Shown: positions 1 through 64,000 of the stretch, piece by piece
Position numbering within the stretch: the first letter of the stretch is position 1
Layout: each line of letters opens with the position of its first letter
NCBI GenBank assembly: GCA_025454875.1
Contig: JALONP010000009.1
Span: 1 to 64,000 of the forward strand
Reading direction: 5' to 3'
DNA from: Bacteroidia bacterium
GTDB taxonomy: Bacteria; Bacteroidota; Bacteroidia; UKL13-3
Length of the DNA: 64,000 bases
Made by a program: the position numbers and the translations under genes
The notes under the pieces: model-generated
Told to the model about the DNA's origin: nothing
Database searches by the model: none
What the model saw: the letters and a program-made list of their open reading frames with translations, nothing else

Positions 1-182
1 ATGCAGCTTTAAGTTTTAAAACTCCAATTCAATTATTGGAAAATATGTATGTTTGAAATTATACTTTTAACTGGCCCAGAAAACGGGGAAGCTTACAACA
101 TTTGAAGGGTTTAAGCCAGTTGTGTAAATTAATTCATGAAAGAATTTTCTTAAAGTCACGATTCGTTTTGGTTAACAAATGA

Positions 183-419
183 AGTTACTTGTGTTTAATC
201 TACATTTTTAAGGTAAGCAAAATTGAATTTACCAAAGGCGAAACTATTTGTCTGAACTCAGAAGGGCCTTTAATGACCGTTCCTAACGTATTGTCTAACA
301 ATCAACTTGAGTGCATTTGGCTTAATGATGATGTGTGCATTCACTGATTTGATGCCGAACTTGCATTTCCTGATGAGGAAGAAGAGTGGATTGAAGAGAA
401 GAACAAAATAGAGGCTTAG
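183..419 (+). pseudogene. broken DUF2158 (YodC-like) small protein
   Basis: Reading the frame that ends with TAG at 417-419 gives a sequence with the layout of the DUF2158/YodC family: a KGE start strand, then SEGPLMTV, then LECIWL, then a phenylalanine strand followed by an acidic tail (EEEEWIEEK). The frame is interrupted by TGA at 345-347, in the middle of the family domain, and has no ATG upstream of the conserved part; the frame opens after a TGA at 180-182. I read it as a decayed gene. The family has no settled function. The rest of 1-499 shows nothing else I can support. A sequencing error at 345 would be the alternative explanation. Confidence 0.5.
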
Positions 420-499
420 GCAACCTTAAAGCACGCTTTTGAAATACAGGCCCCGATAAGCCAGAAACTTATTGAGGTTGCTGATTGGATAGTAGGGTT

Positions 500-3379
500 T
501 TATGCTAAACCCAATTCCTTTTTCAAGAAGCGGCCAGTATGGCTTTTTTGTTCTTTACAGATTTCTTCAGGGGTACCCACACACAAAACCTCACCACCAT
601 ATTTACCACCTTCTGGGCCAATATCAATTACATGATCCGCTACTTTTACCATATCTAAATTGTGTTCAATGACTAGGACTGTATTTCCTTTATCAACTAA
701 TTTTTGCAATACATCCAACAGCACTTTCACATCATCAAAATGCAGACCTGTGGTAGGTTCATCTAAAATATAAAAGGTGTTTCCGGTATCACGTTTACTT
801 AATTCTGTTGCAAGCTTTACACGTTGTGCTTCACCGCCACTTAATGTTGTACTTTGTTGTCCAAGGGTAATATAACCAAGCCCTACATCATTCAGGGCTT
901 CTATTTTGCGTAAAATTTGAGGCGTATTTTCAAAAAATTTCACAGCCTCTTCAATGCTCATGTCCAACACATCATTAATAGATTTTCCTTTAAAACGAAC
1001 TTCCAGTGTTTCACGGTTATAGCGCTTGCCATTGCAAGTTTCGCACTTAACATAAACATCTGGAAGAAAATTCATCTCAATGGTACGCATGCCTGCGCCT
1101 TGGCATGTTTCGCAGCGTCCGCCTTTCACATTAAACGAAAACCTTCCAGGTTTGTAGCCGCGTATTTTTGCCTCTGGTAAATTGGCAAACAAGTCACGAA
1201 TATTAGCGAAAACCTCAACATATGTTGCTGGATTACTTCGAGGAGTTCGGCCAATTGGGCTTTGGTCTATATCTATTACTTTGTCTACATGTTCAAGCCC
1301 TTCAACTTTTTTATACGGCAATGGTTTTTGGTGCGAACCATAAAAATGTTGTCGTAAAATAGGATACAACGTTTCATTGATAAGCGATGATTTTCCGCTA
1401 CCACTCACACCTGTTACTGCAATCAATTTACCCAAAGGAAAATCAACAGAAACATTTTTTAAGTTGTTACCTGTCGCGCCTTTAATAACTAATTTTTTCC
1501 CACTCCCTTTTCTTCTTTTTTTTGGTATTTCAATTTCTTTTTTGCCATTTAAATATTGGGCTGTGGCAGAGTTTGACTTCATTATTTCTGCTAAAGTACC
1601 TTGCGCTGCAATATGTCCGCCATGCACTCCAGCACCATATCCAATATCCAAGATATAATCACTTTCAGCCATCATGTCTTTGTCGTGTTCAACCACAATT
1701 ACACTGTTGCCAACATCTCGTAGTTCTTTTAATGAATCAATTAATCGGTTGTTATCACGCTGGTGCAAGCCTATACTGGGTTCATCCAAAATATAAAGTA
1801 CTCCGACCAAGTGTGAGCCAATTTGTGTTGCTAATCGAATTCTTTGTGCTTCCCCTCCGCTTAACGTTCGTGCAGGAGAATTAAGGGTTAAGTAATCGAT
1901 GCCAACTCCTCTTAAAAACTGTATGCGGCTTCTTATTTCCTTTAGAATTTCAGTAGCAATAAGTTGTTGTTTTGCATTCAAGTACTTATCAATTTCGTTT
2001 TTAAACCATTCGCCTAATGCCGTTATTTCCATAGAAGCTAAGTCTGCTATGTTTTTATCGCCAATGCGGTAATGCAAGCCCTCTTTTTTAATGCGTGCCC
2101 CATTGCATTCTGGGCAGGTATCAATTGTCATAAACTCCTCTGCCCAACGAACAACTGAGTCTGCACTTTTTTCGTGATAATGCCTTGTAATAAACGGAAT
2201 AAGACCCTCCCAGGTAGAGGTGTAATTTTGAGTGTAACCGCTTGTGTAGGTATATGGAATAACGATGGGTTCGTCTGTTCCAAATAGTATAATATCTAGC
2301 GCCTCTCTTTTCAGTTTTTCAATGGGGTCGGCAAAACTAAAGTGGTATACTTTGGCCAAAGCTCTTAATTGAGCAAACGTCCAATTGTCTCTTGGTTCAC
2401 CTAATGGGGCAAGTGCACCTTTATTTATGCTCAATTTTTTATCGGGAATGATGTTGTTTTCGTCAAGCAAGCTCACTACGCCTAGTCCATCACATTTTGG
2501 GCAAGCACCGTAAGGTGAGTTAAACGAAAAGGTATTGGGTTGGGCTTCATCATAACTGATTCCGCTTTTTGGGTCCATTAAGAACTTACTGAAATGAAAC
2601 ACGCGCTCGTTTTTTCCTTCACCCTCTATTAATACAAGGGTTCCTTTTCCCATTTTTAAAGCGCTTTTTACACTTTCTCCAATTCTAAATCGAGCATCTT
2701 TTTTGGGTTCTATCCGATCGATTAGCACTTCAATATCATGAATTTTGTAACGGTCGGCTTGCATTTTCGGGGAGATTTCTTTGAGTTCGCCATCAACTCT
2801 TACTTTGGTAAATCCTTGTTTGCGAATTTGTTCGAAAAGCTCTCTATAATGGCCTTTTCGGCCTTTGATTAATGGAGCTAAAATGGCAATCTTTTTATTT
2901 TCAAACTGGTTAATAATGTTTGCAATAATTTGCTCCTCAGTCATCTTCACCATTTTTTCGCCACTTACATAACTGTACGCATCAGCAGCACGAGCGAAAA
3001 GTAGGCGCATGAAATCATAAATTTCAGTAATGGTGCCAACAGTAGAGCGTGGATTTTTGTTCACCGTTTTTTGCTCAATAGCGATAACAGGAGATAGGCC
3101 ATTGATTTTGTCAACATCAGGTCGTTCCATGTTGCCGATAAACTGACGCGCATAAGCACTAAAGCTTTCCATATATCTTCGTTGTCCTTCGGCAAAAATG
3201 GTATCGAATGCCAAGGACGATTTTCCGCTACCGCTTAAACCGGTAATAGTAACCAGTTTGTTTCGTGGAATACGCACATCTATGTTTTTTAAGTTGTGTT
3301 CCCTTGCTCCTAACACCTCAATGTATTCGCTTTCTAAACTAGTCAATGGACTCGCTTTTTTTATTCGTTCTTTTTTCAT
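500..3379 (-). CDS. uvrA: excinuclease ABC subunit A
   Basis: This is the damage-recognition ATPase of nucleotide excision repair; as a dimer it loads UvrB on lesions. The 959-residue length fits the family. The first Walker A (GLSGSGKSS) is near residue 49 and the second (GVSGSGKSS) near 661; the ABC signatures LSGGEAQRIRLA and LSGGEAQRVKLA lie near 506 and 847. The zinc-binding CxxC pairs CPKC/CPEC and CETC...CETC are present, and the C-terminal half keeps the ILDEPTTGLHFDD Walker B. The gene stands alone, divergent from the lipoprotein gene at 3510. The ATG at 3379 gives a short basic N-terminal tail before the conserved IEVLGAREHNLKN. I see no LexA-type operator. Confidence 0.97.
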   Translation of the reverse strand: MKKERIKKASPLTSLESEYIEVLGAREHNLKNIDVRIPRNKLVTITGLSGSGKSSLAFDTIFAEGQRRYMESFSAYARQFIGNMERPDVDKINGLSPVIAIEQKTVNKNPRSTVGTITEIYDFMRLLFARAADAYSYVSGEKMVKMTEEQIIANIINQFENKKIAILAPLIKGRKGHYRELFEQIRKQGFTKVRVDGELKEISPKMQADRYKIHDIEVLIDRIEPKKDARFRIGESVKSALKMGKGTLVLIEGEGKNERVFHFSKFLMDPKSGISYDEAQPNTFSFNSPYGACPKCDGLGVVSLLDENNIIPDKKLSINKGALAPLGEPRDNWTFAQLRALAKVYHFSFADPIEKLKREALDIILFGTDEPIVIPYTYTSGYTQNYTSTWEGLIPFITRHYHEKSADSVVRWAEEFMTIDTCPECNGARIKKEGLHYRIGDKNIADLASMEITALGEWFKNEIDKYLNAKQQLIATEILKEIRSRIQFLRGVGIDYLTLNSPARTLSGGEAQRIRLATQIGSHLVGVLYILDEPSIGLHQRDNNRLIDSLKELRDVGNSVIVVEHDKDMMAESDYILDIGYGAGVHGGHIAAQGTLAEIMKSNSATAQYLNGKKEIEIPKKRRKGSGKKLVIKGATGNNLKNVSVDFPLGKLIAVTGVSGSGKSSLINETLYPILRQHFYGSHQKPLPYKKVEGLEHVDKVIDIDQSPIGRTPRSNPATYVEVFANIRDLFANLPEAKIRGYKPGRFSFNVKGGRCETCQGAGMRTIEMNFLPDVYVKCETCNGKRYNRETLEVRFKGKSINDVLDMSIEEAVKFFENTPQILRKIEALNDVGLGYITLGQQSTTLSGGEAQRVKLATELSKRDTGNTFYILDEPTTGLHFDDVKVLLDVLQKLVDKGNTVLVIEHNLDMVKVADHVIDIGPEGGKYGGEVLCVGTPEEICKEQKSHTGRFLKKELGLA

Positions 3380-3509
3380 GAAGATTTTACTTGACCAAAC
3401 AGGCTGTTAAAATAGCAACCCAAAACCAATATTGTTTTAAAAATCGGTTAATCATCGTATTTACTTTGTTTTAGACGGAATACACTTTTGTATAAATTTT
3501 TAGAATGAC

Positions 3510-3959
3510 ATGAAATACAGATTAACATTAACATTTACACTTGGATTCTTTGCCGCTTTGCTTGCCTCGTGTGAAAAGGAAGAAACAAAGCCAGCACAAT
3601 TAGTGAATACTAACAATGTAAAAGGATTTGCATGTAAGATTGACGGAAGCGACTTTGTAGCCGACTCAGGACGGGTAAATTTTTACGCTGGAGGAATGAC
3701 TGTAATTGCCTATAAGGGCGGAGCCTCGGCATTCGAAATCAATACAATTACACCGCTGGTTGCACAGAAGCCTTTTTCTGGACGAACGCTACTAACTTAT
3801 ATTAGCGGGAACAACTTGTTCGGAAGTATATCTGGAACACTCAATATTGAATTAGCAGATTCGGTATCAGCAAGCAGCAAAGGTACATTTAACGCCATTA
3901 TTCAAAACAATCAAGACAGCTCAGTGCTTACCATAAGTGACGGAGCTTTTATTCTCTAA
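3510..3959 (+). CDS. putative lipoprotein, DUF6252-like
   Basis: A 149-residue protein with a lipoprotein signal peptide: basic start, hydrophobic run, then a lipobox ending LLASC at about residue 20, followed by the acidic and Thr/Pro-rich linker typical of surface or periplasmic lipoproteins. The mature part begins with an FACKIDGSDFVAD segment and continues as alternating beta strands with no charged clusters, which resembles the small DUF6252 lipoproteins of Bacteroidota. That assignment is by eye only. The role is unknown. It lies between divergent uvrA and a convergent hypothetical gene, so it is probably transcribed alone. Confidence 0.75.
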   Translation: MKYRLTLTFTLGFFAALLASCEKEETKPAQLVNTNNVKGFACKIDGSDFVADSGRVNFYAGGMTVIAYKGGASAFEINTITPLVAQKPFSGRTLLTYISGNNLFGSISGTLNIELADSVSASSKGTFNAIIQNNQDSSVLTISDGAFIL

Positions 3960-3997
3960 TTTTAAACTATGGTCCCTTTTCGTCTTGTTGGTTATAA

Positions 3998-4564
3998 TTA
4001 GCCTAATCTTCGTTGCATGGTATGCTGAACGGTGTTATACACTTGTATTGGGCTCAGTTTTCTCCAATTTAATTGATCTAAGGTTCCTCCAAAATTGAGG
4101 TAATAGTCAATATTATTATCGCGAAACTCTTGTAATACGTGCTCTTGAAAATTTACTGCCGCAATCCAACCATCTTCCACATCTTGAAACCACTCTTCGT
4201 AATAAGAGTCGTCACTTCCATGAAAATTCAAAACGTTTTCTCCAATCAAGATAAACTTTTGAATTCCGTGTTCCATTAATACTTCCAGCACATCTCTTTT
4301 CAAAAACATGATGTCGTTTGTTACCGCATCGTTCCATTCGCCTATCATTTCGATAATTGCAAATCCTTCTTGGTAATCAGCAAATAAAATTTTGATATAT
4401 AATGTAGGAGAACCAAAAGCATCCCATTGTGGGTGTAATAAATAGTTATAAACTTGATTTGTGTACTCAAACTCGCTGTACTCGCGCTCATAAAATGGTG
4501 ATCGCATATCGTCTTCGGAACGGTATAAGTCGCGCCATCTGTAATGAGGTTCGAGGTCTTGCAT
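3998..4564 (-). CDS. conserved Bacteroidota hypothetical protein
   Basis: About 188 residues from the ATG at 4564. I chose this start, rather than the frame's first ATG at 4717, because the conserved part begins just after it (PHYRWRDLY) and because the longer form would run across the metK promoter and into metK itself. The sequence is rich in aromatic and acidic residues (EFEYTNQVYNYLLHPQWDAFGSPTLY, shortened here; DSYYEEWFQD) and has no signal peptide or membrane segment, so it is likely cytoplasmic. I recognise it as a family found next to housekeeping genes in Bacteroidota but know of no function. It diverges from metK. Confidence 0.75.
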   Translation of the reverse strand: MQDLEPHYRWRDLYRSEDDMRSPFYEREYSEFEYTNQVYNYLLHPQWDAFGSPTLYIKILFADYQEGFAIIEMIGEWNDAVTNDIMFLKRDVLEVLMEHGIQKFILIGENVLNFHGSDDSYYEEWFQDVEDGWIAAVNFQEHVLQEFRDNNIDYYLNFGGTLDQLNWRKLSPIQVYNTVQHTMQRRLG

Positions 4565-4628
4565 ATGGTTCAAAAATAGGTAGTACTTGAGTTGTTTTCC
4601 ATGTATTAGCAGGTAATTTTTTTTGCCC

Positions 4629-4658
4629 TTTGCAACTTGCTGTAAAAGTGTATTTTTG
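4629..4658 (+). promoter_or_regulatory. metK promoter, Bacteroidota sigma type
   Basis: TTTG at 4629-4632, an 18-base spacer, then TATTTTTG at 4651-4658 match the TTTG/TAnnTTTG form of the primary Bacteroidota sigma factor. The start codon at 4701 is 42 bases beyond the -7 box, leaving a leader of roughly 35 bases. That is too short for a SAM riboswitch. Confidence 0.65.
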
Positions 4659-4700
4659 CCCTGCTTTAAACGAAAATAAACTATTAAATTATCATAACGA

Positions 4701-5954
4701 ATGTCGTACTTATTCACTTCAGAGTCGGTTAGCGAGGGGCACCCGGATAAAGTTGCCGATCAAATTTCAGATGCACTTATTGACAACTTTTTAGCGTTTG
4801 ACGCTGATTCAAAAGTTGCTTGCGAAACCTTGGTAACAACGGGCCAAGTTGTATTAGCAGGGGAAGTAAAATCTAAAGCATATCTTGATGTTCAAACGAT
4901 TGCAAGAGATGTAATCAAGAAAATTGGGTACACCAAAAGCGAATACATGTTTGAAGCGAACTCATGTGGGGTATTGAGTGCTATACATGAACAAAGTGCT
5001 GATATCAACCAGGGGGTTGATCGTAAAAAGAAGCAAGACCAAGGCGCAGGAGACCAAGGAATGATGTTTGGTTACGCTACTGCTGAAACGGACAATTACA
5101 TGCCATTGGCTTTGGATTTAGCACATGGCATTTTAATTGAGCTTGCAGCTTTGCGCAGAGAAAACAAGCAGATAAAATATTTACGCCCTGATGCTAAAAG
5201 CCAAGTAACTTTAGAGTATAATGATAAGAACCAACCCGTTCGTATTGATTCTATTGTTGTTTCAACACAACATGATGACTTTGATACAGAACCCAAAATG
5301 TTGGCTAAAATTAAGAAAGATATCATTGACATCTTAATTCCACGAGTAAAAACCAAATACAAAAAATACGCGCACTTATTTAACAATAAAATCAACTACC
5401 ATATCAACCCAACTGGTAAGTTTGTGATTGGCGGTCCGCATGGCGACACTGGCTTAACAGGTCGCAAAATTATCGTTGATACTTATGGTGGTAAAGGCGC
5501 ACACGGTGGAGGTGCCTTCTCGGGTAAGGATCCAAGTAAAGTTGATAGAAGTGCTGCTTATGCCACACGCCATATTGCTAAGAACCTTGTAGCAGCGGGC
5601 GTTTGTACAGAAGTGTTGGTGCAAGTAAGCTATGCAATCGGTGTAAAAGATCCAATGGGTATTTACATCAATACCAATGGAACGGCAAAAGTTAAAATGA
5701 CAGATGGCCAAATCGCTAAGGTGGTCGAGAAATTATTTGACATGACTCCTTATGGAATTGAAACCCGTTTGAAACTACGCAATCCTATTTACAGCGAGAC
5801 AGCCGCTTATGGTCATATGGGGCGTAAAAACGAAACGGTAACGAAAACTTTTGTTTCGCCAGATGGCAAAAAGGTAACCAAAAAGGTTGAACTGTTTACT
5901 TGGGAAAAATTGGACTATGTTCAACAAGTAAAAAAGGCGTTCGCAATTAAATAA
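4701..5954 (+). CDS. metK: S-adenosylmethionine synthetase
   Basis: Makes S-adenosylmethionine from methionine and ATP, releasing phosphate and pyrophosphate; cytoplasmic tetramer. The 417 residues show the ATP-binding [13 protein letters not shown] near the start, the [12 protein letters not shown] hexapeptide region near residue 115, and the phosphate-binding [19 protein letters not shown] region near 270. The length agrees with Bacteroidota homologues. It has its own promoter and ends in a strong hairpin, so it is a single-gene unit. With metH and metG in this window it covers much of the methionine cycle, although the three genes are not linked in one operon. Confidence 0.97.
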
Positions 5955-5970
5955 ACCAATAGTAAAACAA

Positions 5971-6002
5971 AAAAGGCCAGAGCATAGCTCTGGCCTTTTT
6001 TT
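5971..6002. terminator. bidirectional terminator between metK and the PKD protein gene
   Basis: A 9-bp perfect stem GGCCAGAGC/GCTCTGGCC with a 3-base loop (5975-5995), flanked by an A run on the left and a T run on the right. It can therefore end both metK and the convergent gene whose stop codon sits at 6001-6003. Confidence 0.9.
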
Positions 6003-8547
6003 ATGGCGCCACTACTAGTTTTTTACTTAAGGAAACATTAGGGTGTGATACAATGATATTGTAGATGCCCGCTGGTAAATCATGTTGATATTGGTAGTTT
6101 ATACCTGTGAAGGGAGCTTTAAATACAACTGCTCCTTTTGAGTCATATATTGCAATTAACGCATTGGAGACCGGAGAAGAGAACGAAAGGTCAAACCAAC
6201 CTTGACTCGGGTTGGGGAAAACAGCAAAAGGCGGAGCGTCTTCATCATTTAAAGAGGTGAGGATAAAGCACTGAATAAAATTTCGCTGAACAAGTGTGTC
6301 GAGGCATTGGCCAGCGGCTGTTTGTGCTATCAATGTTATATCATAAGAACCAGAGTCACTGTAAGTATATGTGGGAGAAATTTGCGTTGAAGAGTTACCA
6401 TCACCGAATTGCCAGTTGTAAATATAGGCATTGCTATTGGTTGTTTGGTTTGTGAACCTAACGGTGTAGGGTCTGCTTGTAAACAGTTGTTTATTTGCAA
6501 TGAAAGCTAAAGGCAAATCTCGGTTAATGGTAATACGCATGGTATCGCTATATGAGCATTCGCCTTTACTTACGGTAACGATATAGTCTTGGTTAGTTGT
6601 TGCAACCAGGGTTGGACTCGCAATAAACGGATTGTTTAAGCCTGTTTGCGGAAACCATGAGAAAGTACCTCCAGAAACACCACTTGAAGAGGCAGCGAGC
6701 GTAGTAGTTGTTCCGCAAATTACGGTACGGTCGCTACCCGCAAAAACAGTAAACGGAACCACTTCAACGGTAACAGTATCTGCTGCAATACATCCACCCT
6801 TGGTGGCAGTTACAATGTAATTTGTTGTTGTAGTGGGAGTAGCATTTGGTGAAGCTACCGTAAAACTCGATAAGCCACTTGTTGGTGACCACGCATAAGA
6901 AACGCCAGTGGTGTTAACAGAAGTAGTTAAAGTGGTTGAAGCACTACAGGTAATAGTGCGATCTGTTCCAGCGCTTACTTGCATTGGGTTAACAGTTACT
7001 GTTACAGAGTCTGACGCGCGACAAGTACCTTTTGTTGCAATCACGGCATAGGTTGTGGTTTGAAGAGGCAATGCGTTAACGGTGGCAGCAGTTGTTGAGT
7101 TAAGGCCGATACTTGGACTCCATTGGTAAATGAGCCCCGAACTAATATTTGAAGAAGTGTTGATGTTCACAGCAGTGCCACAAACCACCGACTGGTCTAC
7201 ACCGGCATTGATGATAAGTGGAGTCACGGCAATGGTTATAGTATCAAAAGCAGTACAACCATTAAAGCTAGCAGCAATTACATACGTTGTAGTCGTATCT
7301 GGTGTTGCTATTGGAGAGGCAATGGCGGGGTTACTTAAATACTGTGTTGGGAACCAACTGAAGGAAACGCCCGTTGTGCGGTTGGTTGCTGCTGTTAGCG
7401 TTGTATTGTTAGAGCAAATAATTGTTTTGTCGCTGCCAGCATTTACCGAGATCAGACTACTGTTAACAAATAAGTTTCTTTGGGTTCGACTTACACACCC
7501 ACCATTGCTTATTGAGAGCGAAGCAGTATATGTTCCTGCGATTGGATATAGCCATTTAATATTGGTTCTAGCGGTTGTGTCAATAGTGCCATCATTGTTA
7601 AAGTCCCATTGGTAAATGCCATCTAAAGGAGCAACTGATGAGTCTAGAAAAACTACAGGCGTGGTTGTACAGCTTGTTGTGCTTTGAAATCCAAAAGCAG
7701 CAATTGGAAAAGCCCTAACCAAAGCATTTGTTTGAGCCGAGGTGCTGCAGCCGTTGCTATCAATTACTCGAACGGTTGGGTTAAAGATTCCAGGATTTGG
7801 GTATCTGTACAAAAGAGAGCCAGAGGTCGTAAAGTCGGTATTTCCATCGTCATCAACATCCCAAAGATATTGACTGTTTGGAGTGGTGGACCCAAAGCTC
7901 AGAAGTTGTGTAGAATCTCCAGCGCAAACAGTATCTGCGGTTATCACAATTGACGGAAGCGCTCGAACAAGAATCGTAACGAAGCCTTGGTCTTGACAAC
8001 CAGAAGAGTCTACGATCCGCAAACTTGCGGTAAATGAGTTAGGTGCTGTAGTAGCAATATTGATAGATCCTTTTGTTGTGCTATCATCAATGATGCCATC
8101 AGTTGTGTAATCCCAAAACCATTTTTGACTATTGGAATCGGTTTGAGAAGAGAGGTCGTTAATCACTACAGTTTGCCCTGCACATACCGGAGAGCCTGTA
8201 ATTGAAACACGAGGCTTTAGGCCTACAACAAGCTGTTTTGTAACAGTTGATGCACAACCCGAGGTGTCTCTGATTGTTAATGAAACCGTAAACGAGCCAG
8301 CTTGCGTGGGTACCCAAATTGTTGACCCAAAGGTTTGGTCGTCAATAATAGAGTCTGTGGTAAAGTCCCAAGCATATTGGTGTTGTCCACTGTCTACCGA
8401 CAATGAAGAGTCTACCAATCGTGCGGTATCTCCCAAACAAATTGCTTGAACGACAAAATTGGGTGTTGCAGAAACAGGGCACTGAGCCTGAGCCCAATTA
8501 TTGAACCCTAGAATTAAAACTGTAAAAAGCAGTATCGCATTTTTCAT
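6001..8547 (-). CDS. secreted PKD-repeat protein with Type IX sorting domain
   Basis: About 848 residues from the ATG at 8547; an ATG two codons earlier (8553) is equally possible. The frame extends to 8682, but that part carries no signal sequence. After a signal peptide ending near AQAQ come four PKD-like modules with W-D-x-x-x-D/G motifs (YAWDFTTD, WFWDYTTDG, YLWDVDDDG, YQWDFNNDG), then four related modules of about 78 residues each starting xxAGxDxxxxC and ending in a TVTV-type strand. Next is a fifth PKD (YNWQFGDGNSS), and the protein ends in a T9SS type A sorting domain (FPNPSQGWFDLSF ... PAGIYNIIV ... KKLVV). It is likely exported through the outer membrane and anchored or released at the surface as an adhesin-like protein. 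No enzymatic domain is seen. Confidence 0.88.
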   Translation of the reverse strand: MKNAILLFTVLILGFNNWAQAQCPVSATPNFVVQAICLGDTARLVDSSLSVDSGQHQYAWDFTTDSIIDDQTFGSTIWVPTQAGSFTVSLTIRDTSGCASTVTKQLVVGLKPRVSITGSPVCAGQTVVINDLSSQTDSNSQKWFWDYTTDGIIDDSTTKGSINIATTAPNSFTASLRIVDSSGCQDQGFVTILVRALPSIVITADTVCAGDSTQLLSFGSTTPNSQYLWDVDDDGNTDFTTSGSLLYRYPNPGIFNPTVRVIDSNGCSTSAQTNALVRAFPIAAFGFQSTTSCTTTPVVFLDSSVAPLDGIYQWDFNNDGTIDTTARTNIKWLYPIAGTYTASLSISNGGCVSRTQRNLFVNSSLISVNAGSDKTIICSNNTTLTAATNRTTGVSFSWFPTQYLSNPAIASPIATPDTTTTYVIAASFNGCTAFDTITIAVTPLIINAGVDQSVVCGTAVNINTSSNISSGLIYQWSPSIGLNSTTAATVNALPLQTTTYAVIATKGTCRASDSVTVTVNPMQVSAGTDRTITCSASTTLTTSVNTTGVSYAWSPTSGLSSFTVASPNATPTTTTNYIVTATKGGCIAADTVTVEVVPFTVFAGSDRTVICGTTTTLAASSSGVSGGTFSWFPQTGLNNPFIASPTLVATTNQDYIVTVSKGECSYSDTMRITINRDLPLAFIANKQLFTSRPYTVRFTNQTTNSNAYIYNWQFGDGNSSTQISPTYTYSDSGSYDITLIAQTAAGQCLDTLVQRNFIQCFILTSLNDEDAPPFAVFPNPSQGWFDLSFSSPVSNALIAIYDSKGAVVFKAPFTGINYQYQHDLPAGIYNIIVSHPNVSLSKKLVVAP

Positions 8548-8765
8548 TTGCATAGGCAAAAGTGTATTTCCGAAAGTACATATCTGATTGCTTATGCCAA
8601 TTTGCCTTATCAACAGCATTGGTGTGTATGGATAGCTGCATTTACAGTAAACAAGACAGGTTTTAGGGATAAGCGGCTCCATTTATTGGTTAAAGCGCAG
8701 CGTGTTTATGCTAGTATAGTTCGCAAATTATCTAACTAAAGGTAAGTTTACTATAATTTAGCGCC

Positions 8766-9491
8766 ATGTTTAAACAAGTCTTGTTTTGGGTTTTCTTTAT
8801 GTTGATTCATATTCCAAAGGTGAGGAGCCAAAGTGAAGCAAACAGTCTTGGCTCTTGGAATATTGTCAACATGAGGTTGCAAGTGGGGTCACGTTGGGGC
8901 GTTTTTTTGGAGCCTCAAATAAGGAGTCTACAATTTTACAATCAATTTCACTACTACGAGGTCAAAGGCGGTTTAACGTATCGCATAAATGAGCAACTAG
9001 CATTAACGGCCTCTTTGGGTACTTACCAAACATATGCTGAGGGGGGCAATTTTGAGCTACCGCAATTGCAAGACGAGTTAAGAAGCTGGTTTCAAATTGC
9101 AGCTCGAAATCAAGTTGGTCGTGTGCGGATAGAACACCGATATCGAATGGAGCAACGCTTCACGCAAACAGGTTATCGTAACCGATTTCGGTATCGGCTT
9201 CAGTTATTATCTCCAATTAATACGCTAAACATTGAGCCAAAAACGTGGTATTTGGTAGCTTGGAATGAACTGTTTTTAACAAATGAGGAACCTTATTTTG
9301 AGCGCAACCGAATATTTGGTGGAATAGGATATGAAGTAAGTAAATCGCTGGCTTTGCAAACAGGATATATTCACCAATACGATTATCAGCTGACCGATGA
9401 AACGGGTAGAGACTTTTTGCAAGTGTCATTGTTGTTTCAAATAGATATGCAAAAGCGGCAAAGAGAGTTTGTACCGAACACAGTGAATTGA
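8766..9491 (+). CDS. DUF2490 family outer membrane beta-barrel protein
   Basis: The 241 residues start with a signal peptide (cleavage near VRSQS) and continue as alternating amphipathic strands rich in aromatic residues and arginine, for example FYNQFHYYEVKGGLTYRI and RIEHRYRMEQRF. This RxExRYRxEQRF pattern and the N-terminal GSWNIVN are typical of DUF2490 proteins, which are predicted small outer-membrane barrels of unknown function. The gene is divergent from the PKD protein gene with 218 bases between the start codons, where I see no convincing full promoter on either strand. It ends before a shared terminator with tRNA-Glu. Confidence 0.85.
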   Translation: MFKQVLFWVFFMLIHIPKVRSQSEANSLGSWNIVNMRLQVGSRWGVFLEPQIRSLQFYNQFHYYEVKGGLTYRINEQLALTASLGTYQTYAEGGNFELPQLQDELRSWFQIAARNQVGRVRIEHRYRMEQRFTQTGYRNRFRYRLQLLSPINTLNIEPKTWYLVAWNELFLTNEEPYFERNRIFGGIGYEVSKSLALQTGYIHQYDYQLTDETGRDFLQVSLLFQIDMQKRQREFVPNTVN

Positions 9492-9552
9492 TTAGGGTTT
9501 AGCCATTGTCCGCGGGCAATATGTAACAGGTAAAGACCAAAGAAGAGGGCAT

Positions 9553-9584
9553 AAAAAAAGCCTCACTGAAGGTGAAGCTTTTTA
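9553..9584. terminator. terminator for tRNA-Glu and the DUF2490 gene
   Basis: Imperfect hairpin: AAAAAGC and TCAC arms pair with GTGA and GCTTTTT across one bulged position. On the minus strand it follows the tRNA directly and ends in a T run; on the plus strand it lies about 60 bases past the DUF2490 stop codon, so it can serve both. Confidence 0.7.
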
Positions 9585-9586
9585 TG

Positions 9587-9658
9587 TAGCCCGTAGGAGA
9601 ATCGAACTCCTCTTTTCAGGATGAAAACCTAACGTCCTAACCGATAGACGAACGGGCC
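9587..9658 (-). tRNA. tRNA-Glu (anticodon TTC)
   Basis: The minus strand folds as a 72-base cloverleaf: acceptor GGCCCGT pairs with ACGGGCT (one G-U pair at position 1), the anticodon loop reads TTTTCAT, and the T arm is GGAG-TTCGATT-CTCC. The discriminator is A and CCA is not encoded. The cognate synthetase gltX is in the same window at 60163-61695. Confidence 0.95.
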
Positions 9659-9675
9659 ATTTTGTTTAGGGAGTG

Positions 9676-9705
9676 CAAATGTAAGGTTCAAATCCAAATT
9701 GCAAA
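9676..9705 (-). promoter_or_regulatory. tRNA-Glu promoter
   Basis: On the minus strand, TTTG (9702-9705), an 18-base spacer and TACATTTG (9676-9683) match the Bacteroidota consensus exactly. The -7 box ends 17 bases before the mature tRNA 5' end. Confidence 0.75.
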
Positions 9706-9721
9706 AATATTTTTCAAAATT

Positions 9722-9751
9722 TTTAGGTAACAAGGTCATTTGGTACATTCG
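9722..9751 (+). promoter_or_regulatory. gapA promoter candidate
   Basis: TTTA (9722-9725), 18 bases, then TACATTCG (9744-9751): one mismatch in each box to TTTG/TAnnTTTG. It lies back to back with the tRNA-Glu promoter and leaves a leader of about 35-40 bases before gapA. Confidence 0.5.
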
Positions 9752-9763
9752 CACCCTCTATAA

Positions 9764-10792
<1,029 letters not shown>

Positions 10793-10809
10793 GTAATTTA
10801 AATTTTGGG

Positions 10810-10840
10810 AACGCCCCGCACGAAAGTGTGGGGCGTTTTC
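10810..10840 (+). terminator. gapA terminator
   Basis: A 12-bp stem AACGCCCCGCAC/GTGTGGGGCGTT with a GAAA tetraloop (10810-10837; one G-U pair) followed by a short T run. It overlaps the upstream in-frame extension of the next small gene, which argues against that longer start. Confidence 0.9.
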
Positions 10841-10851
10841 GTTTACCCGCT

Positions 10852-11133
10852 ATGTTAAAAATCTATTCTGAACAACTTATTTACCTAGCAGCAGCCTTTG
10901 TGTTCACTTTGTTTTTGGGATACATTGATGAAGGATATTACAATTTTAATTTTCTAACTTCCATCGGAAATATACTGGTCTTATCTGTATACATGATTGT
11001 GTTGTGGGGCTGCGAAGTAGGTATCGGAAATTTATTAAGTCTAACGAGGTTGTCTCGCTCATTAAGAATATCAATAAGTATTCTAGTCGGATTGTTCCTG
11101 CCAATCATCATTATCCTTTGGGCGGTGAAATAA
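10852..11133 (+). CDS. small integral membrane protein, unknown
   Basis: 93 residues from the ATG at 10852; the upstream alternative at 10828 would begin inside the gapA terminator hairpin and is rejected. Three hydrophobic stretches (LIYLAAAFVFTLFLGY, IGNILVLSVYMIVLWG and ISILVGLFLPIIIILWAV) suggest a three-helix inner membrane protein with a short basic loop (RLSRSLR) between helices two and three. I do not recognise a family. It lies between the gapA terminator and a terminator shared with ndk and has no evident promoter, so expression may depend on read-through. Confidence 0.6.
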   Translation: MLKIYSEQLIYLAAAFVFTLFLGYIDEGYYNFNFLTSIGNILVLSVYMIVLWGCEVGIGNLLSLTRLSRSLRISISILVGLFLPIIIILWAVK

Positions 11134-11161
11134 AAAATCCCGCCCTTTACGGTGCGGGATT
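11132..11161. terminator. terminator downstream of ndk
   Basis: Stem AATCCCGC/GCGGGATT (11136-11143 with 11154-11161). On the minus strand the stem is followed by a run of T (an A run at 11132-11137 on the plus strand), placing it about 50 bases past the ndk stop. It may also end the small membrane protein transcript. Confidence 0.7.
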
Positions 11162-11208
11162 CGGTTGTCAAACCAAACACAAAACCTCACGACTTTGTGC
11201 TTATATCA

Positions 11209-11628
11209 TTAAAAGCGCTCAAAACTGCTAAAGAAGAAAGAAGCTTCTCTAGCGGCATTTTCGTCACTATCGCTGCCATGAATTGCATTAGCATCAATTG
11301 ATTTCGCATATAAGTTGCGAATGGTTCCAGTTTCTGCTTTTGAAGGATCGGTTGCTCCAATTACTGTTCTGAAATCAGCCACTGCGTTTTCTTTTTCCAA
11401 TACCGCGGCTACAATTGGGCCAGATGTCATGAATTCAACTAGCTCACCAAAAAACGAACGCTCACGGTGAATTTCGTAAAACTCGCCTGCTTTTTCAGCA
11501 CTTAAGCGAGTGTATTTCATTGCTACTATTTTAAATCCTTTTTGAATAATGTGATCAATAATTTTTCCGGTGTGGCCATTGGCTACAGCATCGGGTTTAA
11601 TCATGGTAAACGTGATTGTTCCGCTCAT
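11209..11628 (-). CDS. ndk: nucleoside diphosphate kinase
   Basis: Transfers the gamma phosphate of ATP to NDPs through a phosphohistidine intermediate, balancing nucleotide pools. At 139 residues it has the expected size. It begins with [18 protein letters not shown], keeps [18 protein letters not shown] for nucleotide binding, and has the catalytic histidine in [12 protein letters not shown] near residue 117. It is divergent from purK with 72 bases between the start codons if purK starts at 11701. It fits the nucleotide theme of the region (purK, purL, purQ, dut in this window). Confidence 0.96.
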
Positions 11629-11700
11629 ATTGTAACTGTTTGTGCGTATTTGAAGATGAAAATGTTGCTGCTAGCTGTATTTTCACGATATATTTGTGAG

Positions 11701-12864
11701 GTGAAAAATAATCCACTACGCAAGCGCATTGGTATCATTGGTGGAGGCCAATTGGGCCGAATGATGATAGAAGAATCATTGAGGTACAATATGCCAATTT
11801 ATACATTAGATGCGGCAGATAGCCCATGTTCAAACCTTGCAACTGAGCACGTTGTTGGCTCGCTCAAAGATGGAGAGGCAATTCGAACGTTGGCTTCAAA
11901 GGTTGACGTACTCACCTTTGAAATTGAACACATTGCAATCGACACGCTTCTTTTACTAGAGCAAGAGGGTAAAGAAATTATTCCATCGCCCCAACTTCTG
12001 CACATTATTCAAGATAAAGGACTTCAAAAGCAATTTTTTGAACAACACCAAATCCCAACGGGAGCTTTTAGGTTGGTAGATACCGAGGCTGATTGGCTTA
12101 AAGGAATTCAAGAGTTGGGAGGAGAAAAGTTGGTTGCCAAAACCCGTAAAGAAGGCTACGATGGAAAGGGCGTTTGGATTTTTAATTCTGCAGAACTGCA
12201 GCAGAACGTAAGCAAGCGCGCTTTTTCGCAACCAGCTTTGATAGAACAATTTATTCCTTGCCAAACAGAACTTTCCGTAATGGTAGCACGTGACCGAGAG
12301 GGTAACTCAAGGCTTTGGCCTGTTGTTGATATGGAGTTTGACCCAGTTGCAAATTTGGTTACGTATTTAAATTGTCCTGCTCGTATTCACAATGAGATAG
12401 CAGAAGAAGCCAAAACAATTGCGTTAAAAACAATCACGGCCTTAAATGGAATAGGGGTATTTGCAGTAGAAATGTTGCTTGGTACTGACGGAAAATTGTA
12501 TGTAAATGAAGTTGCGCCACGGCCTCACAATTCGGGGCATCACACCATTGAAGCATGTTATACCTCACAATTTGAACAGTTGGTTCGCATCTTAGCAGGA
12601 CTGCCGCTTGGCAGCACCGAGATGATTCAACCGGCAGTGATGATTAATTTGCTAGGAGATTCTGGTTTCAGTGGTGAGTACCAGTTGAAAGGATTAGCAG
12701 AAGCAGCGGCAATCGAGGGGGTGTATATTCACCTTTATGATAAAAAAGAAAGTAAACCTATGCGAAAGATGGGACATGTAACCATTACAGCACATACATT
12801 GGATGGCGCGCGGAGCAAGGCGGAGCGCGTTCTGAACTTATTGCAATTTATTCCTGCAACCTAA
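11701..12864 (+). CDS. purK: 5-(carboxyamino)imidazole ribonucleotide synthase
   Basis: ATP-dependent carboxylation of AIR to N5-CAIR in purine synthesis; ATP-grasp enzyme that works ahead of PurE. The dinucleotide/phosphate-binding start RIGIIGGGQLGRMM, the ATP-grasp KTRKEGYDGKG and the metal-binding VNEVAPRPHNSGHHT region are all present. I chose the GTG at 11701 because it gives the usual short N-terminus (about 8 residues before RIGIIGGGQ) and because TATATTTG at 11689-11696 looks like a -7 box just upstream. The ATG at 11656 is possible; the frame start further up overlaps ndk and is not credible. mscS follows one base after the stop. Confidence 0.93.
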   Translation: MKNNPLRKRIGIIGGGQLGRMMIEESLRYNMPIYTLDAADSPCSNLATEHVVGSLKDGEAIRTLASKVDVLTFEIEHIAIDTLLLLEQEGKEIIPSPQLLHIIQDKGLQKQFFEQHQIPTGAFRLVDTEADWLKGIQELGGEKLVAKTRKEGYDGKGVWIFNSAELQQNVSKRAFSQPALIEQFIPCQTELSVMVARDREGNSRLWPVVDMEFDPVANLVTYLNCPARIHNEIAEEAKTIALKTITALNGIGVFAVEMLLGTDGKLYVNEVAPRPHNSGHHTIEACYTSQFEQLVRILAGLPLGSTEMIQPAVMINLLGDSGFSGEYQLKGLAEAAAIEGVYIHLYDKKESKPMRKMGHVTITAHTLDGARSKAERVLNLLQFIPAT

Positions 12865-12865
12865 T

Positions 12866-13954
12866 ATGGAACAACTTCCAATTCTTGAACAATCCTTTTT
12901 AGGCAACCCGATTCAATCTTTTTTTGAATGTGCAGGTATCTTGTTATTGGGTTTATTGCTCAAGCGATTTGGCGCTACCTTTTTAAGCAAACAATCATAT
13001 AGGCTGTTTCGCAAATTTGCTCACAACAAATACTCGGAAGAATTGGTTGCCCTCATTCGTAAACCATTTGAGCAACTTATCGCCCTTGTCATTCTATTCC
13101 TGGCCTTTAACCGACTTGCTTTTCCAGAAGCTTGGGATATTGCCGCGCGCAATACAATTGGTTTGCGTTGGTTGTTGCATACTGTTTGGATGCTTGCAAT
13201 GTTTGTGGTAGGAACCCGAATATTGCTTCGTGCAACCGATTTTTTCGCAATTGTTTTATCGCATCGCGAAGAATCAACTGTTTCAGCTGAATTGGCTAAC
13301 TTTTTAAAAGAACTGATAAAAGTGTTATTGGTTGTTATGGTCATTTTTGCTGGCTTGCGATTTATTTTTCATGTAAACATTACGGCACTTGTTGCTTCAT
13401 TGGGAATTGGAGGATTGGCTGTAGCACTTGCTGCACAAGATACGTTAGCGAACTTATTGGGGTCGTTTATCATTTATCTAGACAAACCCTTTAAAACTGG
13501 AGATTATGTTGAAGCGGGCGAAATCAAAGGAACCATTGAGCATGTGGGTTTCAGAACAACCCGTGTGCGTACACTTGAAAAAAGCTTGCTTACGGTGCCT
13601 AATAAAAAATTGATTGATGCAGCGTTGAACAACATTACCATGAGTGAAGCTAGGCGCGTTCGATTTAATTTAATGCTTACCTATCAAAGCAAGTCGAGTC
13701 AGATAAAAGGAATTATTGATGATATTATGCAAGCACTTACCTCACATCCTTTGGTACTGGAAAACCCAATTGTGCGATTTGCAGATTTTGATAGCAGCTC
13801 CCTCAATATATTGATTATCTATTTTGTTAAAGGAAATGAATATGAAACGATGATTACAGTTAAAGAAGAACTCAATATTAAAATTATGGAGATTGTTGAA
13901 AAACACGGATGCGAGTTTGCGTTTCCAACCCAAACCATTTACCTCCAAAAATGA
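12866..13954 (+). CDS. MscS-family mechanosensitive channel
   Basis: Inner-membrane channel that opens under membrane tension and releases solutes on osmotic downshock. The 362 residues give three or four N-terminal membrane helices, then the MscS core: the pore helix with small residues (ALVASLGIGGLAVALAAQDTL), the beta domain FKTGDYVEAGEIKGTIEHVGFRTTRVR (shortened in the family as GD.V...G..G.V..I..R.T), and an alpha/beta C-terminal part. It begins one base after purK and its stop overlaps the tatD start as ATGA, so the three genes form an operon. It is longer than E. coli MscS by its N-terminus. The functional link to its operon partners is not obvious. Confidence 0.92.
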   Translation: MEQLPILEQSFLGNPIQSFFECAGILLLGLLLKRFGATFLSKQSYRLFRKFAHNKYSEELVALIRKPFEQLIALVILFLAFNRLAFPEAWDIAARNTIGLRWLLHTVWMLAMFVVGTRILLRATDFFAIVLSHREESTVSAELANFLKELIKVLLVVMVIFAGLRFIFHVNITALVASLGIGGLAVALAAQDTLANLLGSFIIYLDKPFKTGDYVEAGEIKGTIEHVGFRTTRVRTLEKSLLTVPNKKLIDAALNNITMSEARRVRFNLMLTYQSKSSQIKGIIDDIMQALTSHPLVLENPIVRFADFDSSSLNILIIYFVKGNEYETMITVKEELNIKIMEIVEKHGCEFAFPTQTIYLQK

Positions 13955-14718
13955 TATTAACAGATACGCATGCTCATTTGTATGCAGCAGAATTTGATGC
14001 TGATCGTAAGGCAATGATACAACGTGCGCTTCATAAGCATGTAAGTCGTTTTTTTTTACCGAACATCGATGTCCATTCCATCCAGCCCATGCTTAACTTG
14101 GTATGGGAGTTTCCGGAGCATTGTTTCCCTATGATGGGCTTGCATCCGTGCTCAGTTGATGAGCATGTTGAAGCACATTTATTTCAAATTCAAAAGTGGT
14201 TTAAAAAAAGAACGTTTTACGCAGTAGGAGAAATTGGATTGGATTTTTATTGGTCGGTTGAATTTAAAGACCAACAACTATCTGCTTTTAAAAAGCAAAT
14301 TCAATGGGCCATTCAATACAATTTGCCTATTAATATTCATTCACGCAATGCAACGCAGGAATGTATTGCTGTATTACAAGAAATGAAACACCCTAAGCTA
14401 CGCGGTATTTTTCATTGCTTTAGTGGTAATGCCGATGAGGCAAAAGCAATTGTTGGACTTGGCTTTTATTTAGGTATCGGTGGAGTTCTAACGTTTAAAA
14501 ATAGTGGACTTGATAAAGCCATTGAGCAAATTGGTTTACAACACTTGGTATTGGAAACCGATGCTCCTTATTTAGCACCAGTGCCTTACCGGGGTAAACG
14601 AAACGAAAGCGCCTATTTACTAGAAATAGCTCAAAAGCTAGCTGAATTGAAACATACTACTGTAGAAAAGGTTGCAGCTGTTACTACTGATAATTCGAAG
14701 GTGATTTTTGGGGTTTAA
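13951..14718 (+). CDS. tatD: TatD-family metal-dependent DNase
   Basis: Predicted 3'-5' exonuclease/hydrolase of the TatD family with a two-metal TIM barrel. The start at 13951 overlaps the mscS stop (ATGA) and puts the metal ligands DTHAH at residues 4-8; the remaining ligands are visible as GEIGLDFYW (Glu), NIHSRNA (His), FHCFSG (His) and LETDAPYLAP (Asp). At 255 residues it is the normal size. The longer frame start at 13909 lies inside mscS and is rejected. Several TatD paralogues usually coexist in one genome, so the symbol is family-level. Confidence 0.92.
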   Translation: MILTDTHAHLYAAEFDADRKAMIQRALHKHVSRFFLPNIDVHSIQPMLNLVWEFPEHCFPMMGLHPCSVDEHVEAHLFQIQKWFKKRTFYAVGEIGLDFYWSVEFKDQQLSAFKKQIQWAIQYNLPINIHSRNATQECIAVLQEMKHPKLRGIFHCFSGNADEAKAIVGLGFYLGIGGVLTFKNSGLDKAIEQIGLQHLVLETDAPYLAPVPYRGKRNESAYLLEIAQKLAELKHTTVEKVAAVTTDNSKVIFGV

Positions 14719-14755
14719 AATAAATTTTTCTTTAGAGAGTTATATGTAAAGAGAA

Positions 14756-16474
14756 ATGATTTTTCGGATACTCATAATAACACCTGTTCTATTGTTGATC
14801 AACCAAACATCAAATGCTCAGTCATTTGGTTGTTATGATGTCGAAATTCCAACAGATAATTATTATGCATTTTCTACATCAAGTTATTCAAATGTGGAAG
14901 AGGCTTGGTTTAATTTACCTAATTTAGTAAAAGATGGAGAGTACACTGTATTTCATCCCAAGTCTTCTTCTGAAGATTCTCTTAGGCGTATTAAAGTAAA
15001 AGGATTCATAAAGGATGGATTGCAAAACGGAAAATGGATTGCAGTAAGTGAGGGCGGCAAAGATTCTATAATAGGAAATTATTGGCAAGGCAAAAAGAAT
15101 GGAGTGTGGAAGTTTTATAAAGAATCAGAGGGAGGCGCTACATATTTAAAACGAAACGTATTGTACTTAGATGGGTTAATAGATTCTTTTGATGTACAAT
15201 TTAATGCTAATGGAGACACGGTTGAATATACATCATATAATAAGGGTATGAAACAAGGAATCAACTATAAACTAGGGAAATATTCGGCTATTTATGATAA
15301 TAATATGTTAAACGGAAAAGTTGTTGTATTTCATTCTGCAAAAAGGCCCTTTTATGAAATGACATATAAAAACAACCTGCCATTTACATTGCATTATGTT
15401 ATTAATATATGTGGCGACACAATTGACAACGGCAGTTTTAAAAATGGGAATGGTAAACTAATTTTCTATGATAAGGAACTAGGATTGCCGGAAAGCATAT
15501 TCACATTTAATAATCAATTAATATCAGGAGACATGATTCATTACAATAGCAATAGATCTGTTTTTGAGAAGGGGCTCCTTTATACTGAAAATGATAAATA
15601 TATTGTAAAGGATGTAAATCTTTTCCGAACCGATTATAACTTACAAGCAGCTTACCAGTTAAAATTTATTTACCCAACTAATTATAATGTTTTCTATAGC
15701 AGTGGTAAGATTAAAGAATCAATTATTGGATTGAAGAACTCAGAGTATACTGCAGTAAAAAGCTTTGATGAAAATGGGAATATTGTTGCTTCTCATATCG
15801 TATATGGAGGTATAACAGTTGGAGATGATACCTCTTTTTATGAGAACGGAAAAATTAAAAGCATCATTCCTTATCAGATAGATTCATCAGCAGGTAGACT
15901 AACCAAAATGAAACAAGGAAGGGCTATATTCTTTTATAATACGGGTCAGTTAAAAGCGGAATTGAATTTTCAAAAGGATAAGGAAATGGGAAAAAGTATC
16001 TATTACAATGAATCAAGAGAAATTGTAAAGGAGCATTTCATTTTTGCAAACGGGAGCAGCTTTAGTATTTTTTATGGCGACACCACCAATAGGGTGGACT
16101 CCCTTGGCAGAAAGCAAGGAAAATGGTTTCGTTTCTTTACATATAGTTGCAGCAATAGCCCAAATCAGGTTGAGTTTTATTTAGATGGTAAACCAACGGG
16201 GGAATGGCTTGATTATTCTTATAATGGAGTTCTTTTTTCAAAGACAACATGGATAGACGCTGATTCTCTTTATGCTTATTGTAAAGTGTTTTATCAGAAT
16301 GGGAAGGTCGCGCGGGAAGGCTATCAATATAACTCATTCGATGTTGGGTATTGGAGGTTTTATCATGAAAAGGGTTGGCTGTCACATGAAGGAGAGTTAA
16401 CTTGGGAAGGCAAAAAGGGAAATTGGGTATATTATAATAGAAGAGGTAAAGTTAAAAAGGTTGTAAAACATTAA
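14756..16474 (+). CDS. secreted MORN/YwqK-like repeat protein
   Basis: 572 residues with a signal peptide (cleavage near SNAQS). The rest is built from repeated strands of the form xxxGKxxGxWxxYxxxG, such as KDGLQNGKWI, WQGKKNGVWKFY, RKQGKWFRFF, KPTGEWLDYSYNG, FDVGYWRFYHEKG and WEGKKGNWVYYN. This is the MORN_2/YwqK type of repeat, which forms an open beta sheet. The family name 'antitoxin' in databases is historical and I do not infer a toxin system here. The gene is visibly more AT-rich, with more ATA and AGA codons, than its neighbours, which may indicate transfer or relaxed selection. It stands alone. The function is unknown, probably periplasmic or surface-exposed. Confidence 0.82.
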   Translation: MIFRILIITPVLLLINQTSNAQSFGCYDVEIPTDNYYAFSTSSYSNVEEAWFNLPNLVKDGEYTVFHPKSSSEDSLRRIKVKGFIKDGLQNGKWIAVSEGGKDSIIGNYWQGKKNGVWKFYKESEGGATYLKRNVLYLDGLIDSFDVQFNANGDTVEYTSYNKGMKQGINYKLGKYSAIYDNNMLNGKVVVFHSAKRPFYEMTYKNNLPFTLHYVINICGDTIDNGSFKNGNGKLIFYDKELGLPESIFTFNNQLISGDMIHYNSNRSVFEKGLLYTENDKYIVKDVNLFRTDYNLQAAYQLKFIYPTNYNVFYSSGKIKESIIGLKNSEYTAVKSFDENGNIVASHIVYGGITVGDDTSFYENGKIKSIIPYQIDSSAGRLTKMKQGRAIFFYNTGQLKAELNFQKDKEMGKSIYYNESREIVKEHFIFANGSSFSIFYGDTTNRVDSLGRKQGKWFRFFTYSCSNSPNQVEFYLDGKPTGEWLDYSYNGVLFSKTTWIDADSLYAYCKVFYQNGKVAREGYQYNSFDVGYWRFYHEKGWLSHEGELTWEGKKGNWVYYNRRGKVKKVVKH

Positions 16475-16544
16475 ATAGCTAAACCAATCACCTAATTAAC
16501 CTAATCAACCCGAAGTCAAGCCTCAGGCCTGAAATCACCAAACC

Positions 16545-19265
16545 CTAGGCATCATACCCCAAATTAGGAGCAAGCCATTTTTCAACGTATTCAACCGAAA
16601 CATTTTTTCGCTTGGCATATTCTTCCACTTGGTCTTTTTGAATTTTACCTACTGCAAAATATTTACTATCTGGATGTGCGAAATAGAAGCCACTTACTGC
16701 AGCAGTTGGATACATTGCAAAGTTTTCTGTTAAAGTGATACCCGCATTTTTTTCTGCTTGAAGCAAATCAAATAGTTTACGTTTTTCGGTATGGTCTGGG
16801 CAAGCAGGGTAGCCTGGTGCAGGACGAATGCTGTTGTATTTTTCTTTGATGATTTCTTCGTTTGTGAGTGTTTCATCTTTGGCAAATCCCCAATATTCTT
16901 TTCTCACCAATTCATGCATTTTTTCCGCAAAAGCTTCTGCTAAACGATCAGCAACAGCTTTAATCATAATGCTATTGTAATCATCGTGGTCTTTTTCAAA
17001 AGCCTCAATGAGCGGTTCAATACCAATGCCCGCAGTTACAGCAAACATTCCAATATAATCTTGTTTGCCTATATGTTTGGGCGCTATAAAATCACTCAAG
17101 CATAAATAAGGCTGATTTATAGCTTTTTCGTTTTGTTGGCGTAAAAAATGAAATTTGAGATTAGGCGACTGAGCAGAGTCGCGGACATGCTTCTCTGAGT
17201 TTGTAGTATTTAACACCACATCATCACCAATACTATTGGCCTCATAAAAACCGATTACTCCTTTTGCTTTTAATAGTTTTTTGCTGATCACTTCGTCCAA
17301 CATTCTGTTGGCATCATCAAATAGTTTTTTGGCTTCATTGCCAATAATTTTATCATCAAAAATGCTTGGGTATTTACCCACTAACTCCCAAGTTAAGAAG
17401 AATGGAGTCCAGTCGATACGGTCTCGTAATTGTTCAAGGGGAAAATCATCAAATACCTTGTTGCCAATAAATGAAGGTTTGTGAATGGTGTTGAATGATG
17501 ATACGTTGAATTGGTTTTCACGAGCCTTTTCAAGCGAAACGAAGTTTTTGTCTTTTTTACGGTTTTTATAATCAATCCGAAATTGCTCGTAGTCAGATTT
17601 AATTTTAGCTTGTGTTGCTTCACGTTGGTCAACGCTGATTAAACTTTGCGCCACCGGAACACTTTTGCTCGCGTCCAAAACATGCACCACAGGCCCAGAA
17701 TATACGGGGTCGATTTTAACTGCGGTGTGTGCCCTTGATGTTGTTGCTCCACCAATGAGTAAAGGAGTTTTCATTCCCAAACGTTCCATTTCCTTTGCCA
17801 CATGCACCATTTCGTCAAGACTAGGTGTAATCAATCCACTTAATCCAATTACATCCACATTTTCTTTAAGGGCTACCTCTAATATTTTCTCCGCAGGAAC
17901 CATCACGCCAATATCAATAATTTCAAAGTTGTTACACGCTAACACAACGCCTACAATGTTTTTGCCAATATCATGCACATCGCCTTTTACAGTAGCCATT
18001 AATATCTTACCTTGATTGGTGCTCATATCGCCACTTTTGCGTTTTTCTTCTTCCATGTATGGCATTAAATAGGCTACTGCTTTCTTCATTACGCGGGCAC
18101 TTTTTACAACTTGTGGTAAAAACATTTTTCCTTGTCCGAACAAATCACCGACCACGCTCATTCCTGCCATTAACGGACCTTCAATAACCTCGAGCGGTTT
18201 TGCATATTTATTCCGGGCCTCTTCTGTATCGGTATCTATATAATCAATGATGCCTTTTACCAAAGCATGGCTTAAGCGCTCTTCAACTGAGCCTTTGCGC
18301 CACTCTTCATCAACGATATTTACCTTTCCTTTGCCTTTTACTTTTTCGGCAAATTCAAGGAGTCTTTCTGTTGCATCTTCTCTTCTGTTAAGCAAAACAT
18401 CTTCAACATGCTCTAGCAAGTCCTTAGGAATTTCGTCATATACTTCCAATTGGCTCGGGTTAACAATACCCATATCCATTCCATGTTTGATTCCGTGGTA
18501 TAAAAATGCCGAGTGCATTGCTTCGCGGACTTTATCATTGCCTCTAAACGAAAACGACACGTTTGAAACACCACCACTAATTTTGGCCCCAGGTAAATTT
18601 TCTTTTATCCATTTGGTGGCATTAAAGAAATCTACTGCATTGTTGCGGTGCTCCTCCATTCCAGTTGCCACCGGAAATATATTGGGGTCAAAAATGATAT
18701 CTCCTGCAGGGAAATGAACTTTTTGGGTAAGTATTTTATATGCACGCTCCGCAATTTCTATTCTGCGTTGGTAATTATCAGCTTGACCAACTTCATCAAA
18801 CAACATGACGATAACAGCCGCACCGAAACGCTTAATGGTTTTAGCTTGTTGAATAAATTCTGCCTCACCACCTTTAAGTGAAATCGAATTCACTACGCAT
18901 TTGCCTTGTACACATTTTAAACCAGCCTCAATAATTTCCCATTTTGATGAATCAATCATGATTGGAACCCTTGATATATCTGGTTCGGAAGCAATCAGGT
19001 TTAAAAACGTAACCATTGATTCAACACCATCAATCATTCCTTCATCCATGTTGATGTCGATGATTTGCGCTCCTCCTTGTACTTGCTCACGTGCAACTTC
19101 CAAAGCATCTTCATACAAACCTTCTTTGATAAGTCGTAAAAACTTTTTGGAACCTGTTACATTGGTGCGTTCGCCAACATTGATAAAGTTTGAGCCTTGG
19201 TAAATAACCAAAGGCTCAAGGCCAGAAAGTTTTAAGGTATGGTCGGGCATATGCTTTGTTTTCAT
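16545..19265 (-). CDS. metH: cobalamin-dependent methionine synthase, lacking the homocysteine domain
   Basis: 906 residues that cover modules 2-4 of MetH: the methyltetrahydrofolate (pterin) domain ([14 protein letters not shown] near residue 30), the four-helix cap (about 320-410), the B12 domain with the cobalt-ligand motif DVHDIGKN near 428 plus [10 protein letters not shown] and [12 protein letters not shown], and the SAM activation domain with [12 protein letters not shown] and [11 protein letters not shown]. The N-terminal zinc/homocysteine module is absent, and the start here is already at the pterin domain, so a separate homocysteine methyltransferase gene must exist elsewhere. The start at 19265 follows 41 bases after the kinase gene stop. 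I find no cobalamin riboswitch in that short gap. Confidence 0.95.
17165..17182. repeat. small palindromic insert inside metH
   Basis: GCGACT, a 6-base loop, then AGTCGC form a perfect 6-bp stem within the metH reading frame (about residues 694-700, in a segment reading VRDSAQS). In MetH relatives I recall, the gap between the GDD motif and the HFLRQQ motif is about 14 residues; here it is about 21. An in-frame palindromic insertion is therefore plausible but not proven. Confidence 0.35.
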
Positions 19266-19306
19266 AAATGCCCTGCAAAGTAAATCAATTTGAGGAATTT
19301 TTGCCT

Positions 19307-21373
19307 TTATGCAACTTGGTGTTCGTGAATGTTTTTAAGCCTTGCGAACAGCTCATTCGGATCAAAAGGTTTAGTTAAATAATCCGTAATGCCGAGACGT
19401 TCAGTTTTTTGTTTGGTTTCTTGAATGGCATCTGCAGTAAGTGCGATGATTGGCGTTTGGATACCCTTTTTTCGCAATGCAATGGTAGCTTGTAAGCCAT
19501 CCATTACAGGCATGTGCAAATCCATTAGTATCGCATCAAAAACGTTATCGGAAGCTATTGAAACCACCTCTGCACCATTATTGGCAACGGTAACCTCAGC
19601 ACCCCATTTTTCGAGTGTTTTTTTTGCTACCAGCACATTAATTGAATTGTCTTCAGCTAAGAGTACTTTCATTCCTTTAACTAGTTGTGAGTGGGATCCA
19701 GCAGGCGAACTTTCTGTCAACGCAGATTGTTCACGGTAGGGCAGGTTTAGAACAAAGCTAAATGTAGAGCCTTTGTTTTCAACTGAACTAACCGTCATTT
19801 GACTACCCATCGCATGAATAATACGCCTGCAAATGGCCAAGCCCAGTCCGCTTCCACCATAATGGTGTTCTAATGTGCTATGTGCTTGGGTAAATGCATT
19901 AAAAATAGTTTCATGGTGATTTTGGTGAATGCCTATACCCGTGTCCACTACTTGGAATAGAACGTGCGCCTCTCCAGGTGTTTGCTGTAGTATTTTTGCC
20001 TCAATCAGTACTGAACCCGAATGCGTAAATTTAATCGCATTTGATAGTAAATTCACAATAACTTGTTGCAACCTCACTGAGTCTGTCCAATAAGATACAT
20101 TTGGTATTTCGAGGTTTATTTTTAATGCTATTTTTTTCTGCTCAGCCATTGGCCGGTGCATTTCGGCAATGTTTTGAAGGTCTTGTTTGAGCATTGCGTA
20201 GCGGGGGTGTAAATCAACTTTTCCGGCTTCTATTTTTCCAAAATCTAACAAATCGTCTAGCAAACTTAGCAGGTTATGGGCCGAATTTTTAAGCAGGGCT
20301 AAATATGCCTGCTGATTGCCGTTGGGGTTGTCTAGCATTAGATTGGTAATGCCAATAACCGCGTTCATTGGCGTACGAATTTCATGACTCATGGCAGACA
20401 AAAACTTACTTTTTGCCAAGGATGCTTCCTCTGCCATTTCTTTTGCATGAATTAGTTCGTGTTGGATGATTTTGAACGCAGATATATCACGAATGGAGCC
20501 ATCATATACGACACCTAAATCTGGGTCAACTAACCGATTGCTGCTTAACATAGCCCAGAAGTGAGTCCCATTTTTTTTCTTAAATGCTACCTCTTTATTT
20601 TTGACTTCCCCCTTCGTTTCAAGTTCTTGAATAATCTCAGCACGTATTTCAGGATTCACGTATAAACTGGATGGTTCCATAGAAAGCAGCTCCTCTTCAT
20701 CAGTATATCCGAAGAGTTCAACATTTGCTCTATTTGCATATACTATTTTGTTGGTTGAGGCTTGGGTTCTACAAATACCTATGGATATATTTTGATTTAT
20801 AGAGCTTAAAAGGCGTTGGTTTCGTTCATTTACACTTTGGCCTAGTTCGAGTTGTGTTTTAGTCTTGTGCCAAGAATTGATTAGCAAGTAGGTAATTAAA
20901 AGAGACATACTTGTTGCCATTATCATGTTAAATGATGCAATAACAATTTGATGTTCTCTAACAAATAATAAATCAGCGAAGCGTGGGGTTAAACTAGTGA
21001 AACTTGTTAAGTAAATAGAAGCCAAGGTAATAACGCCAGCCAAAATTCCTTGCCACTTTTGTGTTACATCAGATAACACAATATTGCATAACAACAAGGG
21101 TATGTAGAAGATAAAACCAATTGTAGGGCTAAACAATCCGCCATCAAATGTAAAAAGCAAACCATTTGAAGCAACTACGAATACAAAAAAGCTGAAGGTA
21201 TGCCAATGGCGCTTAATGAATAGGTGGTTTAAAGCAAAGACAGCTGACGCAACAAGAAAAAACCAGTAGTGCTCTGAATAATCAACAAAAACGCTTAAAA
21301 ATGAAAAGAAGAATAGACAAACTATAATTGCCCATAAATTAAATCCTTTTAGAAGTGCTGTTCTGTCTAACAT
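19307..21373 (-). CDS. hybrid sensor histidine kinase/response regulator with PAS domain
   Basis: 688 residues. About 170 N-terminal residues contain six hydrophobic segments, with little periplasmic material, so the sensor may be within the membrane. Next come a PAS domain (about 190-300, with [16 protein letters not shown] and its following PAC segment), a HisKA domain with the phosphorylated His in SHEIRTPMN near 327, a HATPase with N (LSNAIKFT), G1 (DTGIGI) and G2 (GGSGLGLAI) boxes, and a receiver with the phosphoacceptor Asp in [12 protein letters not shown] near 617. No output domain is present, so phosphate must pass to an Hpt or another partner. It precedes metH in the same direction with a 41-base gap. 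The signal is unknown. Confidence 0.93.
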
Positions 21374-21394
21374 TTTACAATACAGTCAAATATA

Positions 21395-22435
21395 TTAAGA
21401 GAATGGAATTCTCCAATTCTTTTGTTTTGAATAAAACAGTTCCCCGTTTTTGATATACAAAGGAGATTCAATATTGTTCAAATACAAGCTTCCTGTTCCT
21501 AAACCTTGCGGAATATTGCTTTTATAAGGATTTGCAGCAAACCATTGTGCAATTGCATTGAGTCCAATATTGCTTTCTAGGGCTGATGTAGCCCACCATC
21601 CAACATCCTTTTGTTGAGCTATTCTTATCCATTCGTCAGCATTGTTAAAACCTCCAATAAGTGTTGGTTTTAAAATGATGTATTGTGGCCGTATGCTGTT
21701 AAGCAGGCGTATTCTTTGGTCGTTACTGTTAATGCCAATTAATTCTTCATCTAAAGCAATATCAATGATGCGTTCTTTGCATAAAGCTTCCATCCACTCT
21801 TCTTGACCTTGTTTAATTGGCTGTTCAATTGAGTGAATCTCGAATCGAGAAAGTTCACGCAGTTTTTCGCGAGCGTCTGTAGGAGCAAAAGCACCGTTTG
21901 CGTCAAGCCTGATATCGATTTTAAAAGAATGGTACCTTTTGCGAAACGACTCAAGCATTCGACATTCTTCATCAAAATCAAGCGCCCCTACTTTGAACTT
22001 GATGCAAGTAAATCCTTCTTCTGCTTTCGTAAAGGCTTCTTCAAGCATTTCATTTTTGGTATTCATCCATACCAATCCATTAATAGAAACGGGTTGGCCT
22101 TGGTAAAACGGATTTTCAAACAACTTGAATGGATCGTCAAATTTCAATCCTAATTGTGCGGTTTCAAATGCAAATTGCAATGATGGAAATTCATCTAAGG
22201 CCAATGCATCAAAAGGCAAACCTTCGTTGAGCAAGTCGCAATAAAATTTGAGTTTTGTTTCAAATTCTGGTACATCATCAATGCTTAAACCTTTTAGCGG
22301 AGCGGCCTCTCCCCAAGCCTTTCGAGCACCTCTTTGCAACTGAATATAATATATGGTATGCGAAACCATTTCGCCACGAGAAGTGCGGGCAGGCTTTTTA
22401 AAATGCAATTCATGTTTGTAATACGATGCAATCAT
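21395..22435 (-). CDS. menC: o-succinylbenzoate synthase-like enolase superfamily enzyme
   Basis: Dehydrates SHCHC to o-succinylbenzoate in menaquinone synthesis. The enolase-superfamily catalytic set is readable: KFKVG (KxK), IRLDANGAF (Asp), SIEQPI (Glu), ALDEEL (Asp/Glu) and ILKPTLIGG (Lys). The start at 22435 overlaps the menA stop by one base (TAATG); the frame's earlier ATG at 22486 lies inside menA. Other members of the superfamily, such as dipeptide epimerases, share these residues, but coupling to menA makes the menC assignment strong. 346 residues is in the normal range. Confidence 0.88.
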   Translation of the reverse strand: MIASYYKHELHFKKPARTSRGEMVSHTIYYIQLQRGARKAWGEAAPLKGLSIDDVPEFETKLKFYCDLLNEGLPFDALALDEFPSLQFAFETAQLGLKFDDPFKLFENPFYQGQPVSINGLVWMNTKNEMLEEAFTKAEEGFTCIKFKVGALDFDEECRMLESFRKRYHSFKIDIRLDANGAFAPTDAREKLRELSRFEIHSIEQPIKQGQEEWMEALCKERIIDIALDEELIGINSNDQRIRLLNSIRPQYIILKPTLIGGFNNADEWIRIAQQKDVGWWATSALESNIGLNAIAQWFAANPYKSNIPQGLGTGSLYLNNIESPLYIKNGELFYSKQKNWRIPFS

Positions 22436-23391
22436 TACAATAAATCTTTTATTACAATGGTCATTGTATAAATGCGGGCGAGCCAATTGGTGATAATAAA
22501 TACAAATACAAACAATAGGGTACCAATTGAAAGTTGCTTAAGAAAATGGTTATATGCTGCTGATGGAGGTTTTTTTAAAACCTTAACCCAAGTTTTAATG
22601 ATAAAATACAGTGCAGGTAGTTGTAGTAATTGCAACCAATGGAGGTAATTTATTGCCAAAAATCCGCAAACGCAGAGAATAGCAGTGGCAATTAGGAATG
22701 TATGATAAATACGGGCATTGCTCACCCCAATTTTTACAGGGATGGTGTTTTTGCCAGAAGCCTTGTCATTTTCAATATCTCGAATATTGTTGGTATTAAG
22801 TACGGCCGCACTTAATAAGCCGATAGCAAAAGTTGGGAGTAAAATGTAGGCATCAGTTTGCCAATTAAAATCAAAACCACTTGATAGGAAAAAGGTGCCC
22901 AATACCGAAACGGGTCCAAAAAATAAAAACACGGCAACGTCTCCCAAGCCACTATAGCCGTAGGCATTTTTGCCAACAGTGTATTTGATAGCAGCAGCAA
23001 TTGCCACCAAACCCAGTAAAAAGAACAACATAAATTGAGCATCAATTTTTCCATTTGTGGCAATAAGAAGCATGCTTATTCCACTTGCTAATGAAAGCAC
23101 CACAAATAGTATAATAGCTACTTTCATTTGTTTTGGCTGGATCGTGCCGCTTTGCAATGCCCTCGTATTACCAATACGATTTTCATTATCGGTACCTTTT
23201 ACAAAGTCGCCATAATCGTTGGCAAGGTTTGATACAATTTGCAATAAGATTGCTGTAAGCATGCATAATACGCCAATTCTAATATTGGCACTGTACTGCA
23301 TATCAGCAAGGGCAATTCCCATGGCAATAGCTGATATTGCGAGAGGAAGAGTGCGCAACCGCAATGCATTTATCCAAGTTTTGATAACCAT
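22435..23391 (-). CDS. menA: 1,4-dihydroxy-2-naphthoate polyprenyltransferase
   Basis: Membrane prenyltransferase that attaches the isoprenoid tail to DHNA to give demethylmenaquinone. The 318 residues have about nine hydrophobic helices, the first Asp-rich motif NDYGDFVKGTDN near residue 60, and the second one DIENDKASGKNTIPV near 210. Both are UbiA-superfamily signatures and the first is in the MenA form. The gene overlaps menC by one base, forming a two-gene operon for menaquinone, the usual respiratory quinone of Bacteroidota. Confidence 0.94.
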   Translation of the reverse strand: MVIKTWINALRLRTLPLAISAIAMGIALADMQYSANIRIGVLCMLTAILLQIVSNLANDYGDFVKGTDNENRIGNTRALQSGTIQPKQMKVAIILFVVLSLASGISMLLIATNGKIDAQFMLFFLLGLVAIAAAIKYTVGKNAYGYSGLGDVAVFLFFGPVSVLGTFFLSSGFDFNWQTDAYILLPTFAIGLLSAAVLNTNNIRDIENDKASGKNTIPVKIGVSNARIYHTFLIATAILCVCGFLAINYLHWLQLLQLPALYFIIKTWVKVLKKPPSAAYNHFLKQLSIGTLLFVFVFIITNWLARIYTMTIVIKDLL

Positions 23392-23485
23392 TCGTGTTCA
23401 AGAATTAGTACTAGGAAGTAACGGAAATAGTAAGGTAAGGTTTTAACTGAATAAATAATAAAATTGTGTACTATTCAATATGCTG

Positions 23486-24775
23486 TTAGTTCTTTAACCA
23501 CTCTTCAGGATCCAATTTTTTATCCATTAACCAAATTTGAAACTGAACTTCAGTTACGCCTTCATCATCAGTATCTACAATACCTATTGTTTGTTTGCTG
23601 TCTACTTGCTGCCCTTCTTTTACGCTTACACTTGCTAAGCGAGCGTATGCTGTAAAGTATTTACCATGACTAATTAACACAATTTTACCCATTCCTGGAA
23701 CATTAAAAACCTTTGTTACTTTTCCTTTAAAAACGGACCTAACAGTAGCTCCAGGTTGGGTGCTAATATCTACGCCATTGTTATTAACCTGAACGCCTTT
23801 TAAAGTTGGATGCCCATGGGTGCCAAATGGTTCAGCAATGTAACCTCGCTCAACTGGCCAAGGAAGGTTGTTTTTATTGAGCTCAAAATCCGCACTCATT
23901 TTTACAACTTCTGGTGTAAGGTATAGGTCTTTTGCAGGCGCTGTTGGTTTAGATGCAGTAGTTGAAGTTGCTGAGGATCCAGTTTTTTTCGCCTCTTCTT
24001 CACGTCTCCTTGCCTCTTCTCTTTTGCGTGCTTCTTCAATTTCTTTGGCAATTAACACCTCTATGGCTTGGTTTAGTTTTTTAGCGGCAGCTTGGTTTTC
24101 TGCAAGCTGTTTCCGCACTTCTTTTTCTTTTTGTTGCAGAGCAGTTAATACGCGGCTTTCTTCTTGTTTGTCTTCTTCCAGTTCTTTTTTCTCACTTACC
24201 TCAATACCAAGTAAATCAAGCTTGTCACGTTTTTTGTCAATCAATCTGTTTAAGGCAACGATAATGTCTTTTTGGGTGCGTAAAATGAGTTCTGCTTGCC
24301 GTTGCCTATAATCACTATATTGGTTGAGGTATTGGATTCTTTTAATGGCTTGGTTGAAACTGTTTGCTGAAAACACAAACATCATCTTATCGTATACGTT
24401 TCTTGATTTGTATGCGCTCAGTATGCTACGGGCATATTCTTGTTTTAATTTTTCAAGTTCGGCTTTCAAGAGTGCAATCGAGTCACGCGATTCTTGAATT
24501 TGGTTGTCAATTAACCCAACTTGTTGTTTTACATTGCTTATTACGCGCTCGCGTGTTTTAATTTTATTTGTGATGGCCTTGAGCTCGGTAACCGTGGTTT
24601 TTTGCTTTTTTCGGGTATCGTCAAGCACCTTTTTGGCAAGACTAATTTTTTCGAGCAGCTCTTTCCTCTTATTTTCGAGTTCCTTGCGTTGGTTGGATGG
24701 GGTAGATTGCCCAAATGTGCTTAGGTGCATAACCAAACACAATACCAAACAAAAACTACAAGCGCTGAATTTCAT
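23486..24775 (-). CDS. EnvC-like murein hydrolase activator (degenerate M23/LytM)
   Basis: About 429 residues from the ATG at 24775, which gives a clean signal peptide ending near STFGQS and overlaps the DUF4292 gene by 20 bases. Residues 25-260 form a long coiled coil of Lys/Glu/Gln-rich helices, followed by a low-complexity T/S/A linker and a C-terminal LytM domain. The zinc ligands expected in active M23 peptidases are altered: the first His of HxxxD is Asn (NNNGVDIST), and the final HxH-type strand reads VQFQIW. The protein is therefore more likely an activator of an amidase, as EnvC is, than an enzyme. It is the last gene of the six-gene envelope operon. Confidence 0.9.
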   Translation of the reverse strand: MKFSACSFCLVLCLVMHLSTFGQSTPSNQRKELENKRKELLEKISLAKKVLDDTRKKQKTTVTELKAITNKIKTRERVISNVKQQVGLIDNQIQESRDSIALLKAELEKLKQEYARSILSAYKSRNVYDKMMFVFSANSFNQAIKRIQYLNQYSDYRQRQAELILRTQKDIIVALNRLIDKKRDKLDLLGIEVSEKKELEEDKQEESRVLTALQQKEKEVRKQLAENQAAAKKLNQAIEVLIAKEIEEARKREEARRREEEAKKTGSSATSTTASKPTAPAKDLYLTPEVVKMSADFELNKNNLPWPVERGYIAEPFGTHGHPTLKGVQVNNNGVDISTQPGATVRSVFKGKVTKVFNVPGMGKIVLISHGKYFTAYARLASVSVKEGQQVDSKQTIGIVDTDDEGVTEVQFQIWLMDKKLDPEEWLKN

Positions 24776-25541
24776 ATGATTTGGGAATCGTAAACTGAAG
24801 CTCCTTTTTTTTATCAAACACAAAGTTGGTAAGTTCAAGAGTGCTTTCTATATTTTTTTCTGCCCGTATGTTAATATTCAATGATGACGGGATTGAACTG
24901 CTGCCTTTGTTGTACACCTTGTTGTACTCAGCAGTAAACGATTGTTGGTCTTTTCGGTTAATTAACTCTGTTTTGTTCACTTTAAGTGCTGCGTTGAAAT
25001 GTACTACCTGAACTTGGCTTGAAGCAAGCTGCTCTGTAATTACAATTTTTCCAAGCAATGAGTCGACAATACATTTTTCGGTAAGCGTAAATGGCGGATT
25101 GCCAAGAAGCAGTTGTTGCAACTGAACAAATCCCAAATCAGTTTGAAGGAGTTGTTTTACATACGCATAATTCGTGATAATGCATTTTCGATGCAGCATG
25201 TCCAGCATAACCAAAGAGTCAGGCGTGGCCAAGACTCTCGCAACTGGAATACCCATAACCGCAGTAATATTAAGGTAAATGTATTTTCCTTGCTCCATGG
25301 TAATCGTCACTCCAAGTTCTTGACTTTGCTTTTCTGTTTTAAAGGTTAGGTTGCCAGTGGCTTGGTGGTAAGGCGACACATTTTTTGAGGCATCAATTTG
25401 TGACAACAAAAGCGATTGCGTGTTAACTGCAGGCGCAGTTAAGGTTGGCGCAGGATCCTTTTTTTGAGCAGTTTTTGAGCTTTTACAAGAAACAAAAGCC
25501 AACAACCCAAATACCACAAATAGAAAGATATATTTATTCAT
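24756..25541 (-). CDS. DUF4292 family lipoprotein
   Basis: 261 residues with a lipoprotein signal: hydrophobic run, then LAFVSC at about residue 19 followed by KSSKTAQKK. The mature part is mostly beta strands and contains GKYIYLNITAVMGIPVARVLATPDSLVMLD (shortened here), which is the most conserved region of DUF4292. The pattern, a curved sheet that could hold a lipid, is reminiscent of the LolA/LolB type, but that is only a structural guess. The start overlaps the TPR gene by 8 bases and the end overlaps the EnvC-like gene by 20, so translation is probably coupled. Confidence 0.85.
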   Translation of the reverse strand: MNKYIFLFVVFGLLAFVSCKSSKTAQKKDPAPTLTAPAVNTQSLLLSQIDASKNVSPYHQATGNLTFKTEKQSQELGVTITMEQGKYIYLNITAVMGIPVARVLATPDSLVMLDMLHRKCIITNYAYVKQLLQTDLGFVQLQQLLLGNPPFTLTEKCIVDSLLGKIVITEQLASSQVQVVHFNAALKVNKTELINRKDQQSFTAEYNKVYNKGSSSIPSSLNINIRAEKNIESTLELTNFVFDKKKELQFTIPKSYEIQRL

Positions 25542-27249
25542 ACCACTTTTGGTCGGTTATTTTTTTCAATAGTTTGCTGTTGGTTGGATTTTTTCCCAAG
25601 GCTTTTTTCCAAAGTTCAACCGATTTGTTTACATCACTTAGGTGGTAAAACACATCTCCTAGATGCTCAATCACTTCTGCATTATCGGGTTCTAATTGCA
25701 ACGACTGTTCAATATAGCTTTTAGCTTCTTGATAGCGTTTACTTACAAAAAGAATCCAGCCATATGTATCTAAAAAGGAAGGATTGTTAGGGTCTATTTC
25801 CAAACTTCTTTTGGAGAGCGATTCTGCTTTTGAGAGATTAACTTTTCGCAAGCTCAAAAAGTAAGCATAATTATTCAGTGCTAAAGCGTTAGAAGGATCT
25901 TTAGCAAGAAGCGCTTCAAATACAGAGTCGCTTTGCTGATGGAGGTCAAGTCGGTGGTATGCATCTGCTAGTGAATATTGGAACTGGTTGTACAACGCGT
26001 CATCGGCAGGTGTTGTATACATGAGGCCTTCCACACATAATGAAACCACTTCGTTGTATCGTTGCATTCCTGATGCTGCAATCGCGGCATAAACATAAAA
26101 TGGAGCTTCTGCAGGAAACCAATACAAAGCATCTTTTGCATCATTATACAAAATGGAATCGTTGTTGAGTTGGGATGCGGCAAAAATAATTTGTTGCCAA
26201 GCAATTAAATTTTCGGGCATTATAGCAACCGCTTTTCGATAACAGCTGTGAGCGGAATCAAATTGTTTTCGTTGTTGAAACAAATCACCTAAAATCAAGT
26301 AAGCAGTAGCATCCGAAGAATCTGCTTGTTGGTAGCAAGCAGCAAGCTCAAAACTACGCTCAAGCTGGTTGTTAAATTCTGATCCACCTACAAAAGAGCT
26401 TAGAATCCGAACCTTGGTTTTTCCGTCAACTGCAGCACTTTTCATTCCACATTTAAGATAATTATACCAGGTTTCATAAGACTTTAGGCGGTATTCATTA
26501 TCAGCCAAAGCAAAGCAAGCAATGCCATTATTAGGTTCCATTTGAAGGATTTGATTGTAAATAGCCAATCCTTTTTTGGTTTCACCATTTACCATATACA
26601 AATCGCCCAACATGCCAAGGTAACGCGTTTGGTTGGGGTTGGCGGCAATCAGTTTATTTACCTCAGCAACAGCCTTTTTAACCTTGTTTTGCATTAAGTA
26701 AAGCTGTTCTTTCCGCAATACTACATCTTCATTAATGCCGTTTTGTTTCTCGAAATCATCGAGCACCTTAATTGCCTTCTTTGTGTCGCCACCTAAAGCA
26801 TATAAATATGAGGCCTGCATTGTTGTGCCAACATCGTTTTTGTGCTTAGCTATTGCCACAACGATATCTGCAGCCTCTTTGTTCCTTTTTTGAGCAATGA
26901 GGATATCGGCATAAAGTTCTTTGTACCAAAGGTTTTTTGAGTCGAGCTCAACTGATTTTTTTGCATGAAAAGCAGCACTATTAAAATCGCGTTTGGTAAA
27001 ATACACTTCAGCCAACGTAAAATGAACAGCAGGATTGTATGGGTCTACCGAGTAGCAATATTGAAGCAGCTTAATTGCGTCATCATTGTTTGCTAAAATT
27101 TTTTCTTTAACAGCGTTGATGTAGGCGGCATCAAATTTTATTCGCTCTTGTTCGGTTAAAACCGGAGGTTTAGGCTGTGCAAGCGCATTCCCTATCCATC
27201 CTATGATGGCAACTGCAAAGAGCAAATATTTGCGCTGTATACGTAACAT
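25534..27249 (-). CDS. tetratricopeptide repeat protein, periplasmic
   Basis: About 571 residues from the ATG at 27249, which lies one base from the stop of the preceding gene and gives a signal peptide ending near NALAQP. The whole mature region is TPR-like helical hairpins, with classic A-G-Y-P spacing (PYNPAVHFTLAEVYF, NNGIACFALADNEY, NALALNNYAYFLS, NPSFLDTYGWILF, NAEVIEHLGDVFY). Such proteins are scaffolds, likely in the periplasm or on the outer membrane's inner face. It sits in the envelope operon just before the DUF4292 lipoprotein, with which it may interact (inference from coupling only). Confidence 0.88.
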   Translation of the reverse strand: MLRIQRKYLLFAVAIIGWIGNALAQPKPPVLTEQERIKFDAAYINAVKEKILANNDDAIKLLQYCYSVDPYNPAVHFTLAEVYFTKRDFNSAAFHAKKSVELDSKNLWYKELYADILIAQKRNKEAADIVVAIAKHKNDVGTTMQASYLYALGGDTKKAIKVLDDFEKQNGINEDVVLRKEQLYLMQNKVKKAVAEVNKLIAANPNQTRYLGMLGDLYMVNGETKKGLAIYNQILQMEPNNGIACFALADNEYRLKSYETWYNYLKCGMKSAAVDGKTKVRILSSFVGGSEFNNQLERSFELAACYQQADSSDATAYLILGDLFQQRKQFDSAHSCYRKAVAIMPENLIAWQQIIFAASQLNNDSILYNDAKDALYWFPAEAPFYVYAAIAASGMQRYNEVVSLCVEGLMYTTPADDALYNQFQYSLADAYHRLDLHQQSDSVFEALLAKDPSNALALNNYAYFLSLRKVNLSKAESLSKRSLEIDPNNPSFLDTYGWILFVSKRYQEAKSYIEQSLQLEPDNAEVIEHLGDVFYHLSDVNKSVELWKKALGKNPTNSKLLKKITDQKWYE

Positions 27250-27250
27250 T

Positions 27251-28261
27251 TTAAATGGTTGTTGAGTAATCACCAATGCTCAAGTCTTTGCGTTCGCCAG
27301 CATACGTTGCATGGTTTCCAATCATTGCATTGTGTATAACAGCGTTTAATATTGAACTATTGGTTTGAATAATAGCATTGCTTATTACTGAATCTTTGAT
27401 AATGGTTCCCTCTCCAATACTTGCATAAGGACCAACCACAGCATGTTCAATCACTACATTTGGTCCAATATAAGATGGCTGAATCACCAATGAATCCTTG
27501 AGCTTGGCAGACTCGTGAACCATTGGTTCTCCTGCTGCATGCATGTGAAACAATATTCGAGAATTGGTGTAAACGGTTGCGTTTTTATTGCCACAATCGA
27601 GCCATTCAGCCACTTTTCCAGTTTCAAATTGCATTCCTTTGGCCTTCATATTTTCGAGGGCGTTGGTCAATTGAAACTCTCCTTTTTCCCTGATATCATT
27701 ATCTAATAAATACTGTAACTCGTTACGCAAGTTCTCGCCATCTTTAAAATAATAAATACCGATGATAGCCAAGTCACTTACAAACGTTTGTGGTTTTTCG
27801 ATAAAATCTGTGATTACACCGTTTGCATTTAATTTAACAACTCCAAATTGACTTGGATCTTCAATTTGTTGGACCCAAATAATTCCATCTTTGCTTCGAT
27901 CTAACTTGAAGCCCGCTTTAAAGAGAGTATCAGCAAACACCACGAGCACATTACCCGATAAAGATTCTTTGGCACACATAATTGCATGGGCTGTTCCCAA
28001 TGCTTCTTCTTGGTAACAAATAGTGCCTTTGGCACCCAGCTTTTGAGCTACTTCAACCAACGTTTGTTCAACGGCTTTGCCAAAACTAGGATGAATAATG
28101 TATGCAACCTCTTCAATACCTTCCCCACAAACTTCTTCAAGATCTTCAATAATTTTTTGGACAATTGGTTTTCCGCCAACAGGAATCAATGGTTTGGGTA
28201 CAGTTAATGTGTGCGGACGCATGCGCTTACCCATACCTGCCATTGGAACAATAATTTTCAT
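27251..28261 (-). CDS. sugar-1-phosphate nucleotidyltransferase
   Basis: 336 residues. The N-terminal nucleotidyltransferase fold begins MKIIVPMAGMGKRMRPHT with the KPLIPVGGKP motif that binds the nucleotide and sugar phosphate; the C-terminal part is a left-handed beta-helix of hexapeptide repeats (VIQPSYIGPNVVIEHAVVG, TIIKDSVISNAIIQ). The substrate, dTTP/UTP with glucose-1-P or another sugar, cannot be decided by eye. The stop lies one base before the start of the TPR gene. With the flippase upstream it suggests sugar-nucleotide supply for surface glycans. Confidence 0.9.
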   Translation of the reverse strand: MKIIVPMAGMGKRMRPHTLTVPKPLIPVGGKPIVQKIIEDLEEVCGEGIEEVAYIIHPSFGKAVEQTLVEVAQKLGAKGTICYQEEALGTAHAIMCAKESLSGNVLVVFADTLFKAGFKLDRSKDGIIWVQQIEDPSQFGVVKLNANGVITDFIEKPQTFVSDLAIIGIYYFKDGENLRNELQYLLDNDIREKGEFQLTNALENMKAKGMQFETGKVAEWLDCGNKNATVYTNSRILFHMHAAGEPMVHESAKLKDSLVIQPSYIGPNVVIEHAVVGPYASIGEGTIIKDSVISNAIIQTNSSILNAVIHNAMIGNHATYAGERKDLSIGDYSTTI

Positions 28262-28295
28262 AATTCTTGCTTGTTAATTGTTATTTGGTTTAATA

Positions 28296-28727
28296 TCATT
28301 TGCCAGTGCTACCATAGCCTCCAGCTCCTCTCTCTGTATTCGATAATTCGGTTACCAATTGCCATGAAGCTTTTTCGTGTGACGAAATAACCATCTGCGC
28401 AATCCGATCACCAGATGTGATGGTAAAGGGCTCGGTTCCCAAATTGATTAAAAGTACCTTGATTTCGCCTCTATAGTCTGCATCAATCGTACCAGGGCTA
28501 TTGAGAATTGTAATGCCGTGTTTTAATGCCAACCCACTTCTAGGTCTAATTTGAGCCTCGTAACCAACAGGTATTTCCATAAAAAGACCGGTCGGTATTA
28601 ACATTCGGTCTTGTGGATTGATGGTTACTTGATGTTCTAAGTGCGCACGTATGTCCATCCCTGCTGCCTGACTTGTTTCGTATGAAGGAAGATTATTCCC
28701 CGAAGTATTGATGATCTTAATATTCAT
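28296..28727 (-). CDS. dut: dUTP diphosphatase
   Basis: Hydrolyses dUTP to dUMP and pyrophosphate, keeping uracil out of DNA and giving dTMP precursor; trimeric enzyme. The 143 residues carry all five motifs: [19 protein letters not shown], the [13 protein letters not shown] segment, GDRIAQMV and the C-terminal [10 protein letters not shown] arm. It lies 3 bases after the flippase stop and 34 bases before the nucleotidyltransferase. Its place in an envelope operon is common in Bacteroidota and probably reflects operon history, not function. Confidence 0.96.
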
Positions 28728-28730
28728 TGA

Positions 28731-30233
28731 CTATTCGGGCGAATTTACGATTTTATTCCTTCTTTCAAACCAGAATACAACCACTACATACGCCAAAATG
28801 ATGATACCATTTAAACCATATTGAAGTAGCGGAATTGTGGTAATGTCAATGTACGTATAAAGCAAATATATGCCTATGGCCACTAGGATATATGAAACAA
28901 AACGAATAGGTTGGTAGGGGATTGGATAATAGCGCGTACCTTGGTAGTAACAAATGGCAACCATGCTCGCATAACAAATTAAGGTTGCCCATGCAGCTCC
29001 GGTATATCCTAAAAAAGGAACCAATAAGAAGTTAAACACGATTGTTATTCCCGCTCCAATTAATGAAATTGTTGCTCCTTTTGCTGTTTGGTCGCTCAGT
29101 TTATACCATATAGAAAGGTTGTAATACATGCCCAAGAAGATATTTGCAATCAACAAAATCGGCACCACGTGCAGGCCTTCCCAGTATCTGTAATTGATAA
29201 AATGTTTAAAGACATCAAGATACAACGAAACAACCAAAAAAACCAAACAACAAACAGCCACAAAGTAATTCATCACTTCCGCATAAATTGTTCTTTTATC
29301 CGATTGCTTTGCGTGGTTAAAAAAGAAAGGCTCAGCAGCATATCGAAATGCTTGAATAAACAATGTCATAATAATGGAAAGCTTATAGTTTGCATTGTAA
29401 ATGCCATTTGCAGCCAGCCCTTCATCAACGGTAGGGTAAGTGTATGAAATAATCAAACGATCAAGTGTTTCGTTAATCATACCTGCAAATCCAATCACCA
29501 TAATGGGTAACGCGTACGTTAGCATTTCTTTCCATAGTTTTTTATCAAATGCACCGTGTTTCATTGCTGCCACCTCTGTGAAGAGCAACGGCAGTGTAAT
29601 TAAGCTGGCAATGAGGTTGGCCATGAAGATAAATCCCAATTCAATTTGGCCATTGTATAGTGGAAGTAATAAATTGTAATGTTGGTGTACCCAAGGGCAT
29701 AAAACCAGAAAATACAGGTTGAGTATAATATTGGCAAAGATGTTTATGTTTTTGACAATGGCGAATTTGACTGCTTTGTTGTGTTGCCTTAAATAGGCAA
29801 ATGGCAAAGCACAAAAAGCATCAATAGCAATTATCCAAGCGAAATAAATAACGTACTCGGGATGCATGGGCACGCCAATAAGTGAAGCAACTGGTTGTGA
29901 AAGCAATGTAAGCAGAATTCCAAATGAAATAGAAGAATACAAAAGAGAAGTAACAGCCGTGCGGTATACATTTTCCGGTCTTTCACTTTTTTGGCTAAAC
30001 CGGAAAAAGGCGGTTTCCATTCCATATGTAAGTAATACATTAAAAAAGGTAACAAATGCATACATTAAACCATTTACCCCATAATCAGTAGCCGCAAACA
30101 ATGCTGTATGCAATGGAACAAGCAAGTAATTGACAAAGCGGCCAACTATTTGACTAAGCCCATAAATGGCAGTTTGAGATACAAGTTTTCGAATGGTGCT
30201 CACGCGGTAAACAGTTAACGGATCAAAGAACAT
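28731..30233 (-). CDS. Wzx/MATE-type polysaccharide flippase
   Basis: A 500-residue membrane protein with about 12-14 hydrophobic helices, a start reading STIRKLVSQTAIYGLSQIVGRFVNYLL (shortened here) and helices with the spacing of the polysaccharide synthase/flippase superfamily. It probably flips lipid-linked sugars across the inner membrane. The start may be the ATG at 30233 or a GTG at 30203 that sits nearer the conserved part. It is first in the six-gene operon (30233 to 23486) and divergent from the TPR gene at 30300. The substrate is unknown. Confidence 0.88.
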   Translation of the reverse strand: MFFDPLTVYRVSTIRKLVSQTAIYGLSQIVGRFVNYLLVPLHTALFAATDYGVNGLMYAFVTFFNVLLTYGMETAFFRFSQKSERPENVYRTAVTSLLYSSISFGILLTLLSQPVASLIGVPMHPEYVIYFAWIIAIDAFCALPFAYLRQHNKAVKFAIVKNINIFANIILNLYFLVLCPWVHQHYNLLLPLYNGQIELGFIFMANLIASLITLPLLFTEVAAMKHGAFDKKLWKEMLTYALPIMVIGFAGMINETLDRLIISYTYPTVDEGLAANGIYNANYKLSIIMTLFIQAFRYAAEPFFFNHAKQSDKRTIYAEVMNYFVAVCCLVFLVVSLYLDVFKHFINYRYWEGLHVVPILLIANIFLGMYYNLSIWYKLSDQTAKGATISLIGAGITIVFNFLLVPFLGYTGAAWATLICYASMVAICYYQGTRYYPIPYQPIRFVSYILVAIGIYLLYTYIDITTIPLLQYGLNGIIILAYVVVVFWFERRNKIVNSPE

Positions 30234-30299
30234 AAAATTATTTTGATGAATACGCGTTGTTTACAAACACCTCAGGTTAAAATGTCTATTTTCGCAACT

Positions 30300-32111
30300 A
30301 TGCGCTGGATTGTTAATCTATTCATTTTGTTTTTTTCATTGTTAAGTGTTGCGGCACATGCCCAAACAACTGACGAGCAATTGGCCGCCCAGTATTTTGC
30401 CAATAAAGAATATGATAAGGCTGCCGACTTGTATGAAAGACTATTGTCTAAGAGTCCAAGTGCCGGCTACTATTATGAAAACTTGTTAGATGCTTATTTA
30501 AACAACAAACGCTTTGAAGACGCTGTTAAATTAACAAGGAAGCAACAAAAGCGATTTCCGGGCCAGATTGGTTACGAAGTGGATGAAGGATTCGTGCTCA
30601 CTAAACAAGGTCAAACGGCAAAAGCCATCAAATTGTGGGAGGAGCTGCTTAATAAAAGAACAAACGAGACAGAACAAACATCGTCACTCGCAATGGCTTT
30701 TCAGAAACGAGGGGAATTGGACAGGGCAGTTGATGCGATGCTACGAGCTCGGAAAAAACAGAATAACCCCTACTTGTTTTGCATACAATTGGCATCATTG
30801 TATGCTGATACCAAAAAAACAGATTTGATGATTGCAGAATACCTTAATGCTTTAGAGGTAGATGCTCAACTTATGGAGGATGTGCAAGGTTTTTTACAAG
30901 CATTTTTGCAATACCCTGCCGAGTTTGATTTTTTAAAGCAAGGTTTGTTAAAGAAGTACAAATCAAATCCGAATAACCCTGTGTTTAGTGAAATGATTAT
31001 TTGGATGTATGTGCAACGTAAAGAATTTGGAAATGCTTTTTTGCAGGCGAAGGTTTTCGACAAACGTTACAAAGAGGACGGTGGGCGCATTTACCAGTTG
31101 GCAAACTTAGCTATGCAAAACCAGGCGTTTGATGACGCCATTCAAATGTTTACCTATATTATTGATTTGGGGCAAGATGGTAGCCAGTACATGAATGCGA
31201 AAATGGGTATGATGGATGCCAAAAAGCAAAAAATCATGCTTGCCTTGAATCCGTCTACAGCTGATTTACAAAGTTTGGAAACAGATTACAACACCTTTCT
31301 TGCAAGTTTTGGCCGTAGTTATGTTACTGCTTCCGTGATGCGCAATCAAGCCCAGCTTTATGCCTATTATTTACACCAAACGGAGCGGGCCATAAGCTTG
31401 TTCCAAGAAATAATCCAATTGCCCCGCCTTGATCGTAAGGTAGCTGCCGATTGCAAATTGGAACTAGGCGATGTTTACACCATGCATGGCGAACCTTGGG
31501 AAGCAATGTTGATGTATGGTCAAGTGGACAAAGATTTTAACGAAGACCCATTGGGCCAAGAAGCTAAATTTAGAAATGCCAGATTAAGCTATTACTTGGG
31601 AGAATTCGAATGGGCAAGGGCTCAATTGGAAGTTCTTAAAACAGCAACATCGCAGCTCATTGCAAACAATGCGCTTGAACTTTCATTGTTGATTCAAGAT
31701 AATACTGTTGATAGCAATGAACAGCCATTGCAATGGTTTGCCAAAGCAGACCTTTATTATTTTCAACAACAATCATCAAGCGCAATCCAATGGCTTGATA
31801 GCATTACAATGAATTACCCAAGACACACATTGAGTGATGACGTGCTCTTGAAACGGGCACAAATATCACAACAGCAAAAGCGATTTGAGCAAGCTGTTTC
31901 TTATTTGCAACAGTTGTTAAAAGAACATGGTTCGGACATATTGGGCGATAATGCATTGTTCTTGTTGGCCGATATTACCCAAAATCAATTGAAAGACGCA
32001 GATACAGCAAAAAAACTTTATGAGCGACTGCTTCAAGAATACCCGGGAAGTTTTTTCACCACTGAGGCCCGCAAACGTTATCGAACACTTAGAGGAGATG
32101 CGCTTAATTAA
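30300..32111 (+). CDS. secreted TPR repeat protein
   Basis: About 603 residues from the ATG at 30300, giving a signal peptide (WIVNLFILFFSLLSVAAHAQ). ATGs at 30246 and 30282 are possible, but TATTTTCG at 30287-30294 resembles a -7 box directly upstream of 30300. The mature protein is made of TPR-like hairpins (AAQYFANKEYDKAADLYERL, and near the end AQISQQQKRFEQAVSYLQQL and TAKKLYERLLQEYPGSFF). The C-terminal repeats resemble those of YbgF/BamD-type periplasmic proteins. It is followed by the DUF4286 gene in the same direction. No specific function is claimed. Confidence 0.85.
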   Translation: MRWIVNLFILFFSLLSVAAHAQTTDEQLAAQYFANKEYDKAADLYERLLSKSPSAGYYYENLLDAYLNNKRFEDAVKLTRKQQKRFPGQIGYEVDEGFVLTKQGQTAKAIKLWEELLNKRTNETEQTSSLAMAFQKRGELDRAVDAMLRARKKQNNPYLFCIQLASLYADTKKTDLMIAEYLNALEVDAQLMEDVQGFLQAFLQYPAEFDFLKQGLLKKYKSNPNNPVFSEMIIWMYVQRKEFGNAFLQAKVFDKRYKEDGGRIYQLANLAMQNQAFDDAIQMFTYIIDLGQDGSQYMNAKMGMMDAKKQKIMLALNPSTADLQSLETDYNTFLASFGRSYVTASVMRNQAQLYAYYLHQTERAISLFQEIIQLPRLDRKVAADCKLELGDVYTMHGEPWEAMLMYGQVDKDFNEDPLGQEAKFRNARLSYYLGEFEWARAQLEVLKTATSQLIANNALELSLLIQDNTVDSNEQPLQWFAKADLYYFQQQSSSAIQWLDSITMNYPRHTLSDDVLLKRAQISQQQKRFEQAVSYLQQLLKEHGSDILGDNALFLLADITQNQLKDADTAKKLYERLLQEYPGSFFTTEARKRYRTLRGDALN

Positions 32112-32142
32112 ATTTCTTTGACTGAAGGCAATTTACAATACA

Positions 32143-32451
32143 ATGATTATTTACAATGTAACAATTAATATTGATGATGACGTTCATGATGCTTGGTTGT
32201 CATGGATGGAACAAACCCATATTCCTGAAGTAATGCAAACAGGCTTGTTTATACAATACACATTTGCAAAGTTATTAAGCAGGCAAGAAGATGAAACGGG
32301 CACTACATATGTCATTCAATACACAGCTAAGGATATGGCTAACTATGAAAAGTACCAACAACAATTTGCGCCCGCATTGCAAGCAAAAACGCGAGAACGT
32401 TTTGATGGAAAGTTTGTAGCATTTAGAACATTAATGGAAACCCGAGGGTAA
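32143..32451 (+). CDS. DUF4286 family protein
   Basis: 102 residues with no signal peptide, reading MIIYNVTINIDDDVHDAWLSWM (shortened here), then HIPEVMQTGLF and YEKYQQQFAPAL. This agrees with the DUF4286 family, a ferredoxin-like alpha/beta fold found widely in Bacteroidota with no known role. It starts 32 bases after the TPR gene, so cotranscription is likely. Confidence 0.85.
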   Translation: MIIYNVTINIDDDVHDAWLSWMEQTHIPEVMQTGLFIQYTFAKLLSRQEDETGTTYVIQYTAKDMANYEKYQQQFAPALQAKTRERFDGKFVAFRTLMETRG

Positions 32452-32502
32452 TTCTATTGCTTTAACTAAATTGCATTAATTTTGATTAATATTTTCATGC
32501 CT

Positions 32503-33321
32503 ATGAAATGGTTCGCTACGTGGGGCTTTGCAGCCTTTTGTTTTACAACGGTGGTTGCACAACAACCAACCCGCGTTTACTATAACAGTAAGGATAAGCC
32601 TTTAAAATCACCCAACTCAGCCGCATATTACAAAGAGACTATGCAATTGGGTGATACGTTAATTGTCAACACGTTTAATCCTTCTGGTTTGCCAATAACA
32701 TCAGGAGTATATCTAAACCAAACAGAAAAGGTCGGGATTTGGACAATTTACAACAAACAAGGGAAAAAGGTTTCGGCAATAACTTACGTTGCAAACAAAC
32801 GAAATGGCCCTTGTAGCTTCTTTCATGCTAATGGAACCATTGTTAAATCAGGAAATTTTTCAAATGAATGGCGCGATGGAACATGGCTATTATTCGATTC
32901 AACAGGAAGAAAGGAGGGGCGTTTAACTTATCGAAACGATTCCATTGTATCGCAAGTCGCATATGATTATTATGGCAATGCCATTGAGGATGCTGCACGA
33001 ATTTATGATGACCCAGAGGCCAAAGCAGATAAGCAGCCTTCTTTTGTTGGAGGCGCCAAAGCCATGAATAAGTATATTAAACGAGAACTTAAATACCCTG
33101 AGGAGGCCAAGGAGTTAGAGCAACAAGGTCGGGTATTGGTTAAATTCGTTATAGGCGTAAATGGCGAAGTGCGCGACATAGAAGTGTTAAACTCGGGACC
33201 GCTGGTTCTTAAAAGAGAAGCTGTTCGTGTTGTGGCCAATATGCCACGTTGGATACCTGGAACACGCAATGGTATTCCTGTAAGCGTAAAGATGACTACA
33301 ACTATCGTGTTTAAACTTTAA
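32503..33321 (+). CDS. MORN-like/TonB C-terminal domain protein
   Basis: About 272 residues from the ATG at 32503 (32497 is also possible), with a signal peptide ending near TVVAQQ. Residues 30-160 contain MORN_2-like strands (EKVGIWTIYNKQGKK, NKRNGPCSFFHANGT, EWRDGTWLLFDSTGR). The C-terminal 80 residues are a TonB C-terminal domain: YIKRELKYPEEAKEL, GRVLVKFVIGVNGEV and ISV-type strands. In Bacteroidota such fusions lack the inner-membrane TonB helix and their role is not known; this one may bind an outer-membrane protein or a peptide from within the periplasm. Confidence 0.85.
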   Translation: MKWFATWGFAAFCFTTVVAQQPTRVYYNSKDKPLKSPNSAAYYKETMQLGDTLIVNTFNPSGLPITSGVYLNQTEKVGIWTIYNKQGKKVSAITYVANKRNGPCSFFHANGTIVKSGNFSNEWRDGTWLLFDSTGRKEGRLTYRNDSIVSQVAYDYYGNAIEDAARIYDDPEAKADKQPSFVGGAKAMNKYIKRELKYPEEAKELEQQGRVLVKFVIGVNGEVRDIEVLNSGPLVLKREAVRVVANMPRWIPGTRNGIPVSVKMTTTIVFKL

Positions 33322-33339
33322 GTAAGGTAACTGCGCTAC

Positions 33340-35895
33340 TTACAACTCAAGAACCAACCATTTTTTCGTAATCGAACCTTTTGGAGTGGTTACATTTACA
33401 AAATAAATTCCAGGCTTTACAGCATTCAGTTGTATTTCTTTTGCTGCATTTACCTTTTGAACAAGGCGACCACCGATATCAGTTATGGTAACCATTGTTT
33501 GCTCCAATTCAATATTGTTTAGCATTAACAACGATGTTCCTTTTGAAGGGTTAGGCAATAGTTGCAGAGTAGATTGATCTAAACCATTTTCTCTCGAACC
33601 AGTTGTATTGTCGATTGTAAAATAGTTCAAACTTTGGCTAAGCAAGCCAGCACCTTCATTGTTTAGTTTTATTTTTGCAAAATTAGTTGAAGGGGTTGTC
33701 TCGTTTAATCGAACATAGGTAGATAAATTGTTTGAAGCAACCTTAGCTAATAAAACAGTATTTGTATCACTGATAACCAACTCAATTTTGACTGAGTCAA
33801 TCATTGTTGCATTCCAACTTACCAAAAAGCTATCATTTGCAGTTGTTATTCGCCACGTTTCTCCACCATTAGGTGCAGTGAGCACTAAAGCAGGTTGCGC
33901 TGCTATGCCGCAGCTTGCAGGAGGCTCAGCAATCCATGTTAAATTTGCAAAGTTGATGCGACAAGCAAAATTAACACTATCGATAAACGGGTTTCGGTTT
34001 TTTTGAAGCGCAAAAATGTATTCATGTCGCGCAATTTCATAAGCATCTGGCAAATCTTGAAAATGCCATTTTTTGAGTACGTCTTGGTTTTGGTTAGCTG
34101 CCACCACTGACCCAAGTGACCAGTTGTTACCACCAATGCCGTTGTATGCAATACACATATAAAACAAGGCCCTAGCTAAGTCACCCTTTTGCGCATCGCG
34201 CGGCTCATATACCTCGTTTCCATTTGCATCCAAGCCAATTTTACCTTGTCCTGTTGGTGAAACATAAGTTGGGGTACCCACAATTTCGCCAAATGGCAGG
34301 TTCGAGCGTTTTACATTTCCCAACTCTTGATCTGCTGGAAACAAGTTGTGTAAATCATTAAATTCAGGTAGTTCTCTTCCATTGGCAGCATTAGGCCATG
34401 TACCACCCTTATTACTAGGCATCCAACTTTGCGCGAACGTGTGTTCACGAGTTAAAATTCCGCTGTTGGTTCCTGTCCACCACAAAAAGGGCTCATTGTA
34501 AATATAAGGGTTAGAGGTGTAAACACAATTCACCACTTTTTTCCCTGCAGTTGTATCTCTGGTTAAAAAATTATTGATGATGGTGCCAATGTATTGGCTG
34601 TAAAAAACGGTATCATGTGGATTTATTTTAGAAGACAATGCACTAACCAAATTGGCATTAGATCCAGAAATGCCATTGTAATAATTTCCAATATTATTGC
34701 CAGGTGTGGTTACGGTTGTTCTTAACGGATTTTGTGTAAGGTAGTTTTCGAAACCAGCAGGACCATTTACCGAAAATGCTGCGAAATGATACGTAGAATT
34801 AGCCATAATATAAGTTGGCTTAAAGCCGGTATCACTACCAATATAAGCAACTTGGCTTTGGCCAATATAGTCGCCTTTGGTATATGATTGCCCATCAACA
34901 GGGGCTTCGGTTACAGCTGTATTGGGTTTGCGTAACACGATAATGCGCTCTGGTTTTGGGTTGGGTTGTGTAATTCCAAGTGAAAAGGTATAGGGCTGTA
35001 AATTGGAAACCCTAAACTGTGTTGGCTGCGTAGCAGGTTGTGTAGCTAAATTACCACCTATGCCATACAATACAACACCATAAAACCGCTTCTCAATATC
35101 ATTGGTCTCGATATTCATTACCACAATATGGCTACCTAGGTTTGCGGGGTTAAATGTAATCGTCATATCCGCAGAACTGTTAGCAGGAATAGAGGTTGGG
35201 TAAGGTAACACATTAAAATCTGCAGCATCATCTCCTCCAAATGAGACACTGTTAATGGTTAGCGCCTCCGCGGTTCCTTTGTTTTCAATGGTAAATACGG
35301 TTGAAGCATTGTTGCCAACGATGTATGTTCCACCATTAACCACAACGGTATTTCCTTGTTTTAATTGAATTGAGGCATTTGGAGATGCTGGAGCGGCTTG
35401 AATCAAGACACTGTCTAGCGCAATATTGCTACCCGCTTCTTTGGCCGAGTAAAAAAAACGGACATACCTTGCTGAGGCTGAAGGGTTATCTACGTAACGA
35501 GTCATTGTTCCTGCAACTGGGTTGGCTGTAGTAAAGGTACGCAAAGGCGTCCAGTTGGTCCCGTCTACTGACTCTTGAATGCTGAATGTTCCAGTAAATG
35601 CCGGGTTAGGAGAAATACCTGTGCCTCTCATCCAATAACTTAAAGGTCCTGGCTTGTCTGCAAACCAAATGGTTAAAAATTCACCAGTAGCATCTAGCCT
35701 ACATGAAATATTATCTCCTCCTACAGAATTAGCAGCTCCGCTGTAGGTAAGGTTTCCGTTTGTTCCTAATCCCGTTGTCCATCCAGCAGGCGGTGTTGCG
35801 ATACCAGGTGTGCTAAAGTTCCAAATGGTAGGCAGTGGAGCTTGCGCGTTTATAAACAGGGGTAACACTAAAAACAAAAAGCGACTTATATTCAT
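33340..35895 (-). CDS. secreted endonuclease I with Type IX sorting domain
   Basis: About 851 residues from the ATG at 35895, giving a signal peptide ending near FINAQ. The order is: an N-terminal beta-sandwich (residues about 20-175), a choice-of-anchor D/HYDIN-like domain (about 180-280, with FTIENKGTAEALTI and DMTITFNPA), the endonuclease I domain (about 400-650) with the catalytic signature REHTFAQSWMP, DLHNLFPAD and RSNLPFGE, an Ig-like segment, and a T9SS type A tail (LLPNPSKGTS ... GIYFVNV ... KKWLVLEL). It is likely an extracellular nuclease that takes DNA for phosphate or nucleotides. Family members need Mg2+ and cut DNA without sequence preference. Confidence 0.9.
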   Translation of the reverse strand: MNISRFLFLVLPLFINAQAPLPTIWNFSTPGIATPPAGWTTGLGTNGNLTYSGAANSVGGDNISCRLDATGEFLTIWFADKPGPLSYWMRGTGISPNPAFTGTFSIQESVDGTNWTPLRTFTTANPVAGTMTRYVDNPSASARYVRFFYSAKEAGSNIALDSVLIQAAPASPNASIQLKQGNTVVVNGGTYIVGNNASTVFTIENKGTAEALTINSVSFGGDDAADFNVLPYPTSIPANSSADMTITFNPANLGSHIVVMNIETNDIEKRFYGVVLYGIGGNLATQPATQPTQFRVSNLQPYTFSLGITQPNPKPERIIVLRKPNTAVTEAPVDGQSYTKGDYIGQSQVAYIGSDTGFKPTYIMANSTYHFAAFSVNGPAGFENYLTQNPLRTTVTTPGNNIGNYYNGISGSNANLVSALSSKINPHDTVFYSQYIGTIINNFLTRDTTAGKKVVNCVYTSNPYIYNEPFLWWTGTNSGILTREHTFAQSWMPSNKGGTWPNAANGRELPEFNDLHNLFPADQELGNVKRSNLPFGEIVGTPTYVSPTGQGKIGLDANGNEVYEPRDAQKGDLARALFYMCIAYNGIGGNNWSLGSVVAANQNQDVLKKWHFQDLPDAYEIARHEYIFALQKNRNPFIDSVNFACRINFANLTWIAEPPASCGIAAQPALVLTAPNGGETWRITTANDSFLVSWNATMIDSVKIELVISDTNTVLLAKVASNNLSTYVRLNETTPSTNFAKIKLNNEGAGLLSQSLNYFTIDNTTGSRENGLDQSTLQLLPNPSKGTSLLMLNNIELEQTMVTITDIGGRLVQKVNAAKEIQLNAVKPGIYFVNVTTPKGSITKKWLVLEL

Positions 35896-36039
35896 GTGTT
35901 TGAATTTATGAGGCAATGTTACATTGTTTATGCTATTAAACCGTGAACTTTAAATAAAAATCAGGTTAAAATTTATCACTAAAACACAAGGTAAAGTGAG
36001 GGATAAAATGCACATTTGCACCTCACAAACATTATTGCC

Positions 36040-38304
36040 GTGACCGAACAAGTAAGCCAAAAAAACCTTGCCACAGTGGAGCAAGCCCAACAACTGGGAT
36101 TACGCATCGAAGAGTTTGAAAAGATTAAAGAAATATTGGGTCGTACACCTAACTTTACCGAGTTAAGTGTATACTCAGTAATGTGGAGTGAACACTGTTC
36201 ATATAAAAACAGTATCGTTTGGCTTAAAACCTTACCTAAAGAAGGAGATAAAATGCTTGCCAAAGCAGGCGAAGAAAATGCGGGTTTAATTGACATTGGA
36301 GATGGATTGGCATGTGCATTTAAAATTGAATCGCATAACCATCCCAGCGCGCTTGAGCCTTATCAGGGTGCAGCTACTGGTGTTGGAGGAATTAACCGCG
36401 ATATATTTTCGATGGGAGCAAGACCTATTGCGCAACTAAACTCATTGCGTTTTGGAAACATTAACCACGAGCGCACCAAATGGCTTGTTAAAGGTGTTGT
36501 GAAAGGAATTGGTGATTATGGAAATGCGTTTGGGATTCCGACAGTGGGTGGAGAAGTTTATTTTGACGATTGTTACCAAATCAATCCACTAGTAAATGCA
36601 ATGAGTGTGGGAATTGCAAAGGTTGGGAAAACCGTTTCGGCTATAGCCGAAGGCGTAGGAAATCCTGTATACATTTACGGGTCATCAACTGGAAAGGACG
36701 GTATTCATGGTGCTGCATTTGCTTCAAAAGATATTACAGAAGACTCTGCTAAAGATTTGCCTTCGGTGCAAGTAGGTGACCCATTTTGGGAAAAGTTGAT
36801 TTTAGAAGCAACCATGGAACTGCTCGAAACGGATGGTGTGGTAGGAATGCAGGATATGGGCGCAGCAGGTATTACTTGTTCAACAAGTGAGATGAGTGCG
36901 AAAAGTGGAACTGGCATGAAGGTTTGGCTTGATAAAGTTCCAATGCGCCAAGCCGATATGAAAGATTGGGAAATTTTACTTTCCGAATCCCAAGAGCGCA
37001 TGTTGGTTGTTGTTAGAAAGGGATTTGAAAAGCAGTTTGAACAAATTTTTGAAAAGTGGGATTTAACCTATGCTCAGATTGGCGAAGTAACAGATACTGC
37101 CAGGGTACAATACTATATGCATGGTGAATTGGTTGCAGACATCCCTGGAGAAAGCCTTGTTTTAGGCGGAGGAGCTCCTGTATACCACAGGGAGTATGAA
37201 GAGCCTACTTACTTGAAAGAAATTGCAAAATTCGATATACAAACTATTTCAGATGTCTTTATTGAAAAAGCAATCAATCAAAACCAAAAATCAGCAGTAG
37301 AAGTTGCAAAGGCTTTAGCTACACATCCAAATATTTGCTCGCGCAATTGGATTTACAACCAATATGACTCCATGGTTGGTACCATTAACCAAAGCACAAA
37401 CGCGCCAAGCGATGCTGCTGTGGTAAAAGTAAAAGGAGCACGTAAATCAATTGCCATGACAGTTGATTGCAATTCGCGTTATATTTATGCCGATCCGTTT
37501 AAAGGAGCAATGATTGCAGTGAGTGAGGCGGCCCGAAACATTGTGTGTTCAGGAGGCGACCCAGCTGCAGTAACCAATTGTTTGAATTTCGGGAATCCTT
37601 ACAACAAGGAAGTGTACTGGCAATTTGTGCACGCAATTAAAGGAATGGGCGAGGCGTGCAAACGTTTTGATACTCCTGTTACAGGCGGAAACGTTAGTTT
37701 TTACAACCAAAGCAGCGATAATGATGCTGTTTTTCCTACACCTACAATTGGAATGGTGGGATTGGTAGATGCTTCGAAACCGCATATGACACTCGATTTT
37801 AAAAATGTTGGTGATACAATTTATCTATTGGGTCAATCTCAAAACGATATTGCATCATCGCAATATTTGGTATCGCAACACGGTGTTCAATACTCACCGG
37901 CACCTTACTTTAATTTGGAGGAGGAATATGCATTGCAACAAGCTGTTAAAAAGGCAATTGCAAATAACAGTTTATTATCTGCCCACGATTGCAGCGAAGG
38001 AGGTTTGTTTATTGCTTTGCTTGAAAGTGCCATGTACAGAGGTTTAGGATTTGATATTGTGAAATCAGACGAGTCGTTACGTAATGATGCCTTTTTGTTT
38101 GGCGAAGCCCAAAGCCGAGTTGTGGTTTCGGTTAATACAGCACATGCCGCCAACTTGGAGCAAATCATAGCCGGGTTAGGCGTATCCTTCCAAAAAATTG
38201 GCACTGTTACCAGCGGTGATTTGCGTATCAATGGTGTCTCTTTCGGAACCATTCAAGATTATAAAACGCCTTACCAAACTGCCTTAACAAATTATTTGGC
38301 GTAG
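36040..38304 (+). CDS. purL: phosphoribosylformylglycinamidine synthase, subunit PurL
   Basis: Fourth step of purine synthesis: FGAR to FGAM using ATP and ammonia from PurQ. The frame gives 754 residues from the GTG at 36040 ([15 protein letters not shown]), or 762 from ATG 36016; I prefer GTG because CACATTTG at 36011-36018, one base from a -7 box, would otherwise be inside the gene. Visible motifs: [35 protein letters not shown], and [11 protein letters not shown]. Length and lack of a glutaminase domain mark the small PurL type, so PurQ (42740) and a PurS are required; PurS is not in the window. Confidence 0.95.
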
Positions 38305-38371
38305 TATTCTTTCGAAACGTAATTTACTCGTTTGGCTTGCTTAAAAAGCAGCCCAACTGCTTATAGATTTG

Positions 38372-39136
38372 TTACAAACCCAAACAGTAATTCGCAAATT
38401 TGCGGATACCTTCTGAACACTCTTTAGGCTGTTCCAACATGCCCATATGGCCGCTTTCGGAAAGATAGGTTAAGTGTGAAACCGAAGGCATTGCTGCTTG
38501 CTCGAGCATTGTGTTTTCGGGAATAATTGTATCGTATTTACCAACCCAAAATCCTATTGGCAATTGTGTTTGTTTAAGCCAACCAATCGAATCGTTGCGT
38601 AACCTCATCGCATTCAAACATACTTGTAGACTTTGAGCTGTGATTTTATTATTCTCCGATTGTCTGCTTTCAACCAACAAAGGTGAAGTTGCTGAAGCAA
38701 AAAGTGGTGGTATAAATTGATTGATATACCAAGCAGCACCCTTTTGGTCAATAGCCGCTATGGCCTGTTCTCGTTTGGCTTTGCGTTCATCGGTATCAGA
38801 TGTTGCAGTAGAGTGCATAAGCCCAATCCCTTTCACAATTTCAGGATATTGTTGTGCAAGCGCTAATGTTACATAACCACCCATACTATGCCCAATAATA
38901 ATGGCCGTTTGAATCGCTTCTGCATCAAGCACCGCTTTAACTTGTGAAGCAAACGTTTGTATTAAAGTTCCTTGAATAGGCTCTGGTGATTTTCCATGGC
39001 CAGGCAAATCAATCGTTACCAATGTGAAATGGTCTTTTAACAAAAACACCTGCTCGTTAAAGCAGGTGCTGTTTTCACAAAATCCATGAATAAGGACGAT
39101 AGCTGGGCCTACACCTTGTTTAGCGAAGTGTAGCAT
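38372..39136 (-). CDS. alpha/beta fold hydrolase
   Basis: 254 residues with the canonical alpha/beta hydrolase plan: an oxyanion HG motif (VLIHGFCENS), the nucleophile serine in IIGHSMGGYV near residue 87, an Asp in GKYDTIIP near 202 and a His in ESGHMGMLEQP near 231. The catalytic triad is complete. The substrate is not deducible. It lies one base after the PPIase gene in the same direction and is therefore cotranscribed, without any obvious shared function. Confidence 0.88.
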   Translation of the reverse strand: MLHFAKQGVGPAIVLIHGFCENSTCFNEQVFLLKDHFTLVTIDLPGHGKSPEPIQGTLIQTFASQVKAVLDAEAIQTAIIIGHSMGGYVTLALAQQYPEIVKGIGLMHSTATSDTDERKAKREQAIAAIDQKGAAWYINQFIPPLFASATSPLLVESRQSENNKITAQSLQVCLNAMRLRNDSIGWLKQTQLPIGFWVGKYDTIIPENTMLEQAAMPSVSHLTYLSESGHMGMLEQPKECSEGIRKFANYCLGL

Positions 39137-39137
39137 T

Positions 39138-41249
39138 TTAATAAAATTTATAGCGGAAGTCTTCTACATTCCGTAATTGTTTAAGCACATCAAATGAACC
39201 ATATTCCAATCGTTGTCCAAGCTGGTTTTGAATTTCTGATTGGTATGCGGCTGCATCAAAGCCGTTTGGTCCATCGGTAAAGCGACTGATATTGTAAATG
39301 TATACAGCGTTGTCACCTTTAACAGGACCTAAGATTTTACCAGTTGTTTTGGTTCCAAAAACAGTTCCAATAAAGGTAGCATCAGGACCAATATAAGCTA
39401 CGTTAGCATTTTCAAACGTTTGCGAAGTAATTGGTGTAACAGCTACTTGCAACTTGGTAGCAATGTCTTGCAATGCGCTTGCACCTGTAACCGCGGCTGT
39501 TGCTTTTTCCAATAGCTGCTCAGCTTTTTTCTCCTTACGGTAATCAGCTGTTACGCGCTCTTTCACATCTTCAAAATTGGCTTTTCCTTTTTCTTTAACT
39601 TGAACCAATTTGGCAACTACATATTTATCACCAACAGATAATACTTCCGAAACATCACCTACTTTGGCATTAAAGCCCCAGCGAACAACTTCCCTTGCTT
39701 CGGCCATACCAGCCATTGATTTATCGTTTTCGCGCAAGTTGTCTGCAACACGTTTGGTTAAACCATTTGCTGTTACTGCAGTCTCAAACGCCTCGTTTCC
39801 GTCCATAGCTGATGCTGCAAATTGGCTCGCTTGATTATACACTGCATTCACAGTTAGTTCGCTCGGATCGATGCTTCTTTCAAGAACTCCGGCACAAACC
39901 GTTTTATTGGTTTTGTCTTCAGTTACCTTTACGATATGAACGCCAAACTGTGTTTTCACAATTCCTAAGTCGCCTTTTCTTCCACGTTTCACATAATCAT
40001 TAAACTCTTTTACCATTTGTCCTTCCGAGAACCATCCCAAATCTCCACCACGACTAGCGGTTCCATCGGTACCATATTGAGCAGCTTTTTCACCAAAGTC
40101 GGCACCTCTTCTAATTTCTCCTAATACTTCTTGTGCTTTTTTCAACGAAGCGGCAGTGTCTCCATTGTCTATTTTAAATAGAATATGGCTTGCACGCATT
40201 TGGTAAGTCGAATCGTTTTTAATACCCGACACTTTGTAAATGCGGAATTTGCCATTGTTAAAAATAGGTCCAACCATCGAGCCTACAGGTTGTGAGAATA
40301 AAGCAGCTTGCACTTCTTCAGGGTAAAACGAACGAGGATGTGCAAGGGTATCAAATTTGCTCTCACTGTTTGCATCCACATACAAAGTATCGTTGGTGGA
40401 CTGAGCGAACTGAGCATATTGGTCGTTCACCCATTTTTGCACGGCTGCACTGTCTGTAGCGGTTGGAGTTAAATCAAACATTACAAACTCCAATTTTCTC
40501 AAATTGTCTTTCTCTTTATATTTATTGTAGTGTTGTTTAAAATACGATTGAAGCTCAGCATCATCAGCGGTAATAGTGCTATCAGCTACACTAAAGTAAT
40601 TAAGGGCAACTGCTTCTAGGTCTGCAAAACGATTGCGGCTTGCAAATACATTTTTGGCCTCTAATGAAGTAGCATGAACACCTTTTTTAAGCAAGTTGTT
40701 AAATTTTTTAGCTTCAGCCTCTTTGGCAATTCCATTCTCAAATTCGAGCCATTGAGCTTTAGCGGTTTCGTCTGTCCCTTCCGACATTTGCTTCAAGAAA
40801 CGAACGACAAGCGTGCGGTCATATTGGCCTGTTTGTTGGTTTTGAAAAATTGGTGCAGACTTAATTTGTGGATGTGGCTCTTCTCCTTGAACCAAATCAA
40901 GTAACTCTGCATTCGAAACAGATATTCCCAAATCTGCATATTGTGATTCCATCACACCTTCTAAGATTAACTGGTTCCACGTTTGCTCGCGCACCATGTC
41001 CACGGTGTTTTGATCTAATGCATCTGTCTGTGCACGTTGCTTGTAAGCAGCAATATTTTTTTCAAACGCTTGCTCAAACTGTTTCACGCTAATATCTTCA
41101 CCATCTATTGAACCCACAGTGGTATCATTACCACCGAATAGCCTGCTGTTGCTTTGCAACGCATCTGAAATTACAAAAAGAGCCAATGCGCCACCTACCA
41201 CCACAATGGCAAGTCCTGATTTACTTCTGATCTTCTCTAAAACTGACAT
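39138..41249 (-). CDS. SurA/PpiD-type peptidylprolyl isomerase
   Basis: 703 residues with an N-terminal transmembrane helix (GLAIVVVGGALALFVISDALQS, shortened in the call here to residues 13-32), an N-terminal SurA-like chaperone region with ERxxxQ-type helices, and a parvulin domain around 345-440: RASHILFKI, GADFGEKAAQYGTDGTASRGGDLGWF, VKTQFGVHIVKV. The topology resembles PpiD: membrane-anchored with a periplasmic body, helping outer-membrane and secreted proteins fold. It ends one base before the hydrolase. A -7-like CAAAAATA at 41272-41279 (TATTTTTG on the minus strand) lies 22 bases upstream of its start. Confidence 0.92.
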   Translation of the reverse strand: MSVLEKIRSKSGLAIVVVGGALALFVISDALQSNSRLFGGNDTTVGSIDGEDISVKQFEQAFEKNIAAYKQRAQTDALDQNTVDMVREQTWNQLILEGVMESQYADLGISVSNAELLDLVQGEEPHPQIKSAPIFQNQQTGQYDRTLVVRFLKQMSEGTDETAKAQWLEFENGIAKEAEAKKFNNLLKKGVHATSLEAKNVFASRNRFADLEAVALNYFSVADSTITADDAELQSYFKQHYNKYKEKDNLRKLEFVMFDLTPTATDSAAVQKWVNDQYAQFAQSTNDTLYVDANSESKFDTLAHPRSFYPEEVQAALFSQPVGSMVGPIFNNGKFRIYKVSGIKNDSTYQMRASHILFKIDNGDTAASLKKAQEVLGEIRRGADFGEKAAQYGTDGTASRGGDLGWFSEGQMVKEFNDYVKRGRKGDLGIVKTQFGVHIVKVTEDKTNKTVCAGVLERSIDPSELTVNAVYNQASQFAASAMDGNEAFETAVTANGLTKRVADNLRENDKSMAGMAEAREVVRWGFNAKVGDVSEVLSVGDKYVVAKLVQVKEKGKANFEDVKERVTADYRKEKKAEQLLEKATAAVTGASALQDIATKLQVAVTPITSQTFENANVAYIGPDATFIGTVFGTKTTGKILGPVKGDNAVYIYNISRFTDGPNGFDAAAYQSEIQNQLGQRLEYGSFDVLKQLRNVEDFRYKFY

Positions 41250-41306
41250 GTATAAATTCTTTGTAAGGTGGCAAAAATAAGGGAGTGAATGTTTACTTTT
41301 GGCCCT

Positions 41307-42014
41307 ATGCAGCCCTTCGGTAAACTATTCCTTATACCCAATGTATTGGCTTCCGAAAACCCAGATACATTTATTGCTGATTATGTTCGGCTACATGTGA
41401 ACCATATTCGCAGGTTTATTGTTGAAACAGAAAAAGATGCAAGAGCATTGATTAAACGGTTGCGCTTGGAAACCCCACAACAAGAGTTGGTGCTTTGGAA
41501 TTGGAACGAACACAGCAACCACAAAGAGGTATCACTTTTATTAGAAGCGGTTTCAAATGGTCAAGATTGCGGTTTAATTACTGATGCGGGTTTGCCTTGT
41601 ATTGCAGATCCTGGAAGTGATATTGTTGCACTGGCCCACCAACACCAAATTACAGTAGTGCCTTTGCCTGGTGCTTCAAGTATTTTAATGGCGTTAATGG
41701 CAAGTGGTTTAAATGGGCAATGCTTTGCGTTTAATGGATACTTACCAATAGATAAAATTGCCAGAGCAAAAAAAATAAAGGAATTGGAATTAGAGGCTAT
41801 TCGTAAAAACCAAACACAATTGTTTATGGAAGCACCTTACCGGAACAACCAATTATTGGCCGATGTTTTGAAACAGTGCAACCCACAAACCAAGTTGTGT
41901 GTTGCAAGAAATATTTCAAGCACCAACCAGCTTATTCAGACCCAAACGTGCAAGCAGTGGCTTGCCCAATTGCCAGATTTGCACAAGCAACCAGTTATTT
42001 TTGCCATCGGTTAA
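41307..42014 (+). CDS. RsmI-like SAM-dependent methyltransferase (tetrapyrrole methylase fold)
   Basis: 235 residues from the ATG at 41307, the start I prefer over 41289 because the family begins GKLFLIPNVL and because TACTTTTG at 41294-41301 is a -7-like box. It keeps the SAM-binding core of RsmI (CGLITDAGLPCIADPGSDIVALAH, shortened; and PLPGASSILMALMASGLNG), but the usual N-terminal PTPIGN and AEDTR motifs are replaced by LIPNVLAS and VETEKDAR. It is therefore a divergent RsmI paralogue of the type seen beside the true rRNA methylase in Bacteroidota. Target unknown, possibly rRNA. Confidence 0.85.
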   Translation: MQPFGKLFLIPNVLASENPDTFIADYVRLHVNHIRRFIVETEKDARALIKRLRLETPQQELVLWNWNEHSNHKEVSLLLEAVSNGQDCGLITDAGLPCIADPGSDIVALAHQHQITVVPLPGASSILMALMASGLNGQCFAFNGYLPIDKIARAKKIKELELEAIRKNQTQLFMEAPYRNNQLLADVLKQCNPQTKLCVARNISSTNQLIQTQTCKQWLAQLPDLHKQPVIFAIG

Positions 42015-42025
42015 CTGTACACACA

Positions 42026-42688
42026 ATGGCAGGAGCACAAGGAGTTTCGGTAATGAAATTGATTGCCCAAGGTGAGCATGAATCGCTTGACTTTAAGCAA
42101 ACCATTTCATCTGCGGCAAAAATTGCAAAAACGCTTTCAGCATTTGCAAACCATAAAGGAGGCCGGCTTTTGGTGGGGGTAAATGACAATCGGGCCATAA
42201 GTGGTGTTAGGAGTGAAGATGAAATATACATGCTTGAATTGGCGGCTGCTTTTTATTGCAAACCCGAAGTACTGCTTACCATTCATCCCCATTTGGTTTC
42301 AGGCAAAACGGTGCTTGAAGTGATAGTTCCAGAAGCATCTCAAAAACCTGTTTATGCTAAAGACGAGGCTGGTAAATGGTGGGTTTATATTCGGGTAAAG
42401 GATCAATCATTATTGGCAAGTAAGGTTGTGGTTGACGTACTGCGCAATGAGTCAAAACAAGAAGGCGTATTGATTCGATACACGCACCACGAAGAGTCAT
42501 TGTTAAAATATTTGGGACAGCACCAACGGATCACCTTAAAGCAACTTTGCAAATTATTAAACATATCAAGATGGCGCGCCCAAAAAATGCTAGTTAATTT
42601 AGTAAGTGCTGGAGTATTGCGTAACCATACTACAGAAAAGAGTGAATTTTTTACGTTGAGCTCGTTTGAAAAAAACCAATTAACATAG
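42026..42688 (+). CDS. AlbA_2 (Schlafen-type) DNA-binding and HTH protein
   Basis: About 220 residues from the ATG at 42026, 12 bases past the methylase stop. Residues 10-120 form an AlbA_2 domain (GEHESLDFKQTI, then NHKGGRLLVGVNDNRAISGV), the fold shared with Schlafen proteins and with many bacterial transcription regulators. The C-terminal part has a winged-helix reading ITLKQLCKLLNISRWRAQKMLVNLVSAGVL (a HTH with recognition helix, shortened). It could be a DNA-binding regulator or a nucleic-acid ATPase-like protein; no P-loop is visible. Its position between an RNA methylase and purQ gives no clear clue. Confidence 0.8.
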   Translation: MAGAQGVSVMKLIAQGEHESLDFKQTISSAAKIAKTLSAFANHKGGRLLVGVNDNRAISGVRSEDEIYMLELAAAFYCKPEVLLTIHPHLVSGKTVLEVIVPEASQKPVYAKDEAGKWWVYIRVKDQSLLASKVVVDVLRNESKQEGVLIRYTHHEESLLKYLGQHQRITLKQLCKLLNISRWRAQKMLVNLVSAGVLRNHTTEKSEFFTLSSFEKNQLT

Positions 42689-42739
42689 CAAACAAACTGT
42701 TATTTAAAACGTATTTTCGCTGCATTAAATTACAATTAC

Positions 42740-43438
42740 ATGAAAGTTGGTGTTGTTATTTTTCCGGGATCAAATTGCGATCAAGATGCTGTTTATGCTT
42801 TTCAACATGAGTTCAGCTGCGAGGTAGTTACATTATGGCATAAGGACCATGATTTACAAGGTGTAGATTTGGTTTTTTTACCTGGAGGTTTTTCGTATGG
42901 AGATTATTTGCGCAGCGGTGCGATTGCTCGCTTTTCACCAATCATGCAAAATGTGATTGAATTTGCAGGAAAAGGCGGTTTGGTATTTGGCGTATGCAAT
43001 GGGTTTCAAGTTTTGTGCGAAAGTGGATTGTTGCCAGGGGCTTTGCTACGTAATACAAGTGTGAAGTTTAACTGCCAAAATGTATTTATTAAACCACAAA
43101 CCAACAACTCACTTATCACAAATCAATTGGATTTGAACAAAGCACTTAAAATTCCGATTGCACATGGTGAAGGCCGTTTTTATTGTGATGAACAAACATT
43201 GGCGTCATTGAAAACCAACGATCAAATTTTATTTACCTACTGCAATGAGCAAGGTATTGTAACACCGGAAAGCAATCCCAATGGTTCGCTTGAAAACATT
43301 GCAGGTATTTGCAATCATACACGTAATGTTTTTGGAATGATGCCACACCCAGAACGGGCAGTTGATGCTGATTTATACAATACGGATGGCCGTGGATTAT
43401 TTGAAAGTGTGCTTCAACTAGCAAGTGCGAGTCGCTAA
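42740..43438 (+). CDS. purQ: phosphoribosylformylglycinamidine synthase, glutaminase subunit PurQ
   Basis: Supplies ammonia from glutamine to PurL. The 232 residues show the class I amidotransferase triad: VFGVCNGFQVLCESG (nucleophile Cys near 86) and a C-terminal MPHPERAVD (His/Glu). The N-terminal KVGVVIFPGSNCDQDA is PurQ-specific. It lies 4.4 kb downstream of purL in the same direction but separated by unrelated genes and by a gene on the other strand. TATTTTCG at 42712-42719 resembles a -7 box 20 bases upstream. It ends before a long palindrome shared with accD. Confidence 0.95.
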   Translation: MKVGVVIFPGSNCDQDAVYAFQHEFSCEVVTLWHKDHDLQGVDLVFLPGGFSYGDYLRSGAIARFSPIMQNVIEFAGKGGLVFGVCNGFQVLCESGLLPGALLRNTSVKFNCQNVFIKPQTNNSLITNQLDLNKALKIPIAHGEGRFYCDEQTLASLKTNDQILFTYCNEQGIVTPESNPNGSLENIAGICNHTRNVFGMMPHPERAVDADLYNTDGRGLFESVLQLASASR

Positions 43439-43454
43439 TAAATGAATATCACTT

Positions 43455-43500
43455 TAAACAGAAAGGGCTCAACTGCTAGCAGTTGAGCCCTTTCTGTTTA
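43455..43500. terminator. 46-base perfect palindrome, likely bidirectional terminator
   Basis: From TAAACAGAAAGGGCTCAACTG on the left to its exact reverse complement on the right, the two 23-base arms join without a spacer. It lies between purQ and accD, which converge, so it probably ends both transcripts. The perfect length without a loop is unusual; the transcript would fold around a central 4-base loop. Confidence 0.8.
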
Positions 43501-43513
43501 ACAAAAAACAAAC

Positions 43514-44386
43514 TTAAGAAGCTTGCTCACTCTCTTTAGGCTTATTTGCCAGCAAACGAAGCAACTGACCCAATTTAGATTTCAATTCGGTGCGTGGTGT
43601 GATGAAATCTACAAATCCATGTTCAAGCAAGAACTCTGAACTTTGAAATCCTTTAGGCAAATCTTTTCCAATGGTTTCACGAATAACACGTGGTCCAGCA
43701 AACCCAATCAGTGCTTCAGGTTCGGCAATATTAAAATCGCCCAACATCGCAAATGAAGCGGTTACTCCACCTGTTGTTGGGTCTGTTAACAATGAAATAT
43801 AAGGAATACCATCTTTGGCTAATAACGCAAGTTTAGCCGAAGTTTTAGCCATTTGCATCAAACTGAAAGCAGCTTCCATCATACGTGCGCCTCCTGATTT
43901 TGAAATAACCATTACTGGTATTTTGTGTTCGCGTCCGTAATCAATAGCACGTGCAATTTTTTCACCCATCACACTTCCCATTGATCCGCCAATAAAGTTA
44001 AAATCCATGCAAGCTACTACCAACGGCATTCCATCTACATTTCCGGTTGCTGCGCGTAGCGCGTCAGTCAAGCCCGATTTTTTTTGCGATTCTGCTAAAC
44101 GTGATTTGTAATCTTTTGTATCACTGAACGTGAGCGGATCCGTTGGTTTGATGCCTGCAAACAACTCTTCACAAATACCATCATCAAAAAGAATTTCGAA
44201 GTATTCAGCAGACCCTACTTTATCGTGGTATTTGCAGCTAGGGCACACATAGCAGTTTGCTTGGTGGTCGCTAGCCAAAATGGCTTTTTTGCACCGCGGA
44301 CATTTATGCCACAACCCATCTGGTACCGCTTTTTTATCTTCGGTACTGGTTGTAATTCCTTCTTTTACACGTTTAAACCAACTCAT
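43514..44386 (-). CDS. accD: acetyl-CoA carboxylase carboxyltransferase, beta subunit
   Basis: Transfers the carboxyl group from carboxybiotin to acetyl-CoA, giving malonyl-CoA for fatty acid synthesis; acts with AccA. The 290 residues have the N-terminal zinc ribbon CPRC...CYVCPSC (residues about 29-52) and the crotonase-like fold with [18 protein letters not shown] (shortened), [17 protein letters not shown] (Glu and oxyanion loop) and [15 protein letters not shown]. It stands after the class I aldolase gene in the same direction (43 bases apart), but the partner accA is not in the window. Confidence 0.96.
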
Positions 44387-44429
44387 GCGCTCAAATTAAA
44401 AAGTAAAATAAACACTGCCGTATTGTTTT

Positions 44430-45482
44430 TTAAGCAATGGTAACAGCATTATCGAGGTATACATCTTGAATGGCATTTAACAGTGCCACACCCTCGTTCA
44501 TTGGTTTTTGAAACGCCTTACGACCTGAAATCAAACCTTGGCCACCAGCGCGTTTGTTTATTACAGCTGTTGCAATTGCTTCAGCTAAATCGGTAGCACC
44601 TTTTGATTCGCCTCCTGAATTAATCAAACCTTGACGCCCCATGTAACAGTTAGCAACTTGGTAACGGGTTAGGTCAATTGGATGGTTTGAAGAAAGTTCA
44701 GTGTATACTTTATTGTGGGTTTTACCAAAATTAAGTGCGGTATAACCTCCATTGTTTGTTGGAAGTTTTTGTTTGATGATATCGGCTTGAATGGTTACTC
44801 CCAAATGGTTTGCCTGACCAGATAAATCTGCGGAAGTATGGTAATCAACACCATCTTTTTTAAACGCATTGTTACGGGTGTAACACCATAAAATGGTAGC
44901 CATTCCTAACTCATGAGCACGCTCAAATGCAGCCGCAACTTCTTGAATTTGCCTGCCGCTTTCAGGTGAGCCAAAATAAATGGTTGCACCAACGGCAGTT
45001 GCGCCCATATTCCAGGCCTCGTCAACTGAACCAAACATAATTTGGTCGAATTTATTAGGATAGCTTAGAAATTCGTTATGGTTTATTTTTACGATAAATG
45101 GAATTTTGTGCGCATACTTGCGAGCAACAGATGCCAACACGCCATATGTAGAAGCAACAGCATTGCAACCGCCTTCGATGGCGAGTTTTACAATATTTTC
45201 GGGGTCAAAAAAGAGTGGGTTTGGCGCAAATGAAGCTCCCGCTGAGTGCTCAATACCTTGGTCAACTGGTAATATTGAAACATAACCTGTTCCCGCGAGG
45301 CGTCCATGGTTATATAATGCTGATAAACTGCGCAAAACTTGAGGATTGCGGTTCGATGGGCCAAAAATATCGTTTACAAAATTTGGTCCTGGTAAATGCA
45401 AATTTGATTTGGCAATTGTTTTACATTCGTGATTCAGTAAGTATTCCGCCTGATCACCTAATAGTTCAGCTATTTTTGTCAT
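44430..45482 (-). CDS. fbaB: class I fructose-bisphosphate aldolase
   Basis: Schiff-base aldolase that splits fructose 1,6-bisphosphate. 350 residues from the ATG at 45482, the start supported by an upstream promoter; the frame's earlier ATG at 45584 crosses the divergent GNAT gene. The sequence matches the DhnA/FbaB type: [22 protein letters not shown] (with the lysine region), [12 protein letters not shown] and a Lys-rich tail [15 protein letters not shown]. The exact Schiff-base Lys cannot be fixed by eye. It feeds gapA, found at 9794. Confidence 0.92.
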
Positions 45483-45506
45483 GTAGGTTGAGTAATTAAA
45501 AGTGTA

Positions 45507-45536
45507 CAAACTTAACCAAATTTTTGAAAGTTGAAA
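45507..45536 (-). promoter_or_regulatory. class I aldolase promoter
   Basis: On the minus strand TTTC (45533-45536), an 18-base spacer and TAAGTTTG (45507-45514). The -7 box is an exact TAnnTTTG; the -33 box has one mismatch. It lies 24 bases from the aldolase start and overlaps the first codon of the divergent GNAT gene. Confidence 0.6.
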
Positions 45537-45964
45537 TGATTCGAATAGAACGCATCCAATCCCCAGAAATACTGGCACAAGCACACCAAATTAGAAAACT
45601 TGTTTTTGTGATGGAACAAGGTTGTCCCGAATCTGTAGAGTGGGAATTTGAAGAAGAGTCGGTGCATTATGCTGCTTTTGTAAATGAAGTAATGGTAGGC
45701 ACGGCAAGGTGGCGAATGGTAAATGATGCAATTAAACTTGAGCGTTTTGCTATTCTTAAATCCTTTAGAGGGCAGAAAGTAGGACAAACACTCTTGTTAA
45801 AGTTGCTCCACGAAACAGAATCTTATGGGCTTGATCGTGTATTGCATGCGCAAATTGAAGCAGTTCCTTTTTACCTTAAAAATGGTTTTGTTGCTGTTGG
45901 TCCTCATTTTTGGGAAGCAGGAATTGAACATGTTAAAATGAAGTATGTGGTAACTGAAAAATAA
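45536..45964 (+). CDS. GNAT family N-acetyltransferase
   Basis: 142 residues from the ATG at 45536; the frame begins four codons earlier with TTG but ATG is preferred. The GNAT core is readable: AARWRMV strand, [25 protein letters not shown] with the acetyl-CoA-binding RGQKVG (motif A), and a C-terminal [23 protein letters not shown] strand typical of the ElaA-like or YjcF-like branch. The acceptor amine is unknown. It diverges from the aldolase and is followed by the SIMPL gene, with no shared function evident. Confidence 0.88.
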
Positions 45965-46029
45965 AGCAGAGGGTTCAATTGTATTTGATTCAAAAATTAA
46001 GGCATACTTGGATAAATAAATACCAGCTT

Positions 46030-46845
46030 ATGAAACAGATACTATTGATAGGTTGCGCTAGCCTAAGTTTATTGGCAAATGCACAAACCGACTCCAGCCA
46101 AAGCTCGCAAACTCCTCAAACACCTCCGGTTCCGGCAACGGAGACCAAAATTGTATACGAAAAGCCTGAGCCTGATCGGAGCGGAACCCTAACAGTTACA
46201 GGTTATGCCGAAGAAATGTTGCAGCCAGACATTATCATTTGTTACATTGATATTACAGCAACAGCGAATCAAACAGCCAAGGGAATAGCAGAAATTAATG
46301 AAACATTAGCCAAGCTTAAAACCAAATTAGCACCTGCAGGAATAAAGCCGGCCGACTTGGTATTAGCCGAGTTACAAGTGACTCCATATTACACCCAAAA
46401 GGAGGGCAAATTTGATTACGAAGGTTACCACGTTACACAAACGGTGATGATTAAGCTTGAAGGAAAACGCGAAAAAATGGAGTCGCTAATGAATATTTTG
46501 AGCGGAGAATCTAATGACTTGTTAACGGTTCATTTTGTTGGCCAGCTTTCGGTTGAGCGTAAGCGAGAAGCAGAGAAACGCTTGGTGAAAGAAGCACTAA
46601 AATTAGCCAAGGAAAATGCCGAGACCGTAGCCGCTGCGTCTGAATTAACTTTAGAGGAAATTCGAGAAATACAATACAATGCTGTGGCCATTCAAACCAA
46701 AGCTTCTTCCGAAGAAGCAAGCACAAGGTTGCTAGCCGTTAATTCACCTACTATTTCTAAAGAGCATGTGGTGCAAGATGCTAGTTTGCGCGAAATTAAA
46801 ATGAGTAAAGAGGTTACCGTACGCTACCGCACCAAGGCTAAATAA
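46030..46845 (+). CDS. SIMPL (DUF541) domain protein, secreted
   Basis: 271 residues from the ATG at 46030, giving a signal peptide (LLIGCASLSLLANAQ); the longer frame starts with TTG at 45979 and lacks one. After a Pro/Thr/Gln-rich linker (SSQSSQTPQTPPVP) comes the SIMPL domain: GTLTVTGYAEEMLQPDIIICYIDI (shortened), many paired helices and EVTVRYR at the end. Members are periplasmic proteins of unclear role, sometimes linked to oxidative stress or to outer-membrane structure. Function is not inferred here. A terminator follows. Confidence 0.85.
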   Translation: MKQILLIGCASLSLLANAQTDSSQSSQTPQTPPVPATETKIVYEKPEPDRSGTLTVTGYAEEMLQPDIIICYIDITATANQTAKGIAEINETLAKLKTKLAPAGIKPADLVLAELQVTPYYTQKEGKFDYEGYHVTQTVMIKLEGKREKMESLMNILSGESNDLLTVHFVGQLSVERKREAEKRLVKEALKLAKENAETVAAASELTLEEIREIQYNAVAIQTKASSEEASTRLLAVNSPTISKEHVVQDASLREIKMSKEVTVRYRTKAK

Positions 46846-46873
46846 GAATCTTAAGTGTAATTTTTTCAAATGA

Positions 46874-46905
46874 GGGGGGCATTGTATATTGCCCCCTTTA
46901 TTTTT
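46874..46905 (+). terminator. terminator after the SIMPL gene
   Basis: GGGGGGCA pairs with TGCCCCCT around an 8-base loop (46874-46897), followed by a T-rich stretch. The same T-rich stretch provides TATTTTTG (46899-46906), which resembles a -7 box for the next gene, 10 bases before its ATG. Confidence 0.75.
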
Positions 46906-46916
46906 GATACCAATAC

Positions 46917-47723
46917 ATGGAATACGATCCGATAAAACGAGATTTGGGCTCGGTTTTTAACCGCTCAACAATGTTGCGAAAGTTGTTTTATAAACTGCTT
47001 GATTTATTGTTACTCCGCACATGGCATATTCACCGTGAACTTAAAGCATGGCCAAAGTTTACCAGCGGTTTTGCAATGCTTGATGCAGGATCAGGTTTTG
47101 GGCAATACTCTTTTTTTATTGCAAACCGTAACCGCAACTGCAGCATCAAAGCTGTTGACGTAAAGGAAGAGCAGATAGAAGATTGTAACCGATTTTTTTC
47201 AACCTGTGGATTGAACAACGTGGTGTTTGAAGTAGGTGATTTAACAAAACCACATGCTACCAATGCCTATGATTTGGTGTTATGTGTTGATGTTATGGAG
47301 CACATTTTAGAAGACGTGGATGTATTTACCCATTTTCACCAAAGCATGAAACCAGGAGCTATGTTGTTAATTTCAACACCAAGTGACCAAGGAGGTAGCA
47401 ATGCCGATGAGCATGGTGAATCGTTTATTGGCGAACATGTTCGTGATGGTTATCCTGCTGCCGAAATGAAAGAGAAATTGGAACGCGCTGGATTTAAAAA
47501 ATCCGAAATATTGTATGCATATGGAACACCTGGCAAAATTGCTTGGAAGTTATCAATGAAGTATCCAATGACGATGTTGGGCTGGAGCAAAGTGTTTTTT
47601 GTGGTATTGCCTTTTTATTATGCAATCACTTATCCGTTTTCGTTTTTGTTAAATTGGATTGATACCAATACCAAACATGCTTCTGGAACTGGGCTCATTG
47701 TGAAAGCCTGGAAAGAAGCCTAA
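46917..47723 (+). CDS. class I SAM-dependent methyltransferase
   Basis: 268 residues. The SAM-binding motif I is AMLDAGSGFGQYSFFIA, followed by an acidic KAVDVKEEQ loop, and DLVLCVDVMEHILED as the post-I/IV segment. The C-terminal 80 residues contain two hydrophobic runs (WSKVFFVVLPFYYAITYPFSFLL, shortened) that suggest membrane contact, so the substrate may be a lipid or quinone. UbiE/MenG-like enzymes have a different motif set. The putative -7 box lies 10 bases before the ATG. Confidence 0.85.
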   Translation: MEYDPIKRDLGSVFNRSTMLRKLFYKLLDLLLLRTWHIHRELKAWPKFTSGFAMLDAGSGFGQYSFFIANRNRNCSIKAVDVKEEQIEDCNRFFSTCGLNNVVFEVGDLTKPHATNAYDLVLCVDVMEHILEDVDVFTHFHQSMKPGAMLLISTPSDQGGSNADEHGESFIGEHVRDGYPAAEMKEKLERAGFKKSEILYAYGTPGKIAWKLSMKYPMTMLGWSKVFFVVLPFYYAITYPFSFLLNWIDTNTKHASGTGLIVKAWKEA

Positions 47724-47735
47724 TCCTTTAAACGC

Positions 47736-48962
47736 ATGAACCTCCCATTTGCAATTGCCAAGCGTTACTTTTTTTCACGCAAAAGCAGTGGGTCGTTAAA
47801 TCTTATTTCCATCTTATCGGGCATTTCGCTCGTTGGTTACGTGGTTGGTGCTGCCGCATTGTTAGTAGTCCTCTCTGTTTTTAACGGGTTTGAGGTAATG
47901 TTTATGGGGATGTACAACCATTTTGATTCTGATATTCAAATTGTCGCAAGTCGTGGCAAAACATTTACCGAAAAGGAGTTATCAAAAATTGATTTAAACA
48001 AGGTTGAAGGTATATGGAAATACGCAATGGTGCTCGAAGAAAACGCATTGTTCAAATATGGCGATAAACAAAATTTAGGAACGCTAAAAGGAGTAGATTC
48101 GAATTTTGCCCTCATTACCGGATTGGATAGCAGTATTGTGGCTGGCCAATCATTTGTGCCAACATCAAATTCATTTCAGGCTATTGCAGGGCAAGGCATT
48201 GCTTATCAACTTTCGATTAACCCCAATGATCCTTTTGAGCCACTGGTTTGTTATATCCCTTCTCGGGGTGAGGTGGATATGTTAAATCCAATGGACGCAT
48301 TTGTAAAAGCAGTAGTTTCACCTACAGGAGTATTTGCAGTGCAAGAAGAAGTAGATAATAAATATGTGATAGTGCCATTGACTTATTTACAGGAAACAAT
48401 TAATAGGCCAGCGGCTTATACTTCAGTTGAGTGCAAATTGGTTGAAGGCGCTTCTTCTGAAAAGGTGCAGCGCGTTTTGCAACAAAAGTTAGGTACTGGT
48501 TTTAAAGTAAAAAACAGGTTTGAGCAACGTGAAGCATTTTACAAGGTGATGCAGTCTGAAAAGGTGATAAGTTATTTTATTTTGTTTTTTATTCTCATCA
48601 TAGCTGCTGGCAACACAATCGGAACGCTGTATATTTTGGTTCTTGAAAAACGAGCCGACTTAAACATTCTTGCGGCAATGGGCTTAACACCCAAACAAGC
48701 CCAACAAATTTTTATGTGGCAAGGTGTTTTAATGTCTGCTTTCGGAGGATTGATTGGAATAGGATTAGGAGCACTCATTTGTTATTTACAAGAAACATAT
48801 GGGCTCGTACAACTCGACCAAAGCGCCTCTTTTATGTTTAATGCATATCCTGTTGCGTTGCGGTATTGGGATATGTTATTGGTTGGTATAACCGTATTAT
48901 TTTTAGGAACATTTACAGCCATTTACCCAGCTTATAAAGCCAAAAAACTCATAACGACTTAG
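47736..48962 (+). CDS. LolC/E-type ABC transporter permease (FtsX family)
   Basis: 408 residues with the lipoprotein-releasing permease plan: an N-terminal helix after AIAKRYFFSRKSSGSLNLISILSG (shortened here), a large periplasmic domain of about 230 residues, then three membrane helices in an FtsX domain with GLTPKQAQQIFMWQGVLMSAFGG (shortened). It would work with a LolD-type ATPase to move lipoproteins to the outer membrane, but no such ATPase is next to it. Its last 14 bases overlap the end of the convergent DedA gene. Confidence 0.88.
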   Translation: MNLPFAIAKRYFFSRKSSGSLNLISILSGISLVGYVVGAAALLVVLSVFNGFEVMFMGMYNHFDSDIQIVASRGKTFTEKELSKIDLNKVEGIWKYAMVLEENALFKYGDKQNLGTLKGVDSNFALITGLDSSIVAGQSFVPTSNSFQAIAGQGIAYQLSINPNDPFEPLVCYIPSRGEVDMLNPMDAFVKAVVSPTGVFAVQEEVDNKYVIVPLTYLQETINRPAAYTSVECKLVEGASSEKVQRVLQQKLGTGFKVKNRFEQREAFYKVMQSEKVISYFILFFILIIAAGNTIGTLYILVLEKRADLNILAAMGLTPKQAQQIFMWQGVLMSAFGGLIGIGLGALICYLQETYGLVQLDQSASFMFNAYPVALRYWDMLLVGITVLFLGTFTAIYPAYKAKKLITT

Positions 48963-49569
48963 TCTTTTTTTGGTTGCGTAAATTGTTAATAACAGGAATG
49001 GCTGTAACCACAATGAACGCAATTACAATGTAGTTTAAGTAATTTAATGCATTTGGAAAAACACTTCCAACAAAGTATCCAGCTGTAACCACAACTCCTG
49101 GCCATAAAATGGCACCAAGAATATTGTACATCAAAAAAATGCGTCCGTTAACTTTTACAACGCCAGCCAATATTGGAGCAAAGGTTCGAACAATTGGCAA
49201 AAAGCGCCCCATAATGAGCGCGATTCCTCCGTATTTTTTGTAAAAATTTTCAGCGGTGTAGATATACTGTTTTTTAAAAAACAAGGAGTCGGGCCTTTTG
49301 TATAAGGCTTCTCCAGTTTTGTATCCAAAGTAGTATCCAAAGTAATATCCAGCTATGGCAGCCGCTGCGATTCCGGCTTCGAGCACAGCCAAATCTACAT
49401 CCAATACGTTTAAATAACAAAGTAGTCCAGCAGTGAATAACAACGAATCTCCAGGTAAAAAGAAACCGAAGAAGATACCGTTTTCAATAACGATAATAAT
49501 TAAAAGCAAGGCTAAACCACCATACCTGATGAGCTCTTCCGGCTTAAATAAATCCCAAAAACTATCCAC
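48949..49569 (-). CDS. DedA family membrane protein
   Basis: 206 residues with five or six hydrophobic helices and the DedA/VTT signature: FFGFFLPGDSLLFTAG near the N-terminus and the F-x-R-F-x-P-x-V-R-T-F-A-P motif (MGRFLPIVRTFAPILAG), with a Gly-rich loop GYYFGYYFGYKTG. Family members are lipid scramblases or flippases that support undecaprenyl phosphate recycling. It converges on the permease gene with a 14-base overlap at the stops. The last stretch is basic (RNQKKTKSL). Confidence 0.92.
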   Translation of the reverse strand: MDSFWDLFKPEELIRYGGLALLLIIIVIENGIFFGFFLPGDSLLFTAGLLCYLNVLDVDLAVLEAGIAAAAIAGYYFGYYFGYKTGEALYKRPDSLFFKKQYIYTAENFYKKYGGIALIMGRFLPIVRTFAPILAGVVKVNGRIFLMYNILGAILWPGVVVTAGYFVGSVFPNALNYLNYIVIAFIVVTAIPVINNLRNQKKTKSL

Positions 49570-49627
49570 GTGTTTTAGAAGTGATTGGGGTAAACATAAC
49601 CATTAAGGGACTATTAAACAAATGATA

Positions 49628-49990
49628 TTAATTGTTGGGTTTTTCCTTTTTTTTGATTTCCTCAAACAGTTTTTCCATGTGAAAAACATAATCCAAACTG
49701 TCGTCATAAATAAAGTTGAGTTCTGGAATAACACGCACTTGCTTGCGAATGCGCAAAGCTAACTCATGGCGAATCGTTTTTTTATGCACTTCGAGAGCGG
49801 CCAATAAATCGGAATTATTGGTTTGGTTTAAGAAACTAATAAATACTTTGGCATATCCCAAGTCAGGCGATACCTCTACTTTGCTAATGGTGATGAAAGC
49901 ATTTTGAAACAAAGAAGATCGATTTGCCTGAAAAATATCGGCTAACTCTTTTTGCAATAACCGCCCAAATTTCTCTTGTCTGATACTCAT
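49628..49990 (-). CDS. rbfA: ribosome-binding factor A
   Basis: Binds the 30S subunit and assists 16S rRNA 5'-end maturation. The 120 residues fit the family: a start IRQEKFGRLLQKELADIFQ, the KH-like strand ITISKVEVSPDLGYAKVFISF (shortened) and the RVIPELNFIYDDSLDY segment. It lies 33 bases past the MsbA-like gene in the same direction and 58 bases from the divergent-oriented region of DedA, so it may be cotranscribed from the exporter promoter; a CATATTTG near its start is one base away from a -7 box. Confidence 0.94.
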   Translation of the reverse strand: MSIRQEKFGRLLQKELADIFQANRSSLFQNAFITISKVEVSPDLGYAKVFISFLNQTNNSDLLAALEVHKKTIRHELALRIRKQVRVIPELNFIYDDSLDYVFHMEKLFEEIKKKEKPNN

Positions 49991-50022
49991 GGTACAAATA
50001 TGGTTTAAATTGGCAACAAACC

Positions 50023-51849
50023 TTAGGTAAAAGTTTGCATGTCGGTAAGCTTTTTGTAAATACCGTTTAACGCAATCAGCTCATGGTGTTTGCCTTGTTC
50101 AACAACCACCCCTTGGTTTAACACAACAATGGAATCGGCATGTTGTATAGTTGATAATCGGTGGGCAATAACCAATGCCGTTCGGTTTTGCATTAAATGT
50201 TGAATTGCATCTTGCACCAATCGCTCTGATTCCGTATCGAGGGCAGAAGTGGCTTCGTCTAAAATAAGAATGGGTGGGTTTTTAAGCACTGCACGTGCAA
50301 TTGAAATACGTTGGCGTTGGCCCCCGGATAATTTTCCACCACGATCGCCAATATTGGTTTGGTAACCTTGTTCCATTTGAACAATAAATTCATGTGCATT
50401 GGCAATTTTTGCCGCACGAACAACAGCCTCTTCTGCAACATCAGTCATGCCAAAGGCAATATTGTTAAACACCGTATCATTAAACAAAATGGCTTCTTGT
50501 GTTACAATGCCCATTAACTGGTTTAAGCTGCGCAACTGTATTTCCCGAATATCTGTTCCGTCAATACAAATGCGACCCGCGCTTACATCATTGAATCGGG
50601 GTAACAAATCGGCTAATGTTGATTTACCCGCACCTGATTGCCCAACAAGGGCAACCGTATGGCCTTTTGGAATGGTAAGGTTAATATCTTTGAGAACAGT
50701 AGTGTCACCGTATTGAAACGAAATATTTTCGAATGTTATTCCTGTTTGAATATCATTTATTACTACTGCATCTGGATGGTCTTTAATGGCAATAGGTTCT
50801 TCTAATATGGTAAAGATGCGCTCGCCCGAAGCAAGGCCTCTTTGAATATTGGTGATAGCTGATGAAATGTTTTTTGCTGGAACCAAAATTTGCGAATACA
50901 ATACAATATAAGTCATAAAGGCACTCGCGTTAAGCTCAGATTGATTGCTTAAAACCAACTGACCTCCATACCATAATAAACAAACCACCACGCTTACACC
51001 TAAAAATTCTGATAGTGGAGAGGCAAGCTCGCGTTTGTTCCACATTGATTTTAGTACACCACGGTATAAGGTATTGTCGGCATTAAATTTTTGCCTGATA
51101 TAAGGTTGGGCATTAAATGCTTTGATAATACGAATGCCAGAAATGGTTTCGTCAATAATGCTTAACAAATTGCCAAGCAATGCTTGTCCGCTTTGGGCTT
51201 GTTTGCGTAATTTTCGCGAAATGGTGGTGATAATCACCCCAGAAATGGGAAGCACAATTAGTGAAAACAAGGTTAGTTTAACACTCATGGCAAACAGCAA
51301 GATGATGTAGCCAATGATCATTAAGGGCTCTCTAAAAACTATTTGTACCGAACTCACAACGGAGTTTTCAATTTCATTTACATCGTTTGAAAGACTTGAC
51401 ATTAAATCGCCTTTGCGCTGGTTTTGAAAATACCCAGCATGCAATTCCGTTATTTTGAGGAATAGTTGCTCGCGGATATTTTTAACCACGTAGGTGCGCA
51501 TATTTGTAAGTACACGCTGTGACCAATACTTGAACACGTTCGAAAAAAATACCGATACAATAATCACCCCGCATACAAATTGCAATGCGCCTTCTTTCCC
51601 ATATTGGTTAAATATGGAAACAAAATAATAGTTAAACACATTTTTAAAATAGGCAATGCTCAGTGAAAAGGGAGGTAATTCTGCTTGGGTTTCGAGCGTT
51701 ACCTTTTCGAAAATAACATTCAACAACGGGATGAGTAAGGTAAAGTTTAACAGGCCAAATATTACCGCCAATATTGCCAATACAGCATACTTTGGAATAA
51801 ACCGTGAAAATGGTTTGGCAAAGGCGAGTAATTTAAAATACGTTTTCAT
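50023..51849 (-). CDS. MsbA-like ABC exporter (ATPase fused to permease)
   Basis: 608 residues from the ATG at 51849; the frame begins upstream at 51945 but that part has no homology and crosses the divergent GT2 promoter. The N-terminal half contains six membrane helices; the C-terminal ATPase has Walker A GQSGAGKSTLADLL, a Q loop, signature LSGGQRQRISIARA, Walker B ILILDEATSALDTE and the H-loop LVIAHRLST. This is the half-transporter type that forms homodimers, for lipid A/lipid flipping or drug export. The GT2 next door hints at envelope glycans, but substrate is not proven. Confidence 0.92.
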   Translation of the reverse strand: MKTYFKLLAFAKPFSRFIPKYAVLAILAVIFGLLNFTLLIPLLNVIFEKVTLETQAELPPFSLSIAYFKNVFNYYFVSIFNQYGKEGALQFVCGVIIVSVFFSNVFKYWSQRVLTNMRTYVVKNIREQLFLKITELHAGYFQNQRKGDLMSSLSNDVNEIENSVVSSVQIVFREPLMIIGYIILLFAMSVKLTLFSLIVLPISGVIITTISRKLRKQAQSGQALLGNLLSIIDETISGIRIIKAFNAQPYIRQKFNADNTLYRGVLKSMWNKRELASPLSEFLGVSVVVCLLWYGGQLVLSNQSELNASAFMTYIVLYSQILVPAKNISSAITNIQRGLASGERIFTILEEPIAIKDHPDAVVINDIQTGITFENISFQYGDTTVLKDINLTIPKGHTVALVGQSGAGKSTLADLLPRFNDVSAGRICIDGTDIREIQLRSLNQLMGIVTQEAILFNDTVFNNIAFGMTDVAEEAVVRAAKIANAHEFIVQMEQGYQTNIGDRGGKLSGGQRQRISIARAVLKNPPILILDEATSALDTESERLVQDAIQHLMQNRTALVIAHRLSTIQHADSIVVLNQGVVVEQGKHHELIALNGIYKKLTDMQTFT

Positions 51850-51922
51850 CTTTGGTATGCAAGTATAGTTTTTTATTCGGAAGCATAGAAAATTGTTACA
51901 TTTACAACGTTTCAAGCCGAGC

Positions 51923-52747
51923 ATGATTAGCATTATTACAGCCATTCACAACCAACTGCCAATGAACAAACTCTTTTGGCAGTATTTGCAAAAGCATACT
52001 TTTCATCCATTCGAGTTGATTGTGATTGACAATAACTCTAGCGATGGATCAGCTGAGTTTTTTGAACAAATGGGTGCAATAGTTATTCGGAATAAAGCAA
52101 ACTATTCGTATCCATACACACAAAACCAAGGAGTGGCGGTAGCGCAATATGATGTATATGCCTTTTTAAATAATGATATCATAGTTGCACCTAACTGGGA
52201 CCAGTTGCTGCTGGATAGCATGCGGGTGCATAACTTAGATATTATTACCGTGTGTGGAATTGAGCGTGTTGAAACGCAAGCGGCAACCAAGGCAATGGGC
52301 CGCAAATGGAAGCGCATAAAAAATACTATACAAGCCTTATTTGGTATTAACGCGTTTACCTTGCGACTCATGCACCAGTTGATGTATCAAAATTGGGAGC
52401 GCTTTTCGGCTGAGCGACAGCAGCAATTTGCAAAGCAGGTAGTGGAGGGGTTTGTAGGTAACTCGGTTGTATATACCCGAAAGGCGGCAGCACTTATTGG
52501 CAATTGGGACGAAAGAATTCAAGAAGCAGATTTTGATTTGTATATCCGAAGTAAAAAGAGGGCATTAGAAGCAGGTGATTTAAAGCCATGCCATATTGCA
52601 CTTGATGTATTTCATCACCATTATATCCGCATTACTGCTAAAGCTAAACCGCCTGTGTTTGCTGATGCTAATCAAATGATTCCGCTTAGCCAAAAGTGGA
52701 CTGAAGCAGAGCGCATGCACTACTTAAAGGACAATGTTTTTACATAA
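51923..52747 (+). CDS. glycosyltransferase family 2
   Basis: 274 residues from the ATG at 51923. The GT-A fold is evident: ISIITAIHNQLPMNKLFWQYLQ (shortened), FELIVIDNNSSDGSAEFF with the nucleotide-binding Asp pair, and FLNNDIIVAP containing the DxD-like metal site N-D. The C-terminal part reads NWDERIQEADFDLYIR. It probably adds a sugar to a surface glycan. It diverges from the exporter gene with only 73 bases between their starts, where TACATTTA at about 51897 could be a -7 box. Downstream is the repeat island. Confidence 0.88.
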   Translation: MISIITAIHNQLPMNKLFWQYLQKHTFHPFELIVIDNNSSDGSAEFFEQMGAIVIRNKANYSYPYTQNQGVAVAQYDVYAFLNNDIIVAPNWDQLLLDSMRVHNLDIITVCGIERVETQAATKAMGRKWKRIKNTIQALFGINAFTLRLMHQLMYQNWERFSAERQQQFAKQVVEGFVGNSVVYTRKAAALIGNWDERIQEADFDLYIRSKKRALEAGDLKPCHIALDVFHHHYIRITAKAKPPVFADANQMIPLSQKWTEAERMHYLKDNVFT

Positions 52748-52821
52748 ATACAAGGATGCTTTTAGGTTAGCTTTCTTGCTATAAGCCCTTACAGCCTCTC
52801 GAAACTGAGTTCTGCGTAGCC

Positions 52822-53003
52822 AACCCCGTTCGCGCGAGCGTCTCGCTCGTGCATTACCATAAATAAACACAAAGCCCAACCCAGTGTAAAAGCTTGGTTG
52901 GGCTTTACGTTTTAAGGGGTATAAACTATTTATAAGGATTTTAGCAACCCACGCATTACAAATGCGCGGGAACATAGTGCAAGATGCTCGCGCGAACGGG
53001 GTT
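52822..53003. repeat. 182-bp element with 18-bp terminal inverted repeats
   Basis: AACCCCGTTCGCGCGAGC at 52822-52839 recurs as its exact reverse complement at 52986-53003. Inside are further hairpins (GCGAGCG-tct-CGCTCGT at 52834-52850; CGCATT-aca-AATGCG; and the stem of the terminator below). GTAG precedes the left end. This is the look of a REP/BIME-type or MITE-type intergenic element, much richer in GC than its surroundings. No coding ORF fits inside. I see no target-site duplication. Confidence 0.6.
52871..52906. terminator. hairpin, possible terminator for GT2 and tRNA-Arg
   Basis: AAAGCCCAACC pairs with GGTTGGGCTTT around a loop of 14 bases. Both flanks are short A and T runs, so either strand may use it. 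It lies inside the 182-bp inverted-repeat element. Confidence 0.6.
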
Positions 53004-53037
53004 TTTCGGGACAAGAGACCGGTGCCCTTATTTTTAG

Positions 53038-53109
53038 TAGTCTCAGCGGGAATCGAACCCACATCAAAAGTTTAGGAAACTTCTATTCTATCCATTGAAC
53101 TATGAGACC
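53038..53109 (-). tRNA. tRNA-Arg (anticodon CCT)
   Basis: The minus strand gives acceptor GGTCTCA/TGAGACT (G-U at the end), D arm GTTC...GAAT, anticodon loop TTCCTAA (CCT, reads AGG), and T arm GTGGG-TTCGATT-CCCGC, with A as discriminator and no encoded CCA. 72 bases. Its 5' end is the start of the tandem repeat described next, and no promoter lies directly upstream. Confidence 0.93.
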
Positions 53110-53324
53110 AATATTCTATCCATTGAATGCCGCAACTGTCAAAATCTTTGATTTTGCTTAGTTGCGAGCATCCTCGAAAAACTACGCAAACTTTGTTTGC
53201 TATTTTTCGGGACTATGAGACCAATATTCTATCCATTGAATGCCGTAACTGTCAAAATCTTTGATTTTGCTTAGTTGCGAGCATCCTCGAAAAACTACAC
53301 AAACTTTGTTTGCTATTTTTCGGG
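53099..53324. repeat. two tandem 113-bp units carrying tRNA-Arg fragments
   Basis: Units 53099-53211 and 53212-53324 are identical except for two bases (C to T at the GCCGYAAC position and G to A in ACTACRC). Each contains, on the minus strand, the tRNA-Arg acceptor plus linker GGTCTCATAG, then TCCCGAAAAA, two hairpins of the same plan (unit 1: 53132-53165 and 53175-53209, both with TTT loops), and a copy of the D-arm run TTCAATGGATAGAAT. The next 11 bases after unit 2 repeat the acceptor stub again. A minus-strand CATTTTTG (53348-53355) beyond the array resembles the tRNA's original -7 box. Confidence 0.85.
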
Positions 53325-53374
53325 ACTATGAGACCAAAACGCATCCGCAAAAATGCTCTTTTTTCTTCACATTT

Positions 53375-55474
53375 TTACTTCACCACACTACCAGGTTCAA
53401 TATCTTTTTCAGAGCCTACGCTGTATAGTTTTCCAAAATCGTTGCCTGCCATTAACAACATACCCTGGCTTTCAATACCTCGTATTTTGCGAGGAGCCAA
53501 GTTTGCCACAACGGTAACCAATTTACCAACCAAATCTTGAGGCTGATAATACTCTGCAATGCCACTTAAAATGGTGCGTTGCTCAAACCCTAAATCAACT
53601 GTGAGTTTTAGCAGCTTATCTGCTTTGGGTACCCTTTCGGCTGCCAATACTTTACCCACGCGTAAGTCTATTTTATCAAAATCCTCATAGGCAATATCGC
53701 TTTTTACAGGGTGGTGTTGTGGGGCCTTTATCGTTTCGGGGCTACTGCTAATAGGTGCTGCAACGGTTTCGTTTTCTGTTTTAATTCGTTGCAACCGATC
53801 CAATTGAACTTGAATTTCTTCATCAGCCACTTGTTTATAAAGGATTTCTGCCTTGTTAAGTTGGTGGCCATCAGGTAAAATATTTTCGTTAAATAAACCG
53901 TTCCATGCCAACGTAGGAGCCTTTAACATTGCCTTTAACCGAGTTGCTGTATGTGGCAAAAAGGGTTCGGCTGCAATGGCCAACTTTGCACAAATTTGAA
54001 TAGCATCATACATAATCGCCTTGGTATTTTCTTCATCTGTTTTCACCAGTTTCCAAGGCTCTGTTTCGGCCAAATATTTGTTTCCGGCTCGTGCTGCATC
54101 CATAAAGCAACTAAGTGCATCGCGCAATTTAACGGCATCTAGATGCTGACGCATTTGGTGTAAGCTATTTCCCAATGCATCAAAACATGTTTCACGTGCA
54201 GCTTTTAGTTTTTCGTCTTTCAATTCACTTAATACACGAGGAACTTTTCCTTCGTAGTATTTTTCGCTAAGTACAAGTACCCTGTTTACAAAGTTTCCAA
54301 AAATGCTTACCAATTCGCTATTTACACGTGTTTGATAATCTTTCCAAGTAAACTCGCTGTCTTTGGTTTCGGGCGCAATAGAAGTAAGCACATACCGCAG
54401 TTCATCTTCCCTATTTGGGAAATCAACTAAGTACTCGTGTAACCATACAGCCCAATTGCGTGAAGTTGAAATTTTATCACCCTCTAAATTTAAAAACTCA
54501 TTGGCTGGGATATTGGTTGGTAAAATAAAGTTGCCGTGTGTCATCAACATCATTGGAAAAATGATGGCATGAAACACAATATTGTCTTTGCCAATAAAAT
54601 GGACAAGTGACGTTTCTTTATCCATCCAATATTTTTCCCATGCTGCCGTGCCATTAAAATACTCTTTGGTAGCACTAATGTATCCGATTGGCGCATCAAA
54701 CCAAACATACAACACTTTTCCCTCAGCGCCTTCAATTGGTACGGGTACTCCCCAATCTAAATCACGAGTCATGGCACGCGATTGCAATCCATCATTTAAC
54801 CAGCTTTGGCATTGGCCTTTGATATTTGATTTCCAAGAATCAAACCTTTGAATATACTGCTGAAATGCTTCGCTTTGTTGCAACTCACCCATCGGTAAAA
54901 ACCAGTTTTTGGTTTCTTTTAACACTGGTGAGGCGCCACTTAACGCAGATTTTGGGTTGATTAAATCGCTAGGGCTTAAACTGGTTCCACATTTCTCGCA
55001 TTGGTCGCCATACGCATTTGGGTTGCCGCAGCGAGGGCATGTTCCGATAATATACCGATCGGCTAAAAACTGCTGGGCTTCTTCGTCATAATATTGTTGT
55101 GTGGTTTCTTCTTTAAATATGCCTTTATCATACAAGGTTTTAAAAAAGGCTTGCGCAGTTTGATGGTGGATAGTTGAAGAAGTACGGCCGTAATAGGTAA
55201 AGTCGATGCCAAATGCTTTAAAGGCATTTTTCATAATACCATCGTATTTATCAACTACTTGTTGCGGTGTAACACCTTCTTTTTTGGCTTTAATGGTAAT
55301 AGGTACTCCATGTTCATCACTCCCACAAATAAATACCACATCTTTTCCTTGTGCCTTTAGGTAGCGCACATAAATATCAGCAGGTAAATAACATCCTGCC
55401 AAATGACCAATATGCACAGGTCCGTTGGCATAAGGCAATGCTGCTGTAATTAAGTATCGTTTTGGTTCTGTCAT
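53375..55474 (-). CDS. metG: methionine--tRNA ligase
   Basis: Charges tRNA-Met. About 699 residues from the ATG at 55474, which begins TEPKRYLITAALPYANGPVHIGHLAG; the frame's ATG at 55519 lies upstream of the promoter and is rejected. It has the class I signature HIGH as HIGH-like HIGHLAG, the zinc knuckle CPRCGNPNAYGDQCEKC, KISTS for the KMSKS loop, the anticodon-binding helices and a C-terminal EMAPII-like tRNA-binding domain (DFDKIDLRVGKVLAAERVP) at about 590-699. A consensus-like promoter lies just upstream. Confidence 0.96.
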   Translation of the reverse strand: MTEPKRYLITAALPYANGPVHIGHLAGCYLPADIYVRYLKAQGKDVVFICGSDEHGVPITIKAKKEGVTPQQVVDKYDGIMKNAFKAFGIDFTYYGRTSSTIHHQTAQAFFKTLYDKGIFKEETTQQYYDEEAQQFLADRYIIGTCPRCGNPNAYGDQCEKCGTSLSPSDLINPKSALSGASPVLKETKNWFLPMGELQQSEAFQQYIQRFDSWKSNIKGQCQSWLNDGLQSRAMTRDLDWGVPVPIEGAEGKVLYVWFDAPIGYISATKEYFNGTAAWEKYWMDKETSLVHFIGKDNIVFHAIIFPMMLMTHGNFILPTNIPANEFLNLEGDKISTSRNWAVWLHEYLVDFPNREDELRYVLTSIAPETKDSEFTWKDYQTRVNSELVSIFGNFVNRVLVLSEKYYEGKVPRVLSELKDEKLKAARETCFDALGNSLHQMRQHLDAVKLRDALSCFMDAARAGNKYLAETEPWKLVKTDEENTKAIMYDAIQICAKLAIAAEPFLPHTATRLKAMLKAPTLAWNGLFNENILPDGHQLNKAEILYKQVADEEIQVQLDRLQRIKTENETVAAPISSSPETIKAPQHHPVKSDIAYEDFDKIDLRVGKVLAAERVPKADKLLKLTVDLGFEQRTILSGIAEYYQPQDLVGKLVTVVANLAPRKIRGIESQGMLLMAGNDFGKLYSVGSEKDIEPGSVVK

Positions 55475-55485
55475 AAAATATAGGG

Positions 55486-55515
55486 CAAATGTAAGGTTTT
55501 GTTGCTTGGGGTAAA
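55486..55515 (-). promoter_or_regulatory. metG promoter
   Basis: Minus strand: TTTA (55512-55515), 18 bases, TACATTTG (55486-55493). The -7 box is exact and ends 11 bases before the start codon, so the transcript leader is at most a few bases. Confidence 0.6.
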
Positions 55516-55550
55516 ACAAAAATGAGGGCCCAATTTTTTAATAGGAGTAT

Positions 55551-56633
55551 ATGAAAATGAGAATCTTTTGCGTGTTTTATCTTTTGCTACCCTTGCTAAC
55601 AATTGCACAAAAAGATACAACCAACAAATCCAAACAGATAGATCTTGCAATTATTCCATCAATTGGGTACTCGCCCGAAACAAGGTGGTATTATGGAGGA
55701 AACGCTACGGCACTTTTTAAGCTCAATACAAATGATACCCTAGCCCGCACAAGCAATGCAAGTTTTGATATACTATATACACAAAACAGACAAGCATATA
55801 TTGGTTTGGAGTACAATCTCTTTTTTAAACAGGAGGAATATATGTTGAGGGGTATTAACGAATGGGTTGATTTTAATCTTGATTACTATGGCATTGGGCC
55901 TCGATCTCCAAATATTGCTGAAACATTTGATTACAGGCAACTCACCTTTGATAATACTTTGTTTAAAAAGTTGAACGGAAAAACATTTGCCGGTATAGGA
56001 TATAGATTCAGCTCATGGAATACCCTTCGAGCCATTGATGGCGGACTACTTGAAAGCGATAGTCCAAGCCATTACTTACAATCTATATCTAGCGGATTGA
56101 TGTTTACTTACCTGATTGATAGCCGCGACAATATTGTGAACACATTTAAAGGGGGCATGCTCAATGTTTCATTAACACTCAATAGTAAATGGCTTGGTTC
56201 AACTGCAAACAACCCAAATGTGAATATTGAAGCCAGTAAGTTTTACAAAGTAAATAAGTATAATCACATATTAGCATTTCATGCACTGGGGAACTTTAAT
56301 TTTGGTGAAGTGCCGTTTGCGGAATATTCAATTTTGGGAAGCGAAAACATGAAACGGGGTTATTACAGTGGCCGTTACCGCGACAAACAATTTGCAGCCG
56401 TACAAGTAGAGTACCGTTTTCCAATTTACAAACGCTTGGGCATGGTGGTATTTGGTGCAATGGGTGATGTGGCACCAACCATTCAAGCCTTTGCCTTGCA
56501 AACCATTAAGTTCTCGGGTGGGGGTGGGTTGCGGTTTATGTTATTTAAAGACGAACGCTTGAATTTGCGTTTGGATTATGGCATTACCAACCAAAGTGGT
56601 TTTATGTATATTGGTGTTGGTGAAGCTTTTTAG
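55551..56633 (+). CDS. D15/BamA-family outer membrane beta-barrel protein
   Basis: 360 residues with a signal peptide (cleavage near LTIAQK). The rest is strand-turn-strand throughout, and the segment SENMKRGYYSGRYRDKQFAAVQVEYRF (shortened here) matches the conserved strand region of the D15 (surface antigen) barrel, including the R-G-x-x-x-G-R-x-R-D form of the VRGF/Y motif. No POTRA domains precede it, so it is the barrel-only kind, of unknown role, not BamA itself. A start three codons on (55557) is also possible. It diverges from metG with 76 bases between the starts. Confidence 0.85.
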   Translation: MKMRIFCVFYLLLPLLTIAQKDTTNKSKQIDLAIIPSIGYSPETRWYYGGNATALFKLNTNDTLARTSNASFDILYTQNRQAYIGLEYNLFFKQEEYMLRGINEWVDFNLDYYGIGPRSPNIAETFDYRQLTFDNTLFKKLNGKTFAGIGYRFSSWNTLRAIDGGLLESDSPSHYLQSISSGLMFTYLIDSRDNIVNTFKGGMLNVSLTLNSKWLGSTANNPNVNIEASKFYKVNKYNHILAFHALGNFNFGEVPFAEYSILGSENMKRGYYSGRYRDKQFAAVQVEYRFPIYKRLGMVVFGAMGDVAPTIQAFALQTIKFSGGGGLRFMLFKDERLNLRLDYGITNQSGFMYIGVGEAF

Positions 56634-56683
56634 CCGTTTGCAATTCGTATTTTTCCGATTATCAAATTCTACCAATTGTCTTG

Positions 56684-56713
56684 TTTTTATATTTTTTTTG
56701 ATTATATCTTTGT
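56684..56713 (+). promoter_or_regulatory. promoter candidate of the SPFH operon
   Basis: TATCTTTG (56706-56713) matches TAnnTTTG exactly; the -33 position holds TTTT at an 18-base spacer, or TTG at 22. The start codon is 27 bases downstream. Confidence 0.45.
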
Positions 56714-56740
56714 GATATCATTTTAATATCAAATAAGACT

Positions 56741-57595
56741 ATGAAAAACGAAACCGTTTTTACCCCTTTTCCAGGTTACCTTACACTGTTTGTAACCTTG
56801 TCAATGTTAGCCGCTATTCCTTTTTTGGTAATTGGCCACTACATTGTTTTATCTATCATTACCGCAACAGCTGCCATTGTATTGTTATGTGGATTTATTA
56901 TTGTGAGTCCTAACGAGTCGAGTGTACTGCTTTTATTAGGAGAGTACAAAGGCACAGTAAAGTCAAATGGTTTTTTTTGGGTAAATCCGTTTTTTACAAA
57001 ACGTAAAATTTCATTGCGCGCCCGTAATTTGGATAGCCAACCTATTAAAGTGAACGATAAGTTGGGAAATCCAATTATGATAGGTATTGTATTGGTTTGG
57101 AAAGTAGCCGATACTTTTAAAGCAGCTTTTGAGGTTGATGATTATGAAAGCTTTGTAAAAATTCAAAGTGAATCAGCTATTCGCAAATTAGCAGGAACAT
57201 ATCCCTATGATAATTTTGATGATGAGCAAAAAGAAATTTCGTTGCGCAGCGGAGCCAACGAGGTGCATGACGAGTTGGTTAAAGAGTTGAGCGAACGTTT
57301 GCAAATTGCAGGCATCGAAGTATTGGAAGCACGCATCAGCAACTTGTCGTATGCAAGTGAAATTGCAGGAGCAATGTTGCAAAGGCAACAAGCAACAGCC
57401 ATTGTTGCTGCTCGCACTAAAATAGTGGAAGGAGCAGTAGGTATGGTTGATTTGGCACTGAAAAAACTATCAGCTGAGCATATCATAGAATTAGACGATG
57501 ATAAAAAAGCAGCCATGGTGAGTAATTTAATGGTTGTATTGTGCAGTGATAAAGCAGCCAACCCTGTCATCAACGCTGGAACATTAAATCATTAA
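56741..57595 (+). CDS. SPFH/band 7 domain protein (stomatin-like)
   Basis: 284 residues with two N-terminal hydrophobic segments (LTLFVTLSMLAAIPFLVIG and YIVLSIITATAAIVLLCGFII) forming a membrane hairpin, followed by an SPFH domain (NESSVLLLLGEYKGTVKSNGFFWVNPF, shortened) and a coiled coil with an ALQRQQATAIVAARTKIVEGAVGMV-type helix. Such proteins form membrane-bound oligomers and scaffold other membrane proteins or proteases. It starts an operon with the two next genes; the stop is two bases before the next ATG. Confidence 0.92.
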   Translation: MKNETVFTPFPGYLTLFVTLSMLAAIPFLVIGHYIVLSIITATAAIVLLCGFIIVSPNESSVLLLLGEYKGTVKSNGFFWVNPFFTKRKISLRARNLDSQPIKVNDKLGNPIMIGIVLVWKVADTFKAAFEVDDYESFVKIQSESAIRKLAGTYPYDNFDDEQKEISLRSGANEVHDELVKELSERLQIAGIEVLEARISNLSYASEIAGAMLQRQQATAIVAARTKIVEGAVGMVDLALKKLSAEHIIELDDDKKAAMVSNLMVVLCSDKAANPVINAGTLNH

Positions 57596-57597
57596 AC

Positions 57598-58080
57598 ATG
57601 AATCCATTTACCGAAACACAATCTTTCTTTAAAAAATGGTGGCCAATAACCATCCCAATGATTGTTGTTGCCATGCTTCCAGTATTGCTCACCCAACAAA
57701 TGGAGAGTGCATTGGTATCGTTCATTGTTATTCCTCTTGTTATATTGTTGTTCACCGTGCTTTCGTTGCACACCCGAGTAGATGATATTGGCGTGCATAT
57801 TCGCTTTAAGCCATTCATGTTTAAGTCAAAAGTTGTTAAATGGAGCGAGATAGCTAAGGTAGAAGTACGCGAATATTCGCCTATAAGCGAGTATGGTGGT
57901 TGGGGTTATCGTAAGGGTTGGAGAAGACGAAAAATTGCCTACAATATTGCTGGTTACAATGGGCTTGAACTTACCCTTGTTGATGGCACCATGATAATGG
58001 TCGGCACTCAACACAAAGAGCAACTTACCTCCTATTTGCAGTATCTTAAAACAAAGTATGCGATAACGGCAATTCAATAA
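57598..58080 (+). CDS. membrane protein of the SPFH operon, PH-like
   Basis: 160 residues with two hydrophobic helices (WWPITIPMIVVAMLPVLL and LVSFIVIPLVILLFTVL) in the first 60 residues, then a cytoplasmic domain of about 90 residues rich in Arg/Tyr/Trp, reading RVDDIGVHIRFKPFMFKSKVVKWSEIAKVEVREY (shortened). That looks like the bacterial PH-like (DUF304-type) fold found in small membrane proteins. It lies two bases after the SPFH gene and its stop overlaps the next start as TAATG. Function unknown. Confidence 0.82.
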   Translation: MNPFTETQSFFKKWWPITIPMIVVAMLPVLLTQQMESALVSFIVIPLVILLFTVLSLHTRVDDIGVHIRFKPFMFKSKVVKWSEIAKVEVREYSPISEYGGWGYRKGWRRRKIAYNIAGYNGLELTLVDGTMIMVGTQHKEQLTSYLQYLKTKYAITAIQ

Positions 58081-58247
58081 TGGCTGATAAAGAAAAAAAA
58101 CCGTTTGCCTTGCGCATCAGCAAAGAAATGATGCAGCAAATCGAGCAATGGGCTGCCGATGAGTTTCGCAGCACCAATGGGCAAATTGAGTGGATACTAA
58201 ATGAAGCTTTAAAAAAGGCTGGAAGAAACAGGCAAAAAAAAACCTGA
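58080..58247 (+). CDS. Arc-type ribbon-helix-helix protein
   Basis: 55 residues, too short for most gene finders: MADKEKKPFALRISKEMMQQ then IEQWAADEFRSTNG and QIEWILNEALKKAGRNRQ. The ribbon strand FALRIS, helix A and the helix B after SxNG are the Arc-repressor plan, as in the 'Arc family DNA-binding protein' group. Start overlaps the preceding stop (TAATG) and the stop is in the first arm of a terminator. It may bind DNA and autoregulate the operon, which is inference. Confidence 0.85.
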   Translation: MADKEKKPFALRISKEMMQQIEQWAADEFRSTNGQIEWILNEALKKAGRNRQKKT

Positions 58248-58268
58248 AGCATTTTGCTTCAGGTTTTT
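58238..58268. terminator. bidirectional terminator of the SPFH operon and enoyl-CoA hydratase gene
   Basis: AAAAACCTGAAGC pairs with GCTTCAGGTTTTT around ATTTT. The A and T flanks let it work in both directions, and it contains the stop codon of the Arc gene. Confidence 0.9.
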
Positions 58269-58272
58269 TTAG

Positions 58273-59064
58273 TTATTTACCTTTAAAACTTGCTTTGCGT
58301 TTTTCCATAAATGCAACGGTACCTTCTTTAAAATCTTCGGAGCCAAAGAAGTTTCCAAACTCATTAATTTCAACATTATTGCCATCTAGGCGTTTTTCAT
58401 AAAATGCGTTTACACAACGTATTACTGAGGCAATGGCAAGTGGCGACTTGGTTTTGATTTTATTCAGAATTTCTTCTGCTTTGGCAATTACCTGATCAGG
58501 AGCAACCACGTGGTTTACCAATCCCATTTCATAAGCACGTTGAGCACTTATCATATCGGCTGTCATCAACACCTCCAATGCACGGCCTTTTCCAATTAGT
58601 TGAGCCAAACGTTGGGTACCGGCATATCCTGGCGTAATACCTAAATTTACCTCTGGTTGTCCAAATTTTGCACCTTCACCTGCCACACGCATATGACAAG
58701 CCATTGCTAGTTCATTACCTCCGCCTAATGCAAAACCATTTACCGCTGCAATAACAGGTTTTGGGCAGTTTTCAATGGCATTTAGAACCGCGTGTCCTTC
58801 TGCGCTCATTCGAGTTCCTTCTTCTACATTAAAATTTGCAAACTCAGCAATATCGGCTCCTGCGGCAAATGCTTTTTGGCCTGCGCCACTTAAAATTACA
58901 CCTTTTATTTCTGCTACCTGGTAAATGCTCAAAATTGCATTTTTGATATCAGTGAGTGTTTGAATGTTGAGTGCATTTAATTTTGACTCTCGGTTAATGG
59001 TGATGTAAAAAATTTCGTTGCGAACTTCGGTGAGAATCGTTTCGTACATAACTGCTGTTGTCAT
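58273..59064 (-). CDS. enoyl-CoA hydratase/isomerase family protein
   Basis: 263 residues of crotonase fold. The oxyanion residues are in AFAAGADIAEF and LGGGNELAMACHM; the two catalytic glutamates of a hydratase are visible in GGGNELAMA and GQPEVNLGI. The remainder AGTQRLAQLIGKGRALEVLMT is typical of the beta-oxidation hydratase (FadB N-half or Ech). It starts at 59064 (a second ATG five codons in, 59049, is possible). It is followed on the other strand by the SPFH operon. The 135 bases upstream hold no clear promoter. Confidence 0.92.
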   Translation of the reverse strand: MTTAVMYETILTEVRNEIFYITINRESKLNALNIQTLTDIKNAILSIYQVAEIKGVILSGAGQKAFAAGADIAEFANFNVEEGTRMSAEGHAVLNAIENCPKPVIAAVNGFALGGGNELAMACHMRVAGEGAKFGQPEVNLGITPGYAGTQRLAQLIGKGRALEVLMTADMISAQRAYEMGLVNHVVAPDQVIAKAEEILNKIKTKSPLAIASVIRCVNAFYEKRLDGNNVEINEFGNFFGSEDFKEGTVAFMEKRKASFKGK

Positions 59065-59199
59065 CTTTTTAGTTAAAATTCTTGTTTAGTGAAGCGAGTA
59101 TCTTCTTGTTTCGTGTGCTAAAATAGCTGTACAATAGTAAACGTAATTGTATAGAAGCGGTTGTTTGTTTTGTTTATTTTTTACACAAGTTTGAATTGG

Positions 59200-59607
59200 T
59201 TAAGCCGAGCGATTGGTGCTTACCCAATCCTTGATGTATTCAGCTATTTCGGTCATTGGTGAGCCTGGGGCAAACAATTTTCCCACACCCAACTGTGTTA
59301 GGTTCGCCATATCCTCATCGGGAATAATGCCGCCACCTGTTAGCAGTACATCGGTTAGGCCTTCTTTTTTCATGAGTTCAAGTAACCTTGGGAAAACAGT
59401 ATTGTGTGCGCCCGATAAAATGCTAACGCCAATCACATCAACATCTTCTTGCAAAGCGGCTTGTACTACCATTTCCGGAGTTTGGCGCAAACCAGTATAA
59501 ATTACTTCCATTCCAGCATCGCGAAGAGCCGTAGCAATCACTTTCGCTCCTCGGTCGTGTCCATCAAGTCCAACTTTGGCAACTAAAACCCGTATTCGTT
59601 TATTCAT
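59200..59607 (-). CDS. free-standing cobalamin-binding domain protein
   Basis: 135 residues forming just the B12-binding domain of methylmalonyl-CoA mutase: [15 protein letters not shown] contains the cobalt-ligand motif DGHDRG, then [13 protein letters not shown] and [12 protein letters not shown]. No mutase barrel is attached and none is in the window, so it acts with a separate catalytic subunit (as in the split mutase small subunits) or in another role. It is 5 bases after the lipoprotein gene and about 0.1 kb before the hydratase gene, in the gltX operon. Confidence 0.9.
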
Positions 59608-59612
59608 GTGTT

Positions 59613-60161
59613 TTACCTTTGAATGCGCACCAATTCTAGCGCATCTTTTTTACGTAATACCTTTTCAATATATGCACCCAATTGTTTGTCGTTAGGTTGG
59701 TAGGCAAATACAGAGTCACCTGCATTGGTCACTGCAACAAAACTGCGTTTAAAATACGATGGTAACGGGGTGTTTTTTTCTTCAATAAATGCATAAAACC
59801 TTGCACCTTTTTTGGTAGGCTCAATCAGAGTGTAATTCCAATATTGGGGGTATTCACTATCATGTGAGGTTAAAACATAATGTTTTCCATTTACCAACCG
59901 CAAGCCTGTTTGTTCATCGAGTTGGGTTACTTTAGTAGCATTGCTGTCCCTGGTTTCAAAGTAGGATGGCGCAATGAATAAATATACCGTATCAGTAATG
60001 GTAACCCGTTTAAAAAAAGAACTTGGAACTTTAATATAATATGATCCTTGAAGTGCAGCTGGAAACGTTTGTTGGGCAACACCTGGCTCTGCATCAAACA
60101 ATGCAGTTTTGCATGATGAAATCAAAAGAATTCCGAATACGATGCGCGCAAGGTTTTGCAT
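59613..60161 (-). CDS. putative lipoprotein, unknown
   Basis: 182 residues with a lipoprotein signal: [13 protein letters not shown] with the lipidated Cys at about residue 17. The mature part is mostly beta strands ([24 protein letters not shown], shortened) and ends in an amphipathic helix ([20 protein letters not shown]). I do not recognise a family. It begins one base after gltX and ends 5 bases before the B12-domain gene, so the three are probably one transcript. Confidence 0.7.
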
Positions 60162-60162
60162 A

Positions 60163-61695
60163 TTATTTATTGATGGTTTCGATTGCGTATTGTAAGCGTT
60201 TTATTGTTTCCTCTTTGCCGAATAATGAGGCCGCTTCAAATAATGGAGGGCCTCCAGCAACACCTGTTAATACAACCCTTAACACCTGTAAAAAATCTTT
60301 AGGAGCTACATCATGGCTTACAAGTGCTTTTGTGTACGCATTTTCCATAGAAGCGGCTGTAAAGGTAGTTTCGGTTTGGATATTTTGAATAATCGATTGA
60401 AGTACCAATGGCGATTTCTCATTCCAACGTTTGGCTAATACAGCTTGGTCATATGTTTGGGGTGCCACAAAAAAGTACGCGCCCATTGGCCAAAGGTCTT
60501 TAATAAAAGTAATTTTTTCTTTAATGAGGTCACAAGCCTTTGCAATGTATTCAGGTGTAAAAGCCAAGTCTCTTGCTTCAACCTCTTTGCTTAGTGCGGT
60601 TGCTAATTGCTGTGTGTCGGTATGCCTAATGTATTGTTGGTTAAACCAACGTGCTTTGTTTTGGTCGAACTTAGCCCCATGTTTGCTAACGCGATCAAGC
60701 GAAAAGAGTTCAATCATTTGCGCTTTGGTCATTAACTCTATATTGTTTCCGGGGTTCCATCCTAAGAGCGCCAATAAGTTCACCACTGCTTCGGGTAAAT
60801 AACCGCTTTCGCGGTAACCACTGGATACTTCACCCGAAATGGGATCAGTCCACTGAAGCGGAAAAACTGGAAAACCTAATCTGTCGCCATCACGTTTGCT
60901 TAATTTGCCATTACCTTCAGGTTTAAGTAAAAGTGGTAGGTGGGCAAATTTGGGCATTACTTCCTCCCAGCCAAGAGCCTTGTATAAAAGTATATGCAAT
61001 GGAGCAGAAGGCAACCATTCTTCACCTCGTATAACATGGGTGGTTTGCATGAGGTAATCATCTACCACATTTGCCAAATGGTATGTTGGCATCCCATCAC
61101 TTTTATATAGTACTTTGTCATCCATTTGGCCAGTATTCACATTTACCCAACCTCGAATTTCATCATAAAACTTCACTTCCTCTTTGCGTGGGAGTTTGAA
61201 TCGAATTACATAAGGTTGACCACTTGCAAGTCGTTCATTTACCTCATCTTCACTTAAGGTAAGGGAGTTCTTCATGGCGCTCCGGGTAATCGGATCATAT
61301 TTGGCATCTACGTTTGACGCTTTGAGTTGTTCGCGCATTGATTCCAACTCTTCGGGTGTATCAAAAGCATAATATGCATGGCCATTTTCAATTAATTGCA
61401 TGGCGTACTGCTTATACATGCTTTTTCGCTCACTTTGACGGTAAGGTGCGTGTGGACCATCGCCAAATCCAATTCCTTCGTTGGCTTCAATTCCCAGCCA
61501 TTTTAACGATTCGATAATATAAGCTTCGGCACCGGGTACAAAACGTGTTTGGTCCGTGTCTTCAATTCGAATAATGAAATCGCCACCATGTTTTTTGGCA
61601 AACAAGTAGTTATACAAAGCAGTGCGAACACCACCAATATGCAAGGGGCCTGTTGGGCTTGGAGCGAAACGAACGCGAACTCTTCTCTCAGTCAT
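60163..61695 (-). CDS. gltX: glutamate--tRNA ligase
   Basis: Charges tRNA-Glu. The 510 residues begin RVRVRFAPSPTGPLHIGGVRTA with the HIGH motif (HIGG) and carry the second signature KLSKRDGDR, with the PRKEEVKFYDEIRGWV segment between. C-terminal helices bind the anticodon. The start at 61695 is fixed by the conserved FAPSPTGPLHIGG position. Its promoter is a full consensus just 8 bases before the ATG, so the mRNA is probably leaderless. tRNA-Glu (TTC) is in the window at 9587-9658. Confidence 0.97.
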   Translation of the reverse strand: MTERRVRVRFAPSPTGPLHIGGVRTALYNYLFAKKHGGDFIIRIEDTDQTRFVPGAEAYIIESLKWLGIEANEGIGFGDGPHAPYRQSERKSMYKQYAMQLIENGHAYYAFDTPEELESMREQLKASNVDAKYDPITRSAMKNSLTLSEDEVNERLASGQPYVIRFKLPRKEEVKFYDEIRGWVNVNTGQMDDKVLYKSDGMPTYHLANVVDDYLMQTTHVIRGEEWLPSAPLHILLYKALGWEEVMPKFAHLPLLLKPEGNGKLSKRDGDRLGFPVFPLQWTDPISGEVSSGYRESGYLPEAVVNLLALLGWNPGNNIELMTKAQMIELFSLDRVSKHGAKFDQNKARWFNQQYIRHTDTQQLATALSKEVEARDLAFTPEYIAKACDLIKEKITFIKDLWPMGAYFFVAPQTYDQAVLAKRWNEKSPLVLQSIIQNIQTETTFTAASMENAYTKALVSHDVAPKDFLQVLRVVLTGVAGGPPLFEAASLFGKEETIKRLQYAIETINK

Positions 61696-61703
61696 AACGG
61701 GCG

Positions 61704-61733
61704 CAAATATACTATTTTACCCGCCACATCAAA
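61704..61733 (-). promoter_or_regulatory. gltX promoter, leaderless type
   Basis: Minus strand TTTG (61730-61733), 18-base spacer, TATATTTG (61704-61711): the full consensus. The -7 box ends 8 bases before the ATG at 61695, so the transcript must begin within a few bases of the start codon. Confidence 0.7.
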
Positions 61734-61779
61734 CTAGTGGTTACAATTGATTAACAAGGAAAAACGGTAGTTGAAAGAT

Positions 61780-62583
61780 TTACTTGCGCTTTGAAGTGAG
61801 TGGGTTTCGTATACCGCTCATTTTAACCAAATCAGCCTTTAATGAGCCAACCCAAATTTCGGATTGCGCGCGCAATGGGATGTGGTTCTCGTCATCAGTT
61901 ACCCACATTGTAATGGCTTCAGAATCTTTAAACACGCGGCCTTGTACCACTTGTGGTTTGATTTTAAGCGCATTGAATGTTCCAAGTTCTGTTTCAATTA
62001 ATTCTCTACCAATAAATTTGAACCTGAATTCATAGTTTTTGTGGTCGAGGTAAAAGTTAATAGGAAACACATCTCCAGGCTTAGCATTGCTCATGTCGGT
62101 AGTGCGTGCATAATAGATTGCTGAAACAATATCGTGGGTGTTTGCTGGGATATCAAGTTGGCCTCTGCGGCTATTGGCTTTCCTGCGTTCGTGATCAAAA
62201 ATGATGAAATCGCTGTCTTTATAGTCGCCTTCTTTTATTTTTTTTGTTGCTTGCCAAGGCAGCAAAGCATCTACATCCATGTACGACTCAAACTCGTCAC
62301 GTACGCCAAACATTAAATCAACCATTCCTGTTGACTTTCCAAATACCCTTAGATAATAGGTACTTTTATCTCCAACTTTTTTCGGTTGGTCGCCAACAGT
62401 AAAATCAAATTGGCCTCCATTAAGCAAACCATAATGCACTTTGTAAGAAAGTTTCTCGCCAAATGTAAATGCATTGTTGGTGTGCTTTTCTACTTTATAC
62501 AATACTTCTTCGCTTGGTGCAATTTGGTTTTGCCCTGCAAATCCGATAAGCAATAAGGCGGTTCCTGCAACATACTTTTTCAT
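61780..62583 (-). CDS. DUF3108 domain protein, periplasmic
   Basis: 267 residues from the ATG at 62583, preceded in the frame by 32 residues without homology. It begins with a signal peptide (KKYVAGTALLLIGFAGQ). The body is the DUF3108 fold of beta strands: LSYKVHYGLLNGGQFDFTVGDQPKK (shortened), YYLRVFGKSTGMVDLMFGVRDEFESYMD (shortened) and MWVTDDENHIPLRAQSEIWVGSLKADLV (shortened). Periplasmic proteins of this family have no established biochemical role. It lies 84 bases upstream of gltX, same direction. Confidence 0.85.
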   Translation of the reverse strand: MKKYVAGTALLLIGFAGQNQIAPSEEVLYKVEKHTNNAFTFGEKLSYKVHYGLLNGGQFDFTVGDQPKKVGDKSTYYLRVFGKSTGMVDLMFGVRDEFESYMDVDALLPWQATKKIKEGDYKDSDFIIFDHERRKANSRRGQLDIPANTHDIVSAIYYARTTDMSNAKPGDVFPINFYLDHKNYEFRFKFIGRELIETELGTFNALKIKPQVVQGRVFKDSEAITMWVTDDENHIPLRAQSEIWVGSLKADLVKMSGIRNPLTSKRK

Positions 62584-62662
62584 AGACGTATTGGTTTGTG
62601 AAGCCTCAAATACAAAAGGTGTTCCAAAAAAGAAAGACACCAATTTGGTTTGTACTCCTTGG

Positions 62663-64000
62663 CTATAAATTAAATTCAATTCCTTGTGCTAAAGGCAATT
62701 CTTTACCATAGTTAATGGTATTGGTTTGTCTGCGCATATAGGCTTTCCAGCTATCAGATCCTGATTCGCGACCACCACCAGTTTCTTTTTCACCGCCAAA
62801 TGCACCGCCAATTTCAGCACCTGAGGTACCAATGTTCACGTTCGCAATTCCGCAGTCGCTTCCCCATGCCGACAAAAATAGTTCAGCTTCCTGAAGATTA
62901 TCGGTGAAGATAGAGGAGCTTAATCCTTGTTTCACACCATTTTGCATGGCAATCGCCTCTTCAATCTGACTGTATTTTAACAAATACAAAATCGGAGCAA
63001 AGGTTTCTTCTTGAACAATATGGTAGGTGTTTTTTGCCTCGGCAATGGTTGGTTTAACATAACAACCAGACTCATATCCTTTGCCATTCAACACTTCGGC
63101 ACCGCACAAAATGTTGCCTCCTTCTTCTTTTAGCTTAGTAATAGCTTGCTCATATGCGGTTACAGCATCTTTATCAATAAGCGGACCCACTAGATTTTTA
63201 GCATCCAATGGATTTCCAATTGTAAGCTGACCGTAAGCATTCACAAGTTTTTGTTTTACTTGTTCGTATATACTTTCGTGTATAATCAACCTTCGTGTTG
63301 TGGTGCAACGTTGACCTGCGGTTCCAACTGCTCCAAAAACCACTCCCCTTAATGCCAAATCTAAATTGGCATGAGGCGTTAAAATAATAGCATTATTACC
63401 GCCTAACTCTAATATGCTTTTCCCAAAGCGTTGGGCTACAGTTGCACCAACAATTCGCCCCATTCGGGTTGAGCCAGTAGCTGAAACAAGCGGTACACGA
63501 GTGTCTTTTGTAAGCCATTCGCCAACAACAGCATTTCCATTTATTAAACAAAAAATACCTTCAGGAAGTTTGTTTTGCTCCAATACCTTGGCCATTAATT
63601 TTTGGCAAGCAAGTGCAGATAAAGGGGTTTTTTCAGAAGGTTTCCAAACACACACGTCTCCACAAACTGCGGCTAACATAGCATTCCAGCTCCATACAGC
63701 TACTGGGAAATTAAATGCCGAAATAATACCAACAATTCCTAGTGGATGCCATTGCTCATACATGCGGTGGTTGGCACGTTCCGAATGCATAGTTAATCCT
63801 GTTAATTGGCGAGATAATCCAACGGCAAAATCGCAGATATCAATCATTTCTTGCACTTCACCCAATCCTTCTTGAAGGCTTTTGCCCATCTCATAACTTA
63901 CCAATTTGCCCAACGCGTGTTTATGTTCGCGCAATATGTTTCCATACTGCCTTACGATCTCACCTCTTTTGGGTGCAGGCATTTTGCGCCATTGTAAAAA
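62663..64000 (-). CDS. aldehyde dehydrogenase, ALDH7-like, 5' end beyond the window
   Basis: At least 446 residues are inside; the frame stays open to base 64000 and reads [16 protein letters not shown], so about 50-60 N-terminal residues lie outside. The catalytic Cys is in [12 protein letters not shown] and the general base Glu in [11 protein letters not shown]; the C-terminal [18 protein letters not shown] is the ALDH7 (alpha-aminoadipic semialdehyde dehydrogenase) pattern. In bacteria this class oxidises aminoadipate semialdehyde in lysine breakdown or related aldehydes. It ends 80 bases before the DUF3108 start. Confidence 0.93.

Follow-up and report, generated by a model that had tools for sequence, protein, structure and literature searches.

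The window (the whole stretch of DNA that was analysed, 64,000 nucleotides) carries an intact tRNA-Arg(CCT) gene that is separated from the preceding gene, metG, by two nearly identical hairpin units, each of which contains pieces of that same tRNA. This arrangement raises the question of what these units are, how they might have come to lie beside the tRNA gene, and whether they do anything for it.

The tRNA-Arg(CCT) locus in the window and in related genomes

Read along the minus strand, the locus consists of metG, a spacer of about 40 nt, the two 113-bp units and the intact tRNA-Arg(CCT), and comprises the following features:

53375-55519, minus strand: metG, methionyl-tRNA synthetase (ORF, named from its sequence; synteny with tRNA-Arg in relatives)
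53348-53355, minus strand: candidate -7 box CATTTTTG, weak, its promoter position being assigned by analogy with other arrays
53326-53335, minus strand: distal unit, copy of tRNA nt 1-10 (GGTCTCATAG), from sequence and unit alignment
53241-53325, minus strand: distal unit, 85-nt double-hairpin element, from folding and pairing
53225-53240, minus strand: distal unit, copy of tRNA nt 11-26, then TT at 53223-53224
53213-53222, minus strand: proximal unit, copy of tRNA nt 1-10 (GGTCTCATAG), from sequence and unit alignment
53128-53212, minus strand: proximal unit, 85-nt double-hairpin element, from folding and pairing (genomic homologues at tRNA-Leu genes only)
53112-53127, minus strand: proximal unit, copy of tRNA nt 11-26 (TTCAATGGATAGAATA), then TT at 53110-53111
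53037-53109, minus strand: intact tRNA-Arg(CCT) (ARAGORN; Rfam RF00005, 64.9 bits)
53002-53020, minus strand: GGTCTC...TCCCGAAAAA, 3' of tRNA-Arg, perhaps the start of a decayed unit, short and uncertain

Taken in register, the two units occupy positions 53099-53211 and 53212-53324 and are 98% identical; a third copy of ACTATGAGACCAA lies beyond them, at 53325-53337. On the minus strand, each unit is composed of GGTCTCATAG (tRNA nt 1-10), the 85-nt element (reading TCCCGAAAAA...GGCA), TTCAATGGATAGAATA (tRNA nt 11-26) and TT, and the insertion point is nt 10/11 of the tRNA, within the D stem and not the D loop. Hence, both the pair of units and their succession of an acceptor stub, two hairpins and a copy of the D arm, as described in an earlier note on this DNA, are borne out by alignment and folding. 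The same note had reported a third junction on the other side of the tRNA; its two motifs are indeed present (TCCCGAAAAA at 53002-53011 and GGTCTC at 53015-53020), but only about 16 nt are shared with the units, and the junction may represent a decayed one. The two units are devoid of ORFs, and thus of the integrase that an integrase-driven island would carry; no GIY-YIG gene is located nearby, and an Rfam search of the region returned the tRNA alone above the cut-off, with no rtT match. Two further inverted structures were observed in the window: a pair of 25-nt inverted repeats (AACCCCGTTCGCGCGAGC...), 132 nt apart, located just 3' of tRNA-Arg (52822-53003), and a perfect 48-nt hairpin (43454-43501), which is probably a bidirectional terminator.

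The 85-nt element is predicted to fold into two adjacent hairpins (-23.7 kcal/mol, z -7.6, with none of 200 shuffles folding as well). When the region was used as a query, the body of the element was found elsewhere in the 2.98-Mb source genome only beside three tRNA-Leu genes. Two 152-bp units with an element homologue are present at tRNA-Leu(TAA), and one and a half units at tRNA-Leu(CAA); at tRNA-Leu(GAG), the source assembly breaks within the upstream unit array, between the end of one contig and the start of another, which suggests an unresolved tandem array. In seven element copies from the tRNA-Arg and tRNA-Leu loci, standard pairing holds in 138 of 140 cells and both sides have changed at 6 of the 20 hairpin pairs, which argues that the hairpins have been kept. 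The covariation was counted on hairpins registered by hand (MAFFT misaligned the hairpin ends). The element thus comprises two adjacent conserved hairpins and no protein, as double-hairpin elements do, a likeness that is one of form only.

A homologous unit is located at the syntenic metG-tRNA-Arg locus of two relatives; therefore, the units are no assembly artefact. At the same locus, UKL13-3, which belongs to the same genus, harbors a plain partial tRNA copy in which no hairpin or palindrome has been plugged; in a further genus, TCCCGCACTTGCGGGA takes the place of the anticodon arm in a tRNA-Arg copy lying upstream; two other relatives, G007 and G040, have no unit at the metG-tRNA-Arg locus. 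In several relatives, tRNA-Arg lies directly 3' of metG, in G007 just 4 nt past the stop codon.

Plugged tRNA copies and GIY-YIG genes across Bacteroidota

When the sequences flanking about 31 tRNA genes of the source genome were inspected, hairpin-interrupted tRNA pieces came to light at several more of them, including those for Asn, Pro and Leu(TAG). The general layout is that of an intact tRNA adjoined by partial copies, with 5' pieces upstream and 3' pieces downstream, in which an arm or a loop has been exchanged for a palindrome, most often TCCCGATAGCTATCGGGA; as an example, in a tRNA-Asn copy the D-loop AGCT is exchanged for TCCCGATAGCTATCGGGA. Mirror-image 3' pieces follow tRNA-Gly, tRNA-Met (whose 3' copy has its anticodon loop replaced) and, apparently, a tRNA-Leu. 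The palindrome TCCCGATAGCTATCGGGA is found, too, in place of the AGAT of dispersed GCCGC-AGAT-TACGCAGATT repeats, by the same 4-nt exchange that is seen in the tRNA D loops. Another palindrome type (CCTGCCTGTCCGGTAGGCAGG) is located downstream of tRNA-His, apparently in a superoxide dismutase-like gene. The idea that the unit is tied to tRNAs holds for the double hairpin, of which no copy without a tRNA link was found in the source genome, but not for the short palindrome, which also occurs away from tRNAs.

In 64 family genomes, a pattern describing a D-loop plug was matched 32 times and its reversed control twice. The same pattern, run against some 85,000 species genomes, yielded at least 116 stretches, versus about 2 expected by calculation; among the 80 stretches listed, whose taxonomic make-up may be biased, nearly all are labelled Bacteroidota, with one Chlorobiota and one untyped bin. 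The intact cognate tRNA (16 anticodon types) lies just downstream in 90 of 104 D-loop matches; the remaining 14 include about 9 that extend past the end of the sequence examined. Since the left edge of the plug was set by the search pattern itself, these data are informative for its right edge, for the end of the copy and for the presence of the tRNA. The plug takes the place of exactly 3-4 D-loop nt in 75 arrays, which represent 16 anticodon types, and the copies in these arrays end near tRNA nt 25-32; in 68 of the arrays, the sequence common to the copy and the intact gene extends just 0-7 nt upstream of nt 1. Copies chosen without a palindrome criterion are also broken at nt 10-18 or 22-27, and the inverted arms of their inserts have a mean of 6.3, versus 3.7 in shuffles. 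A T-loop pattern gave 78 matches in 395 class genomes, versus 6 for its control, and the cognate tRNA was found upstream, within the DNA examined, at 17 of 35 sites inspected. Viral contigs yielded no D-loop and three T-loop pattern matches, that is, no sign of phages as the main carriers.

Overall, the plug sites vary, embracing D, anticodon and T arms or loops, and some 3' pieces retain an intact T loop. The occurrence of such units at many tRNAs throughout Bacteroidota, together with the empty sites and the other unit types that relatives show at the metG-tRNA-Arg locus, supports the earlier proposal of an insertion into the tRNA 5' half, followed by regeneration of the tRNA and tandem repetition.

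In some of these arrays, the units also encode a protein. In the complete genome of UKL13-3 (CP012155.1), a PacBio assembly (PMC5248499), the intact tRNA-Asn is preceded by 11 tandem 80-bp 5' units and followed by eight tandem 410-bp 3' units, each of the latter containing a GIY-YIG ORF and a 3' piece of tRNA-Asn. Nearly all of these pieces have CCCCGATAGCTATCGGGG in the T loop, and they share the trailer and the terminator with the intact gene. In the tRNA-Met array of a UBA2371 contig, it is the 5' units (419 bp) that enclose a GIY-YIG ORF, as would be expected if both sides used the same agent. The unit-encoded proteins match Pfam PF01541 (E 2e-11 in UKL13-3 and 2.1e-10 in UBA2371), and the nearest solved structures are those of UPF0213 protein BH0048 and, weakly, of SLX1, a structure-specific nuclease.

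In six family genomes, with tRNA genes and GIY-YIG genes mapped separately from each other, 15 of the 39 small GIY-YIG matches (14 of 38 loci) follow a tRNA of the same strand at a distance of at most 800 bp (binomial p ~1e-23), i.e., at the putative target, where a homing endonuclease gene is expected. A 3' piece of the same tRNA is present in about half of the pairs checked, and several pairs also carry plugged 5' pieces, some with two plugs. Many small GIY-YIG genes do not adjoin a tRNA, and the GIY-YIG copy number does not differ according to whether a family genome has D-loop plugs (Mann-Whitney p 0.32). About eight tandem 69-bp GGTGGTTTCGACTTCGCTCAACCACC-hairpin repeats, with no tRNA nearby, were observed directly 3' of a GIY-YIG gene of UKL13-3 (~2558916-2559450). 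As for the ORF-free units of the window, the architecture that they share with these arrays suggests a tie to GIY-YIG enzymes.

Origin of the units and transcription of the tRNA

On balance, the units of the window probably belong, as non-autonomous members, to a family of small mobile elements that live on tRNA genes throughout Bacteroidota. Each unit would comprise a piece copied from the target tRNA, with one or more arms or loops exchanged for a palindrome or a double hairpin, and of a short spacer, which in autonomous members would encode a GIY-YIG nuclease of 75-100 residues. By analogy with the phage enzyme SegB (PMC13096335), this nuclease, acting on related sites, might cut the tRNA gene in a loop; the repair of the break would then copy the unit in, and the tRNA piece of the unit would restore an intact, promoter-read tRNA on one side, the displaced tRNA piece retaining the hairpin plug. 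Plugged copies would lose the cut site; the regenerated intact site could be cut again, and units would accumulate in tandem. The regeneration of the insertion site would thus account for the tandem growth of the arrays and for the invariable position of the intact tRNA at an end of each. Since 5' units would end up in the pre-tRNA leader, which RNase P removes, and 3' units in the trailer, the cost to the host is likely to be low. Cutting at just one site in the T loop was dismissed as the sole cause, and more generally one cut site cannot explain all the units, because the plugs differ in the arm that they occupy and some 3' T loops are intact.

It is possible, and is suggested here tentatively, that these elements constitute a distinct class, in which a GIY-YIG nuclease together with hairpin plugs would act on cloverleaf loops of tRNA genes, restore the tRNA at every insertion and so form tandem arrays on either side of it, with hairpin-only mini-elements being mobilised in trans across isotypes throughout Bacteroidota.

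It might be argued that palindromic repeats, REP-like or double-hairpin-like, spread alone and gather in non-functional partial tRNAs generated by tandem duplication, the GIY-YIG gene being a passenger. The palindrome does occur outside tRNAs, including the dispersed repeats with four bases exchanged, the number of GIY-YIG genes is uncorrelated with plugs, and at least one partial copy (UKL13-3 tRNA-Arg) is free of a plug. We nevertheless consider this explanation unlikely, given the uniform position of the plug in the 75 arrays, the start of the copies at or near tRNA nt 1, unlike that of random duplications, and the GIY-YIG ORFs lying within units on both sides. An RNA-templated origin, with copies made from folded tRNA or from cDNA and re-inserted next to the gene, would agree with fragment starts that match nt 1 within a few bases and with plug sites that coincide with the D, anticodon and T loops or arms; however, the trailer and terminator in the UKL13-3 tRNA-Asn 3' pieces are absent from the mature tRNA, and this origin appears very improbable.

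The location of the promoter bears on a possible function of the units. The Bacteroidota -7 consensus, TAnnTTTG, lies upstream of 45 of the 75 arrays and in only 3 of the 75 spacers that precede the intact tRNA, which suggests that units normally belong to the precursor and are discarded on processing. In general, then, the claim that the units part the promoter from the tRNA is supported, but at tRNA-Arg it is less secure, the box CATTTTTG having one mismatch to the consensus and no clear -33 TTTG. Since CATTTTTG is weak and the tRNA directly follows metG in relatives, tRNA-Arg(CCT) is as likely to be transcribed by read-through from metG as from the candidate -7 box. The earlier suggestion that the leader tunes the supply of tRNA-Arg through RNase P finds some support in its predicted structure (z -5.3), with the distal stub competing for the 3' acceptor strand in the minimum-energy fold, but is scarcely credible in view of a unit number that lies anywhere between 0 and 11 in relatives and is not constant even at the metG-tRNA-Arg locus, of mirror-image 3' units that have no leader role, and of the nuclease genes harbored by some units.

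If the mobile-element interpretation is correct, a large phylum harbors overlooked tiny parasites that use essential tRNA genes as harmless landing sites and that break short-read assemblies at these genes. Hairpin repeats would be linked to a GIY-YIG nuclease, mitochondrial hairpin elements and SegB-driven amplification would have a counterpart in bacteria, and tRNA gene fragments would have a testable source. No description of such arrays, nor the palindrome core, was found in the text of the literature searched; most subscription journals lie outside its coverage, so this is weak evidence of novelty.

Comparison with known systems

The E. coli tyrT repeats (rtT RNA) form a tandem series next to a tRNA, a piece of which begins every repeat, and are confined to the 3' side of one locus. 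The arrays described here are likewise tandem repeats with tRNA pieces; unlike rtT, they occur on both sides of the tRNA and at many loci, and they do not match the Rfam rtT model. REP elements and REPINs are linked to RAYT transposases and have palindromes tagged with GTAG or GGAG. The 85-nt element of tRNA-Arg has no GTAG tag. Short palindromes repeated in bacterial genomes are common to REPs (PMC3733652) and to the present elements, whereas here the palindromes are plugged into tRNA copies and the linked enzyme is a GIY-YIG protein.

The insertion of islands and prophages into tRNA genes likewise leaves an intact tRNA together with a partial one (PMC9897764), but the units considered here measure 50-420 bp, lie on the 5' or the 3' side and have a hairpin in the partial copy. 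The double-hairpin elements of fungal and sponge mitochondria are short single or double hairpins that encode no protein and have inserted repeatedly (PMC2800124); the likeness to them is one of form alone, the bacterial elements being tied to partial tRNA copies and to GIY-YIG genes. As for SegB-like free-standing GIY-YIG homing endonucleases, the phage enzyme SegB cuts within tRNA genes, prefers the motif RAWTSGAAC and is needed for the tandem amplification of tRNA-Tyr (PMC13096335); in our own comparison, the complement of this motif resembles the tRNA T loop. The GIY-YIG domain, the location of the gene beside tRNAs and the tandem amplification are shared with SegB (PMC13096335), whereas here the genes reside on bacterial chromosomes and encode single-domain proteins of 75-100 aa with putative cleavage activity, and the units hold plugged partial tRNA copies, many of them being gene-free.
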